Part shown: positions 1 to 64,000 of the stretch, piece by piece
Numbering within the stretch: position 1 is the first letter of the stretch
Layout of the letters: each line of letters opens with the position of its first letter
NCBI GenBank assembly: GCA_024642005.1
Contig: JAHECA010000002.1
Location: 64,756 to 128,755, forward strand
Source of the DNA: Robiginitalea sp.
GTDB lineage: Bacteria; Bacteroidota; Bacteroidia; Flavobacteriales; Flavobacteriaceae
Direction: 5' to 3'
Length of the DNA stretch: 64,000 bases
The notes under the pieces: model-generated
Told to the model about the DNA's origin: nothing
Database searches by the model: none
The model's input: only the letters and a program-made list of their open reading frames with translations
Program-made: the position numbers and the translations under genes

Positions 1-1
1 C

Positions 2-2470
2 GGCCTGATTGAAGGCAAACAGGCTATGGTTACCTTCCTGAACTTGCTCATGGCCGAGCCCGACATCGCCCGGGTGCCCATCATGATCGACAGTTCCAAA
101 TGGGAAATCATCGAGGCGGGGCTGCAGGTGGTACAGGGCAAGTGTGTGGTCAATTCCATCAGCCTGAAGGAAGGGGAAGCCGTCTTTCTTGAGCAGGCCA
201 AAAAAATAAGGCGCTACGGGGCGGCGGTTATTGTGATGGCTTTCGACGAAGCCGGGCAGGCCGACACCTACGAGCGGCGCATTGCAATTGCCCAACGCTC
301 ATACCGCCTGCTTACCGAAAAGGTGGCGTTCCCGCCAGAAGACATCATTTTTGACCTGAATATCTTCCCGGTGGCCACCGGGATGGAGGAACACCGCCGC
401 AACGCGGTAGATTTCATAGAAGCCACCCGCTGGGTGCGGGATAACCTCCCCTATTGCAGCGTAAGCGGGGGGGTGAGCAACGTTTCCTTCAGCTTCCGCG
501 GCAACAATACCGTGCGGGAGGCCATGCACAGCGCCTTCCTGTACCACGCCATCAAAGCCGGCATGAATATGGGGATCGTGAACCCGGCCATGCTGGAGGT
601 TTACGACGACATCCCCGAGCCCCTGCTCACCTATGTGGAAGACGTGTTGCTCGACCGGAAGGCCGACGCCACGGAGCGGTTACTGGAGTACGCCGAAACC
701 GTACAGGGCAAGCAGAAAGAGCGCAGCGCCGACCTGAGCTGGCGCGAAGAACCCCTGCAAGACCGGATTACCCGGGCCCTGGTAAAGGGGATAGACCAGT
801 ATATCGAGCAAGATGTGGAAGAGGCGCGTCAGGCGGCGGCCCAGCCCATCGAAGTGATCGAAGGCGCCCTGATGACCGGCATGAACGTGGTGGGCGACCT
901 ATTCGGCAGCGGGAAGATGTTTTTGCCACAGGTGGTAAAATCGGCCCGGGTCATGAAGAAGGCCGTAGCCTACCTGACCCCGTATATCGAAGAGGCCAAC
1001 GCCATCTCGGGGGGCGGGCATGCAGCGGGCAGGGTACTGCTGGCCACGGTTAAGGGTGATGTGCACGACATCGGCAAAAACATCGTGAGCGTGGTGCTGG
1101 CCTGCAATAACTACCACATCGTGGATCTGGGGGTCATGGTTCCCCCGGAGCGTATCCTGGAAAAAGCCCGGGAAGAACGGGTAGACATCATAGGCCTCAG
1201 CGGCCTGATTACCCCTTCCCTCGACGAAATGGTGCACCTGGCCAAAGAAATGCAGCGGCAACAGTTTACCCTGCCCCTGCTCATTGGTGGGGCCACAACC
1301 AGCAAGGCGCATACGGCCGTAAAGATCGACCCGGAGTACGCTTCGGCTGTAGTATACGTGCCCGATGCGAGCCGGGCCGTAACCGTGGTGGGCGACCTGT
1401 TGCAGGCCGAGAGGTCCGAAGGCTACAAGCGGGCCCTTAAGGAGGAGTACAATACCTTCCGCAGCAAATTCCGGCAGCGGGCGCGCGCCAAAGACTACCT
1501 GAGCCTGGCCGAGGCCCGGGCCAATAAACTGCGCCTCGACTGGAAGCCTGAAGCTATACCCGTTCCCCGCCAGCTGGGGGTACAGGTGCTCGAGACACTC
1601 GACCTGAGGAAACTGGAACCCCTGATCGACTGGACCCCCTTTTTCCGCTCCTGGGACCTGCACGGCAAATTCCCGGGTATTTTGGAAGATGAGGTGGTGG
1701 GGGCACAAGCCACCCAATTGCACAAAGATGCCCGCGAGATGCTGCGGCAGCTGATCCGCGACCATTCCCTGACGGCCAGGGCAGTGTTCGGCTTGTTTCC
1801 GGCCAACACGGTAGGAGACGACGATATTGAAATCCGCCGACCGGAGGGTGCCACGGCACGCTTTCTGACACTGCGCCAGCAGGGCGACAAGCGGGATGGC
1901 GTGCCCAACCTGGCCCTGGCCGACTTCATTGCCCCGGCCGAAACCGGCATACAGGATTATATGGGCTGCTTTTGCGTTTCTGCGGGCTTCGGGGCAAAAG
2001 AACTGGCCGGGAAATACGAGCAGGAGCTCGACGATTACCACAGCATCATGGTCAAGGCCCTGGCCGACCGGTTGGCCGAAGCGGCTGCCGAATACCTGCA
2101 CCGGGAAGTGCGCATCCGCTACTGGGGTTACGCCCCGGGGGAAACCTTCGACAACCAGGCCCTGATCTCAGAGGCCTATGCGGGCATACGCCCGGCGCCG
2201 GGCTACCCGGCCTGTCCCGACCACCTGGAGAAACAGACCATCTGGGAGGTTCTGGATGTGGCAGGAAGCATAGGGGTGGAACTCACCGAAAGCCTGGCCA
2301 TGTGGCCGGCCGCCAGCGTGAGTGGCTATTATTTTGCCCACCCCAGGGCGCGCTACTTTGGCCTGGGCAAGATTATGCGCGACCAGTTGGAAGACTACGC
2401 CCGCAGAAGGGGCATTCCGGTAAGTGAGGCCGAGCGCTGGCTCAGCCCGAACCTGGCCGAAATGTCGTAA
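2..2470 (+). CDS. metH: Cobalamin-dependent methionine synthase, 3' part (5' end outside window)
   Basis: Transfers the methyl group of 5-methyltetrahydrofolate to homocysteine through cobalamin, giving methionine in the cytoplasm. The frame is open from base 2, so the true start lies upstream. In order I see the end of the pterin-binding barrel (about 2-700), the helical cap, the B12-binding domain with the DxHxxG cobalt-ligand motif (DVHDIGKN at 1058-1081, His at 1064-1066), and the C-terminal SAM-dependent reactivation domain with RPAPGYP at 2189-2209. The homocysteine-binding domain is not in the window. In many Bacteroidota it is a separate gene, but which arrangement applies here cannot be seen. 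metF follows after 23 bases, so substrate supply and use are probably co-transcribed. Confidence 0.96.
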
Positions 2471-2493
2471 ATTCCGGGCTGCGAAGAGAAGCT

Positions 2494-3444
2494 ATGAAAG
2501 TAACCGAACATATCGCCAACGCCACCGATACCCTTTTTTCGTTTGAAGTGGTGCCCCCCGTTAAGGGGAAGAATATTGAGGAGCTCTACCGCAATATAGA
2601 CCCCCTCATGGAATTCAAGCCGCCCTTTATAGACGTAACCACCTCCCGGGAGGAATACGTTTATATCGATCGCGACGGCCTGTACGACAAAAGGGTCACC
2701 CGCATGCGGCCGGGCACCCTGGGCATCTGTGCCTCCATCATGCACAAATACCAGGTAGACACCATTCCCCACGTGCTCTGCGGCGGCTTTACCCGTGAGG
2801 AAACCGAATACCTGCTGGTCGACTGCCACTACCTGGGCATCGACAACCTGATGGCGCTCAGGGGCGATGCCATGAAAGACCAGAAGTACTTTGAACGCAC
2901 CCCCGGGGGGCATGCCTATGCCTCCGAGCTGGTGGCACAAATCGACCGGCTCAACCAGGGCCTGTACCTGCACGACGTGGTGGAAACCGACGATTGCGCT
3001 GATTTCTGCATCGGGGTAGCGGGCTATCCGGAAAAACACCTGGAGGCACCTTCGCTGCGCACCGACCTGAAGTGGCTCAAGCACAAGGTTGATATGGGGG
3101 CCGATTACATCGTGACGCAGATGTTCTTCGACAACCGCAAGTTTTTCGAATTCGTGGAACTGGCGCGGGAATTGGGTATTCAGGTACCCATTATCCCGGG
3201 GATCAAACCCATTGCCGTGAAGCAGCACCTGCACCTGCTGCCCCAGGTGTTCCGCACCGAACTGCCCGAGGTGCTGGTCGAGGCGGTGGAGGCCTGTAAA
3301 GACAACCAGGCTGTGCGCCAGGTGGGCATCGAGTGGGCCATTGAGCAGTCTCGGGAACTCAAGGAAGCTGGCGTGCCCGTAGTGCATTTCTATTCCATGG
3401 GCAAATCGGATAACATCCAGGCCATTGCGAGGGAGGTGTTTTGA
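2494..3444 (+). CDS. metF: Methylenetetrahydrofolate reductase
   Basis: Reduces 5,10-methylenetetrahydrofolate to 5-methyltetrahydrofolate, the methyl donor used by the MetH encoded just upstream. The 316-residue protein has the length of bacterial MetF (a single FAD-binding TIM barrel). It shows the catalytic glutamate in SFEVVPP (Glu18) and the FAD-contacting ALRGD motif at 121-125. The ATG at 2494 is the only sensible start and lies 23 bases after the metH stop. Operon with metH is inferred from spacing and pathway logic. Confidence 0.96.
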   Translation: MKVTEHIANATDTLFSFEVVPPVKGKNIEELYRNIDPLMEFKPPFIDVTTSREEYVYIDRDGLYDKRVTRMRPGTLGICASIMHKYQVDTIPHVLCGGFTREETEYLLVDCHYLGIDNLMALRGDAMKDQKYFERTPGGHAYASELVAQIDRLNQGLYLHDVVETDDCADFCIGVAGYPEKHLEAPSLRTDLKWLKHKVDMGADYIVTQMFFDNRKFFEFVELARELGIQVPIIPGIKPIAVKQHLHLLPQVFRTELPEVLVEAVEACKDNQAVRQVGIEWAIEQSRELKEAGVPVVHFYSMGKSDNIQAIAREVF

Positions 3445-3473
3445 CCCACCTGCTCTTGCGGCATCCAAATCCC

Positions 3474-3481
3474 TACCTTTG
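3474..3481 (+). promoter_or_regulatory. Candidate Bacteroidota -7 element (TACCTTTG) close to a start codon
   Basis: TACCTTTG matches the Bacteroidota sigma-A -7 consensus TAnnTTTG perfectly. It ends only six bases before the ATG at 3488, so the transcript would be leaderless or nearly so. No TTTG -33 element sits at the usual 19-21 base spacing, so this remains a candidate. Confidence 0.45.
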
Positions 3482-3487
3482 CGCCAG

Positions 3488-4585
3488 ATGAGGATCCTTT
3501 TTGCACTGCTTTGCGGATTGGCCTGGGCCCTGCCGGGGCTCCGCGCCCAGGAGACCGGCCCCTTCCAGACCCTGGATCTGAATGGCTTTTACGGGTCAGT
3601 GTTGCTGCACAATACCGATATTTCGCACCTGATTGAAGCGCATCCTGCGGGCCTGATTCTGGCCCTTAATACGCGCCATTTCGGGGAAGAGGCCTGGCAG
3701 CAGTATTACGGCTACCCCGATACCGGGCTTTCCTTCATCTACCAGGACATGCGAACCGGCACCCTGGGTCAGAACATAGGCCTGTACGCCCATTATAATT
3801 TTTATTTTTTCAAACGGAGCACCCAATTGCGGGTGGGGCAGGGGATAGCTTACAATACCAACCCGTACGACCGGGTAGACAATAACCGGAACAACGCCTA
3901 CGGGAGTCACCTGCTGAGTTCTACCTACCTCATGCTGCAATACCAGCGGCAACGCCTGCTGGGTCGTTTGGGCGTGCGTGCCGGGATTAGCCTGGTCCAC
4001 TATTCGAATGCCAACATCAAGGCCCCCAACACCTCTACCAATACCTTCGGATTGAGTGCCGGCCTGCTTTACGACCTGGGCCCCGAAACCCTGCCTGAAT
4101 TCCGCCGGTGGGAACCCGTAGAAATACGGGAGCCGGTGCGCCTGAACCTGGTATTCCGCTCAGGCATTAACGAGAGCGATGTGGTGGGCTCCGGCCAGTT
4201 TCCCTTTTATATTTTCTCGGCTTATGCCGACAAGCGGCTGGGCAGGCTGAGCGCCCTGCAGCTGGGCGCCGATGTGTTTTTTTCCAACTTCCTGAAAGAA
4301 TTGATCCGTTTCCAGGCTGCTGCATTCCCGGAGCTGGCGGTAGATCCGGACACCGATTACAAAAGGGTCGGCCTATTTGTGGGGCATGAACTATTTATCA
4401 ATAAGATGAGCGTGGTTGCCCAACTGGGCTATTATATTTACTATCCCTTTGACTTTGAGGGAAGGGTGTACAACCGAATTGGCATAAAGCGGTATTTTGG
4501 CCCGCGGTGGTTCGGGGCCCTTACCCTGAAGTCGCATGCGGCCGCCGCAGAAGCGGTGGAACTGGGCGTGGGGATACGATTGTAA
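3488..4585 (+). CDS. PagL-like outer-membrane lipid A deacylase / acyloxyacyl hydrolase family protein
   Basis: A 365-residue protein with an N-terminal signal peptide (MRILFALLCGLAWALPGLRA, cut before QE). It is rich in alternating aromatic/polar strands and ends in a hydrophobic strand (GVGIRL), as outer-membrane barrels do. The stretch around HYSNANIKAPN resembles the PagL active-site region, where a His-Ser pair removes the 3-O-acyl chain of lipid A. It is longer than proteobacterial PagL, as is usual for the Bacteroidota relatives. I chose the ATG at 3488 because the signal peptide begins there; the open frame itself starts further upstream, inside metF. Lipid A deacylation is a family-level inference; a barrel of other function is possible. 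Confidence 0.7.
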   Translation: MRILFALLCGLAWALPGLRAQETGPFQTLDLNGFYGSVLLHNTDISHLIEAHPAGLILALNTRHFGEEAWQQYYGYPDTGLSFIYQDMRTGTLGQNIGLYAHYNFYFFKRSTQLRVGQGIAYNTNPYDRVDNNRNNAYGSHLLSSTYLMLQYQRQRLLGRLGVRAGISLVHYSNANIKAPNTSTNTFGLSAGLLYDLGPETLPEFRRWEPVEIREPVRLNLVFRSGINESDVVGSGQFPFYIFSAYADKRLGRLSALQLGADVFFSNFLKELIRFQAAAFPELAVDPDTDYKRVGLFVGHELFINKMSVVAQLGYYIYYPFDFEGRVYNRIGIKRYFGPRWFGALTLKSHAAAAEAVELGVGIRL

Positions 4586-4589
4586 GGCT

Positions 4590-5354
4590 ATGAAGCGATA
4601 CAGATTTTTAGTTTGTCTGGTCCTGGCAGTTTGCTGCTGGAGTTGCGGGGAAAATGCCCCTGACTGCCTGCAGGGCACAGGCGAAATCACAGAAGATGTG
4701 GTTGCTGTGCCGTCGTTTACCGATATTACCGTTTATGAAAACATCCGTCTGGTGCTGCGGCAGGGCCCCGTGCAGCAGGTAGTTGTTCAGACCGGCAAAA
4801 ACCTGCGCCCCGAGGTAACCGCCGAAGTGCACGATGGGGTATTGGTCTTGCGCGACGCCAATGACTGCAACCTGTTTCGCCGGTACGGGCAAACCACCAT
4901 TTGGGTAACCACCCCGGAGTTGCGCAACCTGAGAAGCAGCACCGGCTGGCCCGTTACCGGAGAAGGAGTACTGGCTTTTCAGGACCTGCGCCTGATCTCC
5001 GAGAGCTTCGCCAACCCCGACACCGAGACCACCGATGGTTCCTTTGAGCTCGAACTCCATACGGGCCGGGTCCAAATCGTGGCTAACGGGATTGCCAATT
5101 TCCGCCTTAGCGGGCAAACCGGCGAACTTTCCGTTACCATTGCCGCCGGCGATTCACGCGTGGAAGCCCGGGAGTTGCAGGCTGGGGAGGTGCGGGTAGA
5201 CCACCGCGGGAGCAACGATGTGGAGGTGTACCCCCTGCAACGGCTTAGCGGGCAGATACGGGGTTATGGGGATGTGTTCAGTTACAACAGGCCTGCCGAT
5301 GTAGACGTGGATGAGCTTTATCGCGGCCGGCTGCTTTTTGTGGACGGCGGATGA
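4590..5354 (+). CDS. GIN-domain (DUF2807) secreted protein or lipoprotein
   Basis: A 254-residue exported protein. An N-terminal hydrophobic segment ends in a Cys-rich stretch (CCWSCGEN), which could be a loose lipobox with Cys19 as the lipidated residue. The rest matches the head GIN domain: an opening FTDITVYENIRLVLRQG-type strand (the pattern is "F..I.v...i.l.l.qg") followed by short repeating beta strands of a right-handed helix. The molecular role of GIN proteins is not established. The start is four bases after the preceding stop, and the stop overlaps the next ATG (ATGA), so 3488-6448 looks like one transcription unit. A paralogue lies at 18273. Confidence 0.75.
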   Translation: MKRYRFLVCLVLAVCCWSCGENAPDCLQGTGEITEDVVAVPSFTDITVYENIRLVLRQGPVQQVVVQTGKNLRPEVTAEVHDGVLVLRDANDCNLFRRYGQTTIWVTTPELRNLRSSTGWPVTGEGVLAFQDLRLISESFANPDTETTDGSFELELHTGRVQIVANGIANFRLSGQTGELSVTIAAGDSRVEARELQAGEVRVDHRGSNDVEVYPLQRLSGQIRGYGDVFSYNRPADVDVDELYRGRLLFVDGG

Positions 5355-6448
5355 AAGGGGGCTGGCGGTCGGTACTCGAGTGGCTGAGGGTTAGCAGGTC
5401 TGCGCCTCACCGGAAAAAGGCCGGGACCGGGCAGCGCGTATGCGAATTGCTGCAGCAACTGATAGACCAGGGCCTGGTGCCTGGCCTGGCCATACAGGTA
5501 ATGCACAGGGGTCAGACCTGGCTCGCACAGGGCTTTGGCCAGGCCGACCTGGATCACTTTACCGCTGTTAACGCCCAAAACACCCTCTTCCGGATCGCCA
5601 GCGTCTCCAAGCCCATCACGGCAACGGCCCTGGCACGGATGGTGGCAACCGGCCAGCTTGCACTTGACGACCCTTTGAGCCTGTATGTGCCGGAATATCC
5701 GCACCAGGGCATAAGCCTGCGCCAACTGGCTTCCCATACTGCGGGGATTCGCGCCTACCGGGGCCGGGAGGCCCTCCTGAACCGCCCCATGGATATAGCC
5801 GACAGCCTCTCCCTTTTTAAAGATGACCCCTTGCTGTTTCCCCCCGGGCAGGGCTACCTGTATAACAGCTTCGATTTCGTATTGCTGTCGCTTGCCATGG
5901 AAAGGGCCGCTGGCATGCCTTTCGCCCGCCTGGTGCAGCGCCTGGTGCTTGAACCCCTGCAGATGCGCCATACCCAGGTGGAAATACCGGGTAATCCGAA
6001 GCCAGACCAGGCCCGGTTTTATACGCGGGGCAGGCAGGGTTTCAAGCCGGCCACCGAGGTCGACAACCGCTTTAAGCTGGCCGGGGGAGGGTACCTTTCC
6101 ACCGTTGGCGATATGTGTCGCCTGGGACAGGCCTACCTCGACGGGCAAATCGCCCCCAAAGCCTTACTGGAAGAATTCCTGAGTTCGCAACAAAGCCCTG
6201 GTGGCCCTACCTGGTATGGCCTGGGATGGCAGGTGAGCCGCGATGCCGCCGGCAGGGCCTATTACGGCCATATGGGCAACGGAGTGGGCGGGTATAGCAA
6301 TTTCTTCGTTTATCCTGAGCAACAGCTGGTCATCGCCATCTTGATCAACTGTTCCGACCCCAAGGTGCAGGCAGTACTCGATCTGGTGGTGGAGGCCATT
6401 CACCTGGAAACCGCCGATGAGGCGCCGGGGGCTGCAGCCCACGGGTAG
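5351..6448 (+). CDS. Serine hydrolase, class C beta-lactamase / penicillin-binding-protein-like
   Basis: A 365-residue member of the SxxK serine hydrolase superfamily (esterases, DD-peptidases, class C beta-lactamases). The nucleophile motif is SVSK (Ser84, Lys87), the Tyr motif is YLYNS near residue 172, and a late GHMGNG takes the place of the KTG/HxG box. No clear signal peptide is visible, since the N-terminus is basic and polar, so it may be cytoplasmic or the start may be misplaced. It begins inside the stop codon of the GIN gene (ATGA), implying translational coupling. Substrate cannot be told from sequence. Confidence 0.85.
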   Translation: MKGGWRSVLEWLRVSRSAPHRKKAGTGQRVCELLQQLIDQGLVPGLAIQVMHRGQTWLAQGFGQADLDHFTAVNAQNTLFRIASVSKPITATALARMVATGQLALDDPLSLYVPEYPHQGISLRQLASHTAGIRAYRGREALLNRPMDIADSLSLFKDDPLLFPPGQGYLYNSFDFVLLSLAMERAAGMPFARLVQRLVLEPLQMRHTQVEIPGNPKPDQARFYTRGRQGFKPATEVDNRFKLAGGGYLSTVGDMCRLGQAYLDGQIAPKALLEEFLSSQQSPGGPTWYGLGWQVSRDAAGRAYYGHMGNGVGGYSNFFVYPEQQLVIAILINCSDPKVQAVLDLVVEAIHLETADEAPGAAAHG

Positions 6449-6510
6449 CCCCCAAAGCTGCCCGATTCTCGCTTCAAAATGCTACCTTACCGTTCCAAAA
6501 TAGCATCGGT

Positions 6511-8043
6511 ATGGAATCCATTTTCACTAAACACATGGCCACCGTGGCCATTTTACTGCTAGTTGCCGGCCAGCCGGCAGGGCTATTGGCCCAGGAAGAA
6601 CCGGAAAAACCCGCACCGGTTCCCGAGCCTGCCTCCTTTGTGACCCACCACCAGATCCAGAACGGGGGGCAACTGATCCGCTACAAAGCCACGGCTTCGG
6701 AAACCTACCTGAAAAATAAGGATGGGGCGCCCGAGGCGTCCATCTGGTCTACTTCCTATGAGAAAGAGGGGGTAAGCGACCCGGCAGGCCGACCGGTTAC
6801 CTTTGTGTTCAACGGGGGCCCCGGATCGGCTTCGGTATGGCTGCACATGGGCCTGCTCGGCCCTACTCTGGTATCGGTTGATTCGGAGGCAGCCCAGGAT
6901 GACGGGGCCGCACCTTATGGGCTTGGCCCCAACAGCGAGGGAGTGCTCGACCAGACAGACCTGGTGTTTATCGATCCGGTGGGGACCGGGTACAGCCGCG
7001 TGGTGGGCACCGGGAAAGTGGAAGATTATTGGGGACTTACCGAAGACGCCCGCTCGGTGAGCCGCTTCATCAGGCAGTGGATAACCGATCATGGCCGCTG
7101 GATGTCGCCCAAATACCTGGCCGGGGAGAGCTTCGGCACCACCCGGGCCGTCGCCGTGGCCAGCGCCCTGGAGGGAGGCGGGCAAAACATGGCCCTAAAT
7201 GGGCTTATCCTGATCTCCCAGGCCCTGGATTACGGCGGTTCCACATCAGAAGAAGACAATATCACCTCCTATATCACCTATCTGCCCAGCATGGCAGCCA
7301 CAGCCTGGTACCATAAAAAGGCAGGCTCGGGGCAGTCCCTTGAGGCGTTTTTGGAAGCCTGCCGCGAATTCACTTACCGCACCTATATCCCGGCCCTGTA
7401 CAGGGGGGGGCGCCTCCCGGCATCCGAAAAGGAGGCTATCGCTGGCGAAATGGCAGGCTTTATAGGCCTCGACAAACAGTATATCCTGGATTCAGACCTG
7501 CGCATCCTCATGCACCGCTTCCAGAAGGAACTCCTGAAAGACCGGGGCCTGGCCCTGGGCCGGCTTGACGGCCGCTACCTGGGGCCCGAGATCGACCGTT
7601 TCTCGGAAGGGCCGCATCTGGGCGATGCTTCCAGCTACCAGGTAAGCGGGGCCTTTACGGCATCCCTGAACCATTACCTGGCGAAATCCCTGGAGGTGAA
7701 AATGGATCGGCCCTACCTGACTTCCAACCCGGAGATAGGAGGGAAATGGCGCTGGCGGCCGGTACCCGAAGGGCAATACTGGGAACCTTCCATGGTAAAT
7801 GTGGCCCGCAAACTGGGCGAAACCATGAGGCGCAACCCCAAGATGCGGGTTATGGTCGCCAACGGCTATTACGATCTGATCTGCCCCTTTTTCGACGCCG
7901 AATACACCTTTGCCCGAAACGGCATCGATCCGGCAAAAATCGAGATGAAATATTTTGAGGCAGGGCATATGATGTATACGCACCGGCCCGATTACCTGAA
8001 GCTAATGAAGGAGATAAGGGTTTTCCTTGACGAAGGCCGCTAG
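6511..8043 (+). CDS. Secreted S10-family serine carboxypeptidase-like protein
   Basis: A 510-residue exported peptidase with an N-terminal signal segment (cut near LLAQEEP). Family S10 features are all present: the oxyanion-hole motif NGGPGSAS near residue 106, the nucleophile elbow GESFGT near residue 210, the catalytic Asp in NGYYDLICP and the catalytic His in EAGHMMY close to the C-terminus. S10 enzymes trim C-terminal residues from peptides; bacterial members are common in the periplasm of Bacteroidota. The next gene starts at or just after its stop, so the two may be co-transcribed. Confidence 0.9.
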   Translation: MESIFTKHMATVAILLLVAGQPAGLLAQEEPEKPAPVPEPASFVTHHQIQNGGQLIRYKATASETYLKNKDGAPEASIWSTSYEKEGVSDPAGRPVTFVFNGGPGSASVWLHMGLLGPTLVSVDSEAAQDDGAAPYGLGPNSEGVLDQTDLVFIDPVGTGYSRVVGTGKVEDYWGLTEDARSVSRFIRQWITDHGRWMSPKYLAGESFGTTRAVAVASALEGGGQNMALNGLILISQALDYGGSTSEEDNITSYITYLPSMAATAWYHKKAGSGQSLEAFLEACREFTYRTYIPALYRGGRLPASEKEAIAGEMAGFIGLDKQYILDSDLRILMHRFQKELLKDRGLALGRLDGRYLGPEIDRFSEGPHLGDASSYQVSGAFTASLNHYLAKSLEVKMDRPYLTSNPEIGGKWRWRPVPEGQYWEPSMVNVARKLGETMRRNPKMRVMVANGYYDLICPFFDAEYTFARNGIDPAKIEMKYFEAGHMMYTHRPDYLKLMKEIRVFLDEGR

Positions 8044-8053
8044 TACGCCGGAT

Positions 8054-8842
8054 ATGGACACCACAACAGGGAGGCTCCTGATCCGGGGCATTTGCTACGA
8101 TGAAAAATCGTCCTTTCTGCGTGGGGCGGCGCAGGCACCGGCCCTGATTCGGCAAGCCCTGTATTCCGGCTCCATGAACCTGTTTTCGGAAGGGCTGATA
8201 GACCTGGGCAACCTTGCCGATGGCGATTTGGGGGATTTTGAACCCGACGGGTATTTTGATATCGAAACCCTGACACAGCGCCACCTGCAGGAGGGTCGAA
8301 AGCTGCTGACACTAGGGGGAGACCACTCCATCACCTATCCTATTTTGAAGGCATACCGGGAAAAGTACCCGGCCCTGGACATACTGCACATCGATGCCCA
8401 CGCCGATCTGTACGAGCAGTACGAGGGCGATCCCTATTCACACGCCTGTCCGTTTGCCCGCGTCATGGAGGAAGGGTTGGCCGACCGCCTGGTACAGGTA
8501 GGCATCCGAACGCTGAACCCGCACCAGAAAGCGCAGGCGAAGCGATTTGGGGTGGAGGTGCACACCATGGACCGATATGACCCGGCCATGCCGCTGGTCT
8601 TTACCAACCCCGTTTACATATCCCTGGATATGGACGCCCTCGACCCGGCCTTTGCCCCTGGTGTTTCGCACCGGGAGCCCGGGGGGTTGACTACCCGCCA
8701 GGTGATTTCCATGCTTCGTAACCTGCAAGGGGAGGTGGTTGGCGCAGACCTGGTGGAGTACAACCCGTTACAGGACCTGGGCGACCTGACCGCCTTTGCG
8801 GGGGCCAAACTTATGAAGGAGCTCCTGGCGCGGTTAATTTAA
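8054..8842 (+). CDS. Agmatinase / arginase-family ureohydrolase
   Basis: A 262-residue ureohydrolase. The binuclear manganese ligands are visible: GGDHS (His91), DAHAD (Asp114, His116, Asp118) and SLDMDALDP (Asp192, Asp194). The family hydrolyses agmatine, arginine, formimidoylglutamate or related guanidino compounds. Length and motif layout resemble agmatinase (SpeB), but substrate assignment from sequence alone is uncertain and no polyamine gene is adjacent. The ATG at 8054 is chosen; an in-frame TTG at 8027 would overlap the S10 gene by 17 bases and is preceded by AAGGAGATAAGG, so it cannot be excluded. Confidence 0.88.
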   Translation: MDTTTGRLLIRGICYDEKSSFLRGAAQAPALIRQALYSGSMNLFSEGLIDLGNLADGDLGDFEPDGYFDIETLTQRHLQEGRKLLTLGGDHSITYPILKAYREKYPALDILHIDAHADLYEQYEGDPYSHACPFARVMEEGLADRLVQVGIRTLNPHQKAQAKRFGVEVHTMDRYDPAMPLVFTNPVYISLDMDALDPAFAPGVSHREPGGLTTRQVISMLRNLQGEVVGADLVEYNPLQDLGDLTAFAGAKLMKELLARLI

Positions 8843-8909
8843 GGTCGCCGGCAACGCAAAGCCCATGTGATTTTGAGTACCTTTAAAGGAAATCACAATC
8901 ACCTCTGCT

Positions 8910-9281
8910 ATGAAACTGGGAGCATTTTCCATCAGCCTGTCGGTCAGGGACCTGGCTGCCTCGCGATCCTTTTACGAAAAGCTGGGCTTCGGGGTGTTTG
9001 CCGGCAGCCCGGAACAAAGGTACCTGATCATGAAAAACGGGGATGCCCTGGTGGGGCTGTTCCAGGGCATGTTCGAGGGCAACATCCTTACCTTTAACCC
9101 GGGCTGGGACCAGCAGGCACAAAAAGTACCTGACTTTGACGACGTACGCGAAATCAATCGCCGGGTAAAGCTGGCAGGGATTGCCACGCTGCAGGAAACC
9201 CTCAAGGAAACCGGCGGGCCCGGGAGTTTTGTGATGCAGGACCCGGACGGGAATACCATCCTGATCGACCAGCACGTGTGA
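8910..9281 (+). CDS. VOC (glyoxalase/bleomycin-resistance fold) family protein
   Basis: A 123-residue single-repeat VOC protein. It opens with the beta-alpha unit ISLSVRDLAASRSFYEKLGF and ends with FVMQDPDGNTILIDQ, the two hallmarks of the fold in lactoylglutathione lyase relatives. Such proteins bind a metal and act as lyases, dioxygenases or resistance proteins; the substrate here is unknown. It stands alone, 67 bases after the agmatinase-family gene. Confidence 0.85.
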   Translation: MKLGAFSISLSVRDLAASRSFYEKLGFGVFAGSPEQRYLIMKNGDALVGLFQGMFEGNILTFNPGWDQQAQKVPDFDDVREINRRVKLAGIATLQETLKETGGPGSFVMQDPDGNTILIDQHV

Positions 9282-9295
9282 GACTGGAGGACCTG

Positions 9296-9324
9296 GTGGG
9301 TTTGGGGGCAAGCCCCCGCCCCAC
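9296..9324 (+). other. GC-rich hairpin downstream of the VOC gene
   Basis: GGGGGC (9304-9309), AA, GCCCCC (9312-9317) form a perfect short stem, extended by GTGGG (9296-9300) with CCCAC (9320-9324). There is no T-run, so it is not a classic intrinsic terminator. It lies in the 198-base gap before the channel gene and may stabilise or end the upstream transcript. Confidence 0.4.
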
Positions 9325-9479
9325 TGAAAAGATACTTGCCACCCCCGCAAAAAGCCATCACAAAAGGGTGTGAAAGGCATTTTTCCGGCACACGGAATGG
9401 CCCGGGACTAACCCAGGTCATTTTCGATTGGCTGTCTGAGGCGTAACTTCCCCCTCGAAAGCCATATTTCAGGACAATC

Positions 9480-10424
9480 ATGCAATCGCTCGAATTCATC
9501 CGCCAATGGATGGAGGCGCATCCCACCACCACCTCCCTGCTCCGCTACCTGCTCTGGGTGGGTGCCGTGCTCTTGCTGATGATCGTGCTGCGCCGCTGGG
9601 TAAGGCGCCGGGTTGCGGAACCCCACCTGCGCTACCGCTCCCAAAAAGGAGTGGAACTCTTCGGGGTGCTGATCCTGTTCCTGGTCAGCATCTCGTACTT
9701 CACAGGGAATATCAAGGATTTTGCCCTGGCGATGGGGCTGCTCACGGCGGGTATTACCATTACGCTGCAAGAGCTTATTTTAAGCCTGGCGGGCTCTGTG
9801 TTTATCTACTCCATCAACGTCTACAAACCCGGAGACCGCATCGAGATCAACGGGATCAAAGGCGATGTGATTGACATAAACAGCCTGTATACCACCATGA
9901 TGGAAATCGGTCAATGGGTGAGCAGCGACAATTATACAGGACGAATCGTCAAGCTCAGCAATGCCTTTGTCTTCCGGGGGCCGGTATACAATTACTCCCG
10001 GGATTTTCCCTTTATCTGGGACGAGTTCAACCTGCCCGTGCGTTACGGTTCCGATATGGACGTGGCCAAGCAGATTTTCCTGAAGGTCGCTTCTGAAGAA
10101 CTTTCCGAATACGTTGCACAATCGCGCAAACAATGGCAGGAGGTGGTGCACAAATACTACGTCGAAAATGCGGAGGTAGACCCCACCCTTGCGGTTTCTC
10201 TAACCGACAACTGGGTCACTTTCAACCTGCGTTACATCGTCGACTATCGGAAACGGCGCTCTACCAAGCACCGGCTCAACGAGAAGATCGGGCAGGCCAT
10301 CCGGGAGACAGGCGGCAAAGTAGAGCTGGCCTCTGCCACCCTGGAACTCATCAGGGTACCCGTATTGGCCGTGGAACATCCCGGGGAAGGAGATGAGGAA
10401 TCAAGTGCCCCTGCCCGTGGATAA
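9480..10424 (+). CDS. MscS-family mechanosensitive ion channel
   Basis: A 314-residue inner-membrane protein. Hydrophobic segments fall at roughly residues 18-40, 60-78 and 82-108; the last, with its glycine/alanine-rich run before ITITLQELILSLAGSVFI, is the pore-lining helix. The MscS beta domain follows, with the signature KPGDRIEINGIKGDVIDI. Channels of this family open under membrane tension to release solutes during hypo-osmotic shock. The C-terminal tail after residue 300 is short and polar. It appears monocistronic. Confidence 0.9.
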   Translation: MQSLEFIRQWMEAHPTTTSLLRYLLWVGAVLLLMIVLRRWVRRRVAEPHLRYRSQKGVELFGVLILFLVSISYFTGNIKDFALAMGLLTAGITITLQELILSLAGSVFIYSINVYKPGDRIEINGIKGDVIDINSLYTTMMEIGQWVSSDNYTGRIVKLSNAFVFRGPVYNYSRDFPFIWDEFNLPVRYGSDMDVAKQIFLKVASEELSEYVAQSRKQWQEVVHKYYVENAEVDPTLAVSLTDNWVTFNLRYIVDYRKRRSTKHRLNEKIGQAIRETGGKVELASATLELIRVPVLAVEHPGEGDEESSAPARG

Positions 10425-10495
10425 GCCGGAGCCTACCTTGCCTTAGTCGCGGATAGCTTTTGCGCATCGGCGCTTCGGAATTCAGGGGCCTTACT

Positions 10496-10503
10496 TACCT
10501 TTG
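10496..10503 (+). promoter_or_regulatory. Candidate -7 element (TACCTTTG) upstream of the SIMPL gene
   Basis: Perfect match to TAnnTTTG, 51 bases before the ATG at 10555. A TTTG lies at 10459-10462, but the spacing (33 bases) is too long for a standard -33 element, so only the -7 element is supported. Confidence 0.45.
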
Positions 10504-10554
10504 GCACGACCCCTGCAAATGGGTTACCCGAACAATGCACTTAATTGCCATATC

Positions 10555-11250
10555 ATGAAAAAGAACCTTTTCCTACTTTGCAGCCTGCTGCTTGCCACGG
10601 CTGCCTTCGCCCAGAACAAAAGCTTCCTCGACCAGGGCTATCTGGAGACTTCGGCCCAGGCCGATACCCTGGTGGTCCCCGACCGCATCTACCTGGGGAT
10701 TCTGTTGCAGGAAAGCGACAGCAAGGGCCGTGTTACCCTGGAGGAACTCGAACAAAAAATGGCCGCCAGGCTGAAGGCCATCGGCATCGACCTGCAAGAA
10801 CAGCTTTCGGTATCGGACCTGTCGAGCGATTTTAAAAAATACTTCATGCGCGGGCAGGAGGTGCTCAAAGACAAAGCTTTCGAACTGCTGGTATACGACG
10901 CCGCCATGGCCGGCCGGGTGCTCTTCGAGCTCGAAAAGCTCGGTATTGCCAATGTGCAGCTCAACCGCACCGAATACGCCGGCATGGACGCCCTGCAGAT
11001 GGCCCTCAGGGCCCGGGCCATGCACAAGGCCAGGGAGCAGGCCGCCACCATGACTGCAGCCATCGGCCAAACCCTGGGCAAGGCGGTTTATATTTCCGAT
11101 TCCGGCAGTTATTACCCCATGGCCGGTGCGCCGCGCAAGTTGGAATACGCCGTAATGGCCGCAGACCAGGCCAGCTATGAGCCCATTGAAGGGGAATTCC
11201 AGAAAATCAGGGTGGAGGCCAGTGTGCAGGTGAAGTTTTTGCTGGATTGA
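10555..11250 (+). CDS. Periplasmic SIMPL-domain (DUF541) protein
   Basis: A 231-residue exported protein with signal peptide MKKNLFLLCSLLLATAAFAQ. The remainder fits the SIMPL/DUF541 fold of bacterial BP26/OMP28-like proteins, whose function is poorly defined (envelope stress or a ring-forming scaffold has been suggested). The start at the ATG immediately before the signal peptide is preferred over the upstream GTG/ATG candidates at 10501. It is separated by about 100 bases and a hairpin from the SRAP gene, so it is probably its own unit. A second, differently anchored SIMPL protein is at 12195. Confidence 0.82.
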   Translation: MKKNLFLLCSLLLATAAFAQNKSFLDQGYLETSAQADTLVVPDRIYLGILLQESDSKGRVTLEELEQKMAARLKAIGIDLQEQLSVSDLSSDFKKYFMRGQEVLKDKAFELLVYDAAMAGRVLFELEKLGIANVQLNRTEYAGMDALQMALRARAMHKAREQAATMTAAIGQTLGKAVYISDSGSYYPMAGAPRKLEYAVMAADQASYEPIEGEFQKIRVEASVQVKFLLD

Positions 11251-11299
11251 TTGCAACCGCTGCTTGATTCCTGCAGGGAAACACTTTAAATTGGAGTTC

Positions 11300-11317
11300 G
11301 GGGGTGGGGGAGCCCCC
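11300..11317 (+). other. GC-rich hairpin between the SIMPL and SRAP genes
   Basis: GGGGG (11300-11304) can pair with CCCCC (11313-11317), preceded by TAAATTGG (11287-11294). The same order of motifs recurs at 53900-53934. It lacks a T-run. It could be a transcript end for the SIMPL gene or a small dispersed element. Confidence 0.35.
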
Positions 11318-11347
11318 TTACCGAAATCGTAAATCCGCAAACCGCCC

Positions 11348-12112
11348 ATGTGCTACGACATCAAAGCAAGCCTGGAAGCCCAGCTCCAGCGGGCCCTCCG
11401 AAGGGGAGACGATGATGCGGCTGCCCAGATACGGGAAGAATTGCTTCCCTATACCGACCTGCCCCTTTTTCACGCCTCAGGTTTCAGCCATCCCAGGATG
11501 CTGGTCTATACAGACGACCAGCCCGACTTCCCAACCGTGGCCACCTGGGGGCTGGTGCCGCACTGGGTGCGTGACGCCGAGCAGCAGAAAAAGCTGTGGA
11601 ACCAAACCCTTAATGCCCGGGGGGAAACCCTTTTTGAGAAGCCCTCATTCCGCAAAGCGGCTCAAAGCAACCGCTGCCTGCTCTATGTAGACGGCTTTTA
11701 CGAACACCACCACCATAAAGGGCAAACCTTCCCCTATTTCATCCACAGAAAAGACGGGGAACCCATGGCCATGGCCTGCCTGTACAGCGACTGGCGCGAT
11801 CCTGGCAGCGGAGAGCTCCTCACGACTTTTTCGATCGTAACCACCGAGGGGAATTCCCTGTTGGCGCACATTCACAACAATCCCAAAATAGAAGGGCCGC
11901 GCATGCCCCTCATCCTCCCCGACGCCCTGGCCGAACAGTGGCTGCAACCCTTGCAGGACGACCGCGACCGGGGGGAAATCGAAGCGCTGATACAACCCTA
12001 CCCCGAAGGGGAGTTGACTGCATATACGGTGAGCCGGCTCCGCGGGAAGGAGTACCCCGGCAACATACCGCAAATAAATGAGCCCGTGGTCTATCCCGAA
12101 CTGCAGGAATGA
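11348..12112 (+). CDS. SRAP / HMCES-YedK family protein (abasic-site DNA-protein crosslinker)
   Basis: A 254-residue SOS-response-associated peptidase-fold protein. After removal of Met1, Cys2 (MCYDIK) is the residue that in this family forms a thiazolidine crosslink with abasic sites in single-stranded DNA, shielding them from cleavage. Other family landmarks are NARGETLFEKPSFR (the Asn and Glu of the active site), CLLYVDGFYEH and the late PRMPLIL. The ATG at 11348 must be the start because Cys2 is functional. No LexA-type operator is evident upstream. It lies between two SIMPL genes with no obvious shared pathway. Confidence 0.9.
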   Translation: MCYDIKASLEAQLQRALRRGDDDAAAQIREELLPYTDLPLFHASGFSHPRMLVYTDDQPDFPTVATWGLVPHWVRDAEQQKKLWNQTLNARGETLFEKPSFRKAAQSNRCLLYVDGFYEHHHHKGQTFPYFIHRKDGEPMAMACLYSDWRDPGSGELLTTFSIVTTEGNSLLAHIHNNPKIEGPRMPLILPDALAEQWLQPLQDDRDRGEIEALIQPYPEGELTAYTVSRLRGKEYPGNIPQINEPVVYPELQE

Positions 12113-12194
12113 CGTCCGCAGCCTGCGAAGACTTCGTATATCCAGGTAAATACCCACACAGCTAAACGCAAAAGAACAAAATCAGAAAAATGAA

Positions 12195-12905
12195 ATGAAA
12201 AACGCACATTTGCTCCCTGCCCTAATTGTCGCCGCAGGCCTGGCCGTGGCCGGCTATTTTATTGGAGACACCTTTCTGAAGGGAAAAAAATTCGACCGAT
12301 TTGTATCGGTCAAGGGACTTTCAGAACGGGAAGTACCCGCCGACCTCGCTGTTTGGCCCGTAAACATTGTTTTGACCGGCAACGACCTGCAAAGCCTGCG
12401 ACAGCAGATCGAACGCCAGAACGAGACCGTGGCGAAATTCTTTGCCGACCAGGGGTTTACCCCAGCTGAGGTAACCCGGGGCGTGGTAAACATCGCCGAC
12501 GCCCAGGCCAACATCTACAACAACAGCGCCCAGTACAGCGCTTATCGTTACCTGGCCAAATCGGAGTTTACCGTGCGCACTTCCGACATCCCAAAGCTGG
12601 AGAAAGCCCAGGCCGAATCGCTGCAATTGCTTTCGGCAGGCATCCTCTTCGGATCGAAAAACGAGTGGCAGCCCATCGAATACATCTTTAACGGACTAAA
12701 CGCCCTGAAGCCTGAAATGATCGAAGAAGCCACCCGGAACGCCCGGGAAGTGGCCGATAAATTCGCCCGTGATTCGAATTCGCAGGTGGGGGAGATCAGG
12801 GTGGCCCGCCAGGGCCTGTTTACCATCAGCGACCGGGATGTGAACACCCCCCAGATCAAGATAGTTCGGGTGGTGTCGACCATCGATTTCCAGCTGGCCG
12901 ACTAG
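12195..12905 (+). CDS. Membrane-anchored SIMPL-domain (DUF541) protein
   Basis: A 236-residue protein with one N-terminal membrane segment (about residues 6-24, rich in Ala/Val/Gly) that looks uncleaved. The periplasmic SIMPL domain opens with the characteristic FVSVKGLSEREVPADLAVWP. Function of this family is unsettled. It is distinct in sequence from the SIMPL protein at 10555. It converges on gldA with a three-base gap between stops and no obvious terminator, so the two transcripts must overlap. Confidence 0.82.
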   Translation: MKNAHLLPALIVAAGLAVAGYFIGDTFLKGKKFDRFVSVKGLSEREVPADLAVWPVNIVLTGNDLQSLRQQIERQNETVAKFFADQGFTPAEVTRGVVNIADAQANIYNNSAQYSAYRYLAKSEFTVRTSDIPKLEKAQAESLQLLSAGILFGSKNEWQPIEYIFNGLNALKPEMIEEATRNAREVADKFARDSNSQVGEIRVARQGLFTISDRDVNTPQIKIVRVVSTIDFQLAD

Positions 12906-12908
12906 GGC

Positions 12909-13829
12909 CTATTCTTTCGGATGGGCAACCGGGCGATCCCCTGTGAGTTCAGTAAACAGGGTTTCGAGGGTTTGGGTCTTGCGGCTCAGCTGCAGGGTCT
13001 TCAGGGAGTGGTCGTGGGCAAAGTCGAACACGGCCGGGCGCATGTCTCGCGGGGTTGAGAAGCTCAGTTCGTAGACGAATCCCCCTGTATTGCGAATATC
13101 CTCCACATGAGGGAGGCCGCGCAGCAGGGTTTCCTCAACGCGGTAATCAAATTCCACCTCGATTACCTGTTTCTCGTCTTTCCGCAGGGCTTCCAGGGTG
13201 GCATCGGCTACGAGCTTTCCCTTGTTGATGATCAGCACGCGGTCGCAGACAGCTTCCACTTCTTTCATGATGTGGGTAGAGAGCAGAATGGTCTTATTGC
13301 GCCCGATCTCCCGGATTAGCTTCCGGATCTCGATGAGCTGGTTCGGATCGAGTCCCGTGGTGGGCTCATCCAGAATGAGGACCTCCGGATCGTGCAGCAG
13401 AGCGGCAGCCAGGCCCACCCGCTGGCGATACCCCTTGGAGAGCTTTCCGATCTGTTTGCCGGCTTCCGTGCCCAGGCCAGTTTGCTCGAGAACGGCGGCA
13501 ATGCGTTCGCGGGGCACTTTGTACACCGAGGCACAGAAGGCCAGGTATTCGCGCACGTAGAGGTCGAGGTAAAGCGGGTTGTGCTCGGGCAGGTAGCCCA
13601 GGCAGCGCTGTACGGCTCCCGGGTCTTTTTCCACGTCGTACCCGCCTACTTCGGCTGTTCCGGCATCGGCCTGGTAGTAGGTGGTAAGGATTTTCATCAG
13701 GGTCGATTTACCGGCCCCGTTCGGGCCCAGAAAGCCCACGACCTCCCCTTTTTCGATCGAAAAACTAACCCCGTCCAGGGCCTTTTGTGCCCCGAAGCTT
13801 TTAGACAGCCCGGCAACGCGGATAGACAT
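12909..13829 (-). CDS. gldA: GldA-type ABC transporter ATP-binding protein
   Basis: A 306-residue ATPase component. Walker A is GPNGAGKST near residue 36, the signature region is KLSKGYRQRVGLA, and Walker B is VLILDEPTTGLDP. The YLPEHNPLY segment after the Q-loop and the C-terminal extension of about 80 residues are typical of GldA, which with GldF and GldG forms an ABC transporter required for gliding in Flavobacterium johnsoniae. gldFG are not next to it here, as is usual in the family. A generic ABC-2 exporter ATPase is the alternative. Confidence 0.88.
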   Translation of the reverse strand: MSIRVAGLSKSFGAQKALDGVSFSIEKGEVVGFLGPNGAGKSTLMKILTTYYQADAGTAEVGGYDVEKDPGAVQRCLGYLPEHNPLYLDLYVREYLAFCASVYKVPRERIAAVLEQTGLGTEAGKQIGKLSKGYRQRVGLAAALLHDPEVLILDEPTTGLDPNQLIEIRKLIREIGRNKTILLSTHIMKEVEAVCDRVLIINKGKLVADATLEALRKDEKQVIEVEFDYRVEETLLRGLPHVEDIRNTGGFVYELSFSTPRDMRPAVFDFAHDHSLKTLQLSRKTQTLETLFTELTGDRPVAHPKE

Positions 13830-14024
13830 GCTTGCAGATTTTGGGTAAAAATACGCAAACTGACCCTATCTCGAATGCTTTCCTTTCAGAGACAGGGGCC
13901 GCCTGGCCGAATACGGCGGCATGCATAATTCATAAAAATGCCTTGGTCGCAACGCCATTTTGCCAAGAAAAATTGAAATTCGCACATTTTTATAAAAAAT
14001 TATGGGCGAAAAACAGACATTCAA

Positions 14025-14032
14025 AATATTTG
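14025..14032 (+). promoter_or_regulatory. Weak candidate -7 element of the aromatic operon (AATATTTG)
   Basis: Five of the six fixed positions of TAnnTTTG match. It lies 27 bases before the leader ATG at 14059, the right place for an attenuator leader. TACATTAG at 14035-14042 is an equally scored alternative. Neither has a good -33 TTTG. Confidence 0.3.
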
Positions 14033-14058
14033 GCTACATTAGCCCCGATTACACGGCT

Positions 14059-14130
14059 ATGAACGCATTGTATTTTTGGAACGGCTATTATTTCTACTTC
14101 TTTTTTAAAAGAGGGACGGGACCGTTGTAG
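14059..14130 (+). CDS. Phe/Tyr-rich leader peptide of the aromatic amino acid operon
   Basis: A 23-codon open frame (ATG 14059, TAG 14128-14130). The peptide begins MNALYFWNGYYFYFFF and ends KRGTGPL. Ten of 23 residues are aromatic: five Phe, four Tyr, one Trp, with a solid aromatic block at codons 10-16. This is the composition expected of a leader that senses charged tRNA-Phe and tRNA-Tyr. It lies upstream of prephenate dehydratase, prephenate dehydrogenase and DAHP synthase genes. No Shine-Dalgarno is visible, which is common in this phylum. The last codons contain the antiterminator strand described in the next entry. Confidence 0.8.
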   Translation: MNALYFWNGYYFYFFFKRGTGPL

Positions 14131-14182
14131 CATACAATACGCGCTTATGATACTGGTCCCGTTCTGACGGGACTTTTTTTTT
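14113..14182 (+). promoter_or_regulatory. Transcription attenuator: mutually exclusive antiterminator and intrinsic terminator
   Basis: Terminator: GTCCCGT (14156-14162), loop TCTG, ACGGGAC (14167-14173), then nine T (14174-14182). Antiterminator: ACGGGACC (14116-14123), inside the last codons of the leader peptide, pairs perfectly with GGTCCCGT (14155-14162), using up the 5' arm of the terminator. The 14116-14122 and 14167-14173 strands are identical, so they compete for one partner. A ribosome stalled on the aromatic codons (14086-14106) leaves 14116-14123 free and allows read-through; one that reaches the stop codon covers it and lets the terminator form. The logic is that of enterobacterial phe and trp attenuators. 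Confidence 0.85.
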
Positions 14183-14217
14183 GGTACCCTGGCGCGCAGC
14201 CGAAAAAAATAATTTGG

Positions 14218-15048
14218 ATGAATCCTTTGAGAATAGCCATTCAGGGCGTACGAGGCTCCAACCACCACATGGTGGCCGAGTCGTATTTCGGTTCGGATAT
14301 CGAGCTGGTCGAATGCCTTTCCTTCCACAGCCTTGTAGACCGCATGCTCGACGGCACGGCCGACAAAGGGGTGATGGCCATTGAGAATTCAATTGCCGGG
14401 TCTATCATTCCGAATTACAACCTGGTTTGCGACAACAAACTGCACATTATCGGGGAACACTACCTGAGCGTGCACCACAACCTGATGGCCCTGCCCGGGC
14501 AGGAACTGGCCCGGATCAGGGAGGTGCACAGCCATCCCATGGCCCTGTTGCAGTGCAGGGAATACCTCAAAACCCAGCCGCACATCAAAATTGTGGAAGA
14601 CGTCGACACGGCCGAGACCGCAAGGCGCATCCACGAGAACGGACTAATGGAAATCGCGGCCATCGCCCCCTCCCTGGCAGCCAGCCTGTACGGGCTCGAG
14701 GTGCTGGCCCCTGAGATCCAGACCATCAAGAGCAATGCAACCCGCTTTATCATTCTGAAAACAAAGAACAAAGAAATACCCCGGGAAGAAATCAACAAGG
14801 CGTCGGTGCGCTTTATGACCGATCACAAAAGGGGCAGCCTGGCCACGGTGCTCAATGTGATGAGCGATTGCAACCTGAACCTGACCAAGATCCAGTCGTT
14901 GCCGGTGATTGAGACCCCATGGAAATATTCCTTTTTTGTAGATATCACTTTCGAGCGGTACGACCATTTTACCAAAGCCAAATCGCTGCTGCAGCTCATG
15001 ACCGAAGATTTCAGGGTGCTGGGCGAATACAAAAACGCGCGTATATGA
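14218..15048 (+). CDS. pheA: Prephenate dehydratase (monofunctional, ACT domain)
   Basis: Converts prephenate to phenylpyruvate, the committed step to phenylalanine. The 276-residue protein has the two-lobed catalytic domain (about 1-185) with the essential TRF motif at 175-177, and a C-terminal ACT domain (about 195-276). The ACT motifs are changed: GSLATVL at 206-212 replaces GALxxxL, and QSLP at 226-229 replaces the Phe-binding ESRP. Feedback by Phe may therefore differ from the E. coli enzyme. It is the first structural gene after the attenuator and its stop overlaps the next start (ATGA). Confidence 0.94.
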   Translation: MNPLRIAIQGVRGSNHHMVAESYFGSDIELVECLSFHSLVDRMLDGTADKGVMAIENSIAGSIIPNYNLVCDNKLHIIGEHYLSVHHNLMALPGQELARIREVHSHPMALLQCREYLKTQPHIKIVEDVDTAETARRIHENGLMEIAAIAPSLAASLYGLEVLAPEIQTIKSNATRFIILKTKNKEIPREEINKASVRFMTDHKRGSLATVLNVMSDCNLNLTKIQSLPVIETPWKYSFFVDITFERYDHFTKAKSLLQLMTEDFRVLGEYKNARI

Positions 15049-16235
15049 TACAGGAAGCCCATCGCCTGCAACAGGTACAGGAATACTATTTCTCACGCAA
15101 GCTGAAAGAGGTGCGGGGCCTGGTGGCCGGGGGCCGCCCGGTTATCAATATGGGGATTGGAAGCCCCGATCTGGCTCCTGCCCCTGAAGTACTGCAAACC
15201 TTGCAGGACGCTGTGCGCGACGCCGGGGCCCACCAGTACCAGAGCTACCAGGGGCTGCCTGAGCTGCGGCAGACCATCGCCGCCTTTTATGCAAAGAAAT
15301 TTGGGGTGGAACTCGACCCCGAGGGTGAAATTCTGCCACTGATGGGCTCCAAGGAAGGCATCATGCACATCAGTATGGCCTTCCTGAACCCGGGCGACCG
15401 GGTACTCATCCCCGACCCGGGCTACCCGACCTATGCCTCGGTGACCCACCTGGCCGGAGCCGTGCCCCTCTACTACCCGCTCAGCGAGGAAAACGGCTGG
15501 TTTCCCGACCTCGAGGCCCTGGCGGCGGCAGACCTGAGCGGGGTGAAGCTCATGTGGGTGAGCTACCCGCATATGCCTACCGGGGCTCAGGCTTCCCCGG
15601 CCCAATTACAGGCACTGGTCAATTTTGCTCGGGAGCACCAAATTTTGCTGGTAAACGACAACCCGTACAGCTTTGTGCTGAGCCGCGAGCCCCGGAGCAT
15701 CCTGATGAGCGAAGGCGCCGGCGGGCATGTGCTGGAGCTTAATTCCCTGAGCAAAACCTTCAATATGGCTGGTTGGCGCGTAGGCATGGTCCTGGGTGCG
15801 GCCCCGCTGATTACCTCGGTGCTCAAGGTCAAAAGCAATATGGATTCAGGCATGTTTTACGGTATACAGAAGGGAGCCATTGCCGCCCTGAAAAGCGGCC
15901 CCCAATGGTTTGAAGGCCTCGATGCCGTATACCGGCGCCGGCGCCAGGCCGTTTTCCAGCTGGCAGACTTGCTGGGGTGTACCTACGACCCGCAGGCAGT
16001 GGGCATGTTCGTCTGGGCACGCCTGCCCGAAGGCAGCGCCGACAGTGAAAGCTATATCGACAGCCTGCTGTACGAAAAAGACATCTTTGTGGCGCCCGGC
16101 ACCATATTTGGCAGCCGGGGGGCGGGGTACATCCGTTTTTCCCTCTGCGTGCCCGAAGAAAAAATCCGGGAAGCCATCTTGCGGGTTGCTCCGTCCGAAG
16201 TGAAGCAGGAAACCTCCCAAAAATCGGAGTCATGA
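15045..16235 (+). CDS. Class I/II aminotransferase, probable aromatic or aspartate-type
   Basis: A 396-residue PLP enzyme of fold type I. The cofactor lysine lies in NSLSKTFNMAGWRVG, and the usual NP dyad region appears as NDNPYSFVLS. In this operon the natural job is transamination of phenylpyruvate and 4-hydroxyphenylpyruvate to Phe and Tyr; related enzymes also use aspartate or LL-diaminopimelate, so exact specificity is open. The ATG at 15045 overlaps the pheA stop, and the stop overlaps tyrA (ATGA), so it is translationally coupled on both sides. Confidence 0.9.
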   Translation: MIQEAHRLQQVQEYYFSRKLKEVRGLVAGGRPVINMGIGSPDLAPAPEVLQTLQDAVRDAGAHQYQSYQGLPELRQTIAAFYAKKFGVELDPEGEILPLMGSKEGIMHISMAFLNPGDRVLIPDPGYPTYASVTHLAGAVPLYYPLSEENGWFPDLEALAAADLSGVKLMWVSYPHMPTGAQASPAQLQALVNFAREHQILLVNDNPYSFVLSREPRSILMSEGAGGHVLELNSLSKTFNMAGWRVGMVLGAAPLITSVLKVKSNMDSGMFYGIQKGAIAALKSGPQWFEGLDAVYRRRRQAVFQLADLLGCTYDPQAVGMFVWARLPEGSADSESYIDSLLYEKDIFVAPGTIFGSRGAGYIRFSLCVPEEKIREAILRVAPSEVKQETSQKSES

Positions 16236-17092
16236 AAGTAGTTGTTATCGGCATCGGCCTGATCGGCGGCTCGCTCGCCAAAGACCTGCGTAAGGCCTAC
16301 CCCGGGGTTTCCCTTTTGGGCCAGGACGTCAATTCGGGCCACCTCCAGCAGGCCACTGATCTGGGCCTGGTAGATGGGCCGGCTGCCGCGGCAGACCTGG
16401 CTGAAGCCGACCTGGTAGTGGTGAGCATCCCGGTCGACAGCCTGCTGCGCGACCTGCCACGGGTGCTCGATCAGGTAGGCGACCAGACCCTGGTAATCGA
16501 CGCGGGTTCGACCAAGGTACCGGTGTGCCGGCAGGTGAAAGACCACCCGAAACGCCGGAATTACCTGGCCTGTCACCCTATAGCTGGTACCGAATTCACA
16601 GGTCCGTCTGCTGCGGTAACTGGCCTTTTTGCCGGGAAGGTGAATATTATCTGTGAAGTGGAGCAGACAGCCTTCAAGATTCAGGAACGGGCCCTGGAGC
16701 TATTCAGCCGTATCGGCATGCGCATCCGCTATATGAACCCCGATGCCCACGACCGACACATCGCCTATGTTTCGCACCTGTCGCACATCAGCTCGTTCAT
16801 GCTCGGCAAGACCGTGATTGAAAAGGAAAAGAACGAGCGCGACATCTTCGACATGGCGGGCAGCGGGTTCGAAAGCACAGTGCGCCTGGCCAAGAGCTCC
16901 CCGGCCATGTGGACGCCGATTTTTGAGCAGAACAAGGAAAACGTGCTGGAAACCCTCGACGAGTACATCGCGAACCTCCAGGAGTTCCGTACCAAGCTGC
17001 AGGCCGATGACTACCAGGCCCTCTTTGAGGAAATGGACAATACAAACCGCATCAAAGACATTTTAAAAGGAATACCATCTCACAAAAATTGA
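16232..17092 (+). CDS. tyrA: Prephenate dehydrogenase
   Basis: Oxidatively decarboxylates prephenate to 4-hydroxyphenylpyruvate, the tyrosine branch. The 286-residue protein has an N-terminal Rossmann motif (VIGIGLIGGSLA, residues 3-14) and the substrate-binding His segment ACHPIAGTEFTGPSAA, followed by the helical dimerisation domain. There is no chorismate mutase or ACT domain, which fits mutase activity being supplied by the next gene. The start overlaps the aminotransferase stop by four bases. Confidence 0.94.
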   Translation: MKVVVIGIGLIGGSLAKDLRKAYPGVSLLGQDVNSGHLQQATDLGLVDGPAAAADLAEADLVVVSIPVDSLLRDLPRVLDQVGDQTLVIDAGSTKVPVCRQVKDHPKRRNYLACHPIAGTEFTGPSAAVTGLFAGKVNIICEVEQTAFKIQERALELFSRIGMRIRYMNPDAHDRHIAYVSHLSHISSFMLGKTVIEKEKNERDIFDMAGSGFESTVRLAKSSPAMWTPIFEQNKENVLETLDEYIANLQEFRTKLQADDYQALFEEMDNTNRIKDILKGIPSHKN

Positions 17093-17100
17093 ATACCCCT

Positions 17101-18183
17101 ATGGAAAATAAGAGAGAATTGCGCAAGTGGCTCGACGACATGGCCCTGCCGCACCCCCTGGTAATCGCAGGGCCCTGCAGTGCCGAGACCGAGGAGCAGG
17201 TGATGGCCATCGCCCACCAGCTTAAAGGTACCGACGTGAATTACTACCGGGCCGGTATCTGGAAGCCCCGCACCCGCCCCGGGAATTTTGAAGGGGTTGG
17301 GGCCATCGGCCTCAAATGGCTCCAGAAAGTAAAACAGGAAACGGGGCTGAAAACGGCAACCGAGGTGGCCAACAGGGCACATGTAGACCTGGCCCTGGAG
17401 CACGATATAGACCTGCTCTGGATTGGGGCCCGTTCTACGGTTAGCCCCTTTATCGTGCAGGAAATTGCCGACGCCCTGGCGGGGACCGACAAGGTGGTGC
17501 TTGTCAAAAACCCGGTAAACCCCGACCTGTCGCTCTGGTTGGGAGCCATAGAGCGCCTTTATTCGTCCAACATCAGGAAGCTGGGGGTAATCCACCGCGG
17601 TTTTTCCACATACGAGAAATCAAAATACCGCAACATCCCCGAGTGGCAGCTGGCCATTGAATTGCAGTCGCGCTTTCCCGACCTGCCCCTGATAAACGAC
17701 CCGTCCCACATCAGCGGGCGCCGCGACCTGATTTTCGACGTATCCCAGACCGCCCTCGATCTGAATTTCGACGGCCTTATGATTGAAACGCACACCGACC
17801 CCGACAACGCCTGGAGCGATGCCGCCCAACAGGTAACCCCGACCCGCCTGGTGCAGATTATGAAAGACCTGCGCATCAGGAAGGAAACCGATGAGGAAGC
17901 CGAATACAACAACAAACTCAGTAACCTGCGGGCCCAGATAGACGTAATCGACAACCAGCTGATCGATATGCTGGGACGGCGTATGAAGGTGTCAGACGAC
18001 ATAGGTGCCCTTAAGAAATCACGCAACGTGGCGGTGCTCCAAACCGGCCGCTGGAACGCCATATTGGGCAGCATGATTTTGGAAGGGGAGAGCCGCGGCC
18101 TGAGCGAGGAATTTGTGCTGAAGCTGTTCAAGGCCATTCACCAGGAATCGATCAACCACCAGGAAAAGGTCATCAATTCATAG
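17101..18183 (+). CDS. Bifunctional DAHP synthase / chorismate mutase (AroQ type)
   Basis: A 360-residue fusion. Residues about 1-265 are a compact class I beta-type DAHP synthase (entry step of the shikimate pathway; GPCSAETEEQ near the start, KPRTRPGNFEG and DPSHISGRR as active-site segments). Residues about 275-360 are an AroQ chorismate mutase helix bundle (LRAQIDVIDNQLIDMLGRR). One protein thus holds the first pathway step and the branch to prephenate. The ATG at 17101 is preferred; an in-frame TTG at 17089 overlaps the tyrA stop and would add four residues. It ends the attenuator-controlled operon. Confidence 0.94.
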   Translation: MENKRELRKWLDDMALPHPLVIAGPCSAETEEQVMAIAHQLKGTDVNYYRAGIWKPRTRPGNFEGVGAIGLKWLQKVKQETGLKTATEVANRAHVDLALEHDIDLLWIGARSTVSPFIVQEIADALAGTDKVVLVKNPVNPDLSLWLGAIERLYSSNIRKLGVIHRGFSTYEKSKYRNIPEWQLAIELQSRFPDLPLINDPSHISGRRDLIFDVSQTALDLNFDGLMIETHTDPDNAWSDAAQQVTPTRLVQIMKDLRIRKETDEEAEYNNKLSNLRAQIDVIDNQLIDMLGRRMKVSDDIGALKKSRNVAVLQTGRWNAILGSMILEGESRGLSEEFVLKLFKAIHQESINHQEKVINS

Positions 18184-18272
18184 GCGATAGCCGGGATGTG
18201 TTTTTTTTTGCGGGAAACTGTAACAATACCCTGAGCCCGGCGTCTTTTCATTAGATCGAAATAAACCAGCTT

Positions 18273-18947
18273 ATGAGAACACTTTATGTACTGTTGCTCC
18301 TGCTCGGGGCAGCCCCGCTGACGGCCCAGCGCATTGTCGACCGCGAAGTGGGCGCATTTGAAGAGATCAAGGTTTTTGACCTCATTGAGGTAAACCTGAT
18401 CCGTGCCGATGAAAACCGCATCCTGATAAAGGGGGAAAACGTAGACGATATTCAGTTTGTGAACCGCGACGGGGTACTGAAACTGCGCATGGAGTTCGAA
18501 AAGAAATTCCGGGGAGAAGATACCTTTATCGAGGTATACTACTCCGACCTTAGGGTAATCGACGCCAACGAAGGCGCCCGCATTGTCTGCAATGAATTGC
18601 TCGAGCAAGACCGTATTGAGCTCCGCGCCCAGGAAGGCGCCCGCATCGAGGTGGGCATGAAGGTACGCGATGCTGAAATACGGGCGGTAACCGGAGGCAT
18701 CATTGCCGCTTCGGGCCTGGCCGAGAACCAGGTAATTACCCTGAACACTGGTGGAATCTTTGAAGGCCGCGACCTGAAAACAGAAATGAGCAGTGTACGC
18801 GTAAGCGCTGGAGGCGAGGCAGAGCTCTTCGCCAGCCGCGAGGTAGACATTCAAATCAGGGCCGGAGGCGACGTTACCGTTTGGGGCGACCCGCAACGGG
18901 TCAAAAAAGACCAGGTCTTCGGGGGCCGCATTTACTTCAGGAACTAA
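18273..18947 (+). CDS. GIN-domain (DUF2807) secreted protein
   Basis: A 224-residue exported protein with signal peptide MRTLYVLLLLLGAAPLTAQ. The mature part shows GIN-type beta repeats: VGAFEEIKVFDLIEVNLI at the start, then ARIVCNELL / ARIEVGMKV / GGEAELFAS units spaced about 20 residues apart. It is a distant paralogue of the protein at 4590. Function unknown; a periplasmic or surface adhesin-like role is often proposed without proof. It lies 89 bases after the aromatic operon and ends at a strong terminator. Confidence 0.8.
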   Translation: MRTLYVLLLLLGAAPLTAQRIVDREVGAFEEIKVFDLIEVNLIRADENRILIKGENVDDIQFVNRDGVLKLRMEFEKKFRGEDTFIEVYYSDLRVIDANEGARIVCNELLEQDRIELRAQEGARIEVGMKVRDAEIRAVTGGIIAASGLAENQVITLNTGGIFEGRDLKTEMSSVRVSAGGEAELFASREVDIQIRAGGDVTVWGDPQRVKKDQVFGGRIYFRN

Positions 18948-18961
18948 CCACAGCAATCCAT

Positions 18962-18995
18962 AAAAAAAACCCGCAGCCTTAGCTGCGGGTTTTTT
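18962..18995. terminator. Bidirectional intrinsic terminator
   Basis: CCCGCAGC (18970-18977), loop CTTA, GCTGCGGG (18982-18989), flanked by A8 on the left and T6 on the right. The symmetric A/T flanks let it end both the GIN gene (plus) and the small secreted-protein gene (minus). Confidence 0.92.
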
Positions 18996-19014
18996 AGTGC
19001 TTTTTTTATAAAGA

Positions 19015-19455
19015 TTACTTCCGGAAGATGTACCGGGTAATGAAGATGCCCTGCCCGTCTTTGTCTCCGGCGTCGCTCTCCACGGCACTGGTCACATGGA
19101 CCAAATCCCAGCCATTGGCCACCATTTCGTTGATCATGGAACTGATCAGGGCGTCGTTGGCGGCGATGTTCTGAAAGCGGATCCCCCCGATGTTGTAGAA
19201 GTTGAGCAGCTTGGTTTCCTCGAAATTCTTCACGCGGATGTCAGAGCGGTCGGACTTGTTGCGCGAATTGTCGTCTTCGGTCTGCACGCTGGTGTACTCC
19301 TTGTAGTCTTTGTCTTCGGTGGCATTGATGATGCGCGAGCGCCCCAGGCCGTTCGGAACGATAGACTCCACGCTGGTGATAACCTTGTAGGTCTGGGCGC
19401 TCGCCTCAGGCAGGAAAACCAGCAGGCAGAGGCTGAGAAAGAATAGTTTTTTCAT
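19015..19455 (-). CDS. Small secreted protein of unknown function
   Basis: A 146-residue protein with signal peptide MKKLFFLSLCLLVFLPEASAQ. The mature region is about 125 residues: a charged central stretch (DDNSRNKSDRSD), then a compact domain ending MVANGWDLVHVTSAVES and FITRYIFRK. The closing pattern (N-G-W-x-L-x-x-V, then a terminal aromatic strand) resembles small alpha/beta domains of the DUF4177 sort, but this is only an impression. It faces the GIN gene across a shared terminator. Confidence 0.7.
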   Translation of the reverse strand: MKKLFFLSLCLLVFLPEASAQTYKVITSVESIVPNGLGRSRIINATEDKDYKEYTSVQTEDDNSRNKSDRSDIRVKNFEETKLLNFYNIGGIRFQNIAANDALISSMINEMVANGWDLVHVTSAVESDAGDKDGQGIFITRYIFRK

Positions 19456-19551
19456 AAAGGTGATGGTTTTGTGAGTTAATGCAAGTGTTGCGGTTAGAAG
19501 CTTTACAATGTTACGGGAATATTCTTATTTTGCGAACCGCGAATCTGTAAA

Positions 19552-20481
19552 ATGCAGGGAACTGTTTATAAATCGACCGGAAGCTGGTATACTGTAAAAA
19601 CGGATGCCGGTGCATTTTACGACTGCCGCATCAAGGGCAAGTTCCGCATTCAGGGCATCAAGAGTACCAACCCCATCGCGGTGGGAGACCGGGTGCGCTT
19701 TGACCTGGAGACCGTCGGAGACGAGTCTGTGGCCACCATAGCCGAGATATTGCCCCGGAAGAACTACCTGGTCCGAAAGGCCGTGAAGCTCTCCAAGCAA
19801 ACCCACATTATCGCCGCCAATATCGACCAGGTTTTCCTCTTGATTACCCTGGAAGACCCCAAGACGCTGCCGGTCTTCATCGACCGTTTCCTGGCCTCAG
19901 CAGAGGCTTACGACATCCCCTGCATCCTGCTTTTCAACAAGATCGACGCCTATGGTGAGGAGGCCCTTGAGGAGTGGCACTACCTGGAGGCCCTCTACCG
20001 CCATATCGGCTATGAATGTCTGGGTATCTCGGCCAAACGGGGTACGGGGGTGCAACAGGTAATCGATCACATGAAAGGGAAGACCTCCATTTTTGCTGGG
20101 CATTCCGGGGTTGGCAAGTCGACTTTGGTAAACCGGATTGCCCCCGACCTGCAGCTGAAGACCACTGAAATTTCAGAACTCTACCGGCAGGGGCAGCACA
20201 CCACCACCTTCGCCGAGATGTACGACCTGCCTTTCGGAGGGAGCATTATCGATACCCCTGGAATCAAGGGCTTTGGCCTGGTGGATATGGAGCCCGACGA
20301 GATCAGCGACTACTTCCCGGAAATCTTCGCCCTGAAGGCCGATTGCAAGTTCAACAATTGCCTGCACCTGGACGAGCCGCAATGCGCCGTTAAGGAAGCC
20401 CTGGAAGCCGGCCGTATCGCTCCGAGTCGGTATCATTCCTATGTGCAGATCGTAACCGGGGAAGATGAAACCTACCGCTAA
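19552..20481 (+). CDS. rsgA: Ribosome small subunit-dependent GTPase A
   Basis: Late 30S assembly GTPase, 309 residues. It has an N-terminal OB fold (about 1-70), a circularly permuted GTPase domain in the order G4 (NKID), G1 (GHSGVGKST), G3 (DTPGIKGFG), and a C-terminal zinc site with Cys/His ligands in CKFNNCLHLDEPQC. The permuted order is diagnostic. It starts 96 bases from the divergent small secreted-protein gene and is followed 12 bases later by dtd, so rsgA and dtd are probably co-transcribed. Confidence 0.95.
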   Translation: MQGTVYKSTGSWYTVKTDAGAFYDCRIKGKFRIQGIKSTNPIAVGDRVRFDLETVGDESVATIAEILPRKNYLVRKAVKLSKQTHIIAANIDQVFLLITLEDPKTLPVFIDRFLASAEAYDIPCILLFNKIDAYGEEALEEWHYLEALYRHIGYECLGISAKRGTGVQQVIDHMKGKTSIFAGHSGVGKSTLVNRIAPDLQLKTTEISELYRQGQHTTTFAEMYDLPFGGSIIDTPGIKGFGLVDMEPDEISDYFPEIFALKADCKFNNCLHLDEPQCAVKEALEAGRIAPSRYHSYVQIVTGEDETYR

Positions 20482-20493
20482 ACCGTATAGGGC

Positions 20494-20946
20494 ATGAGAG
20501 CCGTTATTCAGCGTGTAAAGGATGCCAACGTAGCGGTAAACGGGGAGGTGGTTTCAGCCATCGGCTCCGGGCTGCTGGTGCTCCTGGGCATCGAAGCGGG
20601 TGACACCTCAGAAGACATTGGCTGGCTGGCTGCCAAGATTGCCAACCTCCGCATCTTTGCCGACGACCAGGGGGTGATGAACCGTTCCGCGCTGGAAACG
20701 GGGGGCGAGCTCATTGTGGTGAGCCAGTTTACCCTGCTGGCCCTTACCCGGAAAGGCAACCGCCCTTCCTACATCCGGGCGGCCCGCCCGGAAGAAGCGG
20801 TACCACTTTACGAAGCCTTTGTGGCCGAAATGGAACGCCTGCTGGGCAAGAAGGTGGGCACAGGGGTTTTCGGGGCCGACATGCAGGTGGGCCTCACCAA
20901 CGACGGGCCGGTAACCATTTGGGTCGATTCCCGGAACCGCGAATAG
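20494..20946 (+). CDS. dtd: D-aminoacyl-tRNA deacylase
   Basis: Hydrolyses D-aminoacyl-tRNAs and mischarged Gly-tRNA-Ala, protecting translation. The 150-residue length is that of canonical DTD. Both family signatures are present: SQFTLLA near residue 79 and the cis-Pro loop [11 protein letters not shown] near the C-terminus. The start [13 protein letters not shown] is also canonical. Confidence 0.95.
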
Positions 20947-20959
20947 GGGCGCGCTTGCG

Positions 20960-20991
20960 TTTGCATATCAGGGCCGCAAGGAGTAGCTTTG
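20960..20991 (+). promoter_or_regulatory. Bacteroidota-type promoter (TTTG - 20 bases - TAGCTTTG)
   Basis: TTTG at 20960-20963 and TAGCTTTG at 20984-20991 are perfect matches to the -33 and -7 consensus elements at the preferred spacing. The expected start site is a few bases before the ATG at 21008. It should drive the mazG-like gene and aroA. Confidence 0.75.
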
Positions 20992-21007
20992 GAAGAAATA
21001 CCTTCCC

Positions 21008-21334
21008 ATGGAGATCAAAAACGCGCAACTGGCTGTAGATGATTGGATCAAGGCCCACGGCGTCCGCTATTTCAACGAGCTGACCAACATGGCCCAGCTC
21101 ACCGAGGAGGTGGGGGAGGTAGCCCGCATCATTGCCCGCCGCTACGGGGAGCAGAGCGAGAAGGAGTCAGACCGGGAAAAGGATCTGGGCGAAGAACTGG
21201 CCGATGTGGTGTTCGTAGTGCTCTGCCTGGCCAACCAGACCGGGGTAAACCTGGAAGAGGCCTTCGCCCGTAAACTGGAGCTGAAAACCCGTCGCGATCA
21301 CAAGCGCCATCAGCAAAACAAAAAACTGAAATGA
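21008..21334 (+). CDS. MazG-like nucleotide pyrophosphohydrolase
   Basis: A 108-residue single-domain all-alpha NTP pyrophosphatase. The magnesium-binding EExxE pattern is visible in LTEEVGEVARI, and the second acidic pair in LGEELADVVFV. Short MazG-type enzymes clear non-canonical or excess nucleoside triphosphates. It shares the promoter at 20960 with aroA, 36 bases downstream. The C-terminus is basic (HKRHQQNKKLK), of unknown use. Confidence 0.88.
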   Translation: MEIKNAQLAVDDWIKAHGVRYFNELTNMAQLTEEVGEVARIIARRYGEQSEKESDREKDLGEELADVVFVVLCLANQTGVNLEEAFARKLELKTRRDHKRHQQNKKLK

Positions 21335-21370
21335 CTTATATTTGGGCATTCGCAACCTAAGCCCGAATTC

Positions 21371-22603
21371 GTGTACATCCAGCTTACCGGCCCCCAGAAC
21401 CCCCGACTGCAAAGAGACATCACCATTACCGGCTCCAAAAGCGAGTCGAACAGGCTCCTGCTCCTGCAGGCCCTTTATCCGGGCATCCAGATTGAAAACC
21501 TGTCCAATTCAGACGACACCGTGCTCATGCAGGAGGGCTTGCGGGCCCGGGGGCGAACCATAGATATCCATCACGCCGGAACCGCCATGCGTTTTTTGAC
21601 GGCCTATTACGCCAGCCGCGAGGGTCGGGAAACCGTCCTCACAGGTTCTGGGCGCATGAAGGAGCGGCCCATCCGGATACTGGTCGAAGCCCTGCGCTCC
21701 CTTGGAGCCGACATCGCGTACCTCGAGGCGGAGGGCTGCCCGCCCCTGCGCATCCGTGGCAAAAGGCTAACAGGCCGGCAGGTTACCCTGCCGGCCGATG
21801 TGAGCAGCCAGTACATCTCGGCCCTGATGCTGATCGCGCCATCCCTGCCCGAAGGGCTGGAAATAAACCTGGAAGGCACCATAACCTCGGTGCCCTACCT
21901 CCGCATGACCCTCAAGCTGCTTGAGCAACTGGGCATTGGCGGAACCTTCGAAGGCCAGCAAATCTGCATCCCCCACGTGGCCGAATTGCCGGAACAGGCT
22001 GTTACGGTTGAGTCAGACTGGAGCTCTGCATCCTACTTTTACAGCATAGTGGCCCTGGCCGAACTGGGCAGCCGCATAACCCTGCGCTCGTTCCGCCCCG
22101 ATTCCCTGCAGGGCGACAGCATTTTGCCCGAAATCTTCAGGCACCTGGGGGTGGAGAGCAGCTTTACAGGCGACCGGCTCGAAATAACCCTGACCGACGA
22201 CCCCGACACCACCCACTTCAAATGGGACCTGATCGGGGCACCCGACCTGGCCCAGACCCTTGCAGCCTGCTGCTTCGGGCTGGGGATCGGCTGTGACCTC
22301 ACAGGCCTCCACACCCTGAAAATCAAGGAAACCGACCGACTCGTGGCCCTGGAAAATGAGCTCTCCAAGCTGGGGGCCCAAATAACCGTCACGGAAAATT
22401 CCCTCCACCTGAAACCGAGCCGCCGCATCGTGCCTATGCAGCGCATCTTCACCTACAACGACCATCGTATGGCCATGGCTTTTGCCCCCCTGGCGTTAAA
22501 GACCAGGCTGCTCATCGACGATGCCCAGGTGGTGAGCAAATCGTACCCGGATTTCTGGAAAGACCTTGCAAAACTGGGCTTTCATGCGGTAGAGTCGCGG
22601 TAG
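21371..22603 (+). CDS. aroA: 3-phosphoshikimate 1-carboxyvinyltransferase (EPSP synthase)
   Basis: Sixth step of the shikimate pathway, joining shikimate-3-phosphate and phosphoenolpyruvate. The 410-residue protein shows the expected landmarks: SKSESNR (phosphate contact), NAGTAMRF-type segment written HAGTAMRFLT, the RMKERPI loop, DVSSQYISAL, and KETDRL with NDHRMAMAF near the end. It starts at GTG 21371, as upstream in-frame sequence reaches a stop without any ATG. It is separated from the attenuated aromatic operon by about 3 kb and has its own upstream promoter. Confidence 0.93.
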   Translation: MYIQLTGPQNPRLQRDITITGSKSESNRLLLLQALYPGIQIENLSNSDDTVLMQEGLRARGRTIDIHHAGTAMRFLTAYYASREGRETVLTGSGRMKERPIRILVEALRSLGADIAYLEAEGCPPLRIRGKRLTGRQVTLPADVSSQYISALMLIAPSLPEGLEINLEGTITSVPYLRMTLKLLEQLGIGGTFEGQQICIPHVAELPEQAVTVESDWSSASYFYSIVALAELGSRITLRSFRPDSLQGDSILPEIFRHLGVESSFTGDRLEITLTDDPDTTHFKWDLIGAPDLAQTLAACCFGLGIGCDLTGLHTLKIKETDRLVALENELSKLGAQITVTENSLHLKPSRRIVPMQRIFTYNDHRMAMAFAPLALKTRLLIDDAQVVSKSYPDFWKDLAKLGFHAVESR

Positions 22604-22616
22604 CAACCTCTCTTGT

Positions 22617-23123
22617 TCAGGCGAGTTTGGCGTACCAGTGTTCGTCGAAGAACCTGCCGTTCTTGAAGACGGCCTTTCGAAAGACACCTTCCTTTACAAA
22701 GCCGTTTTTCTCCAGTACCCGCATGGAAGGCTCGTTGAATGCGAACACTGCCGCATGCAGCCGTGCGAAACCGCGGGCAAATCCGTACGCGCACATTTGG
22801 CGCACGGCCTCGGTGGCCAGGCCCCGGTGCCAGAAGGGTTCCCCCAACCAGTAGCCGATCTCGGCCGTCTTCCGGTTCACATCGGTCTGTGGCATTAGCC
22901 CGATGACCCCGCAAAACTGTCCCTGGCATTCTATGGCCAGGCTCAGGGGCGGTTCCGATTCCCGGGATGCGGCGATAAATTCGCGGGCATCGGTTTCGCG
23001 GTAGGGAAAGGGAAAATAATCGCGTACCCGGTCCCAGATTTTCCTGTTGTTTGCCAACACGGCCAGAGCCGGGGCATCATCGGGCCGCAACGGGCGCAAT
23101 ACAAGCAGGGGCCTTTCAGACAT
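22617..23123 (-). CDS. GNAT N-acetyltransferase, RimJ/RimL-like
   Basis: A 168-residue acetyltransferase. It opens with LVLRPLRPDDAPALAVLANN, typical of the RimJ/RimL/spermidine-type subgroup, and has the strand-plus-pocket IGYWLGEPFWHRGLATEAV where the Gln/Arg-x-x-Gly pyrophosphate loop sits, then LHAAVFAFNEPSMRVLEKNGF. Target (ribosomal protein, small amine, antibiotic) unknown. The ATG at 23123 leaves five bases after the VOC stop; the upstream ATG at 23144 would overlap it. Last gene of a three-gene minus-strand unit. Confidence 0.87.
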   Translation of the reverse strand: MSERPLLVLRPLRPDDAPALAVLANNRKIWDRVRDYFPFPYRETDAREFIAASRESEPPLSLAIECQGQFCGVIGLMPQTDVNRKTAEIGYWLGEPFWHRGLATEAVRQMCAYGFARGFARLHAAVFAFNEPSMRVLEKNGFVKEGVFRKAVFKNGRFFDEHWYAKLA

Positions 23124-23128
23124 GCCTT

Positions 23129-23470
23129 TCAGGGTTGGGACCATACGGCCAGTTCATTTCCGGCCGGATCCTGAAAATGGAAGCGCCGTCCTCCCGGAAA
23201 GGAGAACACGGGTAGGGTAATGCGTCCTCCGGCCGCTTCAATGGCACTTTGAGCGGACTCAAGGCTATGGTGGTAAAGTACCACCAGCACCCCCTGTTTT
23301 ACAGCTTCCTCGCTACGCCGGAACCCCCCGGCCACCCCGCTCTGGTCGAAGGCAACGTAATCCGGGCCATAGTCGGTAAAGCGCCAGCCGAAGCACCGGC
23401 TGTAAAAGGCCTTGACAGCCTCCAGGTCTGAGGCGCTGAATTCGACGTAGTCGATGTGGTTGCTGGTCAT
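23129..23470 (-). CDS. VOC family protein
   Basis: A 113-residue VOC-fold protein opening IDYVEFSASDLEAVKAFYSRCFGW and closing FHFQDPAGNELAVWS. These are the first and last beta-alpha units of one VOC module. Members with this layout are often annotated as glyoxalase-like; the substrate is not deducible. It sits nine bases after the META gene stop and five before the acetyltransferase start, so a three-gene transcript is likely. Confidence 0.85.
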   Translation of the reverse strand: MTSNHIDYVEFSASDLEAVKAFYSRCFGWRFTDYGPDYVAFDQSGVAGGFRRSEEAVKQGVLVVLYHHSLESAQSAIEAAGGRITLPVFSFPGGRRFHFQDPAGNELAVWSQP

Positions 23471-23479
23471 ATGGACGTG

Positions 23480-23914
23480 TTATTCGGGTGAGGACATGGG
23501 GTGGAAGCGCATCAGGGGTACCTCGCCGAAAAGAAGGGTCAGCTTGCCATCGGCATCAACCGTCCAGGCGTCGATTTGCTGCAGGGTGGAACGGAAGAAA
23601 TTCTCCCCATCCCCACAGTACATCAAGGTAGACGGGCCCGGCTCCCCGAACTTGATGGCGTCCCCATTGTGCTCAAAAGGAGCGATGTACCCGTTGCAGC
23701 CGCTGTTGCCCGCCACCAAACCTGTGTCCTGCTCAAAGGTCAGCACCGGTTTTTTGTCGGGGAAAAGGGCTTCAAAGGCGATGCGGGGCCCGGAGAGGTA
23801 CTCCAGTTCCCACTGGGTCCCGAACAGGGCCGCCGTATGGGATTGAGGTTTGCTGCCGCAGCCGATTGCCAGGGCTGCCGCAACCAGTATGCCGAATTGG
23901 GTGATTCTGCTCAT
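23480..23914 (-). CDS. META-domain (HslJ-like) lipoprotein
   Basis: A 144-residue probable lipoprotein: a short hydrophobic leader ends ALAIGC with Cys19 as lipidation site. The mature part fits the META domain: GTQWELEYLSG, LTFEQDTGLVAGNSGCNGYIAPFE, then LMYC. HslJ in E. coli is linked to heat and novobiocin resistance; the molecular role is unclear. First gene of the minus-strand unit reaching 22617. Confidence 0.85.
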   Translation of the reverse strand: MSRITQFGILVAAALAIGCGSKPQSHTAALFGTQWELEYLSGPRIAFEALFPDKKPVLTFEQDTGLVAGNSGCNGYIAPFEHNGDAIKFGEPGPSTLMYCGDGENFFRSTLQQIDAWTVDADGKLTLLFGEVPLMRFHPMSSPE

Positions 23915-24043
23915 GGGTATAAACGAGTGTTTGTGGAAGGACTCCCCCTTTTGGGGAGCTCTATAAAGATAGGAAATCTAACGGATTGCCTGGAAGGGCC
24001 AACAGGAAACACGACTCCCTGCCGAAACAGGGTCGGCGGGTTC

Positions 24044-24643
24044 TTATTTCCCGAAACCGATGGCTTTCTTTTCGGGCTTCACCGTTTGTTTGAGCTCTTC
24101 GTACTTGGCTTCGAACTCGGCCTTGTCGATGGCCTCGATGGAGCGCAGCCAGCGCAGGTTGTAGAACTGCTGTTCGTAGTCGAGGTTTTCATCTATCTGC
24201 AGGTAATTCTCCCGCAGATAGGCATTGCGGGCCTCAAGCAGGCTTTTCAGGAAGGCTTCGGTGGCCTCCCGGCTGGGGATGTTTTTGTACAGGTAGAGGT
24301 AATCCTCCTTGAGTTTTAGCTTCCAGAATTCCTTGCGCGAATTCCCGTACAGCCCGAAAAAGGCCGCTGCAATCCCCAAGGGGATCAGTGTAAGGGCCCA
24401 TAAAGATCCTCCCTGCTGAGCCGTGCCCCACGCTGTTGCAACAGCCACCAGCAGCAGGGCGGAAGCCAGGAGCAACCACAGGATTTTGGAGGTCCGGTAG
24501 GTGGCTCGCTGCCCCTCTATGTTTTCGAAGGGGATGTCAACTTCGTTGTACTCGCCCAGGCGGCCCTGTTCGTAAAACAACTTGGCGTCGGTAAACCGGA
24601 AGGCGCGTTTGTCGAAACCTTTGCGCTGTTTCAATTCGTTCAT
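24044..24643 (-). CDS. Two-transmembrane-segment protein of unknown function
   Basis: A 199-residue protein I do not recognise. The N-terminal 50 residues are soluble and charged (FDKRAFRFTDAKLFYEQGRLGEYNEVDIPFE spans a domain resembling PH-like membrane-protein heads). Two hydrophobic segments follow at about 54-71 and 80-98 with a short loop between. The C-terminal half is charged and helical, ending in KPEKKAIGFGK. Both ends are probably cytoplasmic. It is monocistronic by spacing (129 bases to the META gene). Confidence 0.7.
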   Translation of the reverse strand: MNELKQRKGFDKRAFRFTDAKLFYEQGRLGEYNEVDIPFENIEGQRATYRTSKILWLLLASALLLVAVATAWGTAQQGGSLWALTLIPLGIAAAFFGLYGNSRKEFWKLKLKEDYLYLYKNIPSREATEAFLKSLLEARNAYLRENYLQIDENLDYEQQFYNLRWLRSIEAIDKAEFEAKYEELKQTVKPEKKAIGFGK

Positions 24644-24821
24644 AAACAGGGATTTGGCCTTTTATAAATCGGCTGTGTGCCGGTTTGGCGTGGTAAATGT
24701 AGGAACTTGCCACCTCGCAGGCAAACAGGAAAGGGTCTGATTTCAGAAACGGGCACGTGGCGATTCCGGTTGACGGCCCCGCAGTTGGCCGGGCAATTTC
24801 CTGAACTTAATCTGCAGTTTA

Positions 24822-24854
24822 CTTGACATCCCCCTGCACAGGGTCGTATATTTG
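24822..24854 (+). promoter_or_regulatory. Bacteroidota-type promoter of queA (CTTG - 21 bases - TATATTTG)
   Basis: TATATTTG at 24847-24854 matches the -7 consensus exactly. CTTG at 24822-24825 lies 21 bases upstream, three of four matching the -33 TTTG. The ATG of queA is 30 bases downstream. Confidence 0.65.
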
Positions 24855-24884
24855 CGGCTTCGAATCCAAAACAAACGGGAACGC

Positions 24885-25934
24885 ATGAAACTTTCGCATT
24901 TCAACTTCGAGTTGCCCAAAGAACTCCTGGCAGAATACCCGGCTGAGAGCCGGGATGAATCGCGCCTGATGGTCATTAACCGGGCTACCGGCAAAATCGA
25001 GCACAAACTGTTTAAAGACCTGATCGATTATTTTGATGAAGGAGATGTGATGGTTATCAACAATACCAAGGTGTTTCCGGCACGCCTGTACGGCAACAAG
25101 GAAAAAACCGGAGCCCGCATCGAGGTGTTTTTGCTGCGCGAGCTCAATGAGGAACAGCGGCTCTGGGATGTGCTGGTAGACCCGGCCCGGAAAATCCGCA
25201 TCGGCAACAAGCTCTATTTCGGAGAGGACGAAACCCTCGTGGCCGAAGTAATCGACAATACAACCTCCAGGGGGCGCACCCTGCGCTTCCTCTACGATGG
25301 TTCTTATACCGATTTCCGGCGCAAGCTGCGCGAGCTGGGCCAGACGCCCCTGCCCAAATACATCCGCCGCACCCCGGAACCCGAAGACGAGAGCCGTTAC
25401 CAGACCATTTACGCCAAGCACGAAGGGGCCGTGGCAGCGCCGACAGCCGGTCTTCACTTTTCCAAACACCTGCTCAAGCGGCTCGAGATCAAAGGGATCG
25501 ATTTTGCTGAACTCACCCTGCATGTGGGTCTCGGCACCTTTAGCCCGGTGGAGGTCGAAGACCTTTCCAAGCACAAGATGGACAGCGAGGAGCTGGTCAT
25601 AGACGAGCGGGCCACCGAGATCGTGAACAGGGCCAAGAGCGGAAAACGGAGGATCTGCGCCGTAGGGACTACCGTGATGCGCGGACTGGAGAGCGCGGTT
25701 TCTTCGGAACAAAAGCTCAATACGCACGAAGGCTGGACCAACAAGTTCATTTTCCCGCCTTATGATTTCAGCATTGCCAATTGCATGATCACCAATTTCC
25801 ACCTTCCCAAGTCGACCCTGCTGATGATGGTATCGGCCTTTATGGGGCACGACCTGATGAAGCGCGCCTATAAAGAGGCCATTCTGGAGCAGTATCGCTT
25901 CTTCTCCTACGGAGATGCGATGCTGATCATCTGA
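24885..25934 (+). CDS. queA: SAM:tRNA ribosyltransferase-isomerase
   Basis: Transfers and rearranges the ribose of SAM onto preQ1-modified tRNA, the penultimate queuosine step. The 349-residue protein opens [21 protein letters not shown], as QueA does, and carries the conserved [14 protein letters not shown] and AAPTAGLHF segments and a late ATTVMRGLE-like stretch ([11 protein letters not shown]). The ATG at 24885 is chosen over an upstream in-frame start because it gives this canonical N-terminus and suits the promoter position. rlmN follows 40 bases later; both modify RNA of the translation machinery. Confidence 0.95.
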
Positions 25935-25974
25935 GAAAGGCGCTGGCCGGGCCGTAAGGCAAACCCATTTTACC

Positions 25975-27024
25975 ATGAAACCCGAGGCGAAAAAGGATGT
26001 GAGGACCCTGAGCCGTGAAGCGCTCAGGGATTTCTTCGAAAAGCGGGGAGAGCCCGCCTTCCGGGGTAACCAGGTATATGAATGGCTGTGGAAGAAAGGG
26101 GCGCATTCCTTCGAGGAAATGACCAACCTCTCCCTGGCGATGCGCCAGGAGTTGGAAACGGAATTTGCCATCAACCATATTCAGGTAGACCGGATGCAGC
26201 GCAGCAGCGACGGCACCATCAAGAATGCGGTGAAGCTCTACGACGGCCTGGTGGTGGAATCGGTGCTCATACCCACCGAATCGCGTACCACGGCCTGTGT
26301 TTCCAGCCAGGTGGGCTGCAGCCTGGACTGCAACTTCTGCGCCACGGCCCGCCTCAAGCGCATGCGCAACCTGAACCCCGATGAAATCTACGACCAGGTG
26401 CTGGTTATCGACCGGCAGAGCCGATTGTATTTCGGGCGCCCCCTAAGCAATATTGTGTTTATGGGAATGGGCGAGCCCCTGATGAATTACCCCAACGTGA
26501 TGAAGGCCATCGAAAAGATCACTTCGGAAGAAGGCCTGGGCCTGTCGCCCAAACGCATCACCGTTTCCACCTCGGGGGTGCCCAAAATGATCCGGAAAAT
26601 GGCAGACGAGGGCCCCCGCTTCAAGCTGGCCGTTTCCCTCCATTCGGCCGTGGATGCCACCCGAACCTCCATCATGCCCTTTAACGCTACCTTTCCCTTA
26701 AGCGACCTCAAAGAGGCCATCCGGTACTGGTATGGCCAAACACGCAGCAGGGTTACCTACGAATATGTGGTCTGGGAGGGTATTAACGACAAGCCGGCCG
26801 ATATTGAGGCCCTGACCGATTTCTGCAAGGCAGCCCCCTGCAAAGTAAACCTGATCCAATACAACCCCATCGGGGATGAGCGATTCCGGCAAGCCCCGGA
26901 AGCCACCCTGGAGCGTTACGTGCGCGCCCTTGAAGGGGCGGGGATTACGGTTACCGTGCGCCGGTCGAGGGGCGTGGATATTGACGCTGCCTGCGGCCAG
27001 CTGGCCAACAAGGCAACCGGCTAA
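25975..27024 (+). CDS. rlmN: Dual-specificity 23S rRNA A2503 / tRNA A37 C2-methyltransferase
   Basis: A radical-SAM methyltransferase, 349 residues. The [4Fe-4S] ligands are in CSLDCNFC (CxxxCxxC) and the GMGEPLMNY motif follows. The C-terminal methyl-carrying Cys is present in VDIDAACGQL, and the second catalytic Cys sits in the ACVSSQVG region before the cluster motif. The start ATG lies 40 bases after queA, so the two likely share the queA promoter. Confidence 0.95.
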   Translation: MKPEAKKDVRTLSREALRDFFEKRGEPAFRGNQVYEWLWKKGAHSFEEMTNLSLAMRQELETEFAINHIQVDRMQRSSDGTIKNAVKLYDGLVVESVLIPTESRTTACVSSQVGCSLDCNFCATARLKRMRNLNPDEIYDQVLVIDRQSRLYFGRPLSNIVFMGMGEPLMNYPNVMKAIEKITSEEGLGLSPKRITVSTSGVPKMIRKMADEGPRFKLAVSLHSAVDATRTSIMPFNATFPLSDLKEAIRYWYGQTRSRVTYEYVVWEGINDKPADIEALTDFCKAAPCKVNLIQYNPIGDERFRQAPEATLERYVRALEGAGITVTVRRSRGVDIDAACGQLANKATG

Positions 27025-27133
27025 ACCTGCCGCTGTTTGCGGCCGCTCTCGAATTCCCGACCCCAGGCGAGGGGTTGCGGGCATTTTGTGTACTTTTATA
27101 CCAGCCGGGGTGCCGGCTCCAAACCACCAGATT

Positions 27134-28111
27134 TTGAAGACCAGTGCGCTGATCCGGGAACCCATTGAACGGGAGATGGAACTCTTCGAGAAGAAGTTCC
27201 TCGAGTCCATGTCGTCGAAAGTACCCCTGATCAACAGGATCACCTATTACATCGTCAACCGGAAAGGCAAGCAGATGCGGCCCATGTTTGTGCTGCTCAC
27301 CGCCAAGCTGCTCAACGACGGGGCCGTGAATGAGCGCACCTATCGGGGGGCCTCGGTTATCGAGCTGATCCATACGGCCAGTCTGGTGCACGACGACGTG
27401 GTAGACGACAGTTACAAACGCCGGGGCTTTTTTTCCATCAATGCCCTTTGGAAAAACAAGATTGCGGTGCTGGTGGGCGATTTCCTCCTGGCCAGGGGCA
27501 TGCTGCTCTCGGTTGACCACGGCGATTTTGACCTGCTGCGCATTATCTCGGTAGCCATGCGCGAAATCAGCGAGGGGGAACTGCTGCAGATCGAAAAGGC
27601 GCGTCGGCTCGATATTACTGAAGCAGTTTACTACGAGATCATCAGGCAGAAGACAGCCACCCTGATTGCGGCCTGCTGCAGCATGGGGGCGGCTTCGGTG
27701 CGGCCCGACTCAGAACATGTGGAGCATTTTCGCCGTTTCGGGGAAATGTGCGGCATGGCCTTCCAGATCAAAGACGACCTGTTCGACTATGGAGACGACC
27801 GCATCGGCAAGCCCACGGGCATCGACATCAAGGAGCAGAAAATGACCCTGCCCCTGATCTATGCCCTGAACCACGCCACCAAAAAGGATCGCGACTGGCT
27901 CATCAACTCGGTAAAGCATCACAACAAGGACCGCAAACGGGTTCGGGAAGTAATCGAAAAAGTGAAGGCTTCGGGTGGCCTGGACTACGCCATAGCCCGG
28001 ATGCATGAATTCAAGGAAGAAGCCCTGGGCATGCTCAGGCAGTATCCGGCATCGCCCTACCGGGAGGCCCTCGAGCTCATGGTAAACTATGTGGTCGACC
28101 GGAAACAGTAG
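27134..28111 (+). CDS. Trans-polyprenyl diphosphate synthase (probable menaquinone side chain)
   Basis: A 325-residue chain-elongating prenyltransferase. The two aspartate-rich motifs are DDVVDD (first, within LVHDDVVDDSYKRRG) and DDLFDYGDD (second). Bulky residues upstream of the first motif suggest a long product, as expected for the menaquinone side chain in aerobic flavobacteria; exact chain length is not deducible. TTG at 27134 gives the N-terminus LKTSALIREPIEREMELFEKK, matching the family; the nearest in-frame ATG (27176) would cut off conserved residues. Confidence 0.92.
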   Translation: MKTSALIREPIEREMELFEKKFLESMSSKVPLINRITYYIVNRKGKQMRPMFVLLTAKLLNDGAVNERTYRGASVIELIHTASLVHDDVVDDSYKRRGFFSINALWKNKIAVLVGDFLLARGMLLSVDHGDFDLLRIISVAMREISEGELLQIEKARRLDITEAVYYEIIRQKTATLIAACCSMGAASVRPDSEHVEHFRRFGEMCGMAFQIKDDLFDYGDDRIGKPTGIDIKEQKMTLPLIYALNHATKKDRDWLINSVKHHNKDRKRVREVIEKVKASGGLDYAIARMHEFKEEALGMLRQYPASPYREALELMVNYVVDRKQ

Positions 28112-28162
28112 TTAAGAATATGCATAAGGAACACAGTCCTTTTTAATCAAAAAAGCCATACG

Positions 28163-28603
28163 ATGAAGAAAGTTTTCCAGACACTTGCGCTTTGCTGCCT
28201 GTTGCTTGTAACGACCCAGAATGCCTTCGGGCAGGTAAAACTCGACCCGGAGACGGTAGCCGATCTGCAAAAGACCCCCCAATACGCCTTCGTGCTCACC
28301 GAAGAACGACACTTCAAAGGGGTTTTGGAAATGTATGACCTGTTGGTCAGCAATGGGGTGGATATTGCAGACTACGAAATTGTGGTTAAAGGAAAAGTGG
28401 TTACCCAATTGGTACGCGGATCAGAGCTGGAAGCATTTTTCCAGAAATACAAATCAAAGGTCCGCGTTAGCGTATGCAGCATGGCCATGGAAATTTTGAA
28501 GGTACCGGCAGACTCACTTTTCGATGGGTTGGACGTGGTGCCCACCGCCTCGGTGCGCATGCTGCAATTGCAGGCAAAGGGATACAATACCCTTACCTAT
28601 TGA
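28163..28603 (+). CDS. Exported DsrE/F-like protein
   Basis: A 146-residue protein with signal peptide MKKVFQTLALCCLLLVTTQNAFG. The mature part has the DsrE-fold tail: a conserved Cys in VSVCSMAMEI, then LFDGLDVVPTASVRMLQLQAKGY, where the family has its GV-x-x-V...LQ-x-GY pattern. DsrE relatives handle sulfur through a Cys; periplasmic single-copy members in Bacteroidota have no defined role. It stands between the prenyl synthase and the sigma-factor unit. Confidence 0.72.
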   Translation: MKKVFQTLALCCLLLVTTQNAFGQVKLDPETVADLQKTPQYAFVLTEERHFKGVLEMYDLLVSNGVDIADYEIVVKGKVVTQLVRGSELEAFFQKYKSKVRVSVCSMAMEILKVPADSLFDGLDVVPTASVRMLQLQAKGYNTLTY

Positions 28604-28865
28604 GGTTTTCAGGGCAGTTGGCCTTATTCTGAAGCGGTGTTCCTTTTTGCTACTTGGCTCACTGGCCGATTAGCAAAGAAGCTTGTGCCCCCGCCCTCCC
28701 GCCCCCGCAAGCAAGATACCGCCCCACCCTGCATCTGCCCTTCAGATATACCCCGGGTCAAACTCCCATTCGGTCCGGTTCTTGTACTTTCGTAAAAAAA
28801 CCGGCAGGCCGGGCAACCTTTTTCAGGTTGTCTCCGTCTATACCAATAGAAACCCGAACGAACCC

Positions 28866-29426
28866 GTGAAGATCATTTCCCTGTTCAGCCATGAAAAAGC
28901 CCTGATCCAGAAGGCATCGAGAGGCGACCGGGAATCCCAGAGGGAGCTCTATGAGCAACTCGCACCCAAAATGCTGGGCTTATGCCAGCGCTATGTGAGG
29001 GATTTGCATTATGCAGAAGATGTTATGATCGAGGGGTTTGTGAAGGTGTTCGGGAAACTTTCTGAATTCCGTTTTGAAGGGAGTTTCGAAGGGTGGGTCC
29101 GCCGCATTATGGTCAGGGAAGCCATTGATTTCCTGAGAAGGAGGCAGTTTGTTGTCTATGACGAGGAAAAACTTGAAGATGCCATCCCGCCCCAACAGGT
29201 ATCGGACCCTTTCCAGCTGCAAGCCCTTGAGCAACTGATTGAAGCCCTGCCCGAAGGTTACCGGCTGGTCTTTACGCTCTACGCAGTGGAAGGATACAAA
29301 CACGCAGAAATTGCGGAACTGCTGGATATTTCGGAAAGCACTTCCAAATCTCAGCTTTACAAGGCCCGTAGGCAACTACAGGAGCAACTGAAAAAACCAT
29401 CATTACAACTGTATGGCACCCATTGA
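28866..29426 (+). CDS. ECF-type RNA polymerase sigma factor
   Basis: A 186-residue sigma-70 family protein with regions 2 and 4 only. Region 2: ELYEQLAPKMLGLCQRYVRDLHYAEDVMIEGFVKVF. That segment contains the core-binding and -10 recognition helices. Region 4 ends in YKHAEIAELLDISESTSKSQLYKARRQL, the helix-turn-helix for -35 recognition. The GTG at 28866 gives VKIISLFSHEKALIQ, as in relatives. The stop overlaps the next gene by 14 bases, and the overlap with a single-TM protein suggests a sigma/anti-sigma pair. Confidence 0.9.
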   Translation: MKIISLFSHEKALIQKASRGDRESQRELYEQLAPKMLGLCQRYVRDLHYAEDVMIEGFVKVFGKLSEFRFEGSFEGWVRRIMVREAIDFLRRRQFVVYDEEKLEDAIPPQQVSDPFQLQALEQLIEALPEGYRLVFTLYAVEGYKHAEIAELLDISESTSKSQLYKARRQLQEQLKKPSLQLYGTH

Positions 29427-30162
29427 TTTTGAAAAGGAATTGCAGAAGCGCTCGCGCTCTCGGGAAATAGCGCCACGGGAACAGATCTGGACGCGACTCT
29501 CGGCCCGCCTGGAGCGGGAAGGGCCTGAATCGAGGAGGGGCTCAAGACTTTGGATGGTTATGGCGGCGGCCAGCGTGGTCCTATTGGTCGGACTCGTTCT
29601 TTTCAGGGAAACTGCCGGGACGGTGCCGTCGGGTATCCCATTGGTTCGAACCCCGGAGGTTGATATCCCGACAGGGGTCACTCCTGCCTCCGAACCGAAT
29701 GCGTTCTCAGATTCACCCGAGACAGAGGCCGAAAGCCTCGCTGCAAGCCGCGCTGATCAAATCCAGGACAGGCTTTCGGAAAAAAATGAAAACAGGGTTG
29801 CCAGGCGTGACGAACCGCAGGTCTCAAACCAGGCCGCCACAGCTTTGTTGGCCGAAACCGGTGAAACGCCCCTCCCTGAAACGGCCAGGCAAACTGGAGA
29901 TCTTGTGCCACAGGTTGCAATTGCCGAAGCTGAATCGGAGCAGGGAGCGATCCCGGAGGCAGAGATCGAGGCCCTTCTGAAAAATGCCAGGGAAAGCATC
30001 GGGCTTCAAAATGAGCCCGCAACCCCTGCCCCGGTAGATGCCAGGGACTTGCTCGACAAAGCTGAAGATGAACTGGATCAAACCTTCAGGGCGCGGATCA
30101 TGGAGAAGCTGAAGACAGGGGTGGCCAAATTCCGAACGGGGGTGGTAAATCGAGACAAGTAG
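29413..30162 (+). CDS. Probable membrane-bound anti-sigma or accessory protein
   Basis: A 249-residue protein with a basic, soluble N-terminal 46 residues (cytoplasmic), one membrane helix at about 47-66 (WMVMAAASVVLLVGLVLF), and a long, low-complexity periplasmic region rich in Glu, Ala, Thr and Pro. No zinc anti-sigma motif (HxxxCxxC) is present. Its role as partner of the upstream sigma factor rests on topology and on the 14-base overlap, so it is inference. The extracytoplasmic half contains repeated Ala/Glu segments and an ARDLLDKAEDELDQTF helix near the end. Confidence 0.6.
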   Translation: MAPIDFEKELQKRSRSREIAPREQIWTRLSARLEREGPESRRGSRLWMVMAAASVVLLVGLVLFRETAGTVPSGIPLVRTPEVDIPTGVTPASEPNAFSDSPETEAESLAASRADQIQDRLSEKNENRVARRDEPQVSNQAATALLAETGETPLPETARQTGDLVPQVAIAEAESEQGAIPEAEIEALLKNARESIGLQNEPATPAPVDARDLLDKAEDELDQTFRARIMEKLKTGVAKFRTGVVNRDK

Positions 30163-30251
30163 CACGTTGGCCATACCATCCGGGTATTAGGTTTCCGGTT
30201 TGGATAAGGAGAAATAGTTTATTCATCAATCAATCAAATACATTAATCATT

Positions 30252-31343
30252 ATGAACACCTTAGTACGATTTCTGATTCCCGTTGTGATGGTATGCTGTG
30301 CAGTGCAGCTTAGCGCGCAGGAAGATTACCAGGCAAAAATCCAGGAGCTGGAGGCTCAGCGCGAGCTGGTTGTGAAACAAGAGAAGGAGGCGCTTAAAGA
30401 CGAGATTACCCGCATCGATGGGCGGTTAGAAGCCGGGGAGATCGGCCAGGAAGAAGCGCAGGGCCTCAAAGAAGCGGCTGCCGAGAAACACGCCCTGAAT
30501 ATCAATAACCGGCAGGCGATCCTTGACAACGAGATTGCGTTGCTGGAGCGCAATAAGGGCGACGGGCCCGGGGCAGAAGACGGGGCCTCTGAGAAATCGG
30601 AACGGACCATAGTGCTGGAATATCCGGATCATGAGGAAGACTGTGAGTTTTTCGGAATAGGGTGTGATCACTGGCATTGGGATTGGGAAGGACACCACCC
30701 GTACGACAAAAGGACGTATTCTGATCTGGTGATCGCCTTTGGCCTTAGCAATGCAGATATAGAGGGTACGTCTTTGGAAGACACCCCTTATAAAGTTGCC
30801 GGGAGCCGCTTCTTCGAGATAGGCTGGAACTGGCGTACCCGGGTGTTTGAAAATTCAAACTGGCTGCGCTTTCACTACGGGTTTCTTTTCCAGTTTAACG
30901 GGCTCAAGCCCAAGGGCAACCAATATTTTGCCAATACCGACGGGCAAACCACCCTCCAGGAATTCGAATATCCCCTGAGAAAATCAAAGTACCGCATGGA
31001 CAACCTTGTCGTGCCCGTGCATTTTGAGGTTGGGCCTTCTCACAAACGGGTTTCCGAAAACAGGATCCGGTATTCGCTGAAAAACCAATTCCGATTCGGT
31101 TTTGGGGGATATGCCGGCATTAACCTGGGGGCACGTCAGAAACTCAAATACACCAAAGACGGAGAAAGAGTAAAGGATAAACTTAAAGGAGGGTATGACG
31201 CCAGCGACTTTATCTATGGTCTGAGTACCTATATAGGGGCCGGCGGCACGCTGCTCTATTTCAAATACGACCTGAACCCCATCTTTCAGAATACCGAGGT
31301 GAAACAGCGATTCATTGCACTCGGCCTTCGCCTCGATATATAA
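30252..31343 (+). CDS. Outer-membrane beta-barrel-type protein with N-terminal coiled coil
   Basis: A 363-residue exported protein (signal peptide ending QLSAQ, about residue 23). Residues 25-100 form a charged coiled coil (repeated KxxL/ExxE heptads). A short His/Trp/Asp-rich patch (CDHWHWDWEGHH) at about 137-148 could bind metal. The remaining 210 residues alternate polar and aromatic strands and end in FIALGLRLDI, a barrel-like closing strand. Placed as third gene after a sigma factor and its likely partner, it may be a regulon member or the signal sensor. No family name is certain. Confidence 0.65.
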   Translation: MNTLVRFLIPVVMVCCAVQLSAQEDYQAKIQELEAQRELVVKQEKEALKDEITRIDGRLEAGEIGQEEAQGLKEAAAEKHALNINNRQAILDNEIALLERNKGDGPGAEDGASEKSERTIVLEYPDHEEDCEFFGIGCDHWHWDWEGHHPYDKRTYSDLVIAFGLSNADIEGTSLEDTPYKVAGSRFFEIGWNWRTRVFENSNWLRFHYGFLFQFNGLKPKGNQYFANTDGQTTLQEFEYPLRKSKYRMDNLVVPVHFEVGPSHKRVSENRIRYSLKNQFRFGFGGYAGINLGARQKLKYTKDGERVKDKLKGGYDASDFIYGLSTYIGAGGTLLYFKYDLNPIFQNTEVKQRFIALGLRLDI

Positions 31344-31355
31344 ACCGACCGATCC

Positions 31356-31386
31356 GCAAGGGCTCCGCAAGGAGCCTTTGCCTTTT
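31356..31386 (+). terminator. Intrinsic terminator after the sigma/OM-protein unit
   Basis: GCAAGGGCTCC (31356-31366) pairs with GGAGCCTTTGC (31371-31381, one G-T wobble) around a GCAA loop and is followed by CTTTT. It overlaps the stop of the minus-strand zinc-ribbon gene by two bases. Confidence 0.8.
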
Positions 31387-31636
31387 AATCGGCTACTTTT
31401 TCAAGGGCTTCCAGCATTTCCGGTGTCAGTTCCCTCCCTTCGTATTGTTTCTTGCAGTGGTCGCAGGCGACCCAGCGCAGGGGGCGCAGGCGGTACACCG
31501 GTATCCAGAAAAGGTGCACAAAATGGGGTAGGAGGGTAGCCGAAAGGCTGCCTTTCTGGCTGCAAAAAGGGCAGGAAAGGCCCTGGAGTTGCCTGGTTTT
31601 TGGAGAGCCGGTACGGGTTCCGAAGAACAAGATCAT
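31385..31636 (-). CDS. Small zinc-ribbon protein
   Basis: An 83-residue protein with two Cys pairs, CPFC near residue 22 and CDHC near residue 59, separated by a hydrophobic stretch (LLPHFVHLFWIPVYRL). This is the pattern of a small treble-clef/zinc-ribbon domain with a possible membrane-peripheral helix. The C-terminus is acidic and helical (LTPEMLEALEKVAD). Function unknown. It is transcribed toward the OM-protein gene and divergently from dnaG. Confidence 0.72.
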   Translation of the reverse strand: MILFFGTRTGSPKTRQLQGLSCPFCSQKGSLSATLLPHFVHLFWIPVYRLRPLRWVACDHCKKQYEGRELTPEMLEALEKVAD

Positions 31637-31752
31637 AGCTGTCGGGTTGAAAGGGCCCTCATAAAGGTAGCAAAAGTTCCCGCATTGGGCCGGCAGCGCT
31701 TTCCCGGGCCCGCTTGTTTTCTTATTTTTACGGTTCCTGATTTTTTTTCAGC

Positions 31753-33726
31753 GTGATTTCCAGAAGCACCATAGACAAGGTATACGATGCCGCCCGGGTA
31801 GAGGAGGTGATCGGCGATTTTGTGCAGCTGAAGAAGTCGGGTTCCAACTTCAAGGGGCTCAGCCCGTTTACCGATGAGCGCTCCCCCAGTTTCATGGTAT
31901 CGCCTGTAAAGCAGATCTGGAAAGACTTCAGCAGCGGGAAGGGTGGCAACGTGGTAGCCTTTTTGATGGAGCACGAGCACCTGACCTATCCGGAAGCCAT
32001 CCGCTACCTGGCCCGCAAGTACCAGATTGAAATCGAAGAAACCCAACGCACCGAAGAGGAAGCCGAGAAGGCCGGGGAACGGGAGAGTATGCTCCTGGTA
32101 AGCGAATTTGCCCGGGAGTTCTACGAAGACTGCCTGTGGAACTCCGAAAGCGGCAAGGCCATCGGCCTTACCTATTTCAAAGAGCGGGGCTTTACCGACG
32201 ACACCATCCGCAAATTCAGCCTGGGCTATAACCCCGACCAGTGGGATGTTTTTACCAGGGCAGCCCTGGACAAGGGCTACCAGCTGGAATTCCTGGAAAA
32301 AACGGGGCTTACCCTGGTCAGGGGAGGCGCCGACAACCAGCCTCAGCGCACGATCGATCGCTTCAAGGGGCGGGTGCTTTTCCCAATCCAATCCCTGAGC
32401 GGTCGGGTGCTCGGGTTCGGCGGGCGTACCCTGAGCGCCGACAAGAAGACCGCCAAATACCTGAATTCACCTGAAAGCGAGATTTACCACAAAAGCCGGG
32501 TGCTCTACGGCATTTACCACGCCAAACAGGCGATTGCCCGCGAAGATCTGTGCTATCTGGTGGAAGGCTATACAGACGTAATCCAGCTGCACCAGAGCGG
32601 CATCGAAAATGTGGTCGCATCCAGCGGTACCGCCCTGACCCCCGAACAGGTTAGGTTGGTAAGGCGCCTGACCCAGAATATTGTGGTCTTGTTCGACGGG
32701 GATGCCGCCGGGCTAAGGGCTTCCCTGCGCGGCATCGACCTTATTCTGGAAGAAGGAATGAATGTGCGCGTGTGCTCTTTCCCGGAAGGGGAAGACCCCG
32801 ACAGCTTTGCACGCAAGAACTCCCGCGAGGCCATTGAGGCATACCTGCGGGAGCACAGCCGTGATTTCATCCAGTTCAAAACGGCCCTGCTCACCGAAGA
32901 AGCAGCCCACGACCCCATCAAGCGGGCCGACACCATCCGCGACATCGTGAGCAGCATTTCCAGGATCCCCGACCGGATCAAGCGCGAAGTGTACGTTCAG
33001 GAGTGCGCCGCCCTGATGAACATCTCGGAGGCGGTACTCTTCAACACGCTTGCCCAGATGGGGCGCAAGCAGGAGCGGGAGGCAGCCCGCAAGCCGGAAG
33101 CCCGGCCCATGGAGGTGCTCAGGGCCGAGCCTGCCGAGACCCGGGTCGACCCCCAGTACGAACTCGAGCGCAAGATTATCGAGATGCTGCTTTTATACGG
33201 GAAGGAATCGGAAGCCTTCGAAGACCTTGTGCTCAAAGACAACGGGGAAGGCGAGCTCATTCTGGAGCCCGAACAGGTACAGGCCCGGGTGTTTGAAAAG
33301 ATATTCCTCGACCTTCAGGAGGACGAGATCGAACTCAGCCATGACCGGTTCCGCAGCATTTATTACCACCTGATCCAGAAACTGAATGCCGGGGAGGAAT
33401 TTTCCATGCAGGAACTGCTGGGGGAGTTCGACCCCGAGGCGATGCGCGAGATTTCATCCATACTGATGGAAGAGGAGCGCTATACACTGCACCAGTGGGA
33501 ACGAAAAGACATTTACCCGAAAGAAAAGCGCCAGGGTTTGGCGCAGCTGGTCAGTGAAACCATCCTGTCGCTGCGCTGTTTCCTGATCCAGAAGCGCATC
33601 GAGCAGCTGCGGCTCGATACCGAGCAGCAGGCCGGGGAGTCGCATTCGGAAGTGCTGGAGGAAATCATGAATTACCTGCAACTGAACAAACTGCTCAATA
33701 AAAAGCTCAACCGCGTACTCTCCTGA
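31753..33726 (+). CDS. dnaG: DNA primase with degenerate zinc-binding domain
   Basis: Makes RNA primers for chromosomal replication. The 657-residue protein has the N-terminal CHC2-type domain, the TOPRIM catalytic core (YLVEGYTDVI, then LFDGDAAG with the metal-binding Asp residues) and a helicase-binding C-terminal region. The four zinc ligands of the N-terminal domain are all missing: CPFH is SPFT (37-40) and CxxC is DFSS (58-61), although the surrounding sequence is otherwise conserved. GTG at 31753 starts it (VISRSTIDKV); no ATG gives the conserved N-terminus. Confidence 0.95.
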   Translation: MISRSTIDKVYDAARVEEVIGDFVQLKKSGSNFKGLSPFTDERSPSFMVSPVKQIWKDFSSGKGGNVVAFLMEHEHLTYPEAIRYLARKYQIEIEETQRTEEEAEKAGERESMLLVSEFAREFYEDCLWNSESGKAIGLTYFKERGFTDDTIRKFSLGYNPDQWDVFTRAALDKGYQLEFLEKTGLTLVRGGADNQPQRTIDRFKGRVLFPIQSLSGRVLGFGGRTLSADKKTAKYLNSPESEIYHKSRVLYGIYHAKQAIAREDLCYLVEGYTDVIQLHQSGIENVVASSGTALTPEQVRLVRRLTQNIVVLFDGDAAGLRASLRGIDLILEEGMNVRVCSFPEGEDPDSFARKNSREAIEAYLREHSRDFIQFKTALLTEEAAHDPIKRADTIRDIVSSISRIPDRIKREVYVQECAALMNISEAVLFNTLAQMGRKQEREAARKPEARPMEVLRAEPAETRVDPQYELERKIIEMLLLYGKESEAFEDLVLKDNGEGELILEPEQVQARVFEKIFLDLQEDEIELSHDRFRSIYYHLIQKLNAGEEFSMQELLGEFDPEAMREISSILMEEERYTLHQWERKDIYPKEKRQGLAQLVSETILSLRCFLIQKRIEQLRLDTEQQAGESHSEVLEEIMNYLQLNKLLNKKLNRVLS

Positions 33727-33752
33727 ATGGTGCCGCAAGAGGTGGTATAAAA

Positions 33753-33778
33753 AAACCCGGCACGGGGCCGGGTTTAAC
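33753..33778. terminator. Intrinsic terminator between dnaG and the response regulator
   Basis: AAACCCGGC (33753-33761) pairs with GCCGGGTTT (33767-33775) with a five-base loop. A-rich left and T-containing right flanks suggest use in both directions, serving the two convergent genes. Confidence 0.85.
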
Positions 33779-33796
33779 AAAGAACGGGGTAGTTTT

Positions 33797-34426
33797 CTAG
33801 TAGAGCTCCAGGGCTTTGGCCTGCTGCAGCAGGTCTACCATATTGTCTACATTGAGTTTTTTCATCAGGCGCGCCTTGTAGGTGCTCACGGTCTTTTCGT
33901 TGAGGTTCAGGCCCATTGCCACTTCTTTGTTGCGCTTCCCGTTGGCGAGCATCTTCAGCACTTCCACTTCGCGGGTAGAGAGTTTGCGGAAAAACCGCCG
34001 CGGTTTCTGGGTGCCTTCGTCAAAAGCCAGCCGCTGGGCCAGTTCGTTGGTTATGAACATGCCGCCCCGGCTAACTTTCTCAATGGCCGTTGTCAGGGCG
34101 CCCTGTTCGGCCGTTTTTGAAAGGTAACCGCTCGCGCCTGCACGAATCGTGCTCAGGGCGTAAACGTCTTCCGATTGCCCGCTGTAAATGAGCACTTTAA
34201 CGTCGGGGTAGTGCTGCTTCATCTTGCGCAGGGTGGCTATGCCATTGATCTCGGGAATGTCCATTTCCAGGAGGAGCACGTCGGGGGTGGCTTCGGCCAG
34301 TGCCTGGAAAAGCTCCGTGGTTGTGCCCACGGCGCTCTGGACTTTCATGTCGTCGCGCGTTTCCAGTACTTTCTTAATGCCATGGCGAACAATGGGGTGG
34401 TTATCCGCAATTAGAACATTGATCAT
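33797..34426 (-). CDS. NarL/LuxR-type response regulator with Glu at the phosphoacceptor site
   Basis: A 209-residue regulator: receiver domain (about 1-120), linker, and a LuxR-type helix-turn-helix (KLSTREVEVLKMLANGKRNKEVA, then VSTYKARLMKKL). The switch lysine is present (GYLSK), but the phosphoacceptor Asp is Glu54 (LLLEMDIPEING; codon at 34265-34267), and the second acidic-pocket residue is Asn9 (ADNH rather than ADDH). A Glu often mimics the phosphorylated state, so the protein may act without a kinase. No histidine kinase is adjacent. An inverted repeat lies upstream at 34509. Confidence 0.88.
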   Translation of the reverse strand: MINVLIADNHPIVRHGIKKVLETRDDMKVQSAVGTTTELFQALAEATPDVLLLEMDIPEINGIATLRKMKQHYPDVKVLIYSGQSEDVYALSTIRAGASGYLSKTAEQGALTTAIEKVSRGGMFITNELAQRLAFDEGTQKPRRFFRKLSTREVEVLKMLANGKRNKEVAMGLNLNEKTVSTYKARLMKKLNVDNMVDLLQQAKALELY

Positions 34427-34508
34427 TTTGGTTGGTTTTCAGTGAGATACTTCTGTTTCTTTAAAAAAAAACTGACAAGTTGTGTAAGATATAAATAAAA
34501 ATCCTTCA

Positions 34509-34522
34509 CCACAAAGTTGTGG
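34509..34522. promoter_or_regulatory. Inverted repeat CCACAA-AG-TTGTGG upstream of the response regulator
   Basis: A 14-base inverted repeat with perfect six-base arms in the AT-rich 157-base gap between the regulator start (34426) and the end of nadE (34584). It is 83 bases upstream of the regulator ATG, a reasonable place for an operator, possibly autoregulatory. It could equally form a small hairpin. Confidence 0.4.
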
Positions 34523-34583
34523 AAAATTCTGCCTCCAAAAAATGCGAAAGGATAAGAAATCGCCCTACGGTAAGGAATATTGG

Positions 34584-35381
34584 CTAAGAAGTTGATTTTA
34601 AGGAATCGGGCAGTTCACACACCGGGATAGGAATCATTTTATGTCGATTAACGGCATGCAGACGTTTGTAGATTTCGAACACTTCGCGCTGCCGGCCGGT
34701 GAAGTCGCCGGCTTTTTTACCCGCCTGGTCCATGGCCATGGCCCATTCCAGTTCCGGGTAGCTGGCACCGATCTGGTCTTCGTCTGTGCGGTTGTCGCCC
34801 CAGAGCCCGTCGGTGGGGGGCGCCTGCAGAATCTCGGGGATAATGCCCAGGTGGTGGGCCAGTTGGTAAACCTCAGTTTTGAGCAGGTCGGCAATTGGGC
34901 TTAGGTCTACCCCCCCATCTCCGTATTTGGTATAGAACCCCACCCCGAAGTCTTCCACCTTGTTGCCCGTGCCGGCAACCAGATAGCGGTTCAGGGCAGC
35001 AAAATAGTACAGGCAGGTCATTCTCAGCCGGGCCCGGGTATTGGCCAGCGACATGTTCAGCGATTCGGAATCGTCGGCTTTGGGCAGGGTGTTGAGCAGG
35101 CTGTCGAAAACCGGGGTCAGTTCCACCCACTGGGAATGCACGTTGGGGTAGTGCTGTTTGAGCCAGAAAATATGGTTTGCCGCGCGCGATACCTGGTTCT
35201 TCGACTGGTGGATCGGCATTTCCAGGCATAGCACTTCCAGGCCCGTACGCGCGCACAGGGCAGAGGTGAGGGCCGAATCGATGCCTCCAGATACCCCGAC
35301 CACAAACCCCTTCATGCCAGCCTGCCGGGCATAGTCCTTCAACCAAGCCACAATATAATCGATTACCCCTTCTGGTTGCAT
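34584..35381 (-). CDS. nadE: NH3-dependent NAD+ synthetase
   Basis: Amidates deamido-NAD to NAD. The 265-residue protein lacks the N-terminal glutaminase domain, so it should use ammonia or a separate glutaminase. The ATP-pyrophosphatase P-loop is GVSGGIDSALTSAL near residue 20, and the family stretch GNKVEDFGVGFYTKYGDGGVD is intact. The ATG at 35381 gives MQPEGVIDYIVAWLKDY; an earlier in-frame start adds nine poorly conserved residues. It is divergent from gldB (75-base gap). Confidence 0.94.
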   Translation of the reverse strand: MQPEGVIDYIVAWLKDYARQAGMKGFVVGVSGGIDSALTSALCARTGLEVLCLEMPIHQSKNQVSRAANHIFWLKQHYPNVHSQWVELTPVFDSLLNTLPKADDSESLNMSLANTRARLRMTCLYYFAALNRYLVAGTGNKVEDFGVGFYTKYGDGGVDLSPIADLLKTEVYQLAHHLGIIPEILQAPPTDGLWGDNRTDEDQIGASYPELEWAMAMDQAGKKAGDFTGRQREVFEIYKRLHAVNRHKMIPIPVCELPDSLKSTS

Positions 35382-35455
35382 GCTGTTCTGATTCAAATGG
35401 AAAACCACTAACTTTACCCGGTAAAAATAACACCTGAAAGCTTAAAAAGAAAACC

Positions 35456-36427
35456 TTGCACAGAATACTTGGAAGCCTGCTGGTTGCAGGCCTTTTATTG
35501 GGCGCATCTTCCTGCCGCGACGCCGAACCAACCGTTTCGGAGGCGGTAATGAACATTCCGGTTGCACTAGAGGTCAGTCGTTTTGACCAGGCCTTTGACC
35601 GCATGAACCCCGAAGAGTTGCCCCGGCTCAAGGCCCAGTATCCGTACCTATTTCCTGAACAGTACCCAGATAGCCTGTGGCTGGCCAAGCAGCGCGATAC
35701 CCTGCAGCAACAGCTGCGGGCAGAGGTGGCCCGTGCATTTCCCGATTTCGGGCCCTATCAGGTGTCACTGGAACTGTTATTCAAGCACCTGAAATACTAT
35801 TTCCCGGCGGTACGCGTCCCCAGGGTGGTAACCCTCACCTCAGAGGTCGACTACGAGAACCGGGTTTTGCTTGCCGACAGCCTGCTGCTGATCGGTCTCG
35901 ACAATTACCTGGGTGCCAACCACGAATTCTACAGCGTGCTCAACCGCTATATTGCCGAAGAGCTCGACCCTGCCTACCTGGTCAGCGATGTGGCGAACAC
36001 CTATGCCCGTAGCCTGGTCCCGAATCGGCGCGAGCGCAGCTTTGTGGCCCAAATGGTCTATTACGGGAAATTGCTCTACTTAAAAGACCTGCTGCTGCCC
36101 CTGGAGCCCGACTCGGTAAAAATCGGTTATACCGCAGAACAACTTGCCTGGGCCCAGGCCAACGAGGGGCAAATCTGGCGGTATTTCATCGAACGGGAGC
36201 TGCTTTACACTACCGACCAGAAACTGGCCCCCCGCTTTCTTGACCCGGCCCCTTTCAGCAAGTTCGAGCTACAGCTCGACAACGAGTCGCCAGGTCGAAT
36301 AGGCCGGTATATGGGTTGGCAGATCGTCCGTTCCTATATGGATCGCAGTGGAGCCGGCCTGCAAGACATGCTGGCCATGCCCGGGGAAGAACTCTTCCGG
36401 GAATCGAACTATAAACCCCCCAAGTAA
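35456..36427 (+). CDS. gldB: Gliding motility lipoprotein GldB
   Basis: A 323-residue lipoprotein; the leader ends GASSC with Cys20 as the lipidation site. The body matches GldB: VALEVSRFDQAFDRM near the start, RVPRVVTLTSEVDYENRVLLADSLLLIGLDNYLG in the middle, and GRIGRYMGWQIVRSYM near the end. GldB is essential for gliding in F. johnsoniae and is widespread also in non-gliding relatives. It starts at TTG (35456), with no better start. gldC follows after two bases. Confidence 0.93.
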   Translation: MHRILGSLLVAGLLLGASSCRDAEPTVSEAVMNIPVALEVSRFDQAFDRMNPEELPRLKAQYPYLFPEQYPDSLWLAKQRDTLQQQLRAEVARAFPDFGPYQVSLELLFKHLKYYFPAVRVPRVVTLTSEVDYENRVLLADSLLLIGLDNYLGANHEFYSVLNRYIAEELDPAYLVSDVANTYARSLVPNRRERSFVAQMVYYGKLLYLKDLLLPLEPDSVKIGYTAEQLAWAQANEGQIWRYFIERELLYTTDQKLAPRFLDPAPFSKFELQLDNESPGRIGRYMGWQIVRSYMDRSGAGLQDMLAMPGEELFRESNYKPPK

Positions 36428-36429
36428 AA

Positions 36430-36771
36430 ATGCCTGAATTACACACATCTGAAATAACCCTGAGGGTATCCCTCGACGAGAACCGCGTCCCTGAAAAACT
36501 CAACTGGTCTGCCGAAGATGGGGGCATCGAAAACGAAGAAGCCAAGGCCATGCTGTTGTCGGTCTGGGACAGCCGCAACAAAGAATCGCTCCGCATCGAC
36601 CTCTGGACCAAAGACATGCCGGTAGATGAGATGAAGGTATTTTTCCACCAGACCCTCCTGGCCCTCTCAGATACCTTCATGCGGGCCACCCAGGACGAAA
36701 AGATGACAGCGACTATGAAGGATTTCTGCGCGTATTTTGCAGAAAAACTGGAATTGGAGGACAACCGGTAG
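36430..36771 (+). CDS. gldC: Gliding motility protein GldC
   Basis: A 113-residue cytoplasmic protein with no signal peptide. It begins SEITLRVSLDENRVPEKLNWSAEDGG-type sequence and ends FCAYFAEKLELEDNR, as GldC does. It supports efficient gliding in F. johnsoniae but its biochemical role is unknown. It is two bases downstream of gldB, the standard gldBC arrangement. Confidence 0.93.
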   Translation: MPELHTSEITLRVSLDENRVPEKLNWSAEDGGIENEEAKAMLLSVWDSRNKESLRIDLWTKDMPVDEMKVFFHQTLLALSDTFMRATQDEKMTATMKDFCAYFAEKLELEDNR

Positions 36772-36804
36772 CCGAAGCTACACCAGACACCTAAACCACA
36801 ACCC

Positions 36805-38127
36805 ATGCAAGATAACAACCGCTTTCTGGTCAAGACCCTGGGAGAAGCCTGGCGCCCCTCCCCCCTGAAACTGAGTAGCGTGCCGGGCGATAACCGCTTC
36901 GATTTTGTAGATGACGCCGATCGCCTCTTGTTCGATACCGCCCTTAAGAACTTCAGCGATGCCCTGGCCGCAGGGTCTCAGCCCCTTTCCCTCGAGCGGG
37001 CGGGTCCGCGCCGGAAGCTCTTCTTTGAGTCTGAGCGCCTTTCTGCGGCCATTGTAACCTGCGGGGGCCTGTGCCCCGGCATCAACAACGTGATTCGCGG
37101 CCTGGTGATGGGGTTGCATTATTTCTACGGGGTCAAGCGGATTATCGGCATCCCTTACGGTTTCGAGGGGCTTACCCCCGACTGCCCCCACGCCTACCAT
37201 ACGCTCGACCCGGACCGGGTGCGCAACATCCACCTGCAGGGGGGGACCATTCTGGGGTCTTCCCGGGGCGGGCAGGATGTGGGCAAAATGGTCGATACGC
37301 TTCAGGCCCTGGGAATCGACATCCTGTTCACCATTGGCGGGGATGGCACGCTGAAGGGGGCCGAGGCCATCGGGCAGGAAATTGAGAGGCGTGGCCTTTC
37401 CATCTCTGTGGTGGGCATGCCCAAGACCATTGACAACGACATAGACCTGATCGATAAATCTTTCGGGTACGAAACGGCCTTCGACGTGGCTACGCCCATT
37501 ATCCGCGATGCCCACAACGAGGCCATAGGTGCCTTCAACGGGATTGCCGTCGTGAAGCTGATGGGGCGCGACAGCGGCTTTATCGCTGCCTCGGCCTCCA
37601 TGGCCATGCCTGAGGTGAACTTTCTGCTGGTGCCCGAGATGCCCTTTTCCCTGGAAGGGGAGCAAGGCTTCCTCAAGTCGCTTGAGCGCCGCCTGGCAAC
37701 CAAAAAGCACGCCCTGATCGTTGTGGCAGAGGGAGCCGGCCAGCACCTGTTCAACGAGAGCTCAGGGGTTCAGGACGCCTCCGGGAACGTAAAGCACAAC
37801 GATATAGGCCTGTTGCTCAAAGACCGTATCTCAGACTATTTCAAGGTGCGGGAAACCCCGGTTACAATCAAATACATCGACCCCAGCTACATCATCCGTT
37901 CGGCCCCGGCCAATGCAAGCGACAGCATCTTCTGCAACCGACTGGCCTACCAGGCCGTTCACGGTGCCATGGCAGGCAAAACCCGCTTTGTAGTGGGCCT
38001 GGTCCACAATCAGATGACGTACCTGCCCATTCCGGCCGTGACCGGTCAGCGCAAGAAAATTGACCTGGAAGGGGAGTTCTGGTTTGCCGCCCTGCAGAGC
38101 ACCGGGCAGCCGTATCACCTGGGTTAG
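36805..38127 (+). CDS. 6-phosphofructokinase, long plant-like/group III type
   Basis: Phosphorylates fructose 6-phosphate in glycolysis. The 440-residue protein is longer than E. coli PfkA and has an N-terminal extension of about 80 residues before the catalytic core (AAIVTCGGLCPGINNVIRG). The phosphoryl-donor site reads GGDGT at 178-182, the form found in ATP-dependent enzymes, together with PKTIDND at 206-212, whose lysine is typical of pyrophosphate-type and plant ATP enzymes. ATP use is the better guess, but donor choice needs assay. It starts 33 bases after gldC and its stop overlaps that of the opposite-strand glucan phosphorylase. Confidence 0.92.
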   Translation: MQDNNRFLVKTLGEAWRPSPLKLSSVPGDNRFDFVDDADRLLFDTALKNFSDALAAGSQPLSLERAGPRRKLFFESERLSAAIVTCGGLCPGINNVIRGLVMGLHYFYGVKRIIGIPYGFEGLTPDCPHAYHTLDPDRVRNIHLQGGTILGSSRGGQDVGKMVDTLQALGIDILFTIGGDGTLKGAEAIGQEIERRGLSISVVGMPKTIDNDIDLIDKSFGYETAFDVATPIIRDAHNEAIGAFNGIAVVKLMGRDSGFIAASASMAMPEVNFLLVPEMPFSLEGEQGFLKSLERRLATKKHALIVVAEGAGQHLFNESSGVQDASGNVKHNDIGLLLKDRISDYFKVRETPVTIKYIDPSYIIRSAPANASDSIFCNRLAYQAVHGAMAGKTRFVVGLVHNQMTYLPIPAVTGQRKKIDLEGEFWFAALQSTGQPYHLG

Positions 38128-39776
38128 GCCTTGTATAACTGCCGGTAGTAGTCTGCTGCCATCCGGTGGGAAGAGAAGGCAGGCACCACATCCTTCATGG
38201 CCCGGAACACCATCTTGACCCAGGCCTCGGGCTGGTCGTAATAGGTGGGGATCACCTCCGTTTCCAGGATGCGATAGAGGTTTTCTGCGTCCAGGTCGTC
38301 CTGTACCGAGTGGGGTTGCATCGCATCGGCCTCGGGCAGTACGAAGGCATTCTTGCCGTGTTTGGCAAATTCCGGGATCCAGCCGTCGTTTACAGTGAGG
38401 TTCAGCGAGCCGTTCATGGCCGCGGTCATGCCGCTTGTACCGGAAGCCTCGCGGGTTATACGCGGGGTATTGAGCCAGACGTCGGAACCTTCTTTCAGCA
38501 TTTTGGAAAGCCCGATCTCGTATCCGGTAAGTACGGCCAGGTTCGGGTATTCCCGGCTGGTGGTAATTAACCGGTCAAAAATCTGGATGGCTCCGAAATC
38601 CATCGGATAGGGCTTTCCTGCCCAGATAATCTGCACCGGCTGGCCGGGCCGGGCCATCAGGCTCCTGAACCGTTCCAGGTCGCGCAAGAGCAGGTCGGCC
38701 CGTTTATAGGCCGCAAAGCGCCGTGCCCAGACAATGGTAAGTACCCCGGGGTCGAGCTGTTTTCCGGTCTGGTCCAGCACCAGCTTCAGCAGGTTTTCCT
38801 TCAGCTCTTTCTTCCGCTTGAGGAAGACACGGGCGTTTTCCTTTTCAAAGGCCTTCAACAGGCCGGGATCGGTCCAGAAACCGGGGTGTTGGGCGTTGGT
38901 GATGGGGATTATTTTTTTGTCGAGCCCGAAGGGTTCCCACATACTGCGGGCGACCCGGGCATGCAGTTTGGACACTGCATTCGCTTTCTTGGCAAACCGC
39001 AGGGCCGATACGGTAAAGTTCAACATGTCGCCAACCAGTTCTGCCTGTAATTCGGGCTGGGGCAGGGTGCGCCCGAAAAATCCCCGGTTGTTCAGGTGGT
39101 ACCCGTTCCGCTCTTCGTTTCCGCCCTTTTCGGGGGTGTGGGTGGTAAAGACCATGCGGGAGCTGTCGACCCCCAGATGGCGCAGGTAATAGAAGGCCGG
39201 CAGGGCGTGTCCTTCGTTCAGGTGGTAGATGTCGGCCCCGCCCAGGGCCTGAACGATTTTGGCGCCCCCCACGCCCAGCACGATACTCTGGGAGATCCGT
39301 GTTTCGTCGTTGGCGTCGTAGAGCCGGTCGGTAATGGTACGCGAAAGGTGGTCGTTTTCAGGCAGATCGGTGCTGAGCAGGTACAGGGGCACGGTTCCGA
39401 AAATTTCGGGCTTCAAGACAAAAGCCTTCACCTTTACATTCGGGTTGTCGTTAATGGTAACGGTTACCTCGAGGCCCGTATCTTCCAGGTAGTCGTATTT
39501 TTTCTCGATCCATTCGGCCCGCATGCTGCGGTCGGGGTTTCGGCCCTGGTCGTAGTAACCGTATTTCCAGAGCATCCCAACCCCGATGAGGTTCTGCTTC
39601 AGGTCATGGGCCGATTTCAGGTGGGAACCGGCCAAAAAGCCGAGCCCCCCCGAATAGATCTTGAGCCCCTGGTCGATCCCGAATTCCATGCTGAAATAGG
39701 CTGCGCGGGTTTTGAACTTGGGGTCGGGCTGGTAGGGGTGGTACCAGGTGCGGTACTTAGACGGGCTGGCTTGCAT
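38124..39776 (-). CDS. Alpha-glucan phosphorylase family (GT35-like) protein lacking the PLP lysine
   Basis: A 550-residue protein of the short alpha-glucan phosphorylase branch. It has the glucan-phosphorylase signature stretches AAYFSMEFGIDQGLKIYSGGLG, a late VWARRFAAYKRADLL and EASGTSGM. At the place where the cofactor lysine belongs (EASGTxxMK), it has Thr451 (codon at 38424-38426), so covalent PLP binding as in GlgP/MalP is not possible at this site. It may still act on glucans by another route or be a regulator. The ATG at 39776 is chosen; an upstream start at 39812 is possible. Convergent with phosphofructokinase, sharing stop-codon bases. Confidence 0.85.
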   Translation of the reverse strand: MQASPSKYRTWYHPYQPDPKFKTRAAYFSMEFGIDQGLKIYSGGLGFLAGSHLKSAHDLKQNLIGVGMLWKYGYYDQGRNPDRSMRAEWIEKKYDYLEDTGLEVTVTINDNPNVKVKAFVLKPEIFGTVPLYLLSTDLPENDHLSRTITDRLYDANDETRISQSIVLGVGGAKIVQALGGADIYHLNEGHALPAFYYLRHLGVDSSRMVFTTHTPEKGGNEERNGYHLNNRGFFGRTLPQPELQAELVGDMLNFTVSALRFAKKANAVSKLHARVARSMWEPFGLDKKIIPITNAQHPGFWTDPGLLKAFEKENARVFLKRKKELKENLLKLVLDQTGKQLDPGVLTIVWARRFAAYKRADLLLRDLERFRSLMARPGQPVQIIWAGKPYPMDFGAIQIFDRLITTSREYPNLAVLTGYEIGLSKMLKEGSDVWLNTPRITREASGTSGMTAAMNGSLNLTVNDGWIPEFAKHGKNAFVLPEADAMQPHSVQDDLDAENLYRILETEVIPTYYDQPEAWVKMVFRAMKDVVPAFSSHRMAADYYRQLYKA

Positions 39777-39871
39777 CTGCACTCGTTTGAGAGAAAGGCC
39801 GAAAATACACATATTTCGTCACCCCGGGTGCAGGCTGCGTGTCAAACTTTATAATTCTCCCGACAAACGGC

Positions 39872-39899
39872 CCGATTGTCTAATTGACAGGGCAATCGG
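39872..39899 (-). other. Inverted repeat between the universal stress protein and glucan phosphorylase genes
   Basis: CCGATTG (39872-39878) and CAATCGG (39893-39899) form a seven-base stem around a loop that contains a smaller GTC/GAC pair. It lies between two minus-strand genes and has no T-run on the minus strand. It may be a processing or weak termination site. Confidence 0.35.
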
Positions 39900-39932
39900 C
39901 TCCTGCGGCCCAAACGCTCCGGGCCATGGGGA

Positions 39933-40718
39933 CTACTGCTCGATGGCCAGCAGGGGGGTGTGCGACCGCAGGGTAAGGATGCGCGTAAGCCGGCCTTCCG
40001 ACGGGGTACTCACATGGGCATGGTTGCGGGGCAGAATGGCCAGCATATCTATCTCCTTTTCGGTAGCGTAGTCGAATATGCCCTCCACCACATCGGGGTG
40101 TTCTATGAAGATATGGTGGGAATAGAAGTTTTCCAGGTAATATTCCAGGACGCGCTCATTGCGTTCCTCTTCTTTGGTATACCCGTATGTGCCAGGCTTG
40201 TTCTCGATGGTAAGCACCTGCACCTTGGCGTTGAAGGTGCGGGCCACGTCGAGCAGGGTTCCCAAAACCTTGGGGTCTTCAATCTCGTTGCGGCCCAGAA
40301 CCAGGGCTATCTTCTTGATGCGGAATTCTTCAGGGGCGCCGGGGGGGATTACCAATACAGGGCAGTCCGACGCCAGTACGGCCTGGGAAGTGTGGGTAGT
40401 GCCATTCGGGTCGTCAGAACCGGAGGTGCCCATCAGGATCAGGTCGGAACCGTCCTTCCTGCTGTATTCCAATAGGCCTTCAACCGTGGCGGGGGTCAAA
40501 GAATCCCACGATAACCGGGCCCGGAACGACTTGGAGAGGCGGCTGCTGATTTTCTCGAATTCGGCTTTCAGGTCAGCTGGCCCGTCGTCAGGTTGTATGA
40601 AACACAGCTTGAGGTGTTTCTCGGGGCGTCCGCCGGCAAAATCGATGGCGTAGTCCAGGGCACGGCGGGCCGAGGCCGAGAAATCGTACGGTATGAGGAT
40701 GTTGGTGATGCGGTCCAT
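39933..40718 (-). CDS. Tandem universal stress protein (UspA-type)
   Basis: A 261-residue protein made of two Usp domains. The first opens NILIPYDFSASARRALDYAIDF and ends with LILMGTSGSDDPNGTTHTSQAVL and CPVLVIPPG, the ATP-binding-type GxxG(9x)G(S/T) region in degenerate form. The second (about 140-261) opens KIALVLGRNEIEDPKVLG and lacks a clear nucleotide motif. Usp proteins respond to starvation and stress. The ATG at 40718 is preferred to one 14 codons upstream because the domain begins there. Confidence 0.88.
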   Translation of the reverse strand: MDRITNILIPYDFSASARRALDYAIDFAGGRPEKHLKLCFIQPDDGPADLKAEFEKISSRLSKSFRARLSWDSLTPATVEGLLEYSRKDGSDLILMGTSGSDDPNGTTHTSQAVLASDCPVLVIPPGAPEEFRIKKIALVLGRNEIEDPKVLGTLLDVARTFNAKVQVLTIENKPGTYGYTKEEERNERVLEYYLENFYSHHIFIEHPDVVEGIFDYATEKEIDMLAILPRNHAHVSTPSEGRLTRILTLRSHTPLLAIEQ

Positions 40719-40826
40719 GGCGAGCGAGTTAGGTTTGACACGTAAAGCTACGGCCTGCAACTGGCAAGTTTCATGATAATACTCATTTTTCGCAATGAGG
40801 CTTCGCCCAATTCAGGGGCTGGAAAT

Positions 40827-41540
40827 TCACCCGGCAAGTGGTACTTCCATCAACAGGATGCGGCCCGGCTCCAGTATGCGCATCGAGACGGCTTCAGTTC
40901 CTTCCACACCCATCCCGTCGCGTCGCTGCAAGGTTTCTCCGCCCACTGACACCGTACCTTCGATCACAAAAATATACAGGCCGTGCCGGGGGTCTTTCAG
41001 GGTATAGGCAATATCCTGCCCGGCGTCGAAGTCGCCCATGTGAAACCAGGCATCCTGGTGAATCCATAGCTCTTCGCTCTTCCCGCGGGGCCCCAGTACC
41101 TTATGCCAGCGGTTTTTAAGGGATTCCGGCTCCAGGCTAACCTGGGCGTACCGGGGTTCCACTTCAGCCCGGTCGGGCAGAACCCAAATCTGAAGGAAGG
41201 CCACATCCCGGTCGGGGTTCTTGTTGTATTCGCTGTGCGCCACCCCTTTGCCGGCGCTCATAACCTGCACGTCCCCGGCCCTGATTACAGAGGTATTTCC
41301 CATGCTGTCGCGGTGTTCCAGGTCGCCTTTGAGCGGTATGGAGATGATTTCCATATTTCGGTGCGAGTGGGTGTCGAACCCCCGCCCGGGGGCTACCCGG
41401 TCGTCGTTCAGGACGCGCAGGGCGCCGAATTGCATCCGATTGGGGTCATGATAGTGCCCGAAACTGAAGCTGTGGTAGCTTTCCAGCCAGCCAAAGGAGG
41501 CGCGTCCGCGGGTATTGGCCCGATGTAGTGTTTGCTTCAT
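40827..41540 (-). CDS. Pirin-family bicupin
   Basis: A 237-residue pirin. The N-terminal cupin carries the metal site: THSHRNMEII (two His) and the later HSEYN (His and Glu), giving the 3-His/1-Glu iron centre. The C-terminal cupin is the usual diverged copy. Bacterial pirins include quercetinases and redox-sensing regulators; the role here is open. The ATG at 41540 starts MKQTLHRANTRGRASFGW, the family's typical N-terminus; the open frame extends upstream without homology. Confidence 0.9.
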   Translation of the reverse strand: MKQTLHRANTRGRASFGWLESYHSFSFGHYHDPNRMQFGALRVLNDDRVAPGRGFDTHSHRNMEIISIPLKGDLEHRDSMGNTSVIRAGDVQVMSAGKGVAHSEYNKNPDRDVAFLQIWVLPDRAEVEPRYAQVSLEPESLKNRWHKVLGPRGKSEELWIHQDAWFHMGDFDAGQDIAYTLKDPRHGLYIFVIEGTVSVGGETLQRRDGMGVEGTEAVSMRILEPGRILLMEVPLAG

Positions 41541-41816
41541 GTCTTGTTCAATTGCTGGCTGCTTAGTCGCAGCAACAGGGCACCAACTTACAGCTGGCAA
41601 CCCTGGAGTTAGATCGGGTATGCTGCTCCTAAAGGTAACCATTTCATCGGGGAACACGATTAGCAATGGTCTTGATCTCCCCCCCCCAGGGCCCAATGGG
41701 CTTTCTAAAATGCCAGGTGATAAATTTAAGGCAGCAGGCGCGAATTTTTGGGGATTTCCGGGGGACGGATTCCAGAAAAATCAGAACTTGCTATCGTTTC
41801 ACGATTAAATGCTGCA

Positions 41817-43118
41817 ATGGACCAGAACTCGCAATATCACCAGAGAAGGAAATCGGTAGTGCCCCGCGGAGTGGGGGTTTTTAACCAGGCTACAGCGGTT
41901 TCTGCCAAAAACGCCACCGTGCGCGATGCCAACGGACGCGAACTGATCGATTTTGCCGGGGGCATCGGAGTGCAAAACTCAGGGCATTGCCCCGAGCCCG
42001 TTGTGGAGGCCATTCAGAACCAGGCCAAAAAACTGATCCATACCTGCTACAATGTAGCCACTTACGAGGTGTACATGGAGTTGGCCGAAGAACTCATTTC
42101 CCTATTCCCGCACGGCGAACAAACCAAGGTGATGCTTACCACCACCGGGGCGGAATCTGTTGAAAATGCGGTGAAAATTGCCCGTCAGCATACCGGCAGA
42201 AGTGCCGTGGTGGCCTTTACCGATGGCTTTCACGGCCGCAGCATGATGGCCATGACCCTTACCTCCAAGGTCTCGTACAAATTGGGGTGCGGGCCCTTTG
42301 CACCCGAGGTGTACCACCTGCAATACCCGAATTACAGCCGCTACGGCGACGGGCTGAGCCAGGAAGATTTTGTTGAAAGGGAAACGGGTCGTTTGCGCGA
42401 AAGCTTTATCAACCGGGTCGACCCGAACAGTGTGGCGGCCGTGATCATCGAACTGGTACAGGGCGAGGGGGGCTTTGTTGCAGCCCCTGTGGGCTATGTG
42501 AAGGCACTACGCGAATTATGCGACGAGTTTGGCATTGTCCTGATCATAGACGAAGTACAGTCCGGTTTCGGCCGCACCGCAAAATGGGGTGCCTACCAGC
42601 ACTATGGCATAACCCCCGACCTTTCTGTCTGGGCCAAATCGATGGGGGCCGGCATGCCGATTGGCTGCGTGATGGGGCGGGCCGAAATCATGGACAGTGC
42701 TCTGCCCGGCACCATCGGTGGCACCTATCTCGGCAACCCGGTCTGTGCAGCCGCTGCCCTGGCCAATATTCGCTACATGAAAGCAATCGACATCAACGCC
42801 AGGGCTGAACACGTTGGTGAAATCGTGCGCAAGCGGTTCGAAGGCATGAAGTCCAGAATAGGTGCAATCGGCGATGTTCGTGGCCTGGGTGCCATGCTGG
42901 CCTTTTCGCTGGTGAAAAACACACCCGACAGGGCACCCGACGCAGACCTGGCCAAAAAGCTGATCCAGGCCTGCCTCGACAAGGGCCTGATCCTGATCAG
43001 CGCCGGGGTATACGGCAATGTGATCCGGGTCTTGAGCCCGCTCACCATTTCGGACGAACACCTGATTCGCGGTTTGGATATCCTGGACCAGGAACTGGGG
43101 CGTCTGGCTGCACCCTGA
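41817..43118 (+). CDS. Class III aminotransferase, probable 4-aminobutyrate aminotransferase
   Basis: A 433-residue PLP enzyme of the ornithine/GABA aminotransferase group. GAESVENAVKIAR, IIELVQGEGGF, IDEVQSGFGRT and the cofactor-lysine segment WAKSMGAGMPIG are all in place. The sequence is closest in feel to GabT, which turns 4-aminobutyrate and 2-oxoglutarate into succinate semialdehyde and glutamate. This would fit as the last step of the acetyl-beta-lysine route proposed for 44731-49433. It converges on the symporter with a three-base gap. ATG 41817 is chosen because homology begins there. Confidence 0.87.
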   Translation: MDQNSQYHQRRKSVVPRGVGVFNQATAVSAKNATVRDANGRELIDFAGGIGVQNSGHCPEPVVEAIQNQAKKLIHTCYNVATYEVYMELAEELISLFPHGEQTKVMLTTTGAESVENAVKIARQHTGRSAVVAFTDGFHGRSMMAMTLTSKVSYKLGCGPFAPEVYHLQYPNYSRYGDGLSQEDFVERETGRLRESFINRVDPNSVAAVIIELVQGEGGFVAAPVGYVKALRELCDEFGIVLIIDEVQSGFGRTAKWGAYQHYGITPDLSVWAKSMGAGMPIGCVMGRAEIMDSALPGTIGGTYLGNPVCAAAALANIRYMKAIDINARAEHVGEIVRKRFEGMKSRIGAIGDVRGLGAMLAFSLVKNTPDRAPDADLAKKLIQACLDKGLILISAGVYGNVIRVLSPLTISDEHLIRGLDILDQELGRLAAP

Positions 43119-43121
43119 GCA

Positions 43122-44561
43122 TCACCCGACCCTTTTAGCCCGCTTGTCAAAAAGGGACGTAATCCAGAAAGCGAGGAGGGAAGCGCCAATGCCGAAAATG
43201 ATGGCGTCCAAACCCAGGGGCAGTTGCAGTCCTGAGACGATTAGGATCAGGGTGGTGGCGCCTCCGCAGATCATCGATAAAATGGCTGCAAGGGAGGAGT
43301 GTTTCCGATTGATTAGCAGCATCAGCACCGGCACGAATATCCCCGAAACCATAAAGGCGTAGGAGTACAACATGATTTCCAGTACCTGCCCCATCTGCAG
43401 GGCAATGAAAATGGCGATCCCCCCGATGAGCAAGGTAAAGTACTGCGAAGCCCTGATGCTGTCGCCCAGCCTGCGGTGAAAGGGGCCGATGATGTCGGTC
43501 ATGAGGTTGCCCGAAGCAGCCATCAGGCAGCTGTCTGCCGTAGACATGATGGCCGAAAAATACGCCGACATGATCAGGCCCATGAACCCAACCGGCAAGA
43601 TTTGCCTGAGGAACACAGGCAGGGCAATCTCGCTGTCTATGTCGGCCACGGTGCTGAAGCCCGCCCCGGCCAGCAGCCCCTGCTCCAGGGCCACCCGGCC
43701 GAACAGCCCCAGCAGCGTGCCCAGAAAAGCCATGACCGGCCACTCAAAAAGGCCGGCGATGAGCCAGGCTTTTTGGGCCGTCTTCTCATCCCTGCAGGCA
43801 TAGATCCGCTGGTAGAGGGTCATCCCGATGAACCAAATGGGGACGATGGTAACCGTCCAGTTGACCACCTGTACCCAGGAGATGTTGGTCAGGCTGAAAA
43901 AACCGGCGGGCATGGCCCCGGCTATCCCTTCCCACCCACCCAGGTGGTAGTAGCCAAACGGGACCCCCACCAGGATGAGGCCAGACATCAAGATAATCCA
44001 CTGGACCGTATCGGTATAGACCACTGCTTTGAGCCCCCCGGCCACGGTGTAGACTATTGCGATGATGCCGATAATCAGGACCGCCTCGGTAATGGTGATG
44101 GCCGGGAAAGTGGCCGATGCCAGCTTTGCCCCTGCCAGGACCTGAGAACTGGTAAAGCCCACATACCCGATAAATGAAATGACCCCGGCCAGTAATGCGG
44201 GCCTTTTGTCGTAGTAAAATTCAAGGACCTGGGGAAAGCTCAGGAAATTGTGCTTTTTCCCGTGCGCATATACCTTGGGGATCAGCCATACTGCGCTCAG
44301 CCAGGCCCCCAGTATTCCGGTAAAAAGCATCCAGCTGCCCGAGATCCCCATCATAAAGCCAAGGCCGCCCAGGCCGATGGAAAATCCTCCTCCCACATCG
44401 GTGGCCACAACAGACAGGCCAATATGGCCCGCCGACATTTCACGCTTGCCCACATAGTAATCTTCCTTCGATTCATTTTTCCTGTAAAAGAAAAACCCGA
44501 TCCCGAGCATGGCAAACAGGTAGATGATGAAGATCGCAAGGTCTATCCAGTGAATTTCCAT
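43122..44561 (-). CDS. Sodium:solute symporter (SSS family)
   Basis: A 479-residue inner-membrane transporter with about 13 hydrophobic segments from residue 8 to 470, as in the SSS family (relatives carry proline, sugars, pantothenate and amino acids with sodium). Conserved landmarks are DYYVGKREMSAGHIGLSVVATDVGGGFSIG near the start and the GLIMSAYFSAIMSTADSCLMAASG segment that binds the second sodium ion. The substrate is unknown; its position between an aminotransferase and a lysine-type catabolic cluster makes an amino acid or amine plausible. It is divergent from the cluster at 44731. Confidence 0.9.
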   Translation of the reverse strand: MEIHWIDLAIFIIYLFAMLGIGFFFYRKNESKEDYYVGKREMSAGHIGLSVVATDVGGGFSIGLGGLGFMMGISGSWMLFTGILGAWLSAVWLIPKVYAHGKKHNFLSFPQVLEFYYDKRPALLAGVISFIGYVGFTSSQVLAGAKLASATFPAITITEAVLIIGIIAIVYTVAGGLKAVVYTDTVQWIILMSGLILVGVPFGYYHLGGWEGIAGAMPAGFFSLTNISWVQVVNWTVTIVPIWFIGMTLYQRIYACRDEKTAQKAWLIAGLFEWPVMAFLGTLLGLFGRVALEQGLLAGAGFSTVADIDSEIALPVFLRQILPVGFMGLIMSAYFSAIMSTADSCLMAASGNLMTDIIGPFHRRLGDSIRASQYFTLLIGGIAIFIALQMGQVLEIMLYSYAFMVSGIFVPVLMLLINRKHSSLAAILSMICGGATTLILIVSGLQLPLGLDAIIFGIGASLLAFWITSLFDKRAKRVG

Positions 44562-44730
44562 AGGGGGGGCCGGGCTGGTTTTTGGCAGGCGTGAAGTTTT
44601 AAATGTATGATTTTAATTCATTATCTTGGCTGGGGTGTTGAGGATAGTCCGGTGTCTGATAGTCGTCTTTCGTGTCGTTAGGGATCATTTTTTGGACTGA
44701 TAATATGCAACCTGGTAAACCCGGGCCTCA

Positions 44731-46011
44731 ATGAAAAACCACAATATTCAACCCCTGCTTCAAAAAAACTACCTGAAGGCTGTTTCGGCCCGGGGTGTTT
44801 ATATTACCGATGAAAACGGCAAAAGGTATTTAGACGGTTCTTCCGGGCCTGTTGCCTGCTCCCTCGGGCACTCCCATCCGGCCCTCGCTGAACATTTCGG
44901 GAAGCAGCTCGGGAAAATCCAATTTGTCTACCGATCGCAGTTCGGGTCAGAAGAAGCCGAGCAGCTGGCCTGGCAACTGGCCCGGATATCTCCCGCAGAG
45001 GAATACCAGCACAGCTTTTTTGTGAACAGCGGCTCGGAGGCCACCGAAACGGCCCTGAAGATCGCCATTCAATACTGGCAGGAGCAGGGCAAGGCATCCA
45101 AAACCCTTTTTATAACGCGGCAGAAGAGCTACCACGGGATTACCATGGGTGCCCTCGGGGTGTCGGGGCATCAGCTCAGGCGCCGGCAGTTCGAAAGGGT
45201 GCTTTGGGGCAGACCTGAAAAGCTCAAAAAAGACCTGGAGGCAGCACCGCTCGACCAGCACCTGGCCGAGCTTGAAACGATCATTCACACAACTGGGGCC
45301 GAAAACATCGCCGGTTTGTTGCTCGAGCCCGTCATAGGGGCCGCAGGTACAGCCCTGGTTCCGCCAGAAGGCTATTACCAGTCCATGAAGGAAATCTGCC
45401 AAAAACATGAACTCCTGTTCATGGCCGACGAGGTAATGACCGGCCTGGGCCGGACGGGTAGCTGGTTCGGGCTCGATCACTGGGGCACATCGGCCGATAT
45501 CGCGACTATCGGCAAAAGCCTGGGCGCCGGATACGCCCCCCTTGCGGCGACCTTGGTCACAGACGAAATACTGGCGCCCATCCGGCAGGGGAGCGGCCTG
45601 ATCATGAGCGGGCACACCTATAGCGGCCATCCCCTTTCCTGCGCTGTCGCCAGCCAGGTGCTCACCATTATCGAGAAGGATAACCTGCTTGAAAATGCGA
45701 GGCAAATGAGCGGGAAGCTGCTGCAGGGCCTGGCCCGGATCAAGGACCGGTTCGACTTTGTACAGACCGTCAGGGGAAAGGGCCTGCTGCTCGGGATGGA
45801 ACTGGACCCCGCAGTGCCGGGGCTGCAGGGCAAAATCATTGACCGGTGTTTCGAAAACGGCCTGCTGGTGTACCCCTCGGCGGGGGGTCAGGCAGGCACC
45901 GATGAAAACGGGCTGCTGATCGCACCACCCTATATTATTTCAGGAACAGAAACCGATGCATTACTGGAAATCCTGGATACATCCATAAGCCAGGTGGCGC
46001 AATCGCTCTGA
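44731..46011 (+). CDS. Class III aminotransferase, YodT-like (first gene of beta-lysine-type cluster)
   Basis: A 426-residue PLP aminotransferase. It has FFVNSGSEATETALKIA, LLLEPVIGAAG, ADEVMTGLGRTGSWFG and the cofactor lysine in TIGKSLGAGYAPLAA. As in Bacillus yodT, it precedes the CoA-transferase, deacylase and beta-lysine acetyltransferase genes in the same order, so by analogy it may remove the beta-amino group of acetylated beta-lysine. That substrate is inferred. It is one base before the next gene, so the five genes form one transcript. The upstream 169 bases hold no consensus promoter pair. Confidence 0.85.
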   Translation: MKNHNIQPLLQKNYLKAVSARGVYITDENGKRYLDGSSGPVACSLGHSHPALAEHFGKQLGKIQFVYRSQFGSEEAEQLAWQLARISPAEEYQHSFFVNSGSEATETALKIAIQYWQEQGKASKTLFITRQKSYHGITMGALGVSGHQLRRRQFERVLWGRPEKLKKDLEAAPLDQHLAELETIIHTTGAENIAGLLLEPVIGAAGTALVPPEGYYQSMKEICQKHELLFMADEVMTGLGRTGSWFGLDHWGTSADIATIGKSLGAGYAPLAATLVTDEILAPIRQGSGLIMSGHTYSGHPLSCAVASQVLTIIEKDNLLENARQMSGKLLQGLARIKDRFDFVQTVRGKGLLLGMELDPAVPGLQGKIIDRCFENGLLVYPSAGGQAGTDENGLLIAPPYIISGTETDALLEILDTSISQVAQSL

Positions 46012-46012
46012 A

Positions 46013-46711
46013 ATGGGAAGTTTTAACAAGGTTACCGATTACCAGGCCGTCAAACCGTTGTTTTTTGACGGGATGACCCTGCTTTTCGGAGGGTTCGGTG
46101 GCGTCGGCACCCCTCCCGGGCTGGTAGATTGCCTGATCGAATCGGGGGTAAAGGATGTCCATCTCATTGGCAACGACGCCGGCTTCCCCTGGATCGGGAT
46201 CGGCAAGTTTGTGGTTTTGAAAAGGGCCGTATCCCTGGTGGCATCGCATATCGGCTCGAATCCTGTGGCCGGGCAACTCATGACCGACGGGGAATTGCAG
46301 GTGGAATTTGCGCCCCAGGGCATTCTGAACGAGCGCATCCGATCGGCAGGGGTGGGCCTCAATGGTTTTCTGACTGAAATCGGGAAAGGCACCCTGCTGG
46401 GAGAAAACAAGCCCATCGTGACCCTGAAGGGCAGGGAGTACCTGTACGAATCGCCCCTGTCAGGTGATTTGGGCATCGTCTATGCCAAAAAGGCCGATAC
46501 CTTCGGCAACCTGGTGTTCGACAAAACCGCCCGCAACAACAACCCGCTTATCGCCATGGCGGCAAAAACCACGATCGCAGAGGTGGAAGAAATTGTCGAA
46601 ATGGGAGCGCTCGATCCGGAAGAAATCATTGTTCCCGGGGCATTTGTAAAACATGTAGTCCCCACCAAAGGGATCAACTGGAAATGGATATGGGAGACCC
46701 AAGGCACATAA
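46013..46711 (+). CDS. CoA-transferase subunit A, YodS/YodR-like
   Basis: A 232-residue alpha subunit of a 3-oxoacid-type CoA transferase. The glycine-rich start DGMTLLFGGFGGVGTPPGLVD and the segment GLNGFLTEIGKGTLL are typical. It works with the beta subunit of the next gene, whose start overlaps it by 28 bases. In the proposed pathway it would activate a 3-oxo-acetamido acid using acetyl-CoA or another donor. Acetoacetate is an alternative substrate. Confidence 0.9.
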   Translation: MGSFNKVTDYQAVKPLFFDGMTLLFGGFGGVGTPPGLVDCLIESGVKDVHLIGNDAGFPWIGIGKFVVLKRAVSLVASHIGSNPVAGQLMTDGELQVEFAPQGILNERIRSAGVGLNGFLTEIGKGTLLGENKPIVTLKGREYLYESPLSGDLGIVYAKKADTFGNLVFDKTARNNNPLIAMAAKTTIAEVEEIVEMGALDPEEIIVPGAFVKHVVPTKGINWKWIWETQGT

Positions 46712-47334
46712 TCGCAAAAAGGGCAGCCAGAGAAGTCCGCTCGGGGATGATCGTCAATCTGGGTATTGGCATTCCCTCCCTGATTCCCGACTTCCTCGAC
46801 CCTTCCACCAATGTCTTTTTTCACACCGAAAACGGCCTGCTCGGCTTTGGTCCGACCCCGTCCGAAAATCCTGACTGGGCCCTGAGCAATGCGGCCGGGT
46901 ACCCGGTGAGTATCGTAAAAGGGGCCAGCTACTTCGACAGTACCGTTTCTTTCGGGATGATACGTAACGGCCGCATTGACCTGGCGGTGCTGGGCTCCCT
47001 GCAGGTTAGCCGCTGCGGCGACCTGGCCAACTGGATCGTGCCAGGCAAGCGCGTGCCGGGGGTCGGCGGGGCCATGGAACTGGCCTTTGGCGCCAAGCGG
47101 TTAATCGCCCTGATGCAGCACTGTGAAAAGAACGGGAAGCCCAAGATCGTTTCGACCTGTACCCTGCCCCTGACGGCCACCGCCTGCGTGAAGCGCATTA
47201 TTACCGAGATGGCCGTGTTCGACATCGACCCCGGCGGGCTTACCCTGATGGAAGTGATGCCCGGCTGCACGGTTTCCGATATTCGCAACAACACGGAGGC
47301 TGCTTTCGAAATTTCAGAACAATTGAAGGGATAA
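46684..47334 (+). CDS. CoA-transferase subunit B, YodR/YodS-like
   Basis: A 216-residue beta subunit carrying the catalytic glutamate in the FHTENGLLGFGP segment (the E-N-G motif that forms the glutamyl-CoA thioester). MIVNLGIGIPSLIPDFL at the start and VPGVGGAMELAFGAK are standard. It overlaps the alpha subunit by 28 bases, which favours equal synthesis of the two chains. It is followed four bases later by the deacylase. Confidence 0.9.
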   Translation: MDMGDPRHIIAKRAAREVRSGMIVNLGIGIPSLIPDFLDPSTNVFFHTENGLLGFGPTPSENPDWALSNAAGYPVSIVKGASYFDSTVSFGMIRNGRIDLAVLGSLQVSRCGDLANWIVPGKRVPGVGGAMELAFGAKRLIALMQHCEKNGKPKIVSTCTLPLTATACVKRIITEMAVFDIDPGGLTLMEVMPGCTVSDIRNNTEAAFEISEQLKG

Positions 47335-47338
47335 AAAA

Positions 47339-48601
47339 ATGACTGACCGGCAAAAGGTGGAAGCCTATATAGAAGCGCATAAAGAGGAAGCGTTTAACCT
47401 TTTGGCCCGCATGGTGCGGCAGCGGAGCACACAGGGGCATGAAACAGGCGTGCAACAGGTGGTGATCGGCAAGCTGGAAGCGCTTGGCCTGGAAGTAGAT
47501 GTGTGGGACCCCGATTTCGATACCTTGAAAAAAAGCCCCTATTTTGTCTCCCCCCGAAAAGATTTTGTCGGCAGCCCCAATGTGGTCGGGGTACTCAGGG
47601 GACAGGGCGGGGGGAGATCCCTGATCCTCAACGGCCATATCGATGTGGTGCCCGAAGGAGACTTAACCAAGTGGCAAGACGATCCGTACTCGGGTAAAAT
47701 TGAAAAGGGCCGCATGTACGGGCGGGGCACCACCGACATGAAAGGCGGGAATGTCTCCCTGATCATGGCCATGGAAGCCATCAAAAATACGGGCATCAAC
47801 CTGAAAGGGGACGTCATTTTTCAGTCGGTAATCGAGGAAGAATCGGGGGGCGCAGGCACTCTGGCCACGGTCCTTCGCGGCTATACCGCCGATGCCGCCA
47901 TTATCCCCGAGCCCACCAACCTCAAACTGTTCATCAAGCAACAGGGCTCCCTGTGGTTCCGGGTGCTGATAGCGGGAGTCTCGGCCCATGGCGGCACCCG
48001 GTATGAAGGCACGTCGGCCATCGAAAAGGCCTGGGCGGTCCACAAGGCCATCCTGGACCTGGAAAGGGAAAGAAATGCCCGTATCAAAGATCCGCTGTAT
48101 GCCAAATTGCCGATTCCCCTGCCCATTAACGTGGGCACCATTCACGGGGGCACCTGGCCCTCTTCGGTTCCCGACCTGGTAACCCTCGAAGGCCGGATCG
48201 GCGTGGGGCCGGAGGAATCCGTCGAGTCGGCCAAACGGGAATTGCACGCCTGCATAGACGGGCTCCCATCGGCTGATGCCTGGTTCAGGGGCCACCCGGC
48301 CAAACTTGAATTCTTCGGGGCCCAGTGGCTTCCCAACAGCGTGGCCCTGGACCATGAAATCGCAGCCACAATCGAAGCGAACTACCAACAGCTCTTTGGC
48401 AAACCGGTGAAAGTCGAGGCTTCCCCCTGGGGGACCGATGCCGGGATCTTGGGCAAGGTCGGGGGCATCCCGGCCCTGGTGATCGGCCCGGGCGAAACCA
48501 GCGTGGCCCATTATCCGAACGAGTTCATCGAGCTCGAAGCCGTTGTGAAGGCGGCCAAATTGTTTGCATTAACCCTCCTCAAATGGTGCGGAACCGCCTG
48601 A
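47339..48601 (+). CDS. M20-family zinc deacylase, YodQ-like
   Basis: A 420-residue ArgE/DapE/CPG2-type metallohydrolase. Metal ligands and catalytic residues appear in NGHIDVVPEGD, GRGTTDMKGG and the EEESGGAGT segment. In Bacillus yodQ occupies the same position. It is a candidate for removing the acetyl group from a 4-acetamido intermediate, giving 4-aminobutyrate, but this is inference. Peptide or N-acyl amino acid substrates are alternatives. Stop and next start are one base apart. Confidence 0.88.
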   Translation: MTDRQKVEAYIEAHKEEAFNLLARMVRQRSTQGHETGVQQVVIGKLEALGLEVDVWDPDFDTLKKSPYFVSPRKDFVGSPNVVGVLRGQGGGRSLILNGHIDVVPEGDLTKWQDDPYSGKIEKGRMYGRGTTDMKGGNVSLIMAMEAIKNTGINLKGDVIFQSVIEEESGGAGTLATVLRGYTADAAIIPEPTNLKLFIKQQGSLWFRVLIAGVSAHGGTRYEGTSAIEKAWAVHKAILDLERERNARIKDPLYAKLPIPLPINVGTIHGGTWPSSVPDLVTLEGRIGVGPEESVESAKRELHACIDGLPSADAWFRGHPAKLEFFGAQWLPNSVALDHEIAATIEANYQQLFGKPVKVEASPWGTDAGILGKVGGIPALVIGPGETSVAHYPNEFIELEAVVKAAKLFALTLLKWCGTA

Positions 48602-48602
48602 C

Positions 48603-49433
48603 ATGATTCCTACCTATCTGGAGCTAAACCGACCCGATTCCCAAATGCTACTCTGCCACGACCCTTATAACGGGCGGGTGCGGGTAGATGAACTTGCCGG
48701 CGATCTGGAATCCGGGCTCAGGATAATCCTGGAACACTCCCCGGAGTGGGCCGAAAAAATCATCCTCAAAGCGCGGCGCGAACAGGTCGATTTCTTCTTA
48801 AGACACGGCTGGGTGCAGGAAGCGGCAATCCCGGGTTATTTTAAGGGGGAAGACCTGTTTTTCCTGGTTTGCTACCCCCAGGACCAACGGGGCCGTTCCG
48901 ACCAGAGCGGGAGGGAACGTTCCATCGTTGAACAAATTCTGGAGCTGGAACCCAGGCCGGTGCAACCTTCGGGTGAAATCATACTCCGGTCGTCCGTGCA
49001 AGATGCCGAAAAGCTAGCCAGCCTCTATCGGGCGGTGTTTCAAGTATATCCCACCCCCCTGGGCGACCCTGCATATATCTTGAAAACCATGGAGAGCGGT
49101 ACGGTATATGTCCACATCGAGAAAGAAGGCCGGGTTTTGAGCGCTGCTTCGGCGGAGGTGAACCGCAAGTTTGCCAATGCCGAGATGACCGACTGCGCTA
49201 CCCTTGCCGGCCAGCAGGGCAAGGGCTTTATGGCCTTGCTGCTCGGGCGCCTCGAGGAGATGCTTATCCCCGATGAAATTACCTGCCTGTATACGATTTG
49301 CCGGGCACAGTCTTTCGGCATGAACAAGGTATTTTACAATTTAGGGTACCATTACAGCGGCAGTCTGATCAATAATTGCAATATTTATTCGGGTTTGGAA
49401 AATATGAACGTCTGGTATAAAAGGATTTGCTGA
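48603..49433 (+). CDS. Beta-lysine N-acetyltransferase family protein, AblB/YodP-like
   Basis: A 276-residue GNAT enzyme. The C-terminal half matches AblB/YodP: EMTDCATL, the acetyl-CoA loop GKGFMALLLG, then SFGMNKVFYNLGYHYSG and a terminal MNVWYKRI. The N-terminal about 140 residues (DRVDELAG-type segments, HSPEWAEKIILKAR, FLRHGWVQEAAIPGYFKG) correspond to the family's own N-terminal domain. The family acetylates the N6 amino group of beta-lysine, in methanogens for an osmolyte and in Bacillus alongside KamA. No kamA is in the window. It overlaps the next start (TGATG). Confidence 0.88.
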   Translation: MIPTYLELNRPDSQMLLCHDPYNGRVRVDELAGDLESGLRIILEHSPEWAEKIILKARREQVDFFLRHGWVQEAAIPGYFKGEDLFFLVCYPQDQRGRSDQSGRERSIVEQILELEPRPVQPSGEIILRSSVQDAEKLASLYRAVFQVYPTPLGDPAYILKTMESGTVYVHIEKEGRVLSAASAEVNRKFANAEMTDCATLAGQQGKGFMALLLGRLEEMLIPDEITCLYTICRAQSFGMNKVFYNLGYHYSGSLINNCNIYSGLENMNVWYKRIC

Positions 49434-51976
49434 TGATTGGGTTCAGAAAAATAGGGCTTGCAGGCCTTCTGATCGCGACCGGTACGCTGCTGGGGCAGCG
49501 CATCCCCGTGTTGCCGCAGATACAGCTGCCGCACGATTATTATTTCCGCGAGTTGTACCTGCCCCAGCTTATGAGTGGCCCCTCGGCCCCTTCCTGGTCG
49601 CCCGACGGGCGGCAGCTGGTGTATGCGATGGGGGGGAGCCTGTGGAGGCAGGAAATCGGCAGCCAGACCGCTTACCAGCTCACCGACGGGGAAGGGTATG
49701 ACTACCAGCCAGACTGGTCGCCCGACGGAAAAGAAATCCTGTTTGTTCGCTATACCGGGAAGGCGGTTGAAGTAATGCTCCTGGAGCTCGCCACGGGGGA
49801 AGTGACCCCCCTGACTGAAAACGGGGCGGCGAACCTCGAGCCCAAATGGTCGCCCGACGGGCAGGCCATTGCCTTTGTTTCGACCCTGGGCACCGGGCAT
49901 TTCGTGCTGCATAAAGCCGCCGTTTCAAGCGGGCAATTGCAGGGCGCCACGCCCCTGGTCCCCGACCGGATCAGTGCCATTAAGCGCTACTATTACAGCG
50001 AATACGACCACGCCATAAACCCATCCTGGTCGCCCGATGGCCGCAGCATCCTCTTCGTTTCGAACCGGGAGGTAGCCCACGGCACGGGCAATATTGTGTC
50101 GGTTGCCGTAGACAACCCGGAGGAATTCACTGTTCTTCACAAAGAAGAAACCGCCTGGAAAACCACCCCGGAGCTTTCCCCCGATGGCAGCCGGATGGTT
50201 TACAGCAGCTACCAGGGGCGCAACTGGCAACAGCTTTATATTTTGCCTGCAGCGGGCGGGTATCCAGTCCAGCTCACCTATGGGGACTACGACAATACGG
50301 CCCCCCGATGGTCGCCCGACGGCAAAAACATTGCCTATATCTCGAACCGGACCGGCAATACCACCTTATGGGTGCTGGACAGTTATTTCGGCAAAGATTC
50401 CGAGGTGGTGGCCTCAGACCTTCGGTACCTGCAACCCAGAAAGGAAGTGGTCATTCGCACTGTGGACGGGTCAGGCAAGCCCATCGCGTCGCGGGTGAGC
50501 GTAACGGACGGCCGTGGGAAATTCCACGCCCCCCGAAATGCCTGGATCCAGGGAGACGATTCCACTTACCCCGACAGCCAAACCTATGAAACACATTATT
50601 TTCATTCGACTGGCATGGCGCGGGTTTCCCTGCCAATCCGCGGGCCAATCCTCGTCACTGCCCAGAAGGGGCCCGATTTCAGGATAGCGAAACAGCCCTT
50701 TGCCGCAGCGGAAGTGCTGCCGGATACCATCACCCTTGGCCTGGAGCCCTGGGAAATCCCCTCCTCGTTCGGCCCGTGGTGGTCGGGCGACCTGCACGTG
50801 CACATGAATTACACGGGCAGCTATCGAAACACCCCGGAAATCCTGAAGGGACAGGCCCGTGCAGAAAATGTGGACTTTGTCTACAACCTGATCGTGAACA
50901 AGGAGCAGCGCATCCCGGATATCGACCTTTATGCCCCGCCTGACGGCTCCAAAACGGAGCAGGACGTGATGCTCCTCCAGGGTCAGGAATACCACTCCAG
51001 CTTCTGGGGGCACCTCGGGCTGCTCAATTTGACCGAACACTACCTGATGCCCGATTATGTAGGATACCCGTACACGGCCCTGGAAAGCATCTACCCCCAT
51101 AACAGCAAGGTGGCCGAGGTGGTACACAGGCAAAAAGGGCTGGTGGGCTACGTGCATCCCTTTTACGACTTCCAGCTGTTCCCGAAGCAATCCGAAACGC
51201 TGATCAACGCCTTGCCCGTAGATGCGGCCCTGGGCAATGTGGACTATTACGAGGTGGTGGGTTTCGCGCATCACAAGGCGTCTGCCGAGGTATGGCACAT
51301 GCTGCTCAATTGCGGGATCAGGATCCCGGTCGGTGCGGGTACCGATGCCATGGCCAATTACGCCAGCCTGAGAGGGCCGGTGGGCCTGAACCGGGTGTAT
51401 GTGGAAGCCCGGGGCGATTTTACCAGCGACAACGTGATCGGTCAGATCAGAAGCGGCCGGAGCTTTGCGACCAATGGGGCCCTGCTGGGGCTGAAAGTTA
51501 ACGGGGCGGGGCCCGGGGAGACCATTGAAATAGGGGACAAAGAAACCACCCTCGACATCCGGGCGTTTATGCGCAGCTCTGTGCCGGTCGATCATTTGGA
51601 AGTGCTGTGGAATGGCTCAGCCATTAAGGAATATACCTTCAAAAAAGACCGAACCACGGCAGACTTCGACGGAAAAATCAAGGTCGACGGCCCGGGGTGG
51701 CTGTTGCTGCGGGCCTGGAACGACGAGGCCCATCCCGACCTTCCGGATTACCACCCCTACGCTACCACCAGCCCGATTTATGTGACTGCCCCGGGCCGGC
51801 AACTCAGGTCCCGATCTGCAGCTGCATTCTTCCTGGAGTGGATAGGACGCATCGAAAAGGCTGCCCAGGCCCATCAGGGGTATCGAACCCCGGCAGAGAA
51901 AAGGCAGCTTTTGGATGACCTGGCAACCGCCCGGAAATTCTATGAAAACTGCCTGAACAACCCAACCATTGACTGA
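49433..51976 (+). CDS. Secreted TolB-propeller / PHP-type (CehA/McbA-like) metallohydrolase
   Basis: An 847-residue exported protein with signal peptide (MIGFRKIGLAGLLIATGTLLG). Residues about 45-335 are a beta-propeller made of repeated W-S-P-D-G blades (at least six copies). Residues about 440-740 are a PHP/CehA-type amidohydrolase domain with the metal-binding GDLHVHMNY, a YVHPFYDF segment and GAGTDAMANY. A beta-sandwich-like tail follows. It may be a periplasmic peptidase or amidohydrolase. ATG 49433 overlaps the YodP-like stop, so translation is coupled; a TTG two codons earlier is possible. Confidence 0.82.
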   Translation: MIGFRKIGLAGLLIATGTLLGQRIPVLPQIQLPHDYYFRELYLPQLMSGPSAPSWSPDGRQLVYAMGGSLWRQEIGSQTAYQLTDGEGYDYQPDWSPDGKEILFVRYTGKAVEVMLLELATGEVTPLTENGAANLEPKWSPDGQAIAFVSTLGTGHFVLHKAAVSSGQLQGATPLVPDRISAIKRYYYSEYDHAINPSWSPDGRSILFVSNREVAHGTGNIVSVAVDNPEEFTVLHKEETAWKTTPELSPDGSRMVYSSYQGRNWQQLYILPAAGGYPVQLTYGDYDNTAPRWSPDGKNIAYISNRTGNTTLWVLDSYFGKDSEVVASDLRYLQPRKEVVIRTVDGSGKPIASRVSVTDGRGKFHAPRNAWIQGDDSTYPDSQTYETHYFHSTGMARVSLPIRGPILVTAQKGPDFRIAKQPFAAAEVLPDTITLGLEPWEIPSSFGPWWSGDLHVHMNYTGSYRNTPEILKGQARAENVDFVYNLIVNKEQRIPDIDLYAPPDGSKTEQDVMLLQGQEYHSSFWGHLGLLNLTEHYLMPDYVGYPYTALESIYPHNSKVAEVVHRQKGLVGYVHPFYDFQLFPKQSETLINALPVDAALGNVDYYEVVGFAHHKASAEVWHMLLNCGIRIPVGAGTDAMANYASLRGPVGLNRVYVEARGDFTSDNVIGQIRSGRSFATNGALLGLKVNGAGPGETIEIGDKETTLDIRAFMRSSVPVDHLEVLWNGSAIKEYTFKKDRTTADFDGKIKVDGPGWLLLRAWNDEAHPDLPDYHPYATTSPIYVTAPGRQLRSRSAAAFFLEWIGRIEKAAQAHQGYRTPAEKRQLLDDLATARKFYENCLNNPTID

Positions 51977-51996
51977 GTACTCATAACCCCGCACCC

Positions 51997-53772
51997 ATGA
52001 AACCATTGGCCATCAGGCACCTGCTTTTGCTAACCGGTTTAGTGCTGTCGAACGTCCTGTGTGGGCAGCATGCCCTTAATATCATCAGGGAGGAGGTAAA
52101 AATACCCATGCGCGACGGGGTAAACCTGGGGGCAATCCTCTATCGCCCCGAGGAGGCAGGCAAATACCCCACCCTGGTCTACCGCACGCCATACGGCGTT
52201 GACGCCTACGATGCCACGGCCCAGATACCCATTAAGGCTGCCAGGCGGGGCTACCTGGTTATTCTGGTCGATGTACGGGGCCGGTTGCGAAGCGAAGGCG
52301 AGTTCGAGGCCTACCGCAACGAAAAGCAGGACGGGTACGACGTGATCGAATGGGCGGCCCGGCACCCGCAATCGAGTGGCAGGGTAGGCACCTATGGGGG
52401 CTCCTATCCGGGTATAGTCCAATGGCTGGCCATGTCGCAGTCGCCTCCGCACCTGATGGCAGCCGCCCCTGAAATGACCCCGGTGGGCAGCCACCATTTC
52501 ATGTACTTTGGCGGGGCCTTTTCGCACCTCTGGATCGACTGGTTTGTCCCCTACATCCTGCCCGATAAGCGGAAACGGGCCCAGGACCCCACAGGGGCCT
52601 GGGACGAGGAGTTAGCCTCCCAAATATGGATGGCCTCCGATCGCAAGCCCTGGTACGACTACCGGCCGATGCACGACATGCCCTTGCTGAAAACATATGC
52701 CCCGGAATATTACGACTGGCTCTCGCACCCCGATTCAGGCCCCTGGTGGGATTTCCTGAACGTGGAGCACGATTTTGAGAAATTCCAGAACCCGACTTTT
52801 CTGCTGAGCGGGTGGTACGATGCCGCATACGGCCCCGAGGGTGCTACCAGGGGCTTTGGAAAGATGAAGGAGCATGCCGCCACGGCCCAGGCGCGCGACC
52901 AGACGAAGCTAATCCTGGGCCCCTGGAACCACACCTCCCTGAACAGCCGCAAAACCCGGTTCGGGGAGGTAGACTTTGGCACCAATGCCGGCCTCGATTA
53001 CGATCGGGAGTTGCTGAACTGGTTCGATGAAATCCTGAAGGGGGAAACCGGCAAGAGTCAGCTGCCCCCGGTGAGCATCTTTGTGATGGGGGAGAACAAG
53101 TGGCGGGCAGAAAGCGAATGGCCGCTGAAAAGGGCCGTCGCCACTTCCTTTTACCTGCATGCCGGTGCACCCGACAAAAAGGGGGGAGGAGACCTTAGCC
53201 CGGCTTTGCCTGGAAGGGAAAAACCGGACGGCTACCTGTTTGATCCCGATTTTCCGGTGTGGGACAAATCGTTTGAGAAATCGTACCCCTATGACCAGCG
53301 GGCCATCGAATCGCGCAAAGATGTCCTGGTCTACACTTCGCCGGTTTTGGACCAGCCCCTGGAAGTCACCGGGGAAATCGTGGTCGAACTCTATGTGAGT
53401 TCCACAGCCAGGGACACTGACTTTTCTTTTACCCTGTGCGATGTCTATCCGGACGGTACCTCCATAAACCTGCACGGCCTGGATGCGGGTCACCTGCGGA
53501 TGCGTTACCGGAAGGGTATGGAGCGGCAGGAGCTGATGCAGCCCGGGGAGGTATATAAGGTCACGATCGGGCAGGCGTATACGTCTAACCTGTTCAAAGC
53601 CGGCCACCGTATTCGTTTGAACATCACCAGCAGCATGGCTCCCCACTACGACCCCAACCCCAATACCGGGAACCAAATCGCCACGGAAGCCGAGCTCGTC
53701 CCCGCCCGGAATTCGGTTTATCACGACAGAGCCCGGCCTTCCCGGGTCCTTCTGCCGGTGGTGCCGAGGTAG
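51997..53772 (+). CDS. CocE/NonD-family serine hydrolase (X-Pro dipeptidyl-peptidase-like), secreted
   Basis: A 591-residue exported alpha/beta hydrolase with signal peptide ending VLCGQ. The order is characteristic: MRDGVNLGAILYRPEEAGKYP at the N-terminus, the nucleophile elbow GTYGGSYPG (Ser near residue 134), the acid and His later, and a C-terminal jelly-roll lid (LEVTGEIVVELYVSSTARDTDF). Family members cleave acyl esters, amides or X-Pro dipeptides. It is 20 bases after the metallohydrolase and ends the transcript that starts at 44731. Confidence 0.88.
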   Translation: MKPLAIRHLLLLTGLVLSNVLCGQHALNIIREEVKIPMRDGVNLGAILYRPEEAGKYPTLVYRTPYGVDAYDATAQIPIKAARRGYLVILVDVRGRLRSEGEFEAYRNEKQDGYDVIEWAARHPQSSGRVGTYGGSYPGIVQWLAMSQSPPHLMAAAPEMTPVGSHHFMYFGGAFSHLWIDWFVPYILPDKRKRAQDPTGAWDEELASQIWMASDRKPWYDYRPMHDMPLLKTYAPEYYDWLSHPDSGPWWDFLNVEHDFEKFQNPTFLLSGWYDAAYGPEGATRGFGKMKEHAATAQARDQTKLILGPWNHTSLNSRKTRFGEVDFGTNAGLDYDRELLNWFDEILKGETGKSQLPPVSIFVMGENKWRAESEWPLKRAVATSFYLHAGAPDKKGGGDLSPALPGREKPDGYLFDPDFPVWDKSFEKSYPYDQRAIESRKDVLVYTSPVLDQPLEVTGEIVVELYVSSTARDTDFSFTLCDVYPDGTSINLHGLDAGHLRMRYRKGMERQELMQPGEVYKVTIGQAYTSNLFKAGHRIRLNITSSMAPHYDPNPNTGNQIATEAELVPARNSVYHDRARPSRVLLPVVPR

Positions 53773-53918
53773 GCAGTTTATAAATTACCGGTGCGCCGCG
53801 CCCGCGAGGCAGGACGGGCGTGGTTCCGCCCAGGCGAAATGGACTTGGCCGACGAAGCGTCCCTGTAAATTGGTGCTGGTTTTTTGCAGGGCAATCTGCT
53901 AAATTGGTTAATGGGGGT

Positions 53919-53934
53919 GGGGGGTATGCCCCCC
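53919..53934 (+). other. GC hairpin GGGGGG-TATG-CCCCCC between convergent genes
   Basis: A perfect six-base stem with a TATG loop, placed 147 bases after the CocE-type gene and 21 before the end of engB. TAAATTGG occurs twice upstream (53866-53873 and 53900-53907), and the TAAATTGG-plus-GC-hairpin arrangement resembles 11287-11317. There is no T-run. Confidence 0.4.
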
Positions 53935-53954
53935 TGCCTGGAATGGCGGTGTTT

Positions 53955-54569
53955 TTACCGCTGCGAGGCGCGAAAAGCCACATTGATTTCCCCTATGTAC
54001 CCCAACAGGGCTTCCTTGCCTTCCCCGGAAGCCGATGACGTTACAAAGTAGGGCGGGGTTTCAGCCCAGCCGGCCTGTTCCATGGCTTGCAGATACTCGG
54101 CCGTATGCCGCTCCAGGGCACCGGGCTTGAGCTTGTCTGCTTTGGTAAAGACAATCGAAAACGGGATTTCCGCATTGGTGAGCCACTCCATGAAGGTCAG
54201 GTCCATGGGCTGGGGGGCATGGCGCACGTCGACCAGTACAAAGGCCGAAAGCAGCTGGCGTCGTTCCCTGAAATAGCGTTCGATGAGCTTCTGGAAGGCG
54301 GCCTTGTCTTTTTTGGAGGCTCGGGCATACCCGTATCCGGGCAAATCTACCAGGTACCAGTCGCCGTTGATCAGAAAGTGGTTGATAAGCTGGGTTTTGC
54401 CCGGCCGTCCCGAAGTCTTGGCCAGGTGTTTCTGGTGGGTCAGCATATTGATCAGGGACGACTTGCCAACATTGGAACGGCCGATAAAGGCGTATTCGGG
54501 CAGGGGTTCCTGAGGGCATTTCGCCACGTCGGTGTTGCTGGTCAGGAATGTGGCGCTTTTGACCTTCAT
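53955..54569 (-). CDS. engB: Ribosome biogenesis GTPase EngB/YsxC
   Basis: A 204-residue small GTPase needed for late 50S assembly. G1 is GRSNVGKSSLIN, G3 is DLPGYGYA preceded by GRPGKTQLINHFL (the switch I segment unique to the family), and G4 is FTKADKL. Length and start (MKVKSATFLTSNTDVAKCP) agree with the family. It is preceded 49 bases upstream on the same strand by the alpha/beta hydrolase. Confidence 0.95.
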   Translation of the reverse strand: MKVKSATFLTSNTDVAKCPQEPLPEYAFIGRSNVGKSSLINMLTHQKHLAKTSGRPGKTQLINHFLINGDWYLVDLPGYGYARASKKDKAAFQKLIERYFRERRQLLSAFVLVDVRHAPQPMDLTFMEWLTNAEIPFSIVFTKADKLKPGALERHTAEYLQAMEQAGWAETPPYFVTSSASGEGKEALLGYIGEINVAFRASQR

Positions 54570-54618
54570 TGTCAGGGGTTCGGATTGGCAGGGGCCTGGT
54601 TTTAGGCCGCTACCGGGT

Positions 54619-55383
54619 CTAGAACTGCCGTTTCTGCAGCCAGGACTCCAATATGCGGTTGAAGTCTTCCGGGTGTTCCATCATCGGGGCGTGCCCGCAT
54701 TTGGGGATCCAGAAGAGCTCCGAATCGGGCAAAAGCTGATGGAATTCCTGGGCTACGTTTGGCGGGGTTACCGTGTCGTTTTCGCCCCAGATAATACAGG
54801 TGGGGGTCTTCATCTTCGGCAGGTCCTTAGACATGTTGTGGCGGATGGCACTTTTGGCGATGGCCAGCGTTTTTACCAGCTTCATGCGGTCGTTTACCGT
54901 GGCAAAGACCTCGTCAACGATCTCCTTGGTGGCCACCTCGGGGTCGTAAAAGACATCCTGGGCCTTTTTCTTGATGAACTCGTAGTCGCCCCGCTTGGGG
55001 TAGCCGTCGCCCATGGCACTTTCATAGAGGCCAGAGCTGCCGGTAATGACCAGGGCGCGTACCATCTCGGGATACATTTTGGTGTGCAGCAGCCCGATAT
55101 GGCCGCCCAGGGAATTCCCCAGCAAAATGACGTCGTGCAGCCCTTTGAACTCGATAAATTGTTCCAGGAAACGCGCAAAATTACGCACGTTGGTCTTGAT
55201 CAGCGGCATGTCGTAAATGGGAAGTTCCGGGATGAGCACTTTATAGCCCTTGCCCGGAAAGTACTCCGTGACGCCCTGAAAATTGCTCAGTCCGCCCATC
55301 AGGCCGTGCAGGATAATCATGGGGGTGCCTTCCCCTTTTTCAATATAGCGGTATTTCCCCTCCCGAATGATTTGGTCTTCCAT
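54619..55383 (-). CDS. Alpha/beta hydrolase
   Basis: A 254-residue cytoplasmic hydrolase. The oxyanion region is MIILHGLMGGLSNF, the nucleophile elbow is LLGNSLGGHIG (Ser near residue 97), the acid lies in WGENDTVTP and the His in CGHAPMMEHPEDF. Relatives include meta-cleavage-product hydrolases and lipases; substrate unknown. It is divergent from the division cluster, whose promoter region it flanks, and probably co-transcribed with engB. Confidence 0.9.
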   Translation of the reverse strand: MEDQIIREGKYRYIEKGEGTPMIILHGLMGGLSNFQGVTEYFPGKGYKVLIPELPIYDMPLIKTNVRNFARFLEQFIEFKGLHDVILLGNSLGGHIGLLHTKMYPEMVRALVITGSSGLYESAMGDGYPKRGDYEFIKKKAQDVFYDPEVATKEIVDEVFATVNDRMKLVKTLAIAKSAIRHNMSKDLPKMKTPTCIIWGENDTVTPPNVAQEFHQLLPDSELFWIPKCGHAPMMEHPEDFNRILESWLQKRQF

Positions 55384-55567
55384 GCTGGGCTGCTCAGTTC
55401 AGTTGGCAAATATAGGGAAATATACAATTAAGTAAGGTGAGCAAAATCAGCAGGTAACTGGACACGTCCATAGGGTTCGGCCCACGGGGTCTTCCCACCG
55501 GTTCGGCTGCCTGAAATCGGACTTTTTCGCAGTAAACAAGGGCTGAAAGCCTAAATTTTTCAACAAA

Positions 55568-55597
55568 GTGGTAATTTGTGGTAATATGTGGTAATAA
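55568..55597 (+). promoter_or_regulatory. Three MraZ-type direct repeats (10-base period)
   Basis: Three consecutive copies of GTGGTAAT(A/T)(T/A) with exact 10-base spacing begin at 55568, 55578 and 55588. Short G-rich direct repeats at one helical turn just upstream of mraZ are the known operator type for MraZ, which represses its own cluster in E. coli. Their overlap with the promoter region here fits repression by the first gene product. Confidence 0.8.
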
Positions 55598-55603
55598 TTT
55601 CTA

Positions 55604-55611
55604 TATATTTG
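55604..55611 (+). promoter_or_regulatory. -7 element (TATATTTG) of the division/cell-wall cluster
   Basis: Perfect TAnnTTTG match directly after the MraZ boxes and 31 bases before the mraZ GTG. A TTTG at 55575-55578 lies inside the boxes but at 25-base spacing, longer than usual, so the -33 element is uncertain. Confidence 0.65.
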
Positions 55612-55642
55612 AGTTTTATTAACAAAATCAACACGCATTTCC

Positions 55643-56107
55643 GTGGTCAGCTTCATTGGGACATATGATTGTAAAGCCGATGCCAAAGGGCGTATCATGA
55701 TCCCTGTGACCCTGAAGAACCAGATGGTTCCCATCCTCAACGAAGGCTTTGTAATCAAGCGGTCTGTGTTCCAGTCCTGCCTGGAGCTCTACCCCATGTC
55801 GGAGTGGAACCAGCTCATGCAGCGGATGCACCGCAAGAACCGCTTCAAGAAAAAGAACAACGATTTCATCCGCCGTTTCACGGCCGGGGTGAAGCCGGTC
55901 GAGATCGATGCCACCGGGCGCCTGCTCATCCCCAGGAACCTGATGTCAGTGGCCGACATCGACAAGGAGGTGGTGCTCAGTTCTGCGATCAACATCATCG
56001 AGATCTGGGACAAAGACCACTACGAGAAAGTACTCGAAGAAACGGCTGTCGACTTTGCCGACCTGGCCGAGGAAGTGATGGGGGATGACGGAGATGAATT
56101 ACCATAA
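55643..56107 (+). CDS. mraZ: Transcriptional regulator MraZ
   Basis: A 154-residue protein with two AbrB-like swapped-hairpin DNA-binding repeats. Each carries a DxxGR motif: DAKGRIMIP near residue 13 and DATGRLLIP near residue 85. MraZ forms a ring and represses the division/cell-wall operon. It starts at GTG 55643 (MVSFIGTYDCKADAKGR after initiation); there is no in-frame ATG before the conserved sequence. Its stop overlaps rsmH by 23 bases. Confidence 0.96.
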   Translation: MVSFIGTYDCKADAKGRIMIPVTLKNQMVPILNEGFVIKRSVFQSCLELYPMSEWNQLMQRMHRKNRFKKKNNDFIRRFTAGVKPVEIDATGRLLIPRNLMSVADIDKEVVLSSAINIIEIWDKDHYEKVLEETAVDFADLAEEVMGDDGDELP

Positions 56108-57017
56108 CCCCGTGCTGTTGCAGGCCTCTGTAGATGGCCTGGCGATAAGCGAAAACGGGGTATACGTAGACGCTACCTTCGGCGGTGGCGGACACAGCCG
56201 GGAGGTCCTGGCCAGACTGGGTCCCCGGGGCAGGTTATTTGCCTTTGACCAGGACGAAGACGCCCTGGCCAACCGGCCGGAAGACGATCGCTTCACGCTG
56301 ATCGGGGAAAATTTCCGGTATCTGAGACAGTATTTGAAGTTCTATGGCATTCTGAAGGTTGATGGGATTTTAGCCGATTTCGGCGTTTCCTCCCACCAGT
56401 TCGACCAGGCAGACCGCGGTTTTTCGACCCGTTTCGAAGGGGAGCTCGACATGCGGATGGACCGGCGCTCGTCCCTTTCGGCCAAGGAAGTGGTAAACAG
56501 CTACTCCTTTGAGCAGTTGCGGGGCATCTTTAGCCGGTATGGCGAGCTGCGCAAGTCGGGCCCCATGGCCGGGGCCATCGTCAGGGAGCGCGACCGGCAA
56601 CAGATCGAGACCACGGCCCAGCTCAAGGAGGTGGTGCAGCCCCTGCTCCAGAAGGGCAGGGAGTTCAAAGAGCTGGCCCAGCTCTATCAGGCCATCCGCA
56701 TGGAGGTGAACCAGGAGCTGGCGGCCCTGGAGGAGTTCCTGCTGCAGACCACGGAGCTGTTGCGCCCGGGCGGACGCCTGAGCCTGATCAGCTACCATTC
56801 CCTGGAAGACCGGCTGGTAAAGCGGTTTATCCGTACCGGGAAGTTCGAGGGGGAGGCCGAGAAGGACTTTTACGGCAATTCGCTGGCGCCGTTCAGGAAA
56901 GTTGGGAACCTCATCGTGCCCGATGAGGCGGAAATCCAGGTCAACCCCAGAGCCAGAAGTGCCAAGCTCCGCATAGCTGAGCGCATGGCAGTGACCAAAC
57001 AACACGAGAGAAAATGA
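56085..57017 (+). CDS. rsmH: 16S rRNA C1402 N4-methyltransferase
   Basis: A 310-residue SAM-dependent methyltransferase. The SAM loop is DATFGGGGHSREVL near residue 25, the GILADFGVSSHQFDQADRGFS segment follows, and SLISYHSLEDRLVKRFI marks the C-terminal part. Either the ATG at 56085 or the one at 56094 (MNYHNPVLL) could initiate; both lie inside mraZ. The stop overlaps the ftsL-like gene by four bases (ATGA). Confidence 0.95.
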   Translation: MTEMNYHNPVLLQASVDGLAISENGVYVDATFGGGGHSREVLARLGPRGRLFAFDQDEDALANRPEDDRFTLIGENFRYLRQYLKFYGILKVDGILADFGVSSHQFDQADRGFSTRFEGELDMRMDRRSSLSAKEVVNSYSFEQLRGIFSRYGELRKSGPMAGAIVRERDRQQIETTAQLKEVVQPLLQKGREFKELAQLYQAIRMEVNQELAALEEFLLQTTELLRPGGRLSLISYHSLEDRLVKRFIRTGKFEGEAEKDFYGNSLAPFRKVGNLIVPDEAEIQVNPRARSAKLRIAERMAVTKQHERK

Positions 57018-57331
57018 AAACAGGATTGGTATCTATTCTGAAGGGCAAGTTCCTGGTGAGCGGTGACGCTCCCAAGAACTGGCTTTTTATCGTCTTTGCC
57101 TCGGGCCTTGCGACCATTATGATCGCCAGTTCGCATGCGGCCGACCGGAAAGTGCACCAGATCGCTGCTCTGAACGAAGAGGTCCAGGAGCTGCGGAGCG
57201 AATTCGTTGAAATCCGCTCGCGCGCTCAGCGCCTCAAGCTCGAATCGACCATCAGGGCCAGTGTCTTGCAGGCCGGCCTCGGGCCCGCCGATACCCCTCC
57301 CCATAAAATCATCGTGAGCCCAACCGAATAA
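57014..57331 (+). CDS. FtsL-like division protein
   Basis: A 105-residue bitopic protein: a short basic cytoplasmic N-terminus, one membrane helix at about 22-40 (NWLFIVFASGLATIMIASS), and a periplasmic leucine-zipper-like coiled coil (AALNEEVQELRSEFVEIRSRAQ and on). Position between rsmH and the transpeptidase, size and topology identify it as FtsL-type, which forms a complex with FtsB/FtsQ. Sequence similarity to proteobacterial FtsL is very low, as usual. Confidence 0.85.
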   Translation: MKTGLVSILKGKFLVSGDAPKNWLFIVFASGLATIMIASSHAADRKVHQIAALNEEVQELRSEFVEIRSRAQRLKLESTIRASVLQAGLGPADTPPHKIIVSPTE

Positions 57332-57333
57332 CC

Positions 57334-59340
57334 ATGGCCACCACCCCCAAACATATCATGACTCGTCTGTACCTGGTTGCTGGCGCGCTCTTCCTGTTCG
57401 CAGGGGCGGTTGTCTTCAAGCTCATCGATATTCAGACCGTGGAGGGGGATAAGTACCGTGAACTGGCCATGGAACGCACTGAAAAGATGTTCACCATTGC
57501 CCCGAACCGTGGCAACCTCTATTCCGAAGACGGCAGCCTGCTGGCCACCTCGGTCACCAAATACACCATCCGCTTCGACGCTGTTACGGTTTCCTCTGCC
57601 GATTTTGAGGCCGAAGTGGGAGCGCTATCGCGCGCCCTCTCCGGTTTGCTGGGCCAATCGGCCGGGCATTACGAGCAGCTGCTCCGCAAGGCGCGGGCCA
57701 ATAAGAACAGGTACACCCTTGTGGCCCGCAACCTGGATTATTCCGGGTATGTGGCCGTAAAAGGCTTCCCGCTTTTCAAAAAAGGTCCCAATAAAGGGGG
57801 AATAATTATCGAACAGCAAACCGTGCGCGAACACCCGCTTGGAAAAATCGCCGAACGCAGCGTGGGCTATGAACGCTACGACGAGCAGGGCTATGCCACC
57901 CGGGTGGGGCTGGAAGGGGCCTTTGGGACCTACCTGCGCGGGGTGGAAGGCAAACGGCTCAAGCAAAAGATCGCCAAGGGACAATGGAAACCAATTGGCC
58001 TCGACAACATTATCGAGCCCAAAGACGGCTACGACGTGATTTCCACCATCGATATCAATATACAGGATATCGCCCACCATGCCCTGCTGCAGCAACTCGA
58101 GCACTACAAGGCCGAGCACGGGTGCGTGATCGTGATGGAGACCCACACAGGCGAAATCAAGGCGATCAGCAACCTGGGCCGCACAGCCGACGGGTCCTAT
58201 TACGAGCGCCTGAACTACGCCATAGGCGAATCGCATGAGCCGGGCTCAACCTTCAAGCTCATGTCGCTGGTGGCTGCCCTCGAAGACGGCGTGGTCGATA
58301 CGGCTACTGTAGTCGATACCGAAAAAGGGTACTGGCGCATTTACGACCGAACCGTGCGTGACTCCAAGCATGGGGGGTATGGCAAGATCAGCGTGGGCAA
58401 GGCCTTTGAGGTTTCGTCTAACACTGCCTTTGCCAAGATTATCCACAACGGCTACAAGGACCACCCGCAGCGCTATGTGAACCGGCTTAATGATATGGGG
58501 CTGGGCAGCATGCTCGACCTGCCAATCAAAGGAGAGGGCGATCCGGTAATCCGGCGGCCCGGAGACAAGGGCTGGTCGGGAATCTCCCTGGCCTGGATGT
58601 CGCACGGGTACGAAGTGTCGCTCACCCCGCTGCAGACCCTTGCCTTTTACAATGCCATCGCCAACGACGGGGAGTTGCTCCGGCCGAGACTCATCAGGGA
58701 GGTGCGTGAATGGGACCGTACCGTGGCCCGCTTCGACAAGGAAGTGCTCAACCCTGCCATTTGTTCCAAAGAAACCGTGCGCCAGGTGCAGCAGCTCATG
58801 CGCAATGTGGTGGTGAAGAAGCACGGCACCGGCCACCGCCTCGATTCGCCTTACCTGGCCCTGGCCGGCAAAACGGGCACTGCCCAGAAAAACTACGCGG
58901 TTAAAGATCCCGCAAAACTCGCATACATCTCCACCTTTGCCGGCTATTTCCCGGCCGACAACCCGGAGTATTCCTGCATTGTTGTCATACACGAGCCCGA
59001 TAAAAGCGTCGGGTACTACGGGGCCGACGTATCGGGCCCGGTGTTCCGGTCGGTAGCCCAGAAGGTAATTGCCAACCGCCCGCTCGAAGAACACCTGGCG
59101 GGCATCAATATCGAGACCGCCCCCTTCGACAAGGCCTATGAAACGTATTACGAGGCCTCCCGAAACACCCCCCAGACCCTGCCTGATTTGCGGGGCATGA
59201 GCGGTATGGACGCGGTCTCCTTTTTGGAAAACCTGGGCGTGAAGGTAGAAGTGAAGGGCAATGGGAAGGTACGCCGCCAGTCGGTTTCCAAAGGAACCCG
59301 CATCAAGGAAGTCAAACGCATAGTGCTCGAACTCTCATGA
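57334..59340 (+). CDS. ftsI: Division-specific transpeptidase (FtsI/PBP3 type) with PASTA domain
   Basis: Cross-links septal peptidoglycan. The 668-residue protein has an N-terminal membrane anchor (about 12-32), the PBP dimerisation domain, and the transpeptidase domain with SxxK in EPGSTFKLMS, SxN in VSSNTAFAK and KTGT in LAGKTGTAQ. The last about 55 residues (TLPDLRGMSGMDAVSFLENL onward) are a single PASTA domain, found in many Bacteroidota FtsI proteins but not in E. coli. Two bases after the ftsL-like gene; stop overlaps murE (ATGA). Confidence 0.95.
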   Translation: MATTPKHIMTRLYLVAGALFLFAGAVVFKLIDIQTVEGDKYRELAMERTEKMFTIAPNRGNLYSEDGSLLATSVTKYTIRFDAVTVSSADFEAEVGALSRALSGLLGQSAGHYEQLLRKARANKNRYTLVARNLDYSGYVAVKGFPLFKKGPNKGGIIIEQQTVREHPLGKIAERSVGYERYDEQGYATRVGLEGAFGTYLRGVEGKRLKQKIAKGQWKPIGLDNIIEPKDGYDVISTIDINIQDIAHHALLQQLEHYKAEHGCVIVMETHTGEIKAISNLGRTADGSYYERLNYAIGESHEPGSTFKLMSLVAALEDGVVDTATVVDTEKGYWRIYDRTVRDSKHGGYGKISVGKAFEVSSNTAFAKIIHNGYKDHPQRYVNRLNDMGLGSMLDLPIKGEGDPVIRRPGDKGWSGISLAWMSHGYEVSLTPLQTLAFYNAIANDGELLRPRLIREVREWDRTVARFDKEVLNPAICSKETVRQVQQLMRNVVVKKHGTGHRLDSPYLALAGKTGTAQKNYAVKDPAKLAYISTFAGYFPADNPEYSCIVVIHEPDKSVGYYGADVSGPVFRSVAQKVIANRPLEEHLAGINIETAPFDKAYETYYEASRNTPQTLPDLRGMSGMDAVSFLENLGVKVEVKGNGKVRRQSVSKGTRIKEVKRIVLELS

Positions 59341-60806
59341 AAGCGCTCAAGGATATTTTATACGGGGTTTCCCTGACGGCCGTGAGCGGGAGTACCGCAG
59401 CCGGGATCGGGGCCATCTGCTTCGATTCGCGCGAAGTAGGGGCCGATGATGTCTTTGTGGCGATCAGGGGCACGGCTTCCGACGGGCACGCCTTTATCGG
59501 GAAAGCCGTCAAGGCAGGCGCCCGGGCCGTGATCTGCGAAGCACTGCCCGACCAGCTCGAAGACGGGGTAACCTATGCCGAGGTGCCCGACAGCCAGCAG
59601 GCGCTGGCCGTTATGGCTTCCAACTATTACGGGAACCCGTCCCTCAATCTGAAACTGGTGGGGGTAACGGGTACCAATGGCAAGACAACGGTAAGCACCC
59701 TGTTATACCAGCTTTTTAAAAAGGCCGGTTACAAGGTGGGGCTGCTCTCCACGATCCGCATCCTGGTAGACGAGGCTGAGTATGCCACCCATCACACTAC
59801 CCCCGACGCCCTTACCATCAACAAGTTCCTGGCCGAGATGAGCGCCGCAGGGGTCGAATACTGCTTTATGGAGGTTAGTTCGCACGGCCTGGCGCAGCAG
59901 CGCACGGCCGGGCTTCGTTTTGAGGGGGCCATTTTCACGAACCTGACCCACGACCACCTCGATTACCACAAAGATTTCGCCGAGTACCGCAACGCCAAAA
60001 AGCTGCTTTTCGATGGGTTGCCGCGCACTGCGTTTGCCCTGATCAACGCCGACGACAAGAACGGGCTTTTCATGATGCAGAACACCCGCGCCCGCAAGTA
60101 CACCTACGCGCTCAAGTCGTATGCCGACTTCAGGGCCCAGGTGTTGGAGCAGCAAATGGACGGACAGTTGCTCAAGATCCAGGACAACGAGGTCTGGACC
60201 AAGCTCATCGGCACTTTCAATGCTTATAATATCCTGGCCATCTACGGGACGGCCAGCCTTTTGGGCCTCGAGCCCCTGGAGATTTTGAAACTGCTCAGCG
60301 GCCTGCACTCCGTAGACGGCCGCTTTCAGTATTTCGTCTCCAAACAACGCATCACGGCAATTGTTGATTATGCCCATACGCCGGACGCCTTAAAAAATGT
60401 ATTGATTACCATCAATGCATTGAGGACTGGAAATGAAAACGTCATCACCGTAGTGGGGTGTGGTGGTGATCGTGACAAGTCTAAGCGTCCGGTAATGGGT
60501 CATATCGCTTCAGATATGAGCCAGACGGCCATTTTCACTTCAGATAACCCCAGATCGGAACCCCCCCAGACCATCATCGACCAGATGAAGGCCGGGGTGG
60601 AACCCCAGAATACCCGCAAGGTCCTGGCTATTGTCGACCGGGAAGAGGCCATTCGCACCGCCTGCCGGCTGGCAGCCGAGGGCGACATCATCCTGGTGGC
60701 GGGCAAAGGTCATGAAACCTATCAGGAAAGCGCCGGGGTCCGCAGGGATTTCGACGATTTCAAAACTGTAAAAAACGTATTGGAGAGCCTGGCCTCAGAG
60801 GCCTGA
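59337..60806 (+). CDS. murE: UDP-MurNAc-tripeptide synthetase (meso-DAP type)
   Basis: Adds the third amino acid to UDP-MurNAc-L-Ala-D-Glu. The 489-residue protein carries the Mur-ligase P-loop VTGTNGKTTVSTL near residue 109 and the DNPR motif (TSDNPRSEPP near residue 402), which selects meso-diaminopimelate rather than lysine. The start overlaps the ftsI stop. The murF gene normally found after murE in many bacteria is missing; mraY follows after 45 bases. Confidence 0.96.
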   Translation: MKALKDILYGVSLTAVSGSTAAGIGAICFDSREVGADDVFVAIRGTASDGHAFIGKAVKAGARAVICEALPDQLEDGVTYAEVPDSQQALAVMASNYYGNPSLNLKLVGVTGTNGKTTVSTLLYQLFKKAGYKVGLLSTIRILVDEAEYATHHTTPDALTINKFLAEMSAAGVEYCFMEVSSHGLAQQRTAGLRFEGAIFTNLTHDHLDYHKDFAEYRNAKKLLFDGLPRTAFALINADDKNGLFMMQNTRARKYTYALKSYADFRAQVLEQQMDGQLLKIQDNEVWTKLIGTFNAYNILAIYGTASLLGLEPLEILKLLSGLHSVDGRFQYFVSKQRITAIVDYAHTPDALKNVLITINALRTGNENVITVVGCGGDRDKSKRPVMGHIASDMSQTAIFTSDNPRSEPPQTIIDQMKAGVEPQNTRKVLAIVDREEAIRTACRLAAEGDIILVAGKGHETYQESAGVRRDFDDFKTVKNVLESLASEA

Positions 60807-60851
60807 ACCGTATAATGCCAAACGCGCCCCGAAGCGCAGAGAGAACAACCT

Positions 60852-62072
60852 ATGTTGTACTACCTTTTTCAATACCTGGAACAGCAGTATCACCTGCCCG
60901 GAGCCACCCTCTTTCAGTTTCTGACCTTTCGGGCGGCCCTGGCGGTATTGCTTTCCCTGGTGCTCGCCACGGTCTACGGCAAGCGCGTGATCAATTTCCT
61001 GAAAAGGAAGCAGATCGGGGAAACCGTGCGCGACCTGGGCCTCGAAGGGCAGCAACAAAAGGCCGGCACGCCCACCATGGGCGGCATCATCATCATCGGT
61101 TCCACCCTGATCCCAACCCTGCTTTTTGCCCGGCTCGACAACATATACGTGATCTTGCTCATCCTCACCATGCTCTGGATGGGGGTTATCGGCTTTATTG
61201 ACGATTACATCAAGATCTTCAAAAAAAACAAGAAAGGCCTCAAGGGCCGTTTCAAGGTTACCGGTCAGGTAGGCCTGGGCCTCCTGGTCGGCGCAACGCT
61301 TTACTTCCATCCGGAGGTGACCGTTAAGGAACGCAACCACACCATCATTACCCAGGAATTCGAAGTGCAGGAGGTAGAAGGCCAGGAGGTGAAGTCGCTC
61401 ATGACCAACGTCCCCTTTTTCAAAAACAACCAGCTCGACTACAGCATTTGGCTGAACTGGCTGGGCCCGGGGGCAGAAAAGTACGCCTGGATGCTGTTTA
61501 TCCTGATCGTGATCGTTATCGTGACAGCAGTCTCCAACGGGGCCAACCTCACCGACGGCATAGACGGCCTGGCCACGGGCACCTCTGCCATCATTGTCTT
61601 AACCCTGGGCATTTTTGCCTGGGTATCGGGCAACGCCATTTTCTCGGATTACCTGGATATTTTCTTCATCCCCCGGGCCGGGGAACTGGTGGTGTTCATC
61701 GCGGCCTTTGTCGGGGGACTGGTGGGCTTCCTCTGGTACAACGCCTATCCGGCCCAGGTATTTATGGGCGATACGGGCAGCCTTACCATCGGGGGGGTTA
61801 TTGCGGTAATCGCCCTGATTGTCCGAAAGGAATTGTTGATTCCGCTGCTCTGCGGCATCTTTTTCGCCGAGTCGCTCTCGGTGATGTTGCAGGTGGGCTA
61901 TTTCAAATACACGCGGCGCAGGTTCGGGGAGGGCAGGCGCATCTTCCTTATGGCGCCGCTGCACCATCACTACCAGAAGAAAGGGTACCACGAGAGCAAA
62001 ATTGTGACCCGCTTCTGGATTTTAGGCATTCTGCTCGCGGTCGTGACCATTGTGACCCTAAAGGTCCGCTAG
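60852..62072 (+). CDS. mraY: Phospho-N-acetylmuramoyl-pentapeptide transferase
   Basis: Makes lipid I on undecaprenyl phosphate in the inner membrane. The 406-residue protein has about ten hydrophobic segments, the [14 protein letters not shown] segment, the magnesium-binding [10 protein letters not shown] and FMGDTGSL motifs, and a late LHHHYQKKG. It is longer than E. coli MraY (360) because of a hydrophilic insert at about residues 150-200, common in this phylum. Only two bases separate it from murD. Confidence 0.96.
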
Positions 62073-62074
62073 TT

Positions 62075-63463
62075 ATGAATAAGGAGCAGCACCCGGGCCC
62101 GGATGCCCGCATTGAGGCCCTGCGAAAGGGCGGGAAGCTGGTAGTACTGGGCGCCGGGGAAAGTGGGGCTGGAGCCGCCCTGCTGGGAAGGAAACAAGGC
62201 TTTGCTGTTTTTGTCTCCGACAAGGGCAGCATCGCCCCGAAATACAAAGACGTTCTTTCACAGACTGGAATTGATTGGGAAGAGGGAGGCCATACCGAGG
62301 CGCGTGTCCTCGATGCCGACCTCTGCGTCAAGAGCCCCGGCATCCCCGACACGGTGCCGATGGTGCAGGCCCTGATCAGCAAGGGCGTACCGGTAATTTC
62401 GGAGATCGAATTTGCCTCGTGGTACTGCGGGGCCACCCTCATCGCCATTACGGGGAGCAACGGGAAAACCACCACCACCCTGCTCACGCACCACCTGCTG
62501 GTGCAGGGCGGCCTCGATGCGGGGCTGGCCGGGAACATTGGCGACAGCTTCGCTGCCATGGTGGCGCGTGAGACCCACGAATACTACGTGCTGGAAGTAA
62601 GCAGCTTCCAGCTCGACGGCATAATGGGTTTCCGCCCGCATATCGCGGTGATCACCAACATTACCCCCGACCACCTCGACCGCTATGCATACCGGATGGA
62701 AAACTACATCCGTTCCAAGCTGCGGATAGCGGAAAACCAGACGCCCTCCGATCACCTGGTCTATGACCTGGACGATCCGGTGCTGGGGGAGGAGATACAA
62801 CCGGGGCGGTTTGCCCCGAAACTATGGCCCTGCTCGCTCAATCAACCCCTGGAGGAAGGCGCCTGGAGTACAGGAAAAGACATACATATAAAAACACATA
62901 ACAACGACTTGACCATGAGTACGGATTCTTTGGCCCTCGAAGGGCAACACAACATCAAGAACACCATGGCGGCCGCCACCGTCGCCCGCTTGCTGGGTAT
63001 TCGCAATGAGAGCATCCGGCAGAGCGTCGCCAATTTCCAGGGAGCGCCCCACCGCCTTGAAAAGGTGCTGAAGATCCATCATGTACAGTACATCAACGAC
63101 TCGAAGGCCACAAATGTGAACGCCACTTTTTATGCCCTCGACAGCATGACCACCCCCACGGTGTGGATTGTGGGCGGAGTCGACAAGGGGAACGATTACC
63201 AGCCCCTTATGCCCCTGGTGCGCGAAAAGGTTAAGGCTATTATCTGCCTGGGGGTCGACAATTCCAAAATCCTGGATGCCTTTGGCAATGCCGTAGACCT
63301 TGTGGTAGAGACCTATGCCATGTCGGAAGCCGTGAAGGTGGCCTACAAAATAGCCGAACGGGGCGATACCGTGCTGCTCTCCCCGGCCTGTGCCAGTTTC
63401 GACCTGTTCAAGAATTACGAAGACCGTGGCAACCAATTCAAGGAAGCTGTTAAATCACTCTGA
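62075..63463 (+). CDS. murD: UDP-MurNAc-L-Ala:D-Glu ligase
   Basis: Adds D-glutamate to UDP-MurNAc-L-Ala. The 462-residue protein has an N-terminal UDP-binding domain (VVLGAGESGAGAALLG), the P-loop ITGSNGKTTTTLL near residue 127, ITPDHLDRYA in the central domain and DSKATNVNAT plus SPACASFDLFKNYEDRG in the C-terminal domain. The ATG at 62075 is two bases after mraY; the same frame stays open upstream inside mraY but without homology. ftsW starts one base after its stop. Confidence 0.96.
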   Translation: MNKEQHPGPDARIEALRKGGKLVVLGAGESGAGAALLGRKQGFAVFVSDKGSIAPKYKDVLSQTGIDWEEGGHTEARVLDADLCVKSPGIPDTVPMVQALISKGVPVISEIEFASWYCGATLIAITGSNGKTTTTLLTHHLLVQGGLDAGLAGNIGDSFAAMVARETHEYYVLEVSSFQLDGIMGFRPHIAVITNITPDHLDRYAYRMENYIRSKLRIAENQTPSDHLVYDLDDPVLGEEIQPGRFAPKLWPCSLNQPLEEGAWSTGKDIHIKTHNNDLTMSTDSLALEGQHNIKNTMAAATVARLLGIRNESIRQSVANFQGAPHRLEKVLKIHHVQYINDSKATNVNATFYALDSMTTPTVWIVGGVDKGNDYQPLMPLVREKVKAIICLGVDNSKILDAFGNAVDLVVETYAMSEAVKVAYKIAERGDTVLLSPACASFDLFKNYEDRGNQFKEAVKSL

Positions 63464-63464
63464 T

Positions 63465-64000
63465 ATGCGCAACATTCTGAACCAACTGGAAGGAGACAAG
63501 GCGATCTGGGCCGTGGTGGCCCTGCTGGCCCTGTTCTCGTTCCTGCCGGTTTACAGCGCCAGCAGCAACCTGGTTTACGTGGTGGGCAGCGGTACCCCGA
63601 CCGGGTACCTGCTCAAACACGGCCTGCTCCTGTTCCTCGGGTTCGGTATCATTTACGGGGTGCACAAAATCCCCATGCGTTATTTCAAAGGGCTCTCCAT
63701 CATCGCCATGCCGGTGGTGCTTGGGCTGCTGATCTATACCCTGGCACAGGGCACGACCATTGACGGGGCCAACGCCAGCCGCTGGATTAGCCTGCCCCTG
63801 GTGGGCATCTCCTTCCAGACCTCCACCCTGGCGGCGGTGGTGCTGATGATCTACACCGCCCGCTACCTGAGCAAAATTAAAGACCGGGAGATCAAATTCA
63901 GCGAAACCCTGTTGCCGCTCTGGCTGCCGGTATTTGTCGTAATCATGCTGATTTTGCCGGCCAACTTTTCCACGGCGGCCATCCTGTTCGCCATGGTACT
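63465..64000 (+). CDS. ftsW: Septal peptidoglycan glycosyltransferase FtsW, 5' part (runs off window)
   Basis: The first 178 codons of a SEDS-family membrane protein that polymerises lipid II with FtsI. It begins MRNILNQLEGDKAIWAVV. Membrane segments are visible at about 14-32, 52-68, 76-94, 120-135 and 153-175. The SEDS core segment reads GANASRWISLPL where relatives have G-A-x-R-W-I. The frame is open to base 64000, so the 3' half is missing. Next in such clusters are usually murG and murC. Confidence 0.93.
   Translation, partial: MRNILNQLEGDKAIWAVVALLALFSFLPVYSASSNLVYVVGSGTPTGYLLKHGLLLFLGFGIIYGVHKIPMRYFKGLSIIAMPVVLGLLIYTLAQGTTIDGANASRWISLPLVGISFQTSTLAAVVLMIYTARYLSKIKDREIKFSETLLPLWLPVFVVIMLILPANFSTAAILFAMV

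Follow-up and report, generated by a model that had tools for sequence, protein, structure and literature searches.

A probable Phe/Tyr-sensing attenuator with a mixed leader peptide before the pheA operon of Robiginitalea sp. and its relatives

Our analysis of a 64,000-nucleotide stretch of DNA from Robiginitalea sp. (here called the window) indicates that the pheA operon is very probably preceded by a ribosome-mediated transcription attenuator of the classical type, with joint sensing of Phe and Tyr. From the layout of the sequence we infer that the response would be to charged tRNA. The region harbors a leader ORF with clustered control codons, an intrinsic terminator before the first gene, and an antiterminator that uses the 5' arm of the terminator; the further element, a 1:2 hairpin with the control codons in strand 1, comes from prediction and its controls. 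An earlier note on this DNA had proposed attenuation of the type found at enterobacterial pheA, trp and his. This proposal is supported by leaders and terminators at 125 of 130 loci in the family, by covariation of the terminator, and by an antiterminator that tracks the terminator. The mechanism is classical, ordinary in kind, and widely kept among relatives. The leader, the terminator and the operon all lie on the plus strand of the window.

The leader ORF (14059..14130) was read directly, with its ATG at position 14059 and a TAG stop codon at 14128-14130. It encodes the peptide MNALYFWNGYYFYFFFKRGTGPL, and a recount gave five Phe, four Tyr and one Trp among its 23 codons, as the earlier note had it. 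An aromatic-rich leader stands at the same place in 125 of 130 family loci. The densest ten-codon stretch contains eight aromatic codons, and in a chance check on all 499 ATG ORFs of 15 to 40 codons on both strands of the window, this ORF was the sole one with at least six aromatic codons in any ten. An in-frame ATG at 14002, giving 42 codons, was rejected as the start because it lies upstream of a -7-like box at 14035-14042 and because the leaders of the nearest relatives (L002-L013), mostly of 23 codons, align with 14059. The box itself, TACATTAG (14035..14042), is a candidate -7 promoter box located 16 nt 5' of the leader ATG, and has one mismatch to TAnnTTTG, the -7 consensus named in the text of PMC9723704. 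Of the 125 family leaders, 116 have a relaxed TAnnTT[T/A]G box no more than 45 nt 5' of their ATG, versus 3 matches in a control stretch 60-105 nt upstream of the ATG. The gene 5' of the leader encodes an ABC transporter ATP-binding protein (12909-13829, by Pfam) and points in the opposite direction, so that the leader is the sole annotated gene before the terminator.

Downstream of the leader are pheA, encoding prephenate dehydratase (14218..15048; PF00800, E value of 1.5e-57, with a weak ACT match, PF01842, below the cut-off), a class I/II aminotransferase gene (15045..16235; PF00155, start inferred from the frame), tyrA, encoding prephenate dehydrogenase (16232..17092; PF02153 and PF20463), and a gene for DAHP synthase fused to type II chorismate mutase (DAHPS/CM; 17089..18183; PF00793 and PF01817, start codon uncertain). 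As these genes overlap by a few bases, they probably form a single operon, and by their Pfam identities this operon makes both Phe and Tyr. The stop codon of the leader is separated from the pheA ATG by 87 nt. This distance bears on the alternative that the leader acts at translation, with PheA synthesis set by translation of the leader and re-initiation, or by folding. Short leader ORFs near structural genes are common and have been proposed as re-initiation aids, as stated in PMC4833913, but the same paper gives a Bacteroidetes spacing peak of 11-14 bp, and the gap seen here holds a covarying terminator and nine T. We consider regulation at translation very unlikely.

The terminator occupies 14155-14182. 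Its 5' arm, GGTCCCGT (14155..14162, strand 3), is common to the antiterminator and the terminator and pairs with the 3' arm (14167..14174, strand 4), the outermost pair being G-U; the 3' arm was read directly and is supported by covariation. A run of nine T follows (14174..14182, also read directly), which is the expected 3' end of a short terminated RNA. The strand ACGGGACC (14116..14123), which forms the latter part of strand 2 and lies within the last leader codons, is fully complementary to GGTCCCGT. Both stems had been described in the earlier note, the terminator hairpin with its nine T and the antiterminator strand pairing with the terminator 5' arm from within the last codons, and both descriptions agree with our reading in coordinates and counts. 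Pairing is possible in the sequence between strands 1 and 2, strands 2 and 3, and strands 3 and 4.

The fold of 14040-14190 (151 nt) was better than those of 200 of 200 dinucleotide shuffles (z of -3.38). In the window the antiterminator state, at -16.0 kcal/mol, is slightly better than the terminator state, at -14.9 kcal/mol. This makes it one of 9 exceptions, as the terminator state is the more stable one in 116 of 125 leaders (median of 3.4 kcal/mol). Because the terminator state is more stable in most leaders, antitermination would rest on the order of synthesis, and such reliance is usual for ribosome-mediated attenuation. A 5' element that is structured and conserved could also be a ligand- or tRNA-binding RNA (a riboswitch or a T-box), in which case the aromatic-rich frame would be a by-product. 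A search with Rfam release 15, covering T-box elements, amino-acid leaders and others, gave no match at the gathering score in the 64,000 bases of the window. Moreover, the aromatic codons persist as the sequence diverges, and their spacing to the antiterminator is tight. A binding RNA of this kind is therefore most improbable.

The probable Phe/Tyr attenuator is widespread in the family. A search of 149 genomes of this family, taken to be Flavobacteriaceae from the named loci with the closest PheA, gave PheA in 130, and the upstream DNA was taken for all 130. A simple search detected the terminator in 118 and an aromatic-rich ORF in 125 of these loci, and a refined search detected both leader and terminator before pheA in 125. 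At one further locus (L129) a contig end cuts the region, and aromatic codons and the terminator are still visible. The leader was not found within 500 nt upstream of pheA in L073, L091 and L111, or within 310 nt in L126. By eye, the DNA upstream of pheA in L073 and L111 contains repeated stretches. In L021 the leader and terminator are kept, yet 332 nt of other DNA separates the T run from pheA. In a named set of 80 loci (Robiginitalea, Muriicola, Maribacter, Arenibacter, Flagellimonas and others), which partly overlaps the 130-locus set, 78 have the leader, and every one of these also has a terminator and antiterminator pairing at -7 kcal/mol or better; the other two have either 87 nt of upstream sequence (L224) or a contig that starts inside pheA (L275). 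Absence of the leader, or of covarying stems, in relatives was the refuting result named in the earlier note, and the comparison gave the reverse, with leader and terminator in 125 of 130 loci, a covarying terminator, and an antiterminator that follows it, the latter with a weaker signal on a plain alignment.

Outside the family, at 41 loci that are mostly those with the most similar PheA, at least six aromatic codons in ten were present upstream of pheA in 30, against 2 when the opposite strand was read. Among the 11 remaining loci, three (L145, L147 and L148) had five aromatic codons. Four genomes from outside the class (L166, L168, L177 and L181) encode an unusually similar PheA (44-45%) with a Phe/Tyr-rich ORF upstream, and transfer of the operon together with its leader is possible in these cases.

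Covariation of the terminator was examined in an alignment of 59 of the 125 leader sequences. In it, 93.7% of the cells are paired, changes on both sides occur at 7 of 7 pairs, and the number of cells with such double changes is 44 versus 10.6 in shuffles. The antiterminator gives a weaker signal on the plain MAFFT alignment, with 62.1% of the cells paired (67.9%, slightly better, when slid by one column), both-side changes at 6 pairs versus 6.0 in shuffles, and 29 such cells versus 19.9. This seems to arise from groups that are out of register. When each sequence is anchored individually, the terminator core exists in 13 versions over the family, and the antiterminator follows it: the usual partner is CGAGAC or CGAGGC for GTCTCG and CGGGAC for GTCCCG, and ACCCGG occurs with CCGGGT or CCGGGG. 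With the best hexamer chosen, six of six standard pairs are formed in the antiterminator core of 94 leaders, five in 30 and four in 1, and all six are Watson-Crick pairs in 53 of 125. A leader's own core pairs better than a foreign one in 1258 of 1500 comparisons, equally well in 190 and worse in 52. Over the whole arm, the mean energy of the antiterminator duplex is -10.8 for own partners, -8.0 for swapped partners and -4.7 for shuffled ones, and the own duplex beats the swapped one in 3504 of 4788 swaps.

The position of the core relative to the codons is also constrained. In 99 of 125 leaders, 10-11 nt separate the last aromatic codon from the antiterminator core, with a range of 6-14 overall. 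A stalled ribosome, with the codon in its A site, should extend about 10 nt past that codon (the toeprint rule), and the core would thus be free just ahead of a ribosome stalled at the last aromatic codon. Relative to the end of the stop codon, the core ends 7-22 nt before in 105 leaders, 4 nt before in 8, and 3-10 nt past it in 12, so a ribosome at the stop codon should cover the core in most leaders. As far as spacing goes, a stall would free strand 2, and a ribosome at the stop codon would hide it. This geometry suggests that sensing is probably done by the final six or seven aromatics, Tyr10, Tyr11, Phe12, Tyr13, Phe14, Phe15 and Phe16, at 14086..14106.

Pairing controls suggest that part of this run of codons also serves as strand 1 of a predicted 1:2 hairpin, which the earlier note had overlooked. 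The first part of strand 2 would be a purine-rich linker, AAAAGAGGG (14107..14115). Over the family, purines make up 86% on average of the linker that joins the aromatic codons to the antiterminator core, compared with 48% of the 10 nt past the core. The aromatic block and linker fold better than the shuffle mean in 123 of 125 leaders. Because pyrimidines followed by purines give a good fold whatever the order of the letters, stricter controls were used. The energy of the hairpin is below that of within-block shuffles in 107 of 125 leaders. When third letters are permuted among the Phe/Tyr codons, so that neither the peptide nor the composition changes, the own energy is lower than the synonymous permutations in 103 of 125 leaders and higher in 21. 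With linkers swapped between genomes, the own linker is lower than the swap mean in 90 of 125 leaders, and pairwise it is lower in 2526 swaps, higher in 1149 and equal in 75; the genomes of relatives are not independent, and all tests in this study, the p-values of the hairpin controls included, take no account of kinship.

Individual positions were also counted. In the third-last codon of the block, C is the third letter in 81% of leaders, whereas the nine further positions counted have C in 6-32%; this letter is paired to G in 95 of 125 folds. In the fourth-last codon, the second letter is a T (Phe) paired to A or G in 31 folds, an A (Tyr) paired to T in another 31, and unpaired in 62, all of these being minimum-energy folds and so biased toward pairing. 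The controls indicate that the control codons look like strand 1 of a classical pause/protector hairpin. The view that there is no 1:2 hairpin was dropped, given the purine bias of the linker and the shuffle, synonymous and swap controls.

Taken together, these elements lead us to propose the following course of events. With both Phe-tRNA and Tyr-tRNA charged, a translating ribosome would reach the stop codon and cover strand 2, and the 3:4 terminator would form. When either Phe or Tyr is short, the ribosome would stop within the final six or seven aromatic codons. A ribosome stopped on a late aromatic codon would open the 1:2 hairpin and leave strand 2 free just ahead, which would take strand 3 before strand 4 is made, and pheA, the aminotransferase gene, tyrA and the DAHPS/CM gene would be transcribed. 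If the leader is not translated, the 1:2 hairpin would favor termination. A stall far upstream, for example at the Trp codon at 14077-14079, would leave strands 1 and 2 able to pair and should have little effect.

Over the 125 leaders the average content is 5.32 Phe, 3.54 Tyr and 0.69 Trp codons, with ranges of 3-9 for Phe and 2-6 for Tyr. In the five positions that end with the last aromatic codon, the most frequent residues are, in reading order, Phe (74%), Tyr (71%), Phe (82%), Phe (82%) and Phe (84%). The presence of Trp codons raises the possibility that all three aromatic amino acids are sensed, since DAHP synthase feeds all three; this would be a variant of the Phe/Tyr reading, with overlapping odds. 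A Trp codon is present in 85 of 125 leaders, this trait changes at least 22 times on a PheA tree of 123 leaders (L063 and L085 left out), and 45 of 86 Trp codons (in 45 leaders) lie at -4 or -5 from the last aromatic, where they could count. However, 40 of 125 leaders lack a Trp codon, Trp7 in the window lies at -9 from the last aromatic codon and is probably out of range, and the trp operon of the same genome has a WWW leader of its own. We regard sensing of all three as rather unlikely, and for the window leader, Trp as an equal partner is unsupported at position -9.

Further leaders with terminators, for trp and his, are present in the same genome. In a set made up of the 30 best-scoring PF04715 loci and that of the own genome, a WWW leader precedes the PF04715 (TrpE-type) gene at 28 of 31 loci (29 of 31 with a slightly different search), and the leader in the own genome implies that Trp seems to have its own sensor there. 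Many of the family's trp leaders (L220, G000:C32:28702-32639; L189-L218) carry TCGTGA at or near their end; its complement, TCACGA, falls within the loop and 3' arm of a strongly conserved terminator. The longest Watson-Crick match with the terminator is 6-8 nt in 22 of the 28 leaders that have one, a count made without a chance control. The trp antiterminator may start from the terminator loop, unlike that of pheA. The his leader of the same genome, before hisG (L219, G000:C5), is MKLNHTHHHFDSCAQAR; it has four His codons and a terminator, and its antiterminator duplex comes to -11.5 kcal/mol.

The content of the pheA operon varies among relatives. Among 98 family loci with at least 4.2 kb past the pheA start, 85 harbor the aminotransferase, tyrA and DAHPS/CM genes, ten have DAHPS/CM without the aminotransferase and tyrA (L095 and L116-L124; gene order read in four), two lack tyrA alone, and one lacks all three. 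Leaders of the ten operons without aminotransferase and tyrA average 2.3 Tyr codons, versus 3.87 in 83 others, and all ten have a Trp codon. The difference in Tyr codons reflects only two changes on the tree, too few to establish that leaders track operon content. With the own TyrA protein as query, no match was found in the ten genomes, in a search without a positive control. PF02153 was over the cut-off in none of the ten, one of which (G112) is only 64% complete, although two of them had weak matches below it; all 4 comparison genomes matched. A PF00351 hydroxylase, which could make Tyr from Phe in these genomes, is present in eight of the ten and likewise in 4 of 4 comparison genomes. We put forward a broader idea tentatively, with somewhat less than even confidence: mixed attenuators of this kind may be widespread in the Bacteroidota, with the order of the last codons (consensus Phe Tyr Phe Phe Phe, the final one lying 10-11 nt 5' of the antiterminator) weighting the sensing, synonymous choice tuned to the 1:2 hairpin, and codon make-up shifting with operon content.

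Enterobacterial pheA (pheL), trp and his leaders carry their control codons in strand 1 and follow a 1:2/2:3/3:4 logic. The leader described here resembles them in its ORF, in control codons located in strand 1, and in the same pairing logic. It differs from them in mixing Phe and Tyr codons, in having strand 2 inside the ORF, in preceding pheA, tyrA and DAHP synthase together, and in its Bacteroidota-like promoter box. The earlier note had called a mixed Phe and Tyr sensor less usual, but mixed leaders are not unusual in principle, as thr and ilv leaders contain several kinds of control codon. As in those cases, a single leader here would answer to several products of its operon, although the amino acids, the pathway and the phylum are different. 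A comparative survey of attenuation from 2010 by Lopatovskaya, Seliverstov and Lyubetsky, cited in PMC4833913, may already cover part of these findings.

Within the Bacteroidota, the text of PMC9723704 reports a mapped transcriptome of Flavobacterium psychrophilum with strong indications that amino-acid operons are attenuated through leader peptides, and states that these bacteria lack Shine-Dalgarno sequences. It also describes a structured element 5' of pheA, conserved in other genera of Flavobacteriaceae and without an Rfam match. The gene is the same as here, so that a 5' element at pheA is in itself not new. That text describes neither a peptide nor stems nor covariation, although the supplements of the paper (Table S7, SI Appendix D9) may do so. 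Small ORFs reminiscent of leader peptides are mentioned for Bacteroides thetaiotaomicron in PMC7366714. In the literature searched, we found no account of the anatomy, covariation, 1:2 hairpin or breadth of this attenuator.

All strands are described here, including a predicted 1:2 hairpin formed by the sensing codons. The leader alignment could seed an RNA-family model, and an RNA-family entry would be worthwhile. The 125 leaders, with two lineages that lack tyrA in the operon, form a natural series for how a mixed sensor weights two amino acids. Our results provide family-wide sequence evidence that points to classical attenuation acting on the combined Phe/Tyr pathway.
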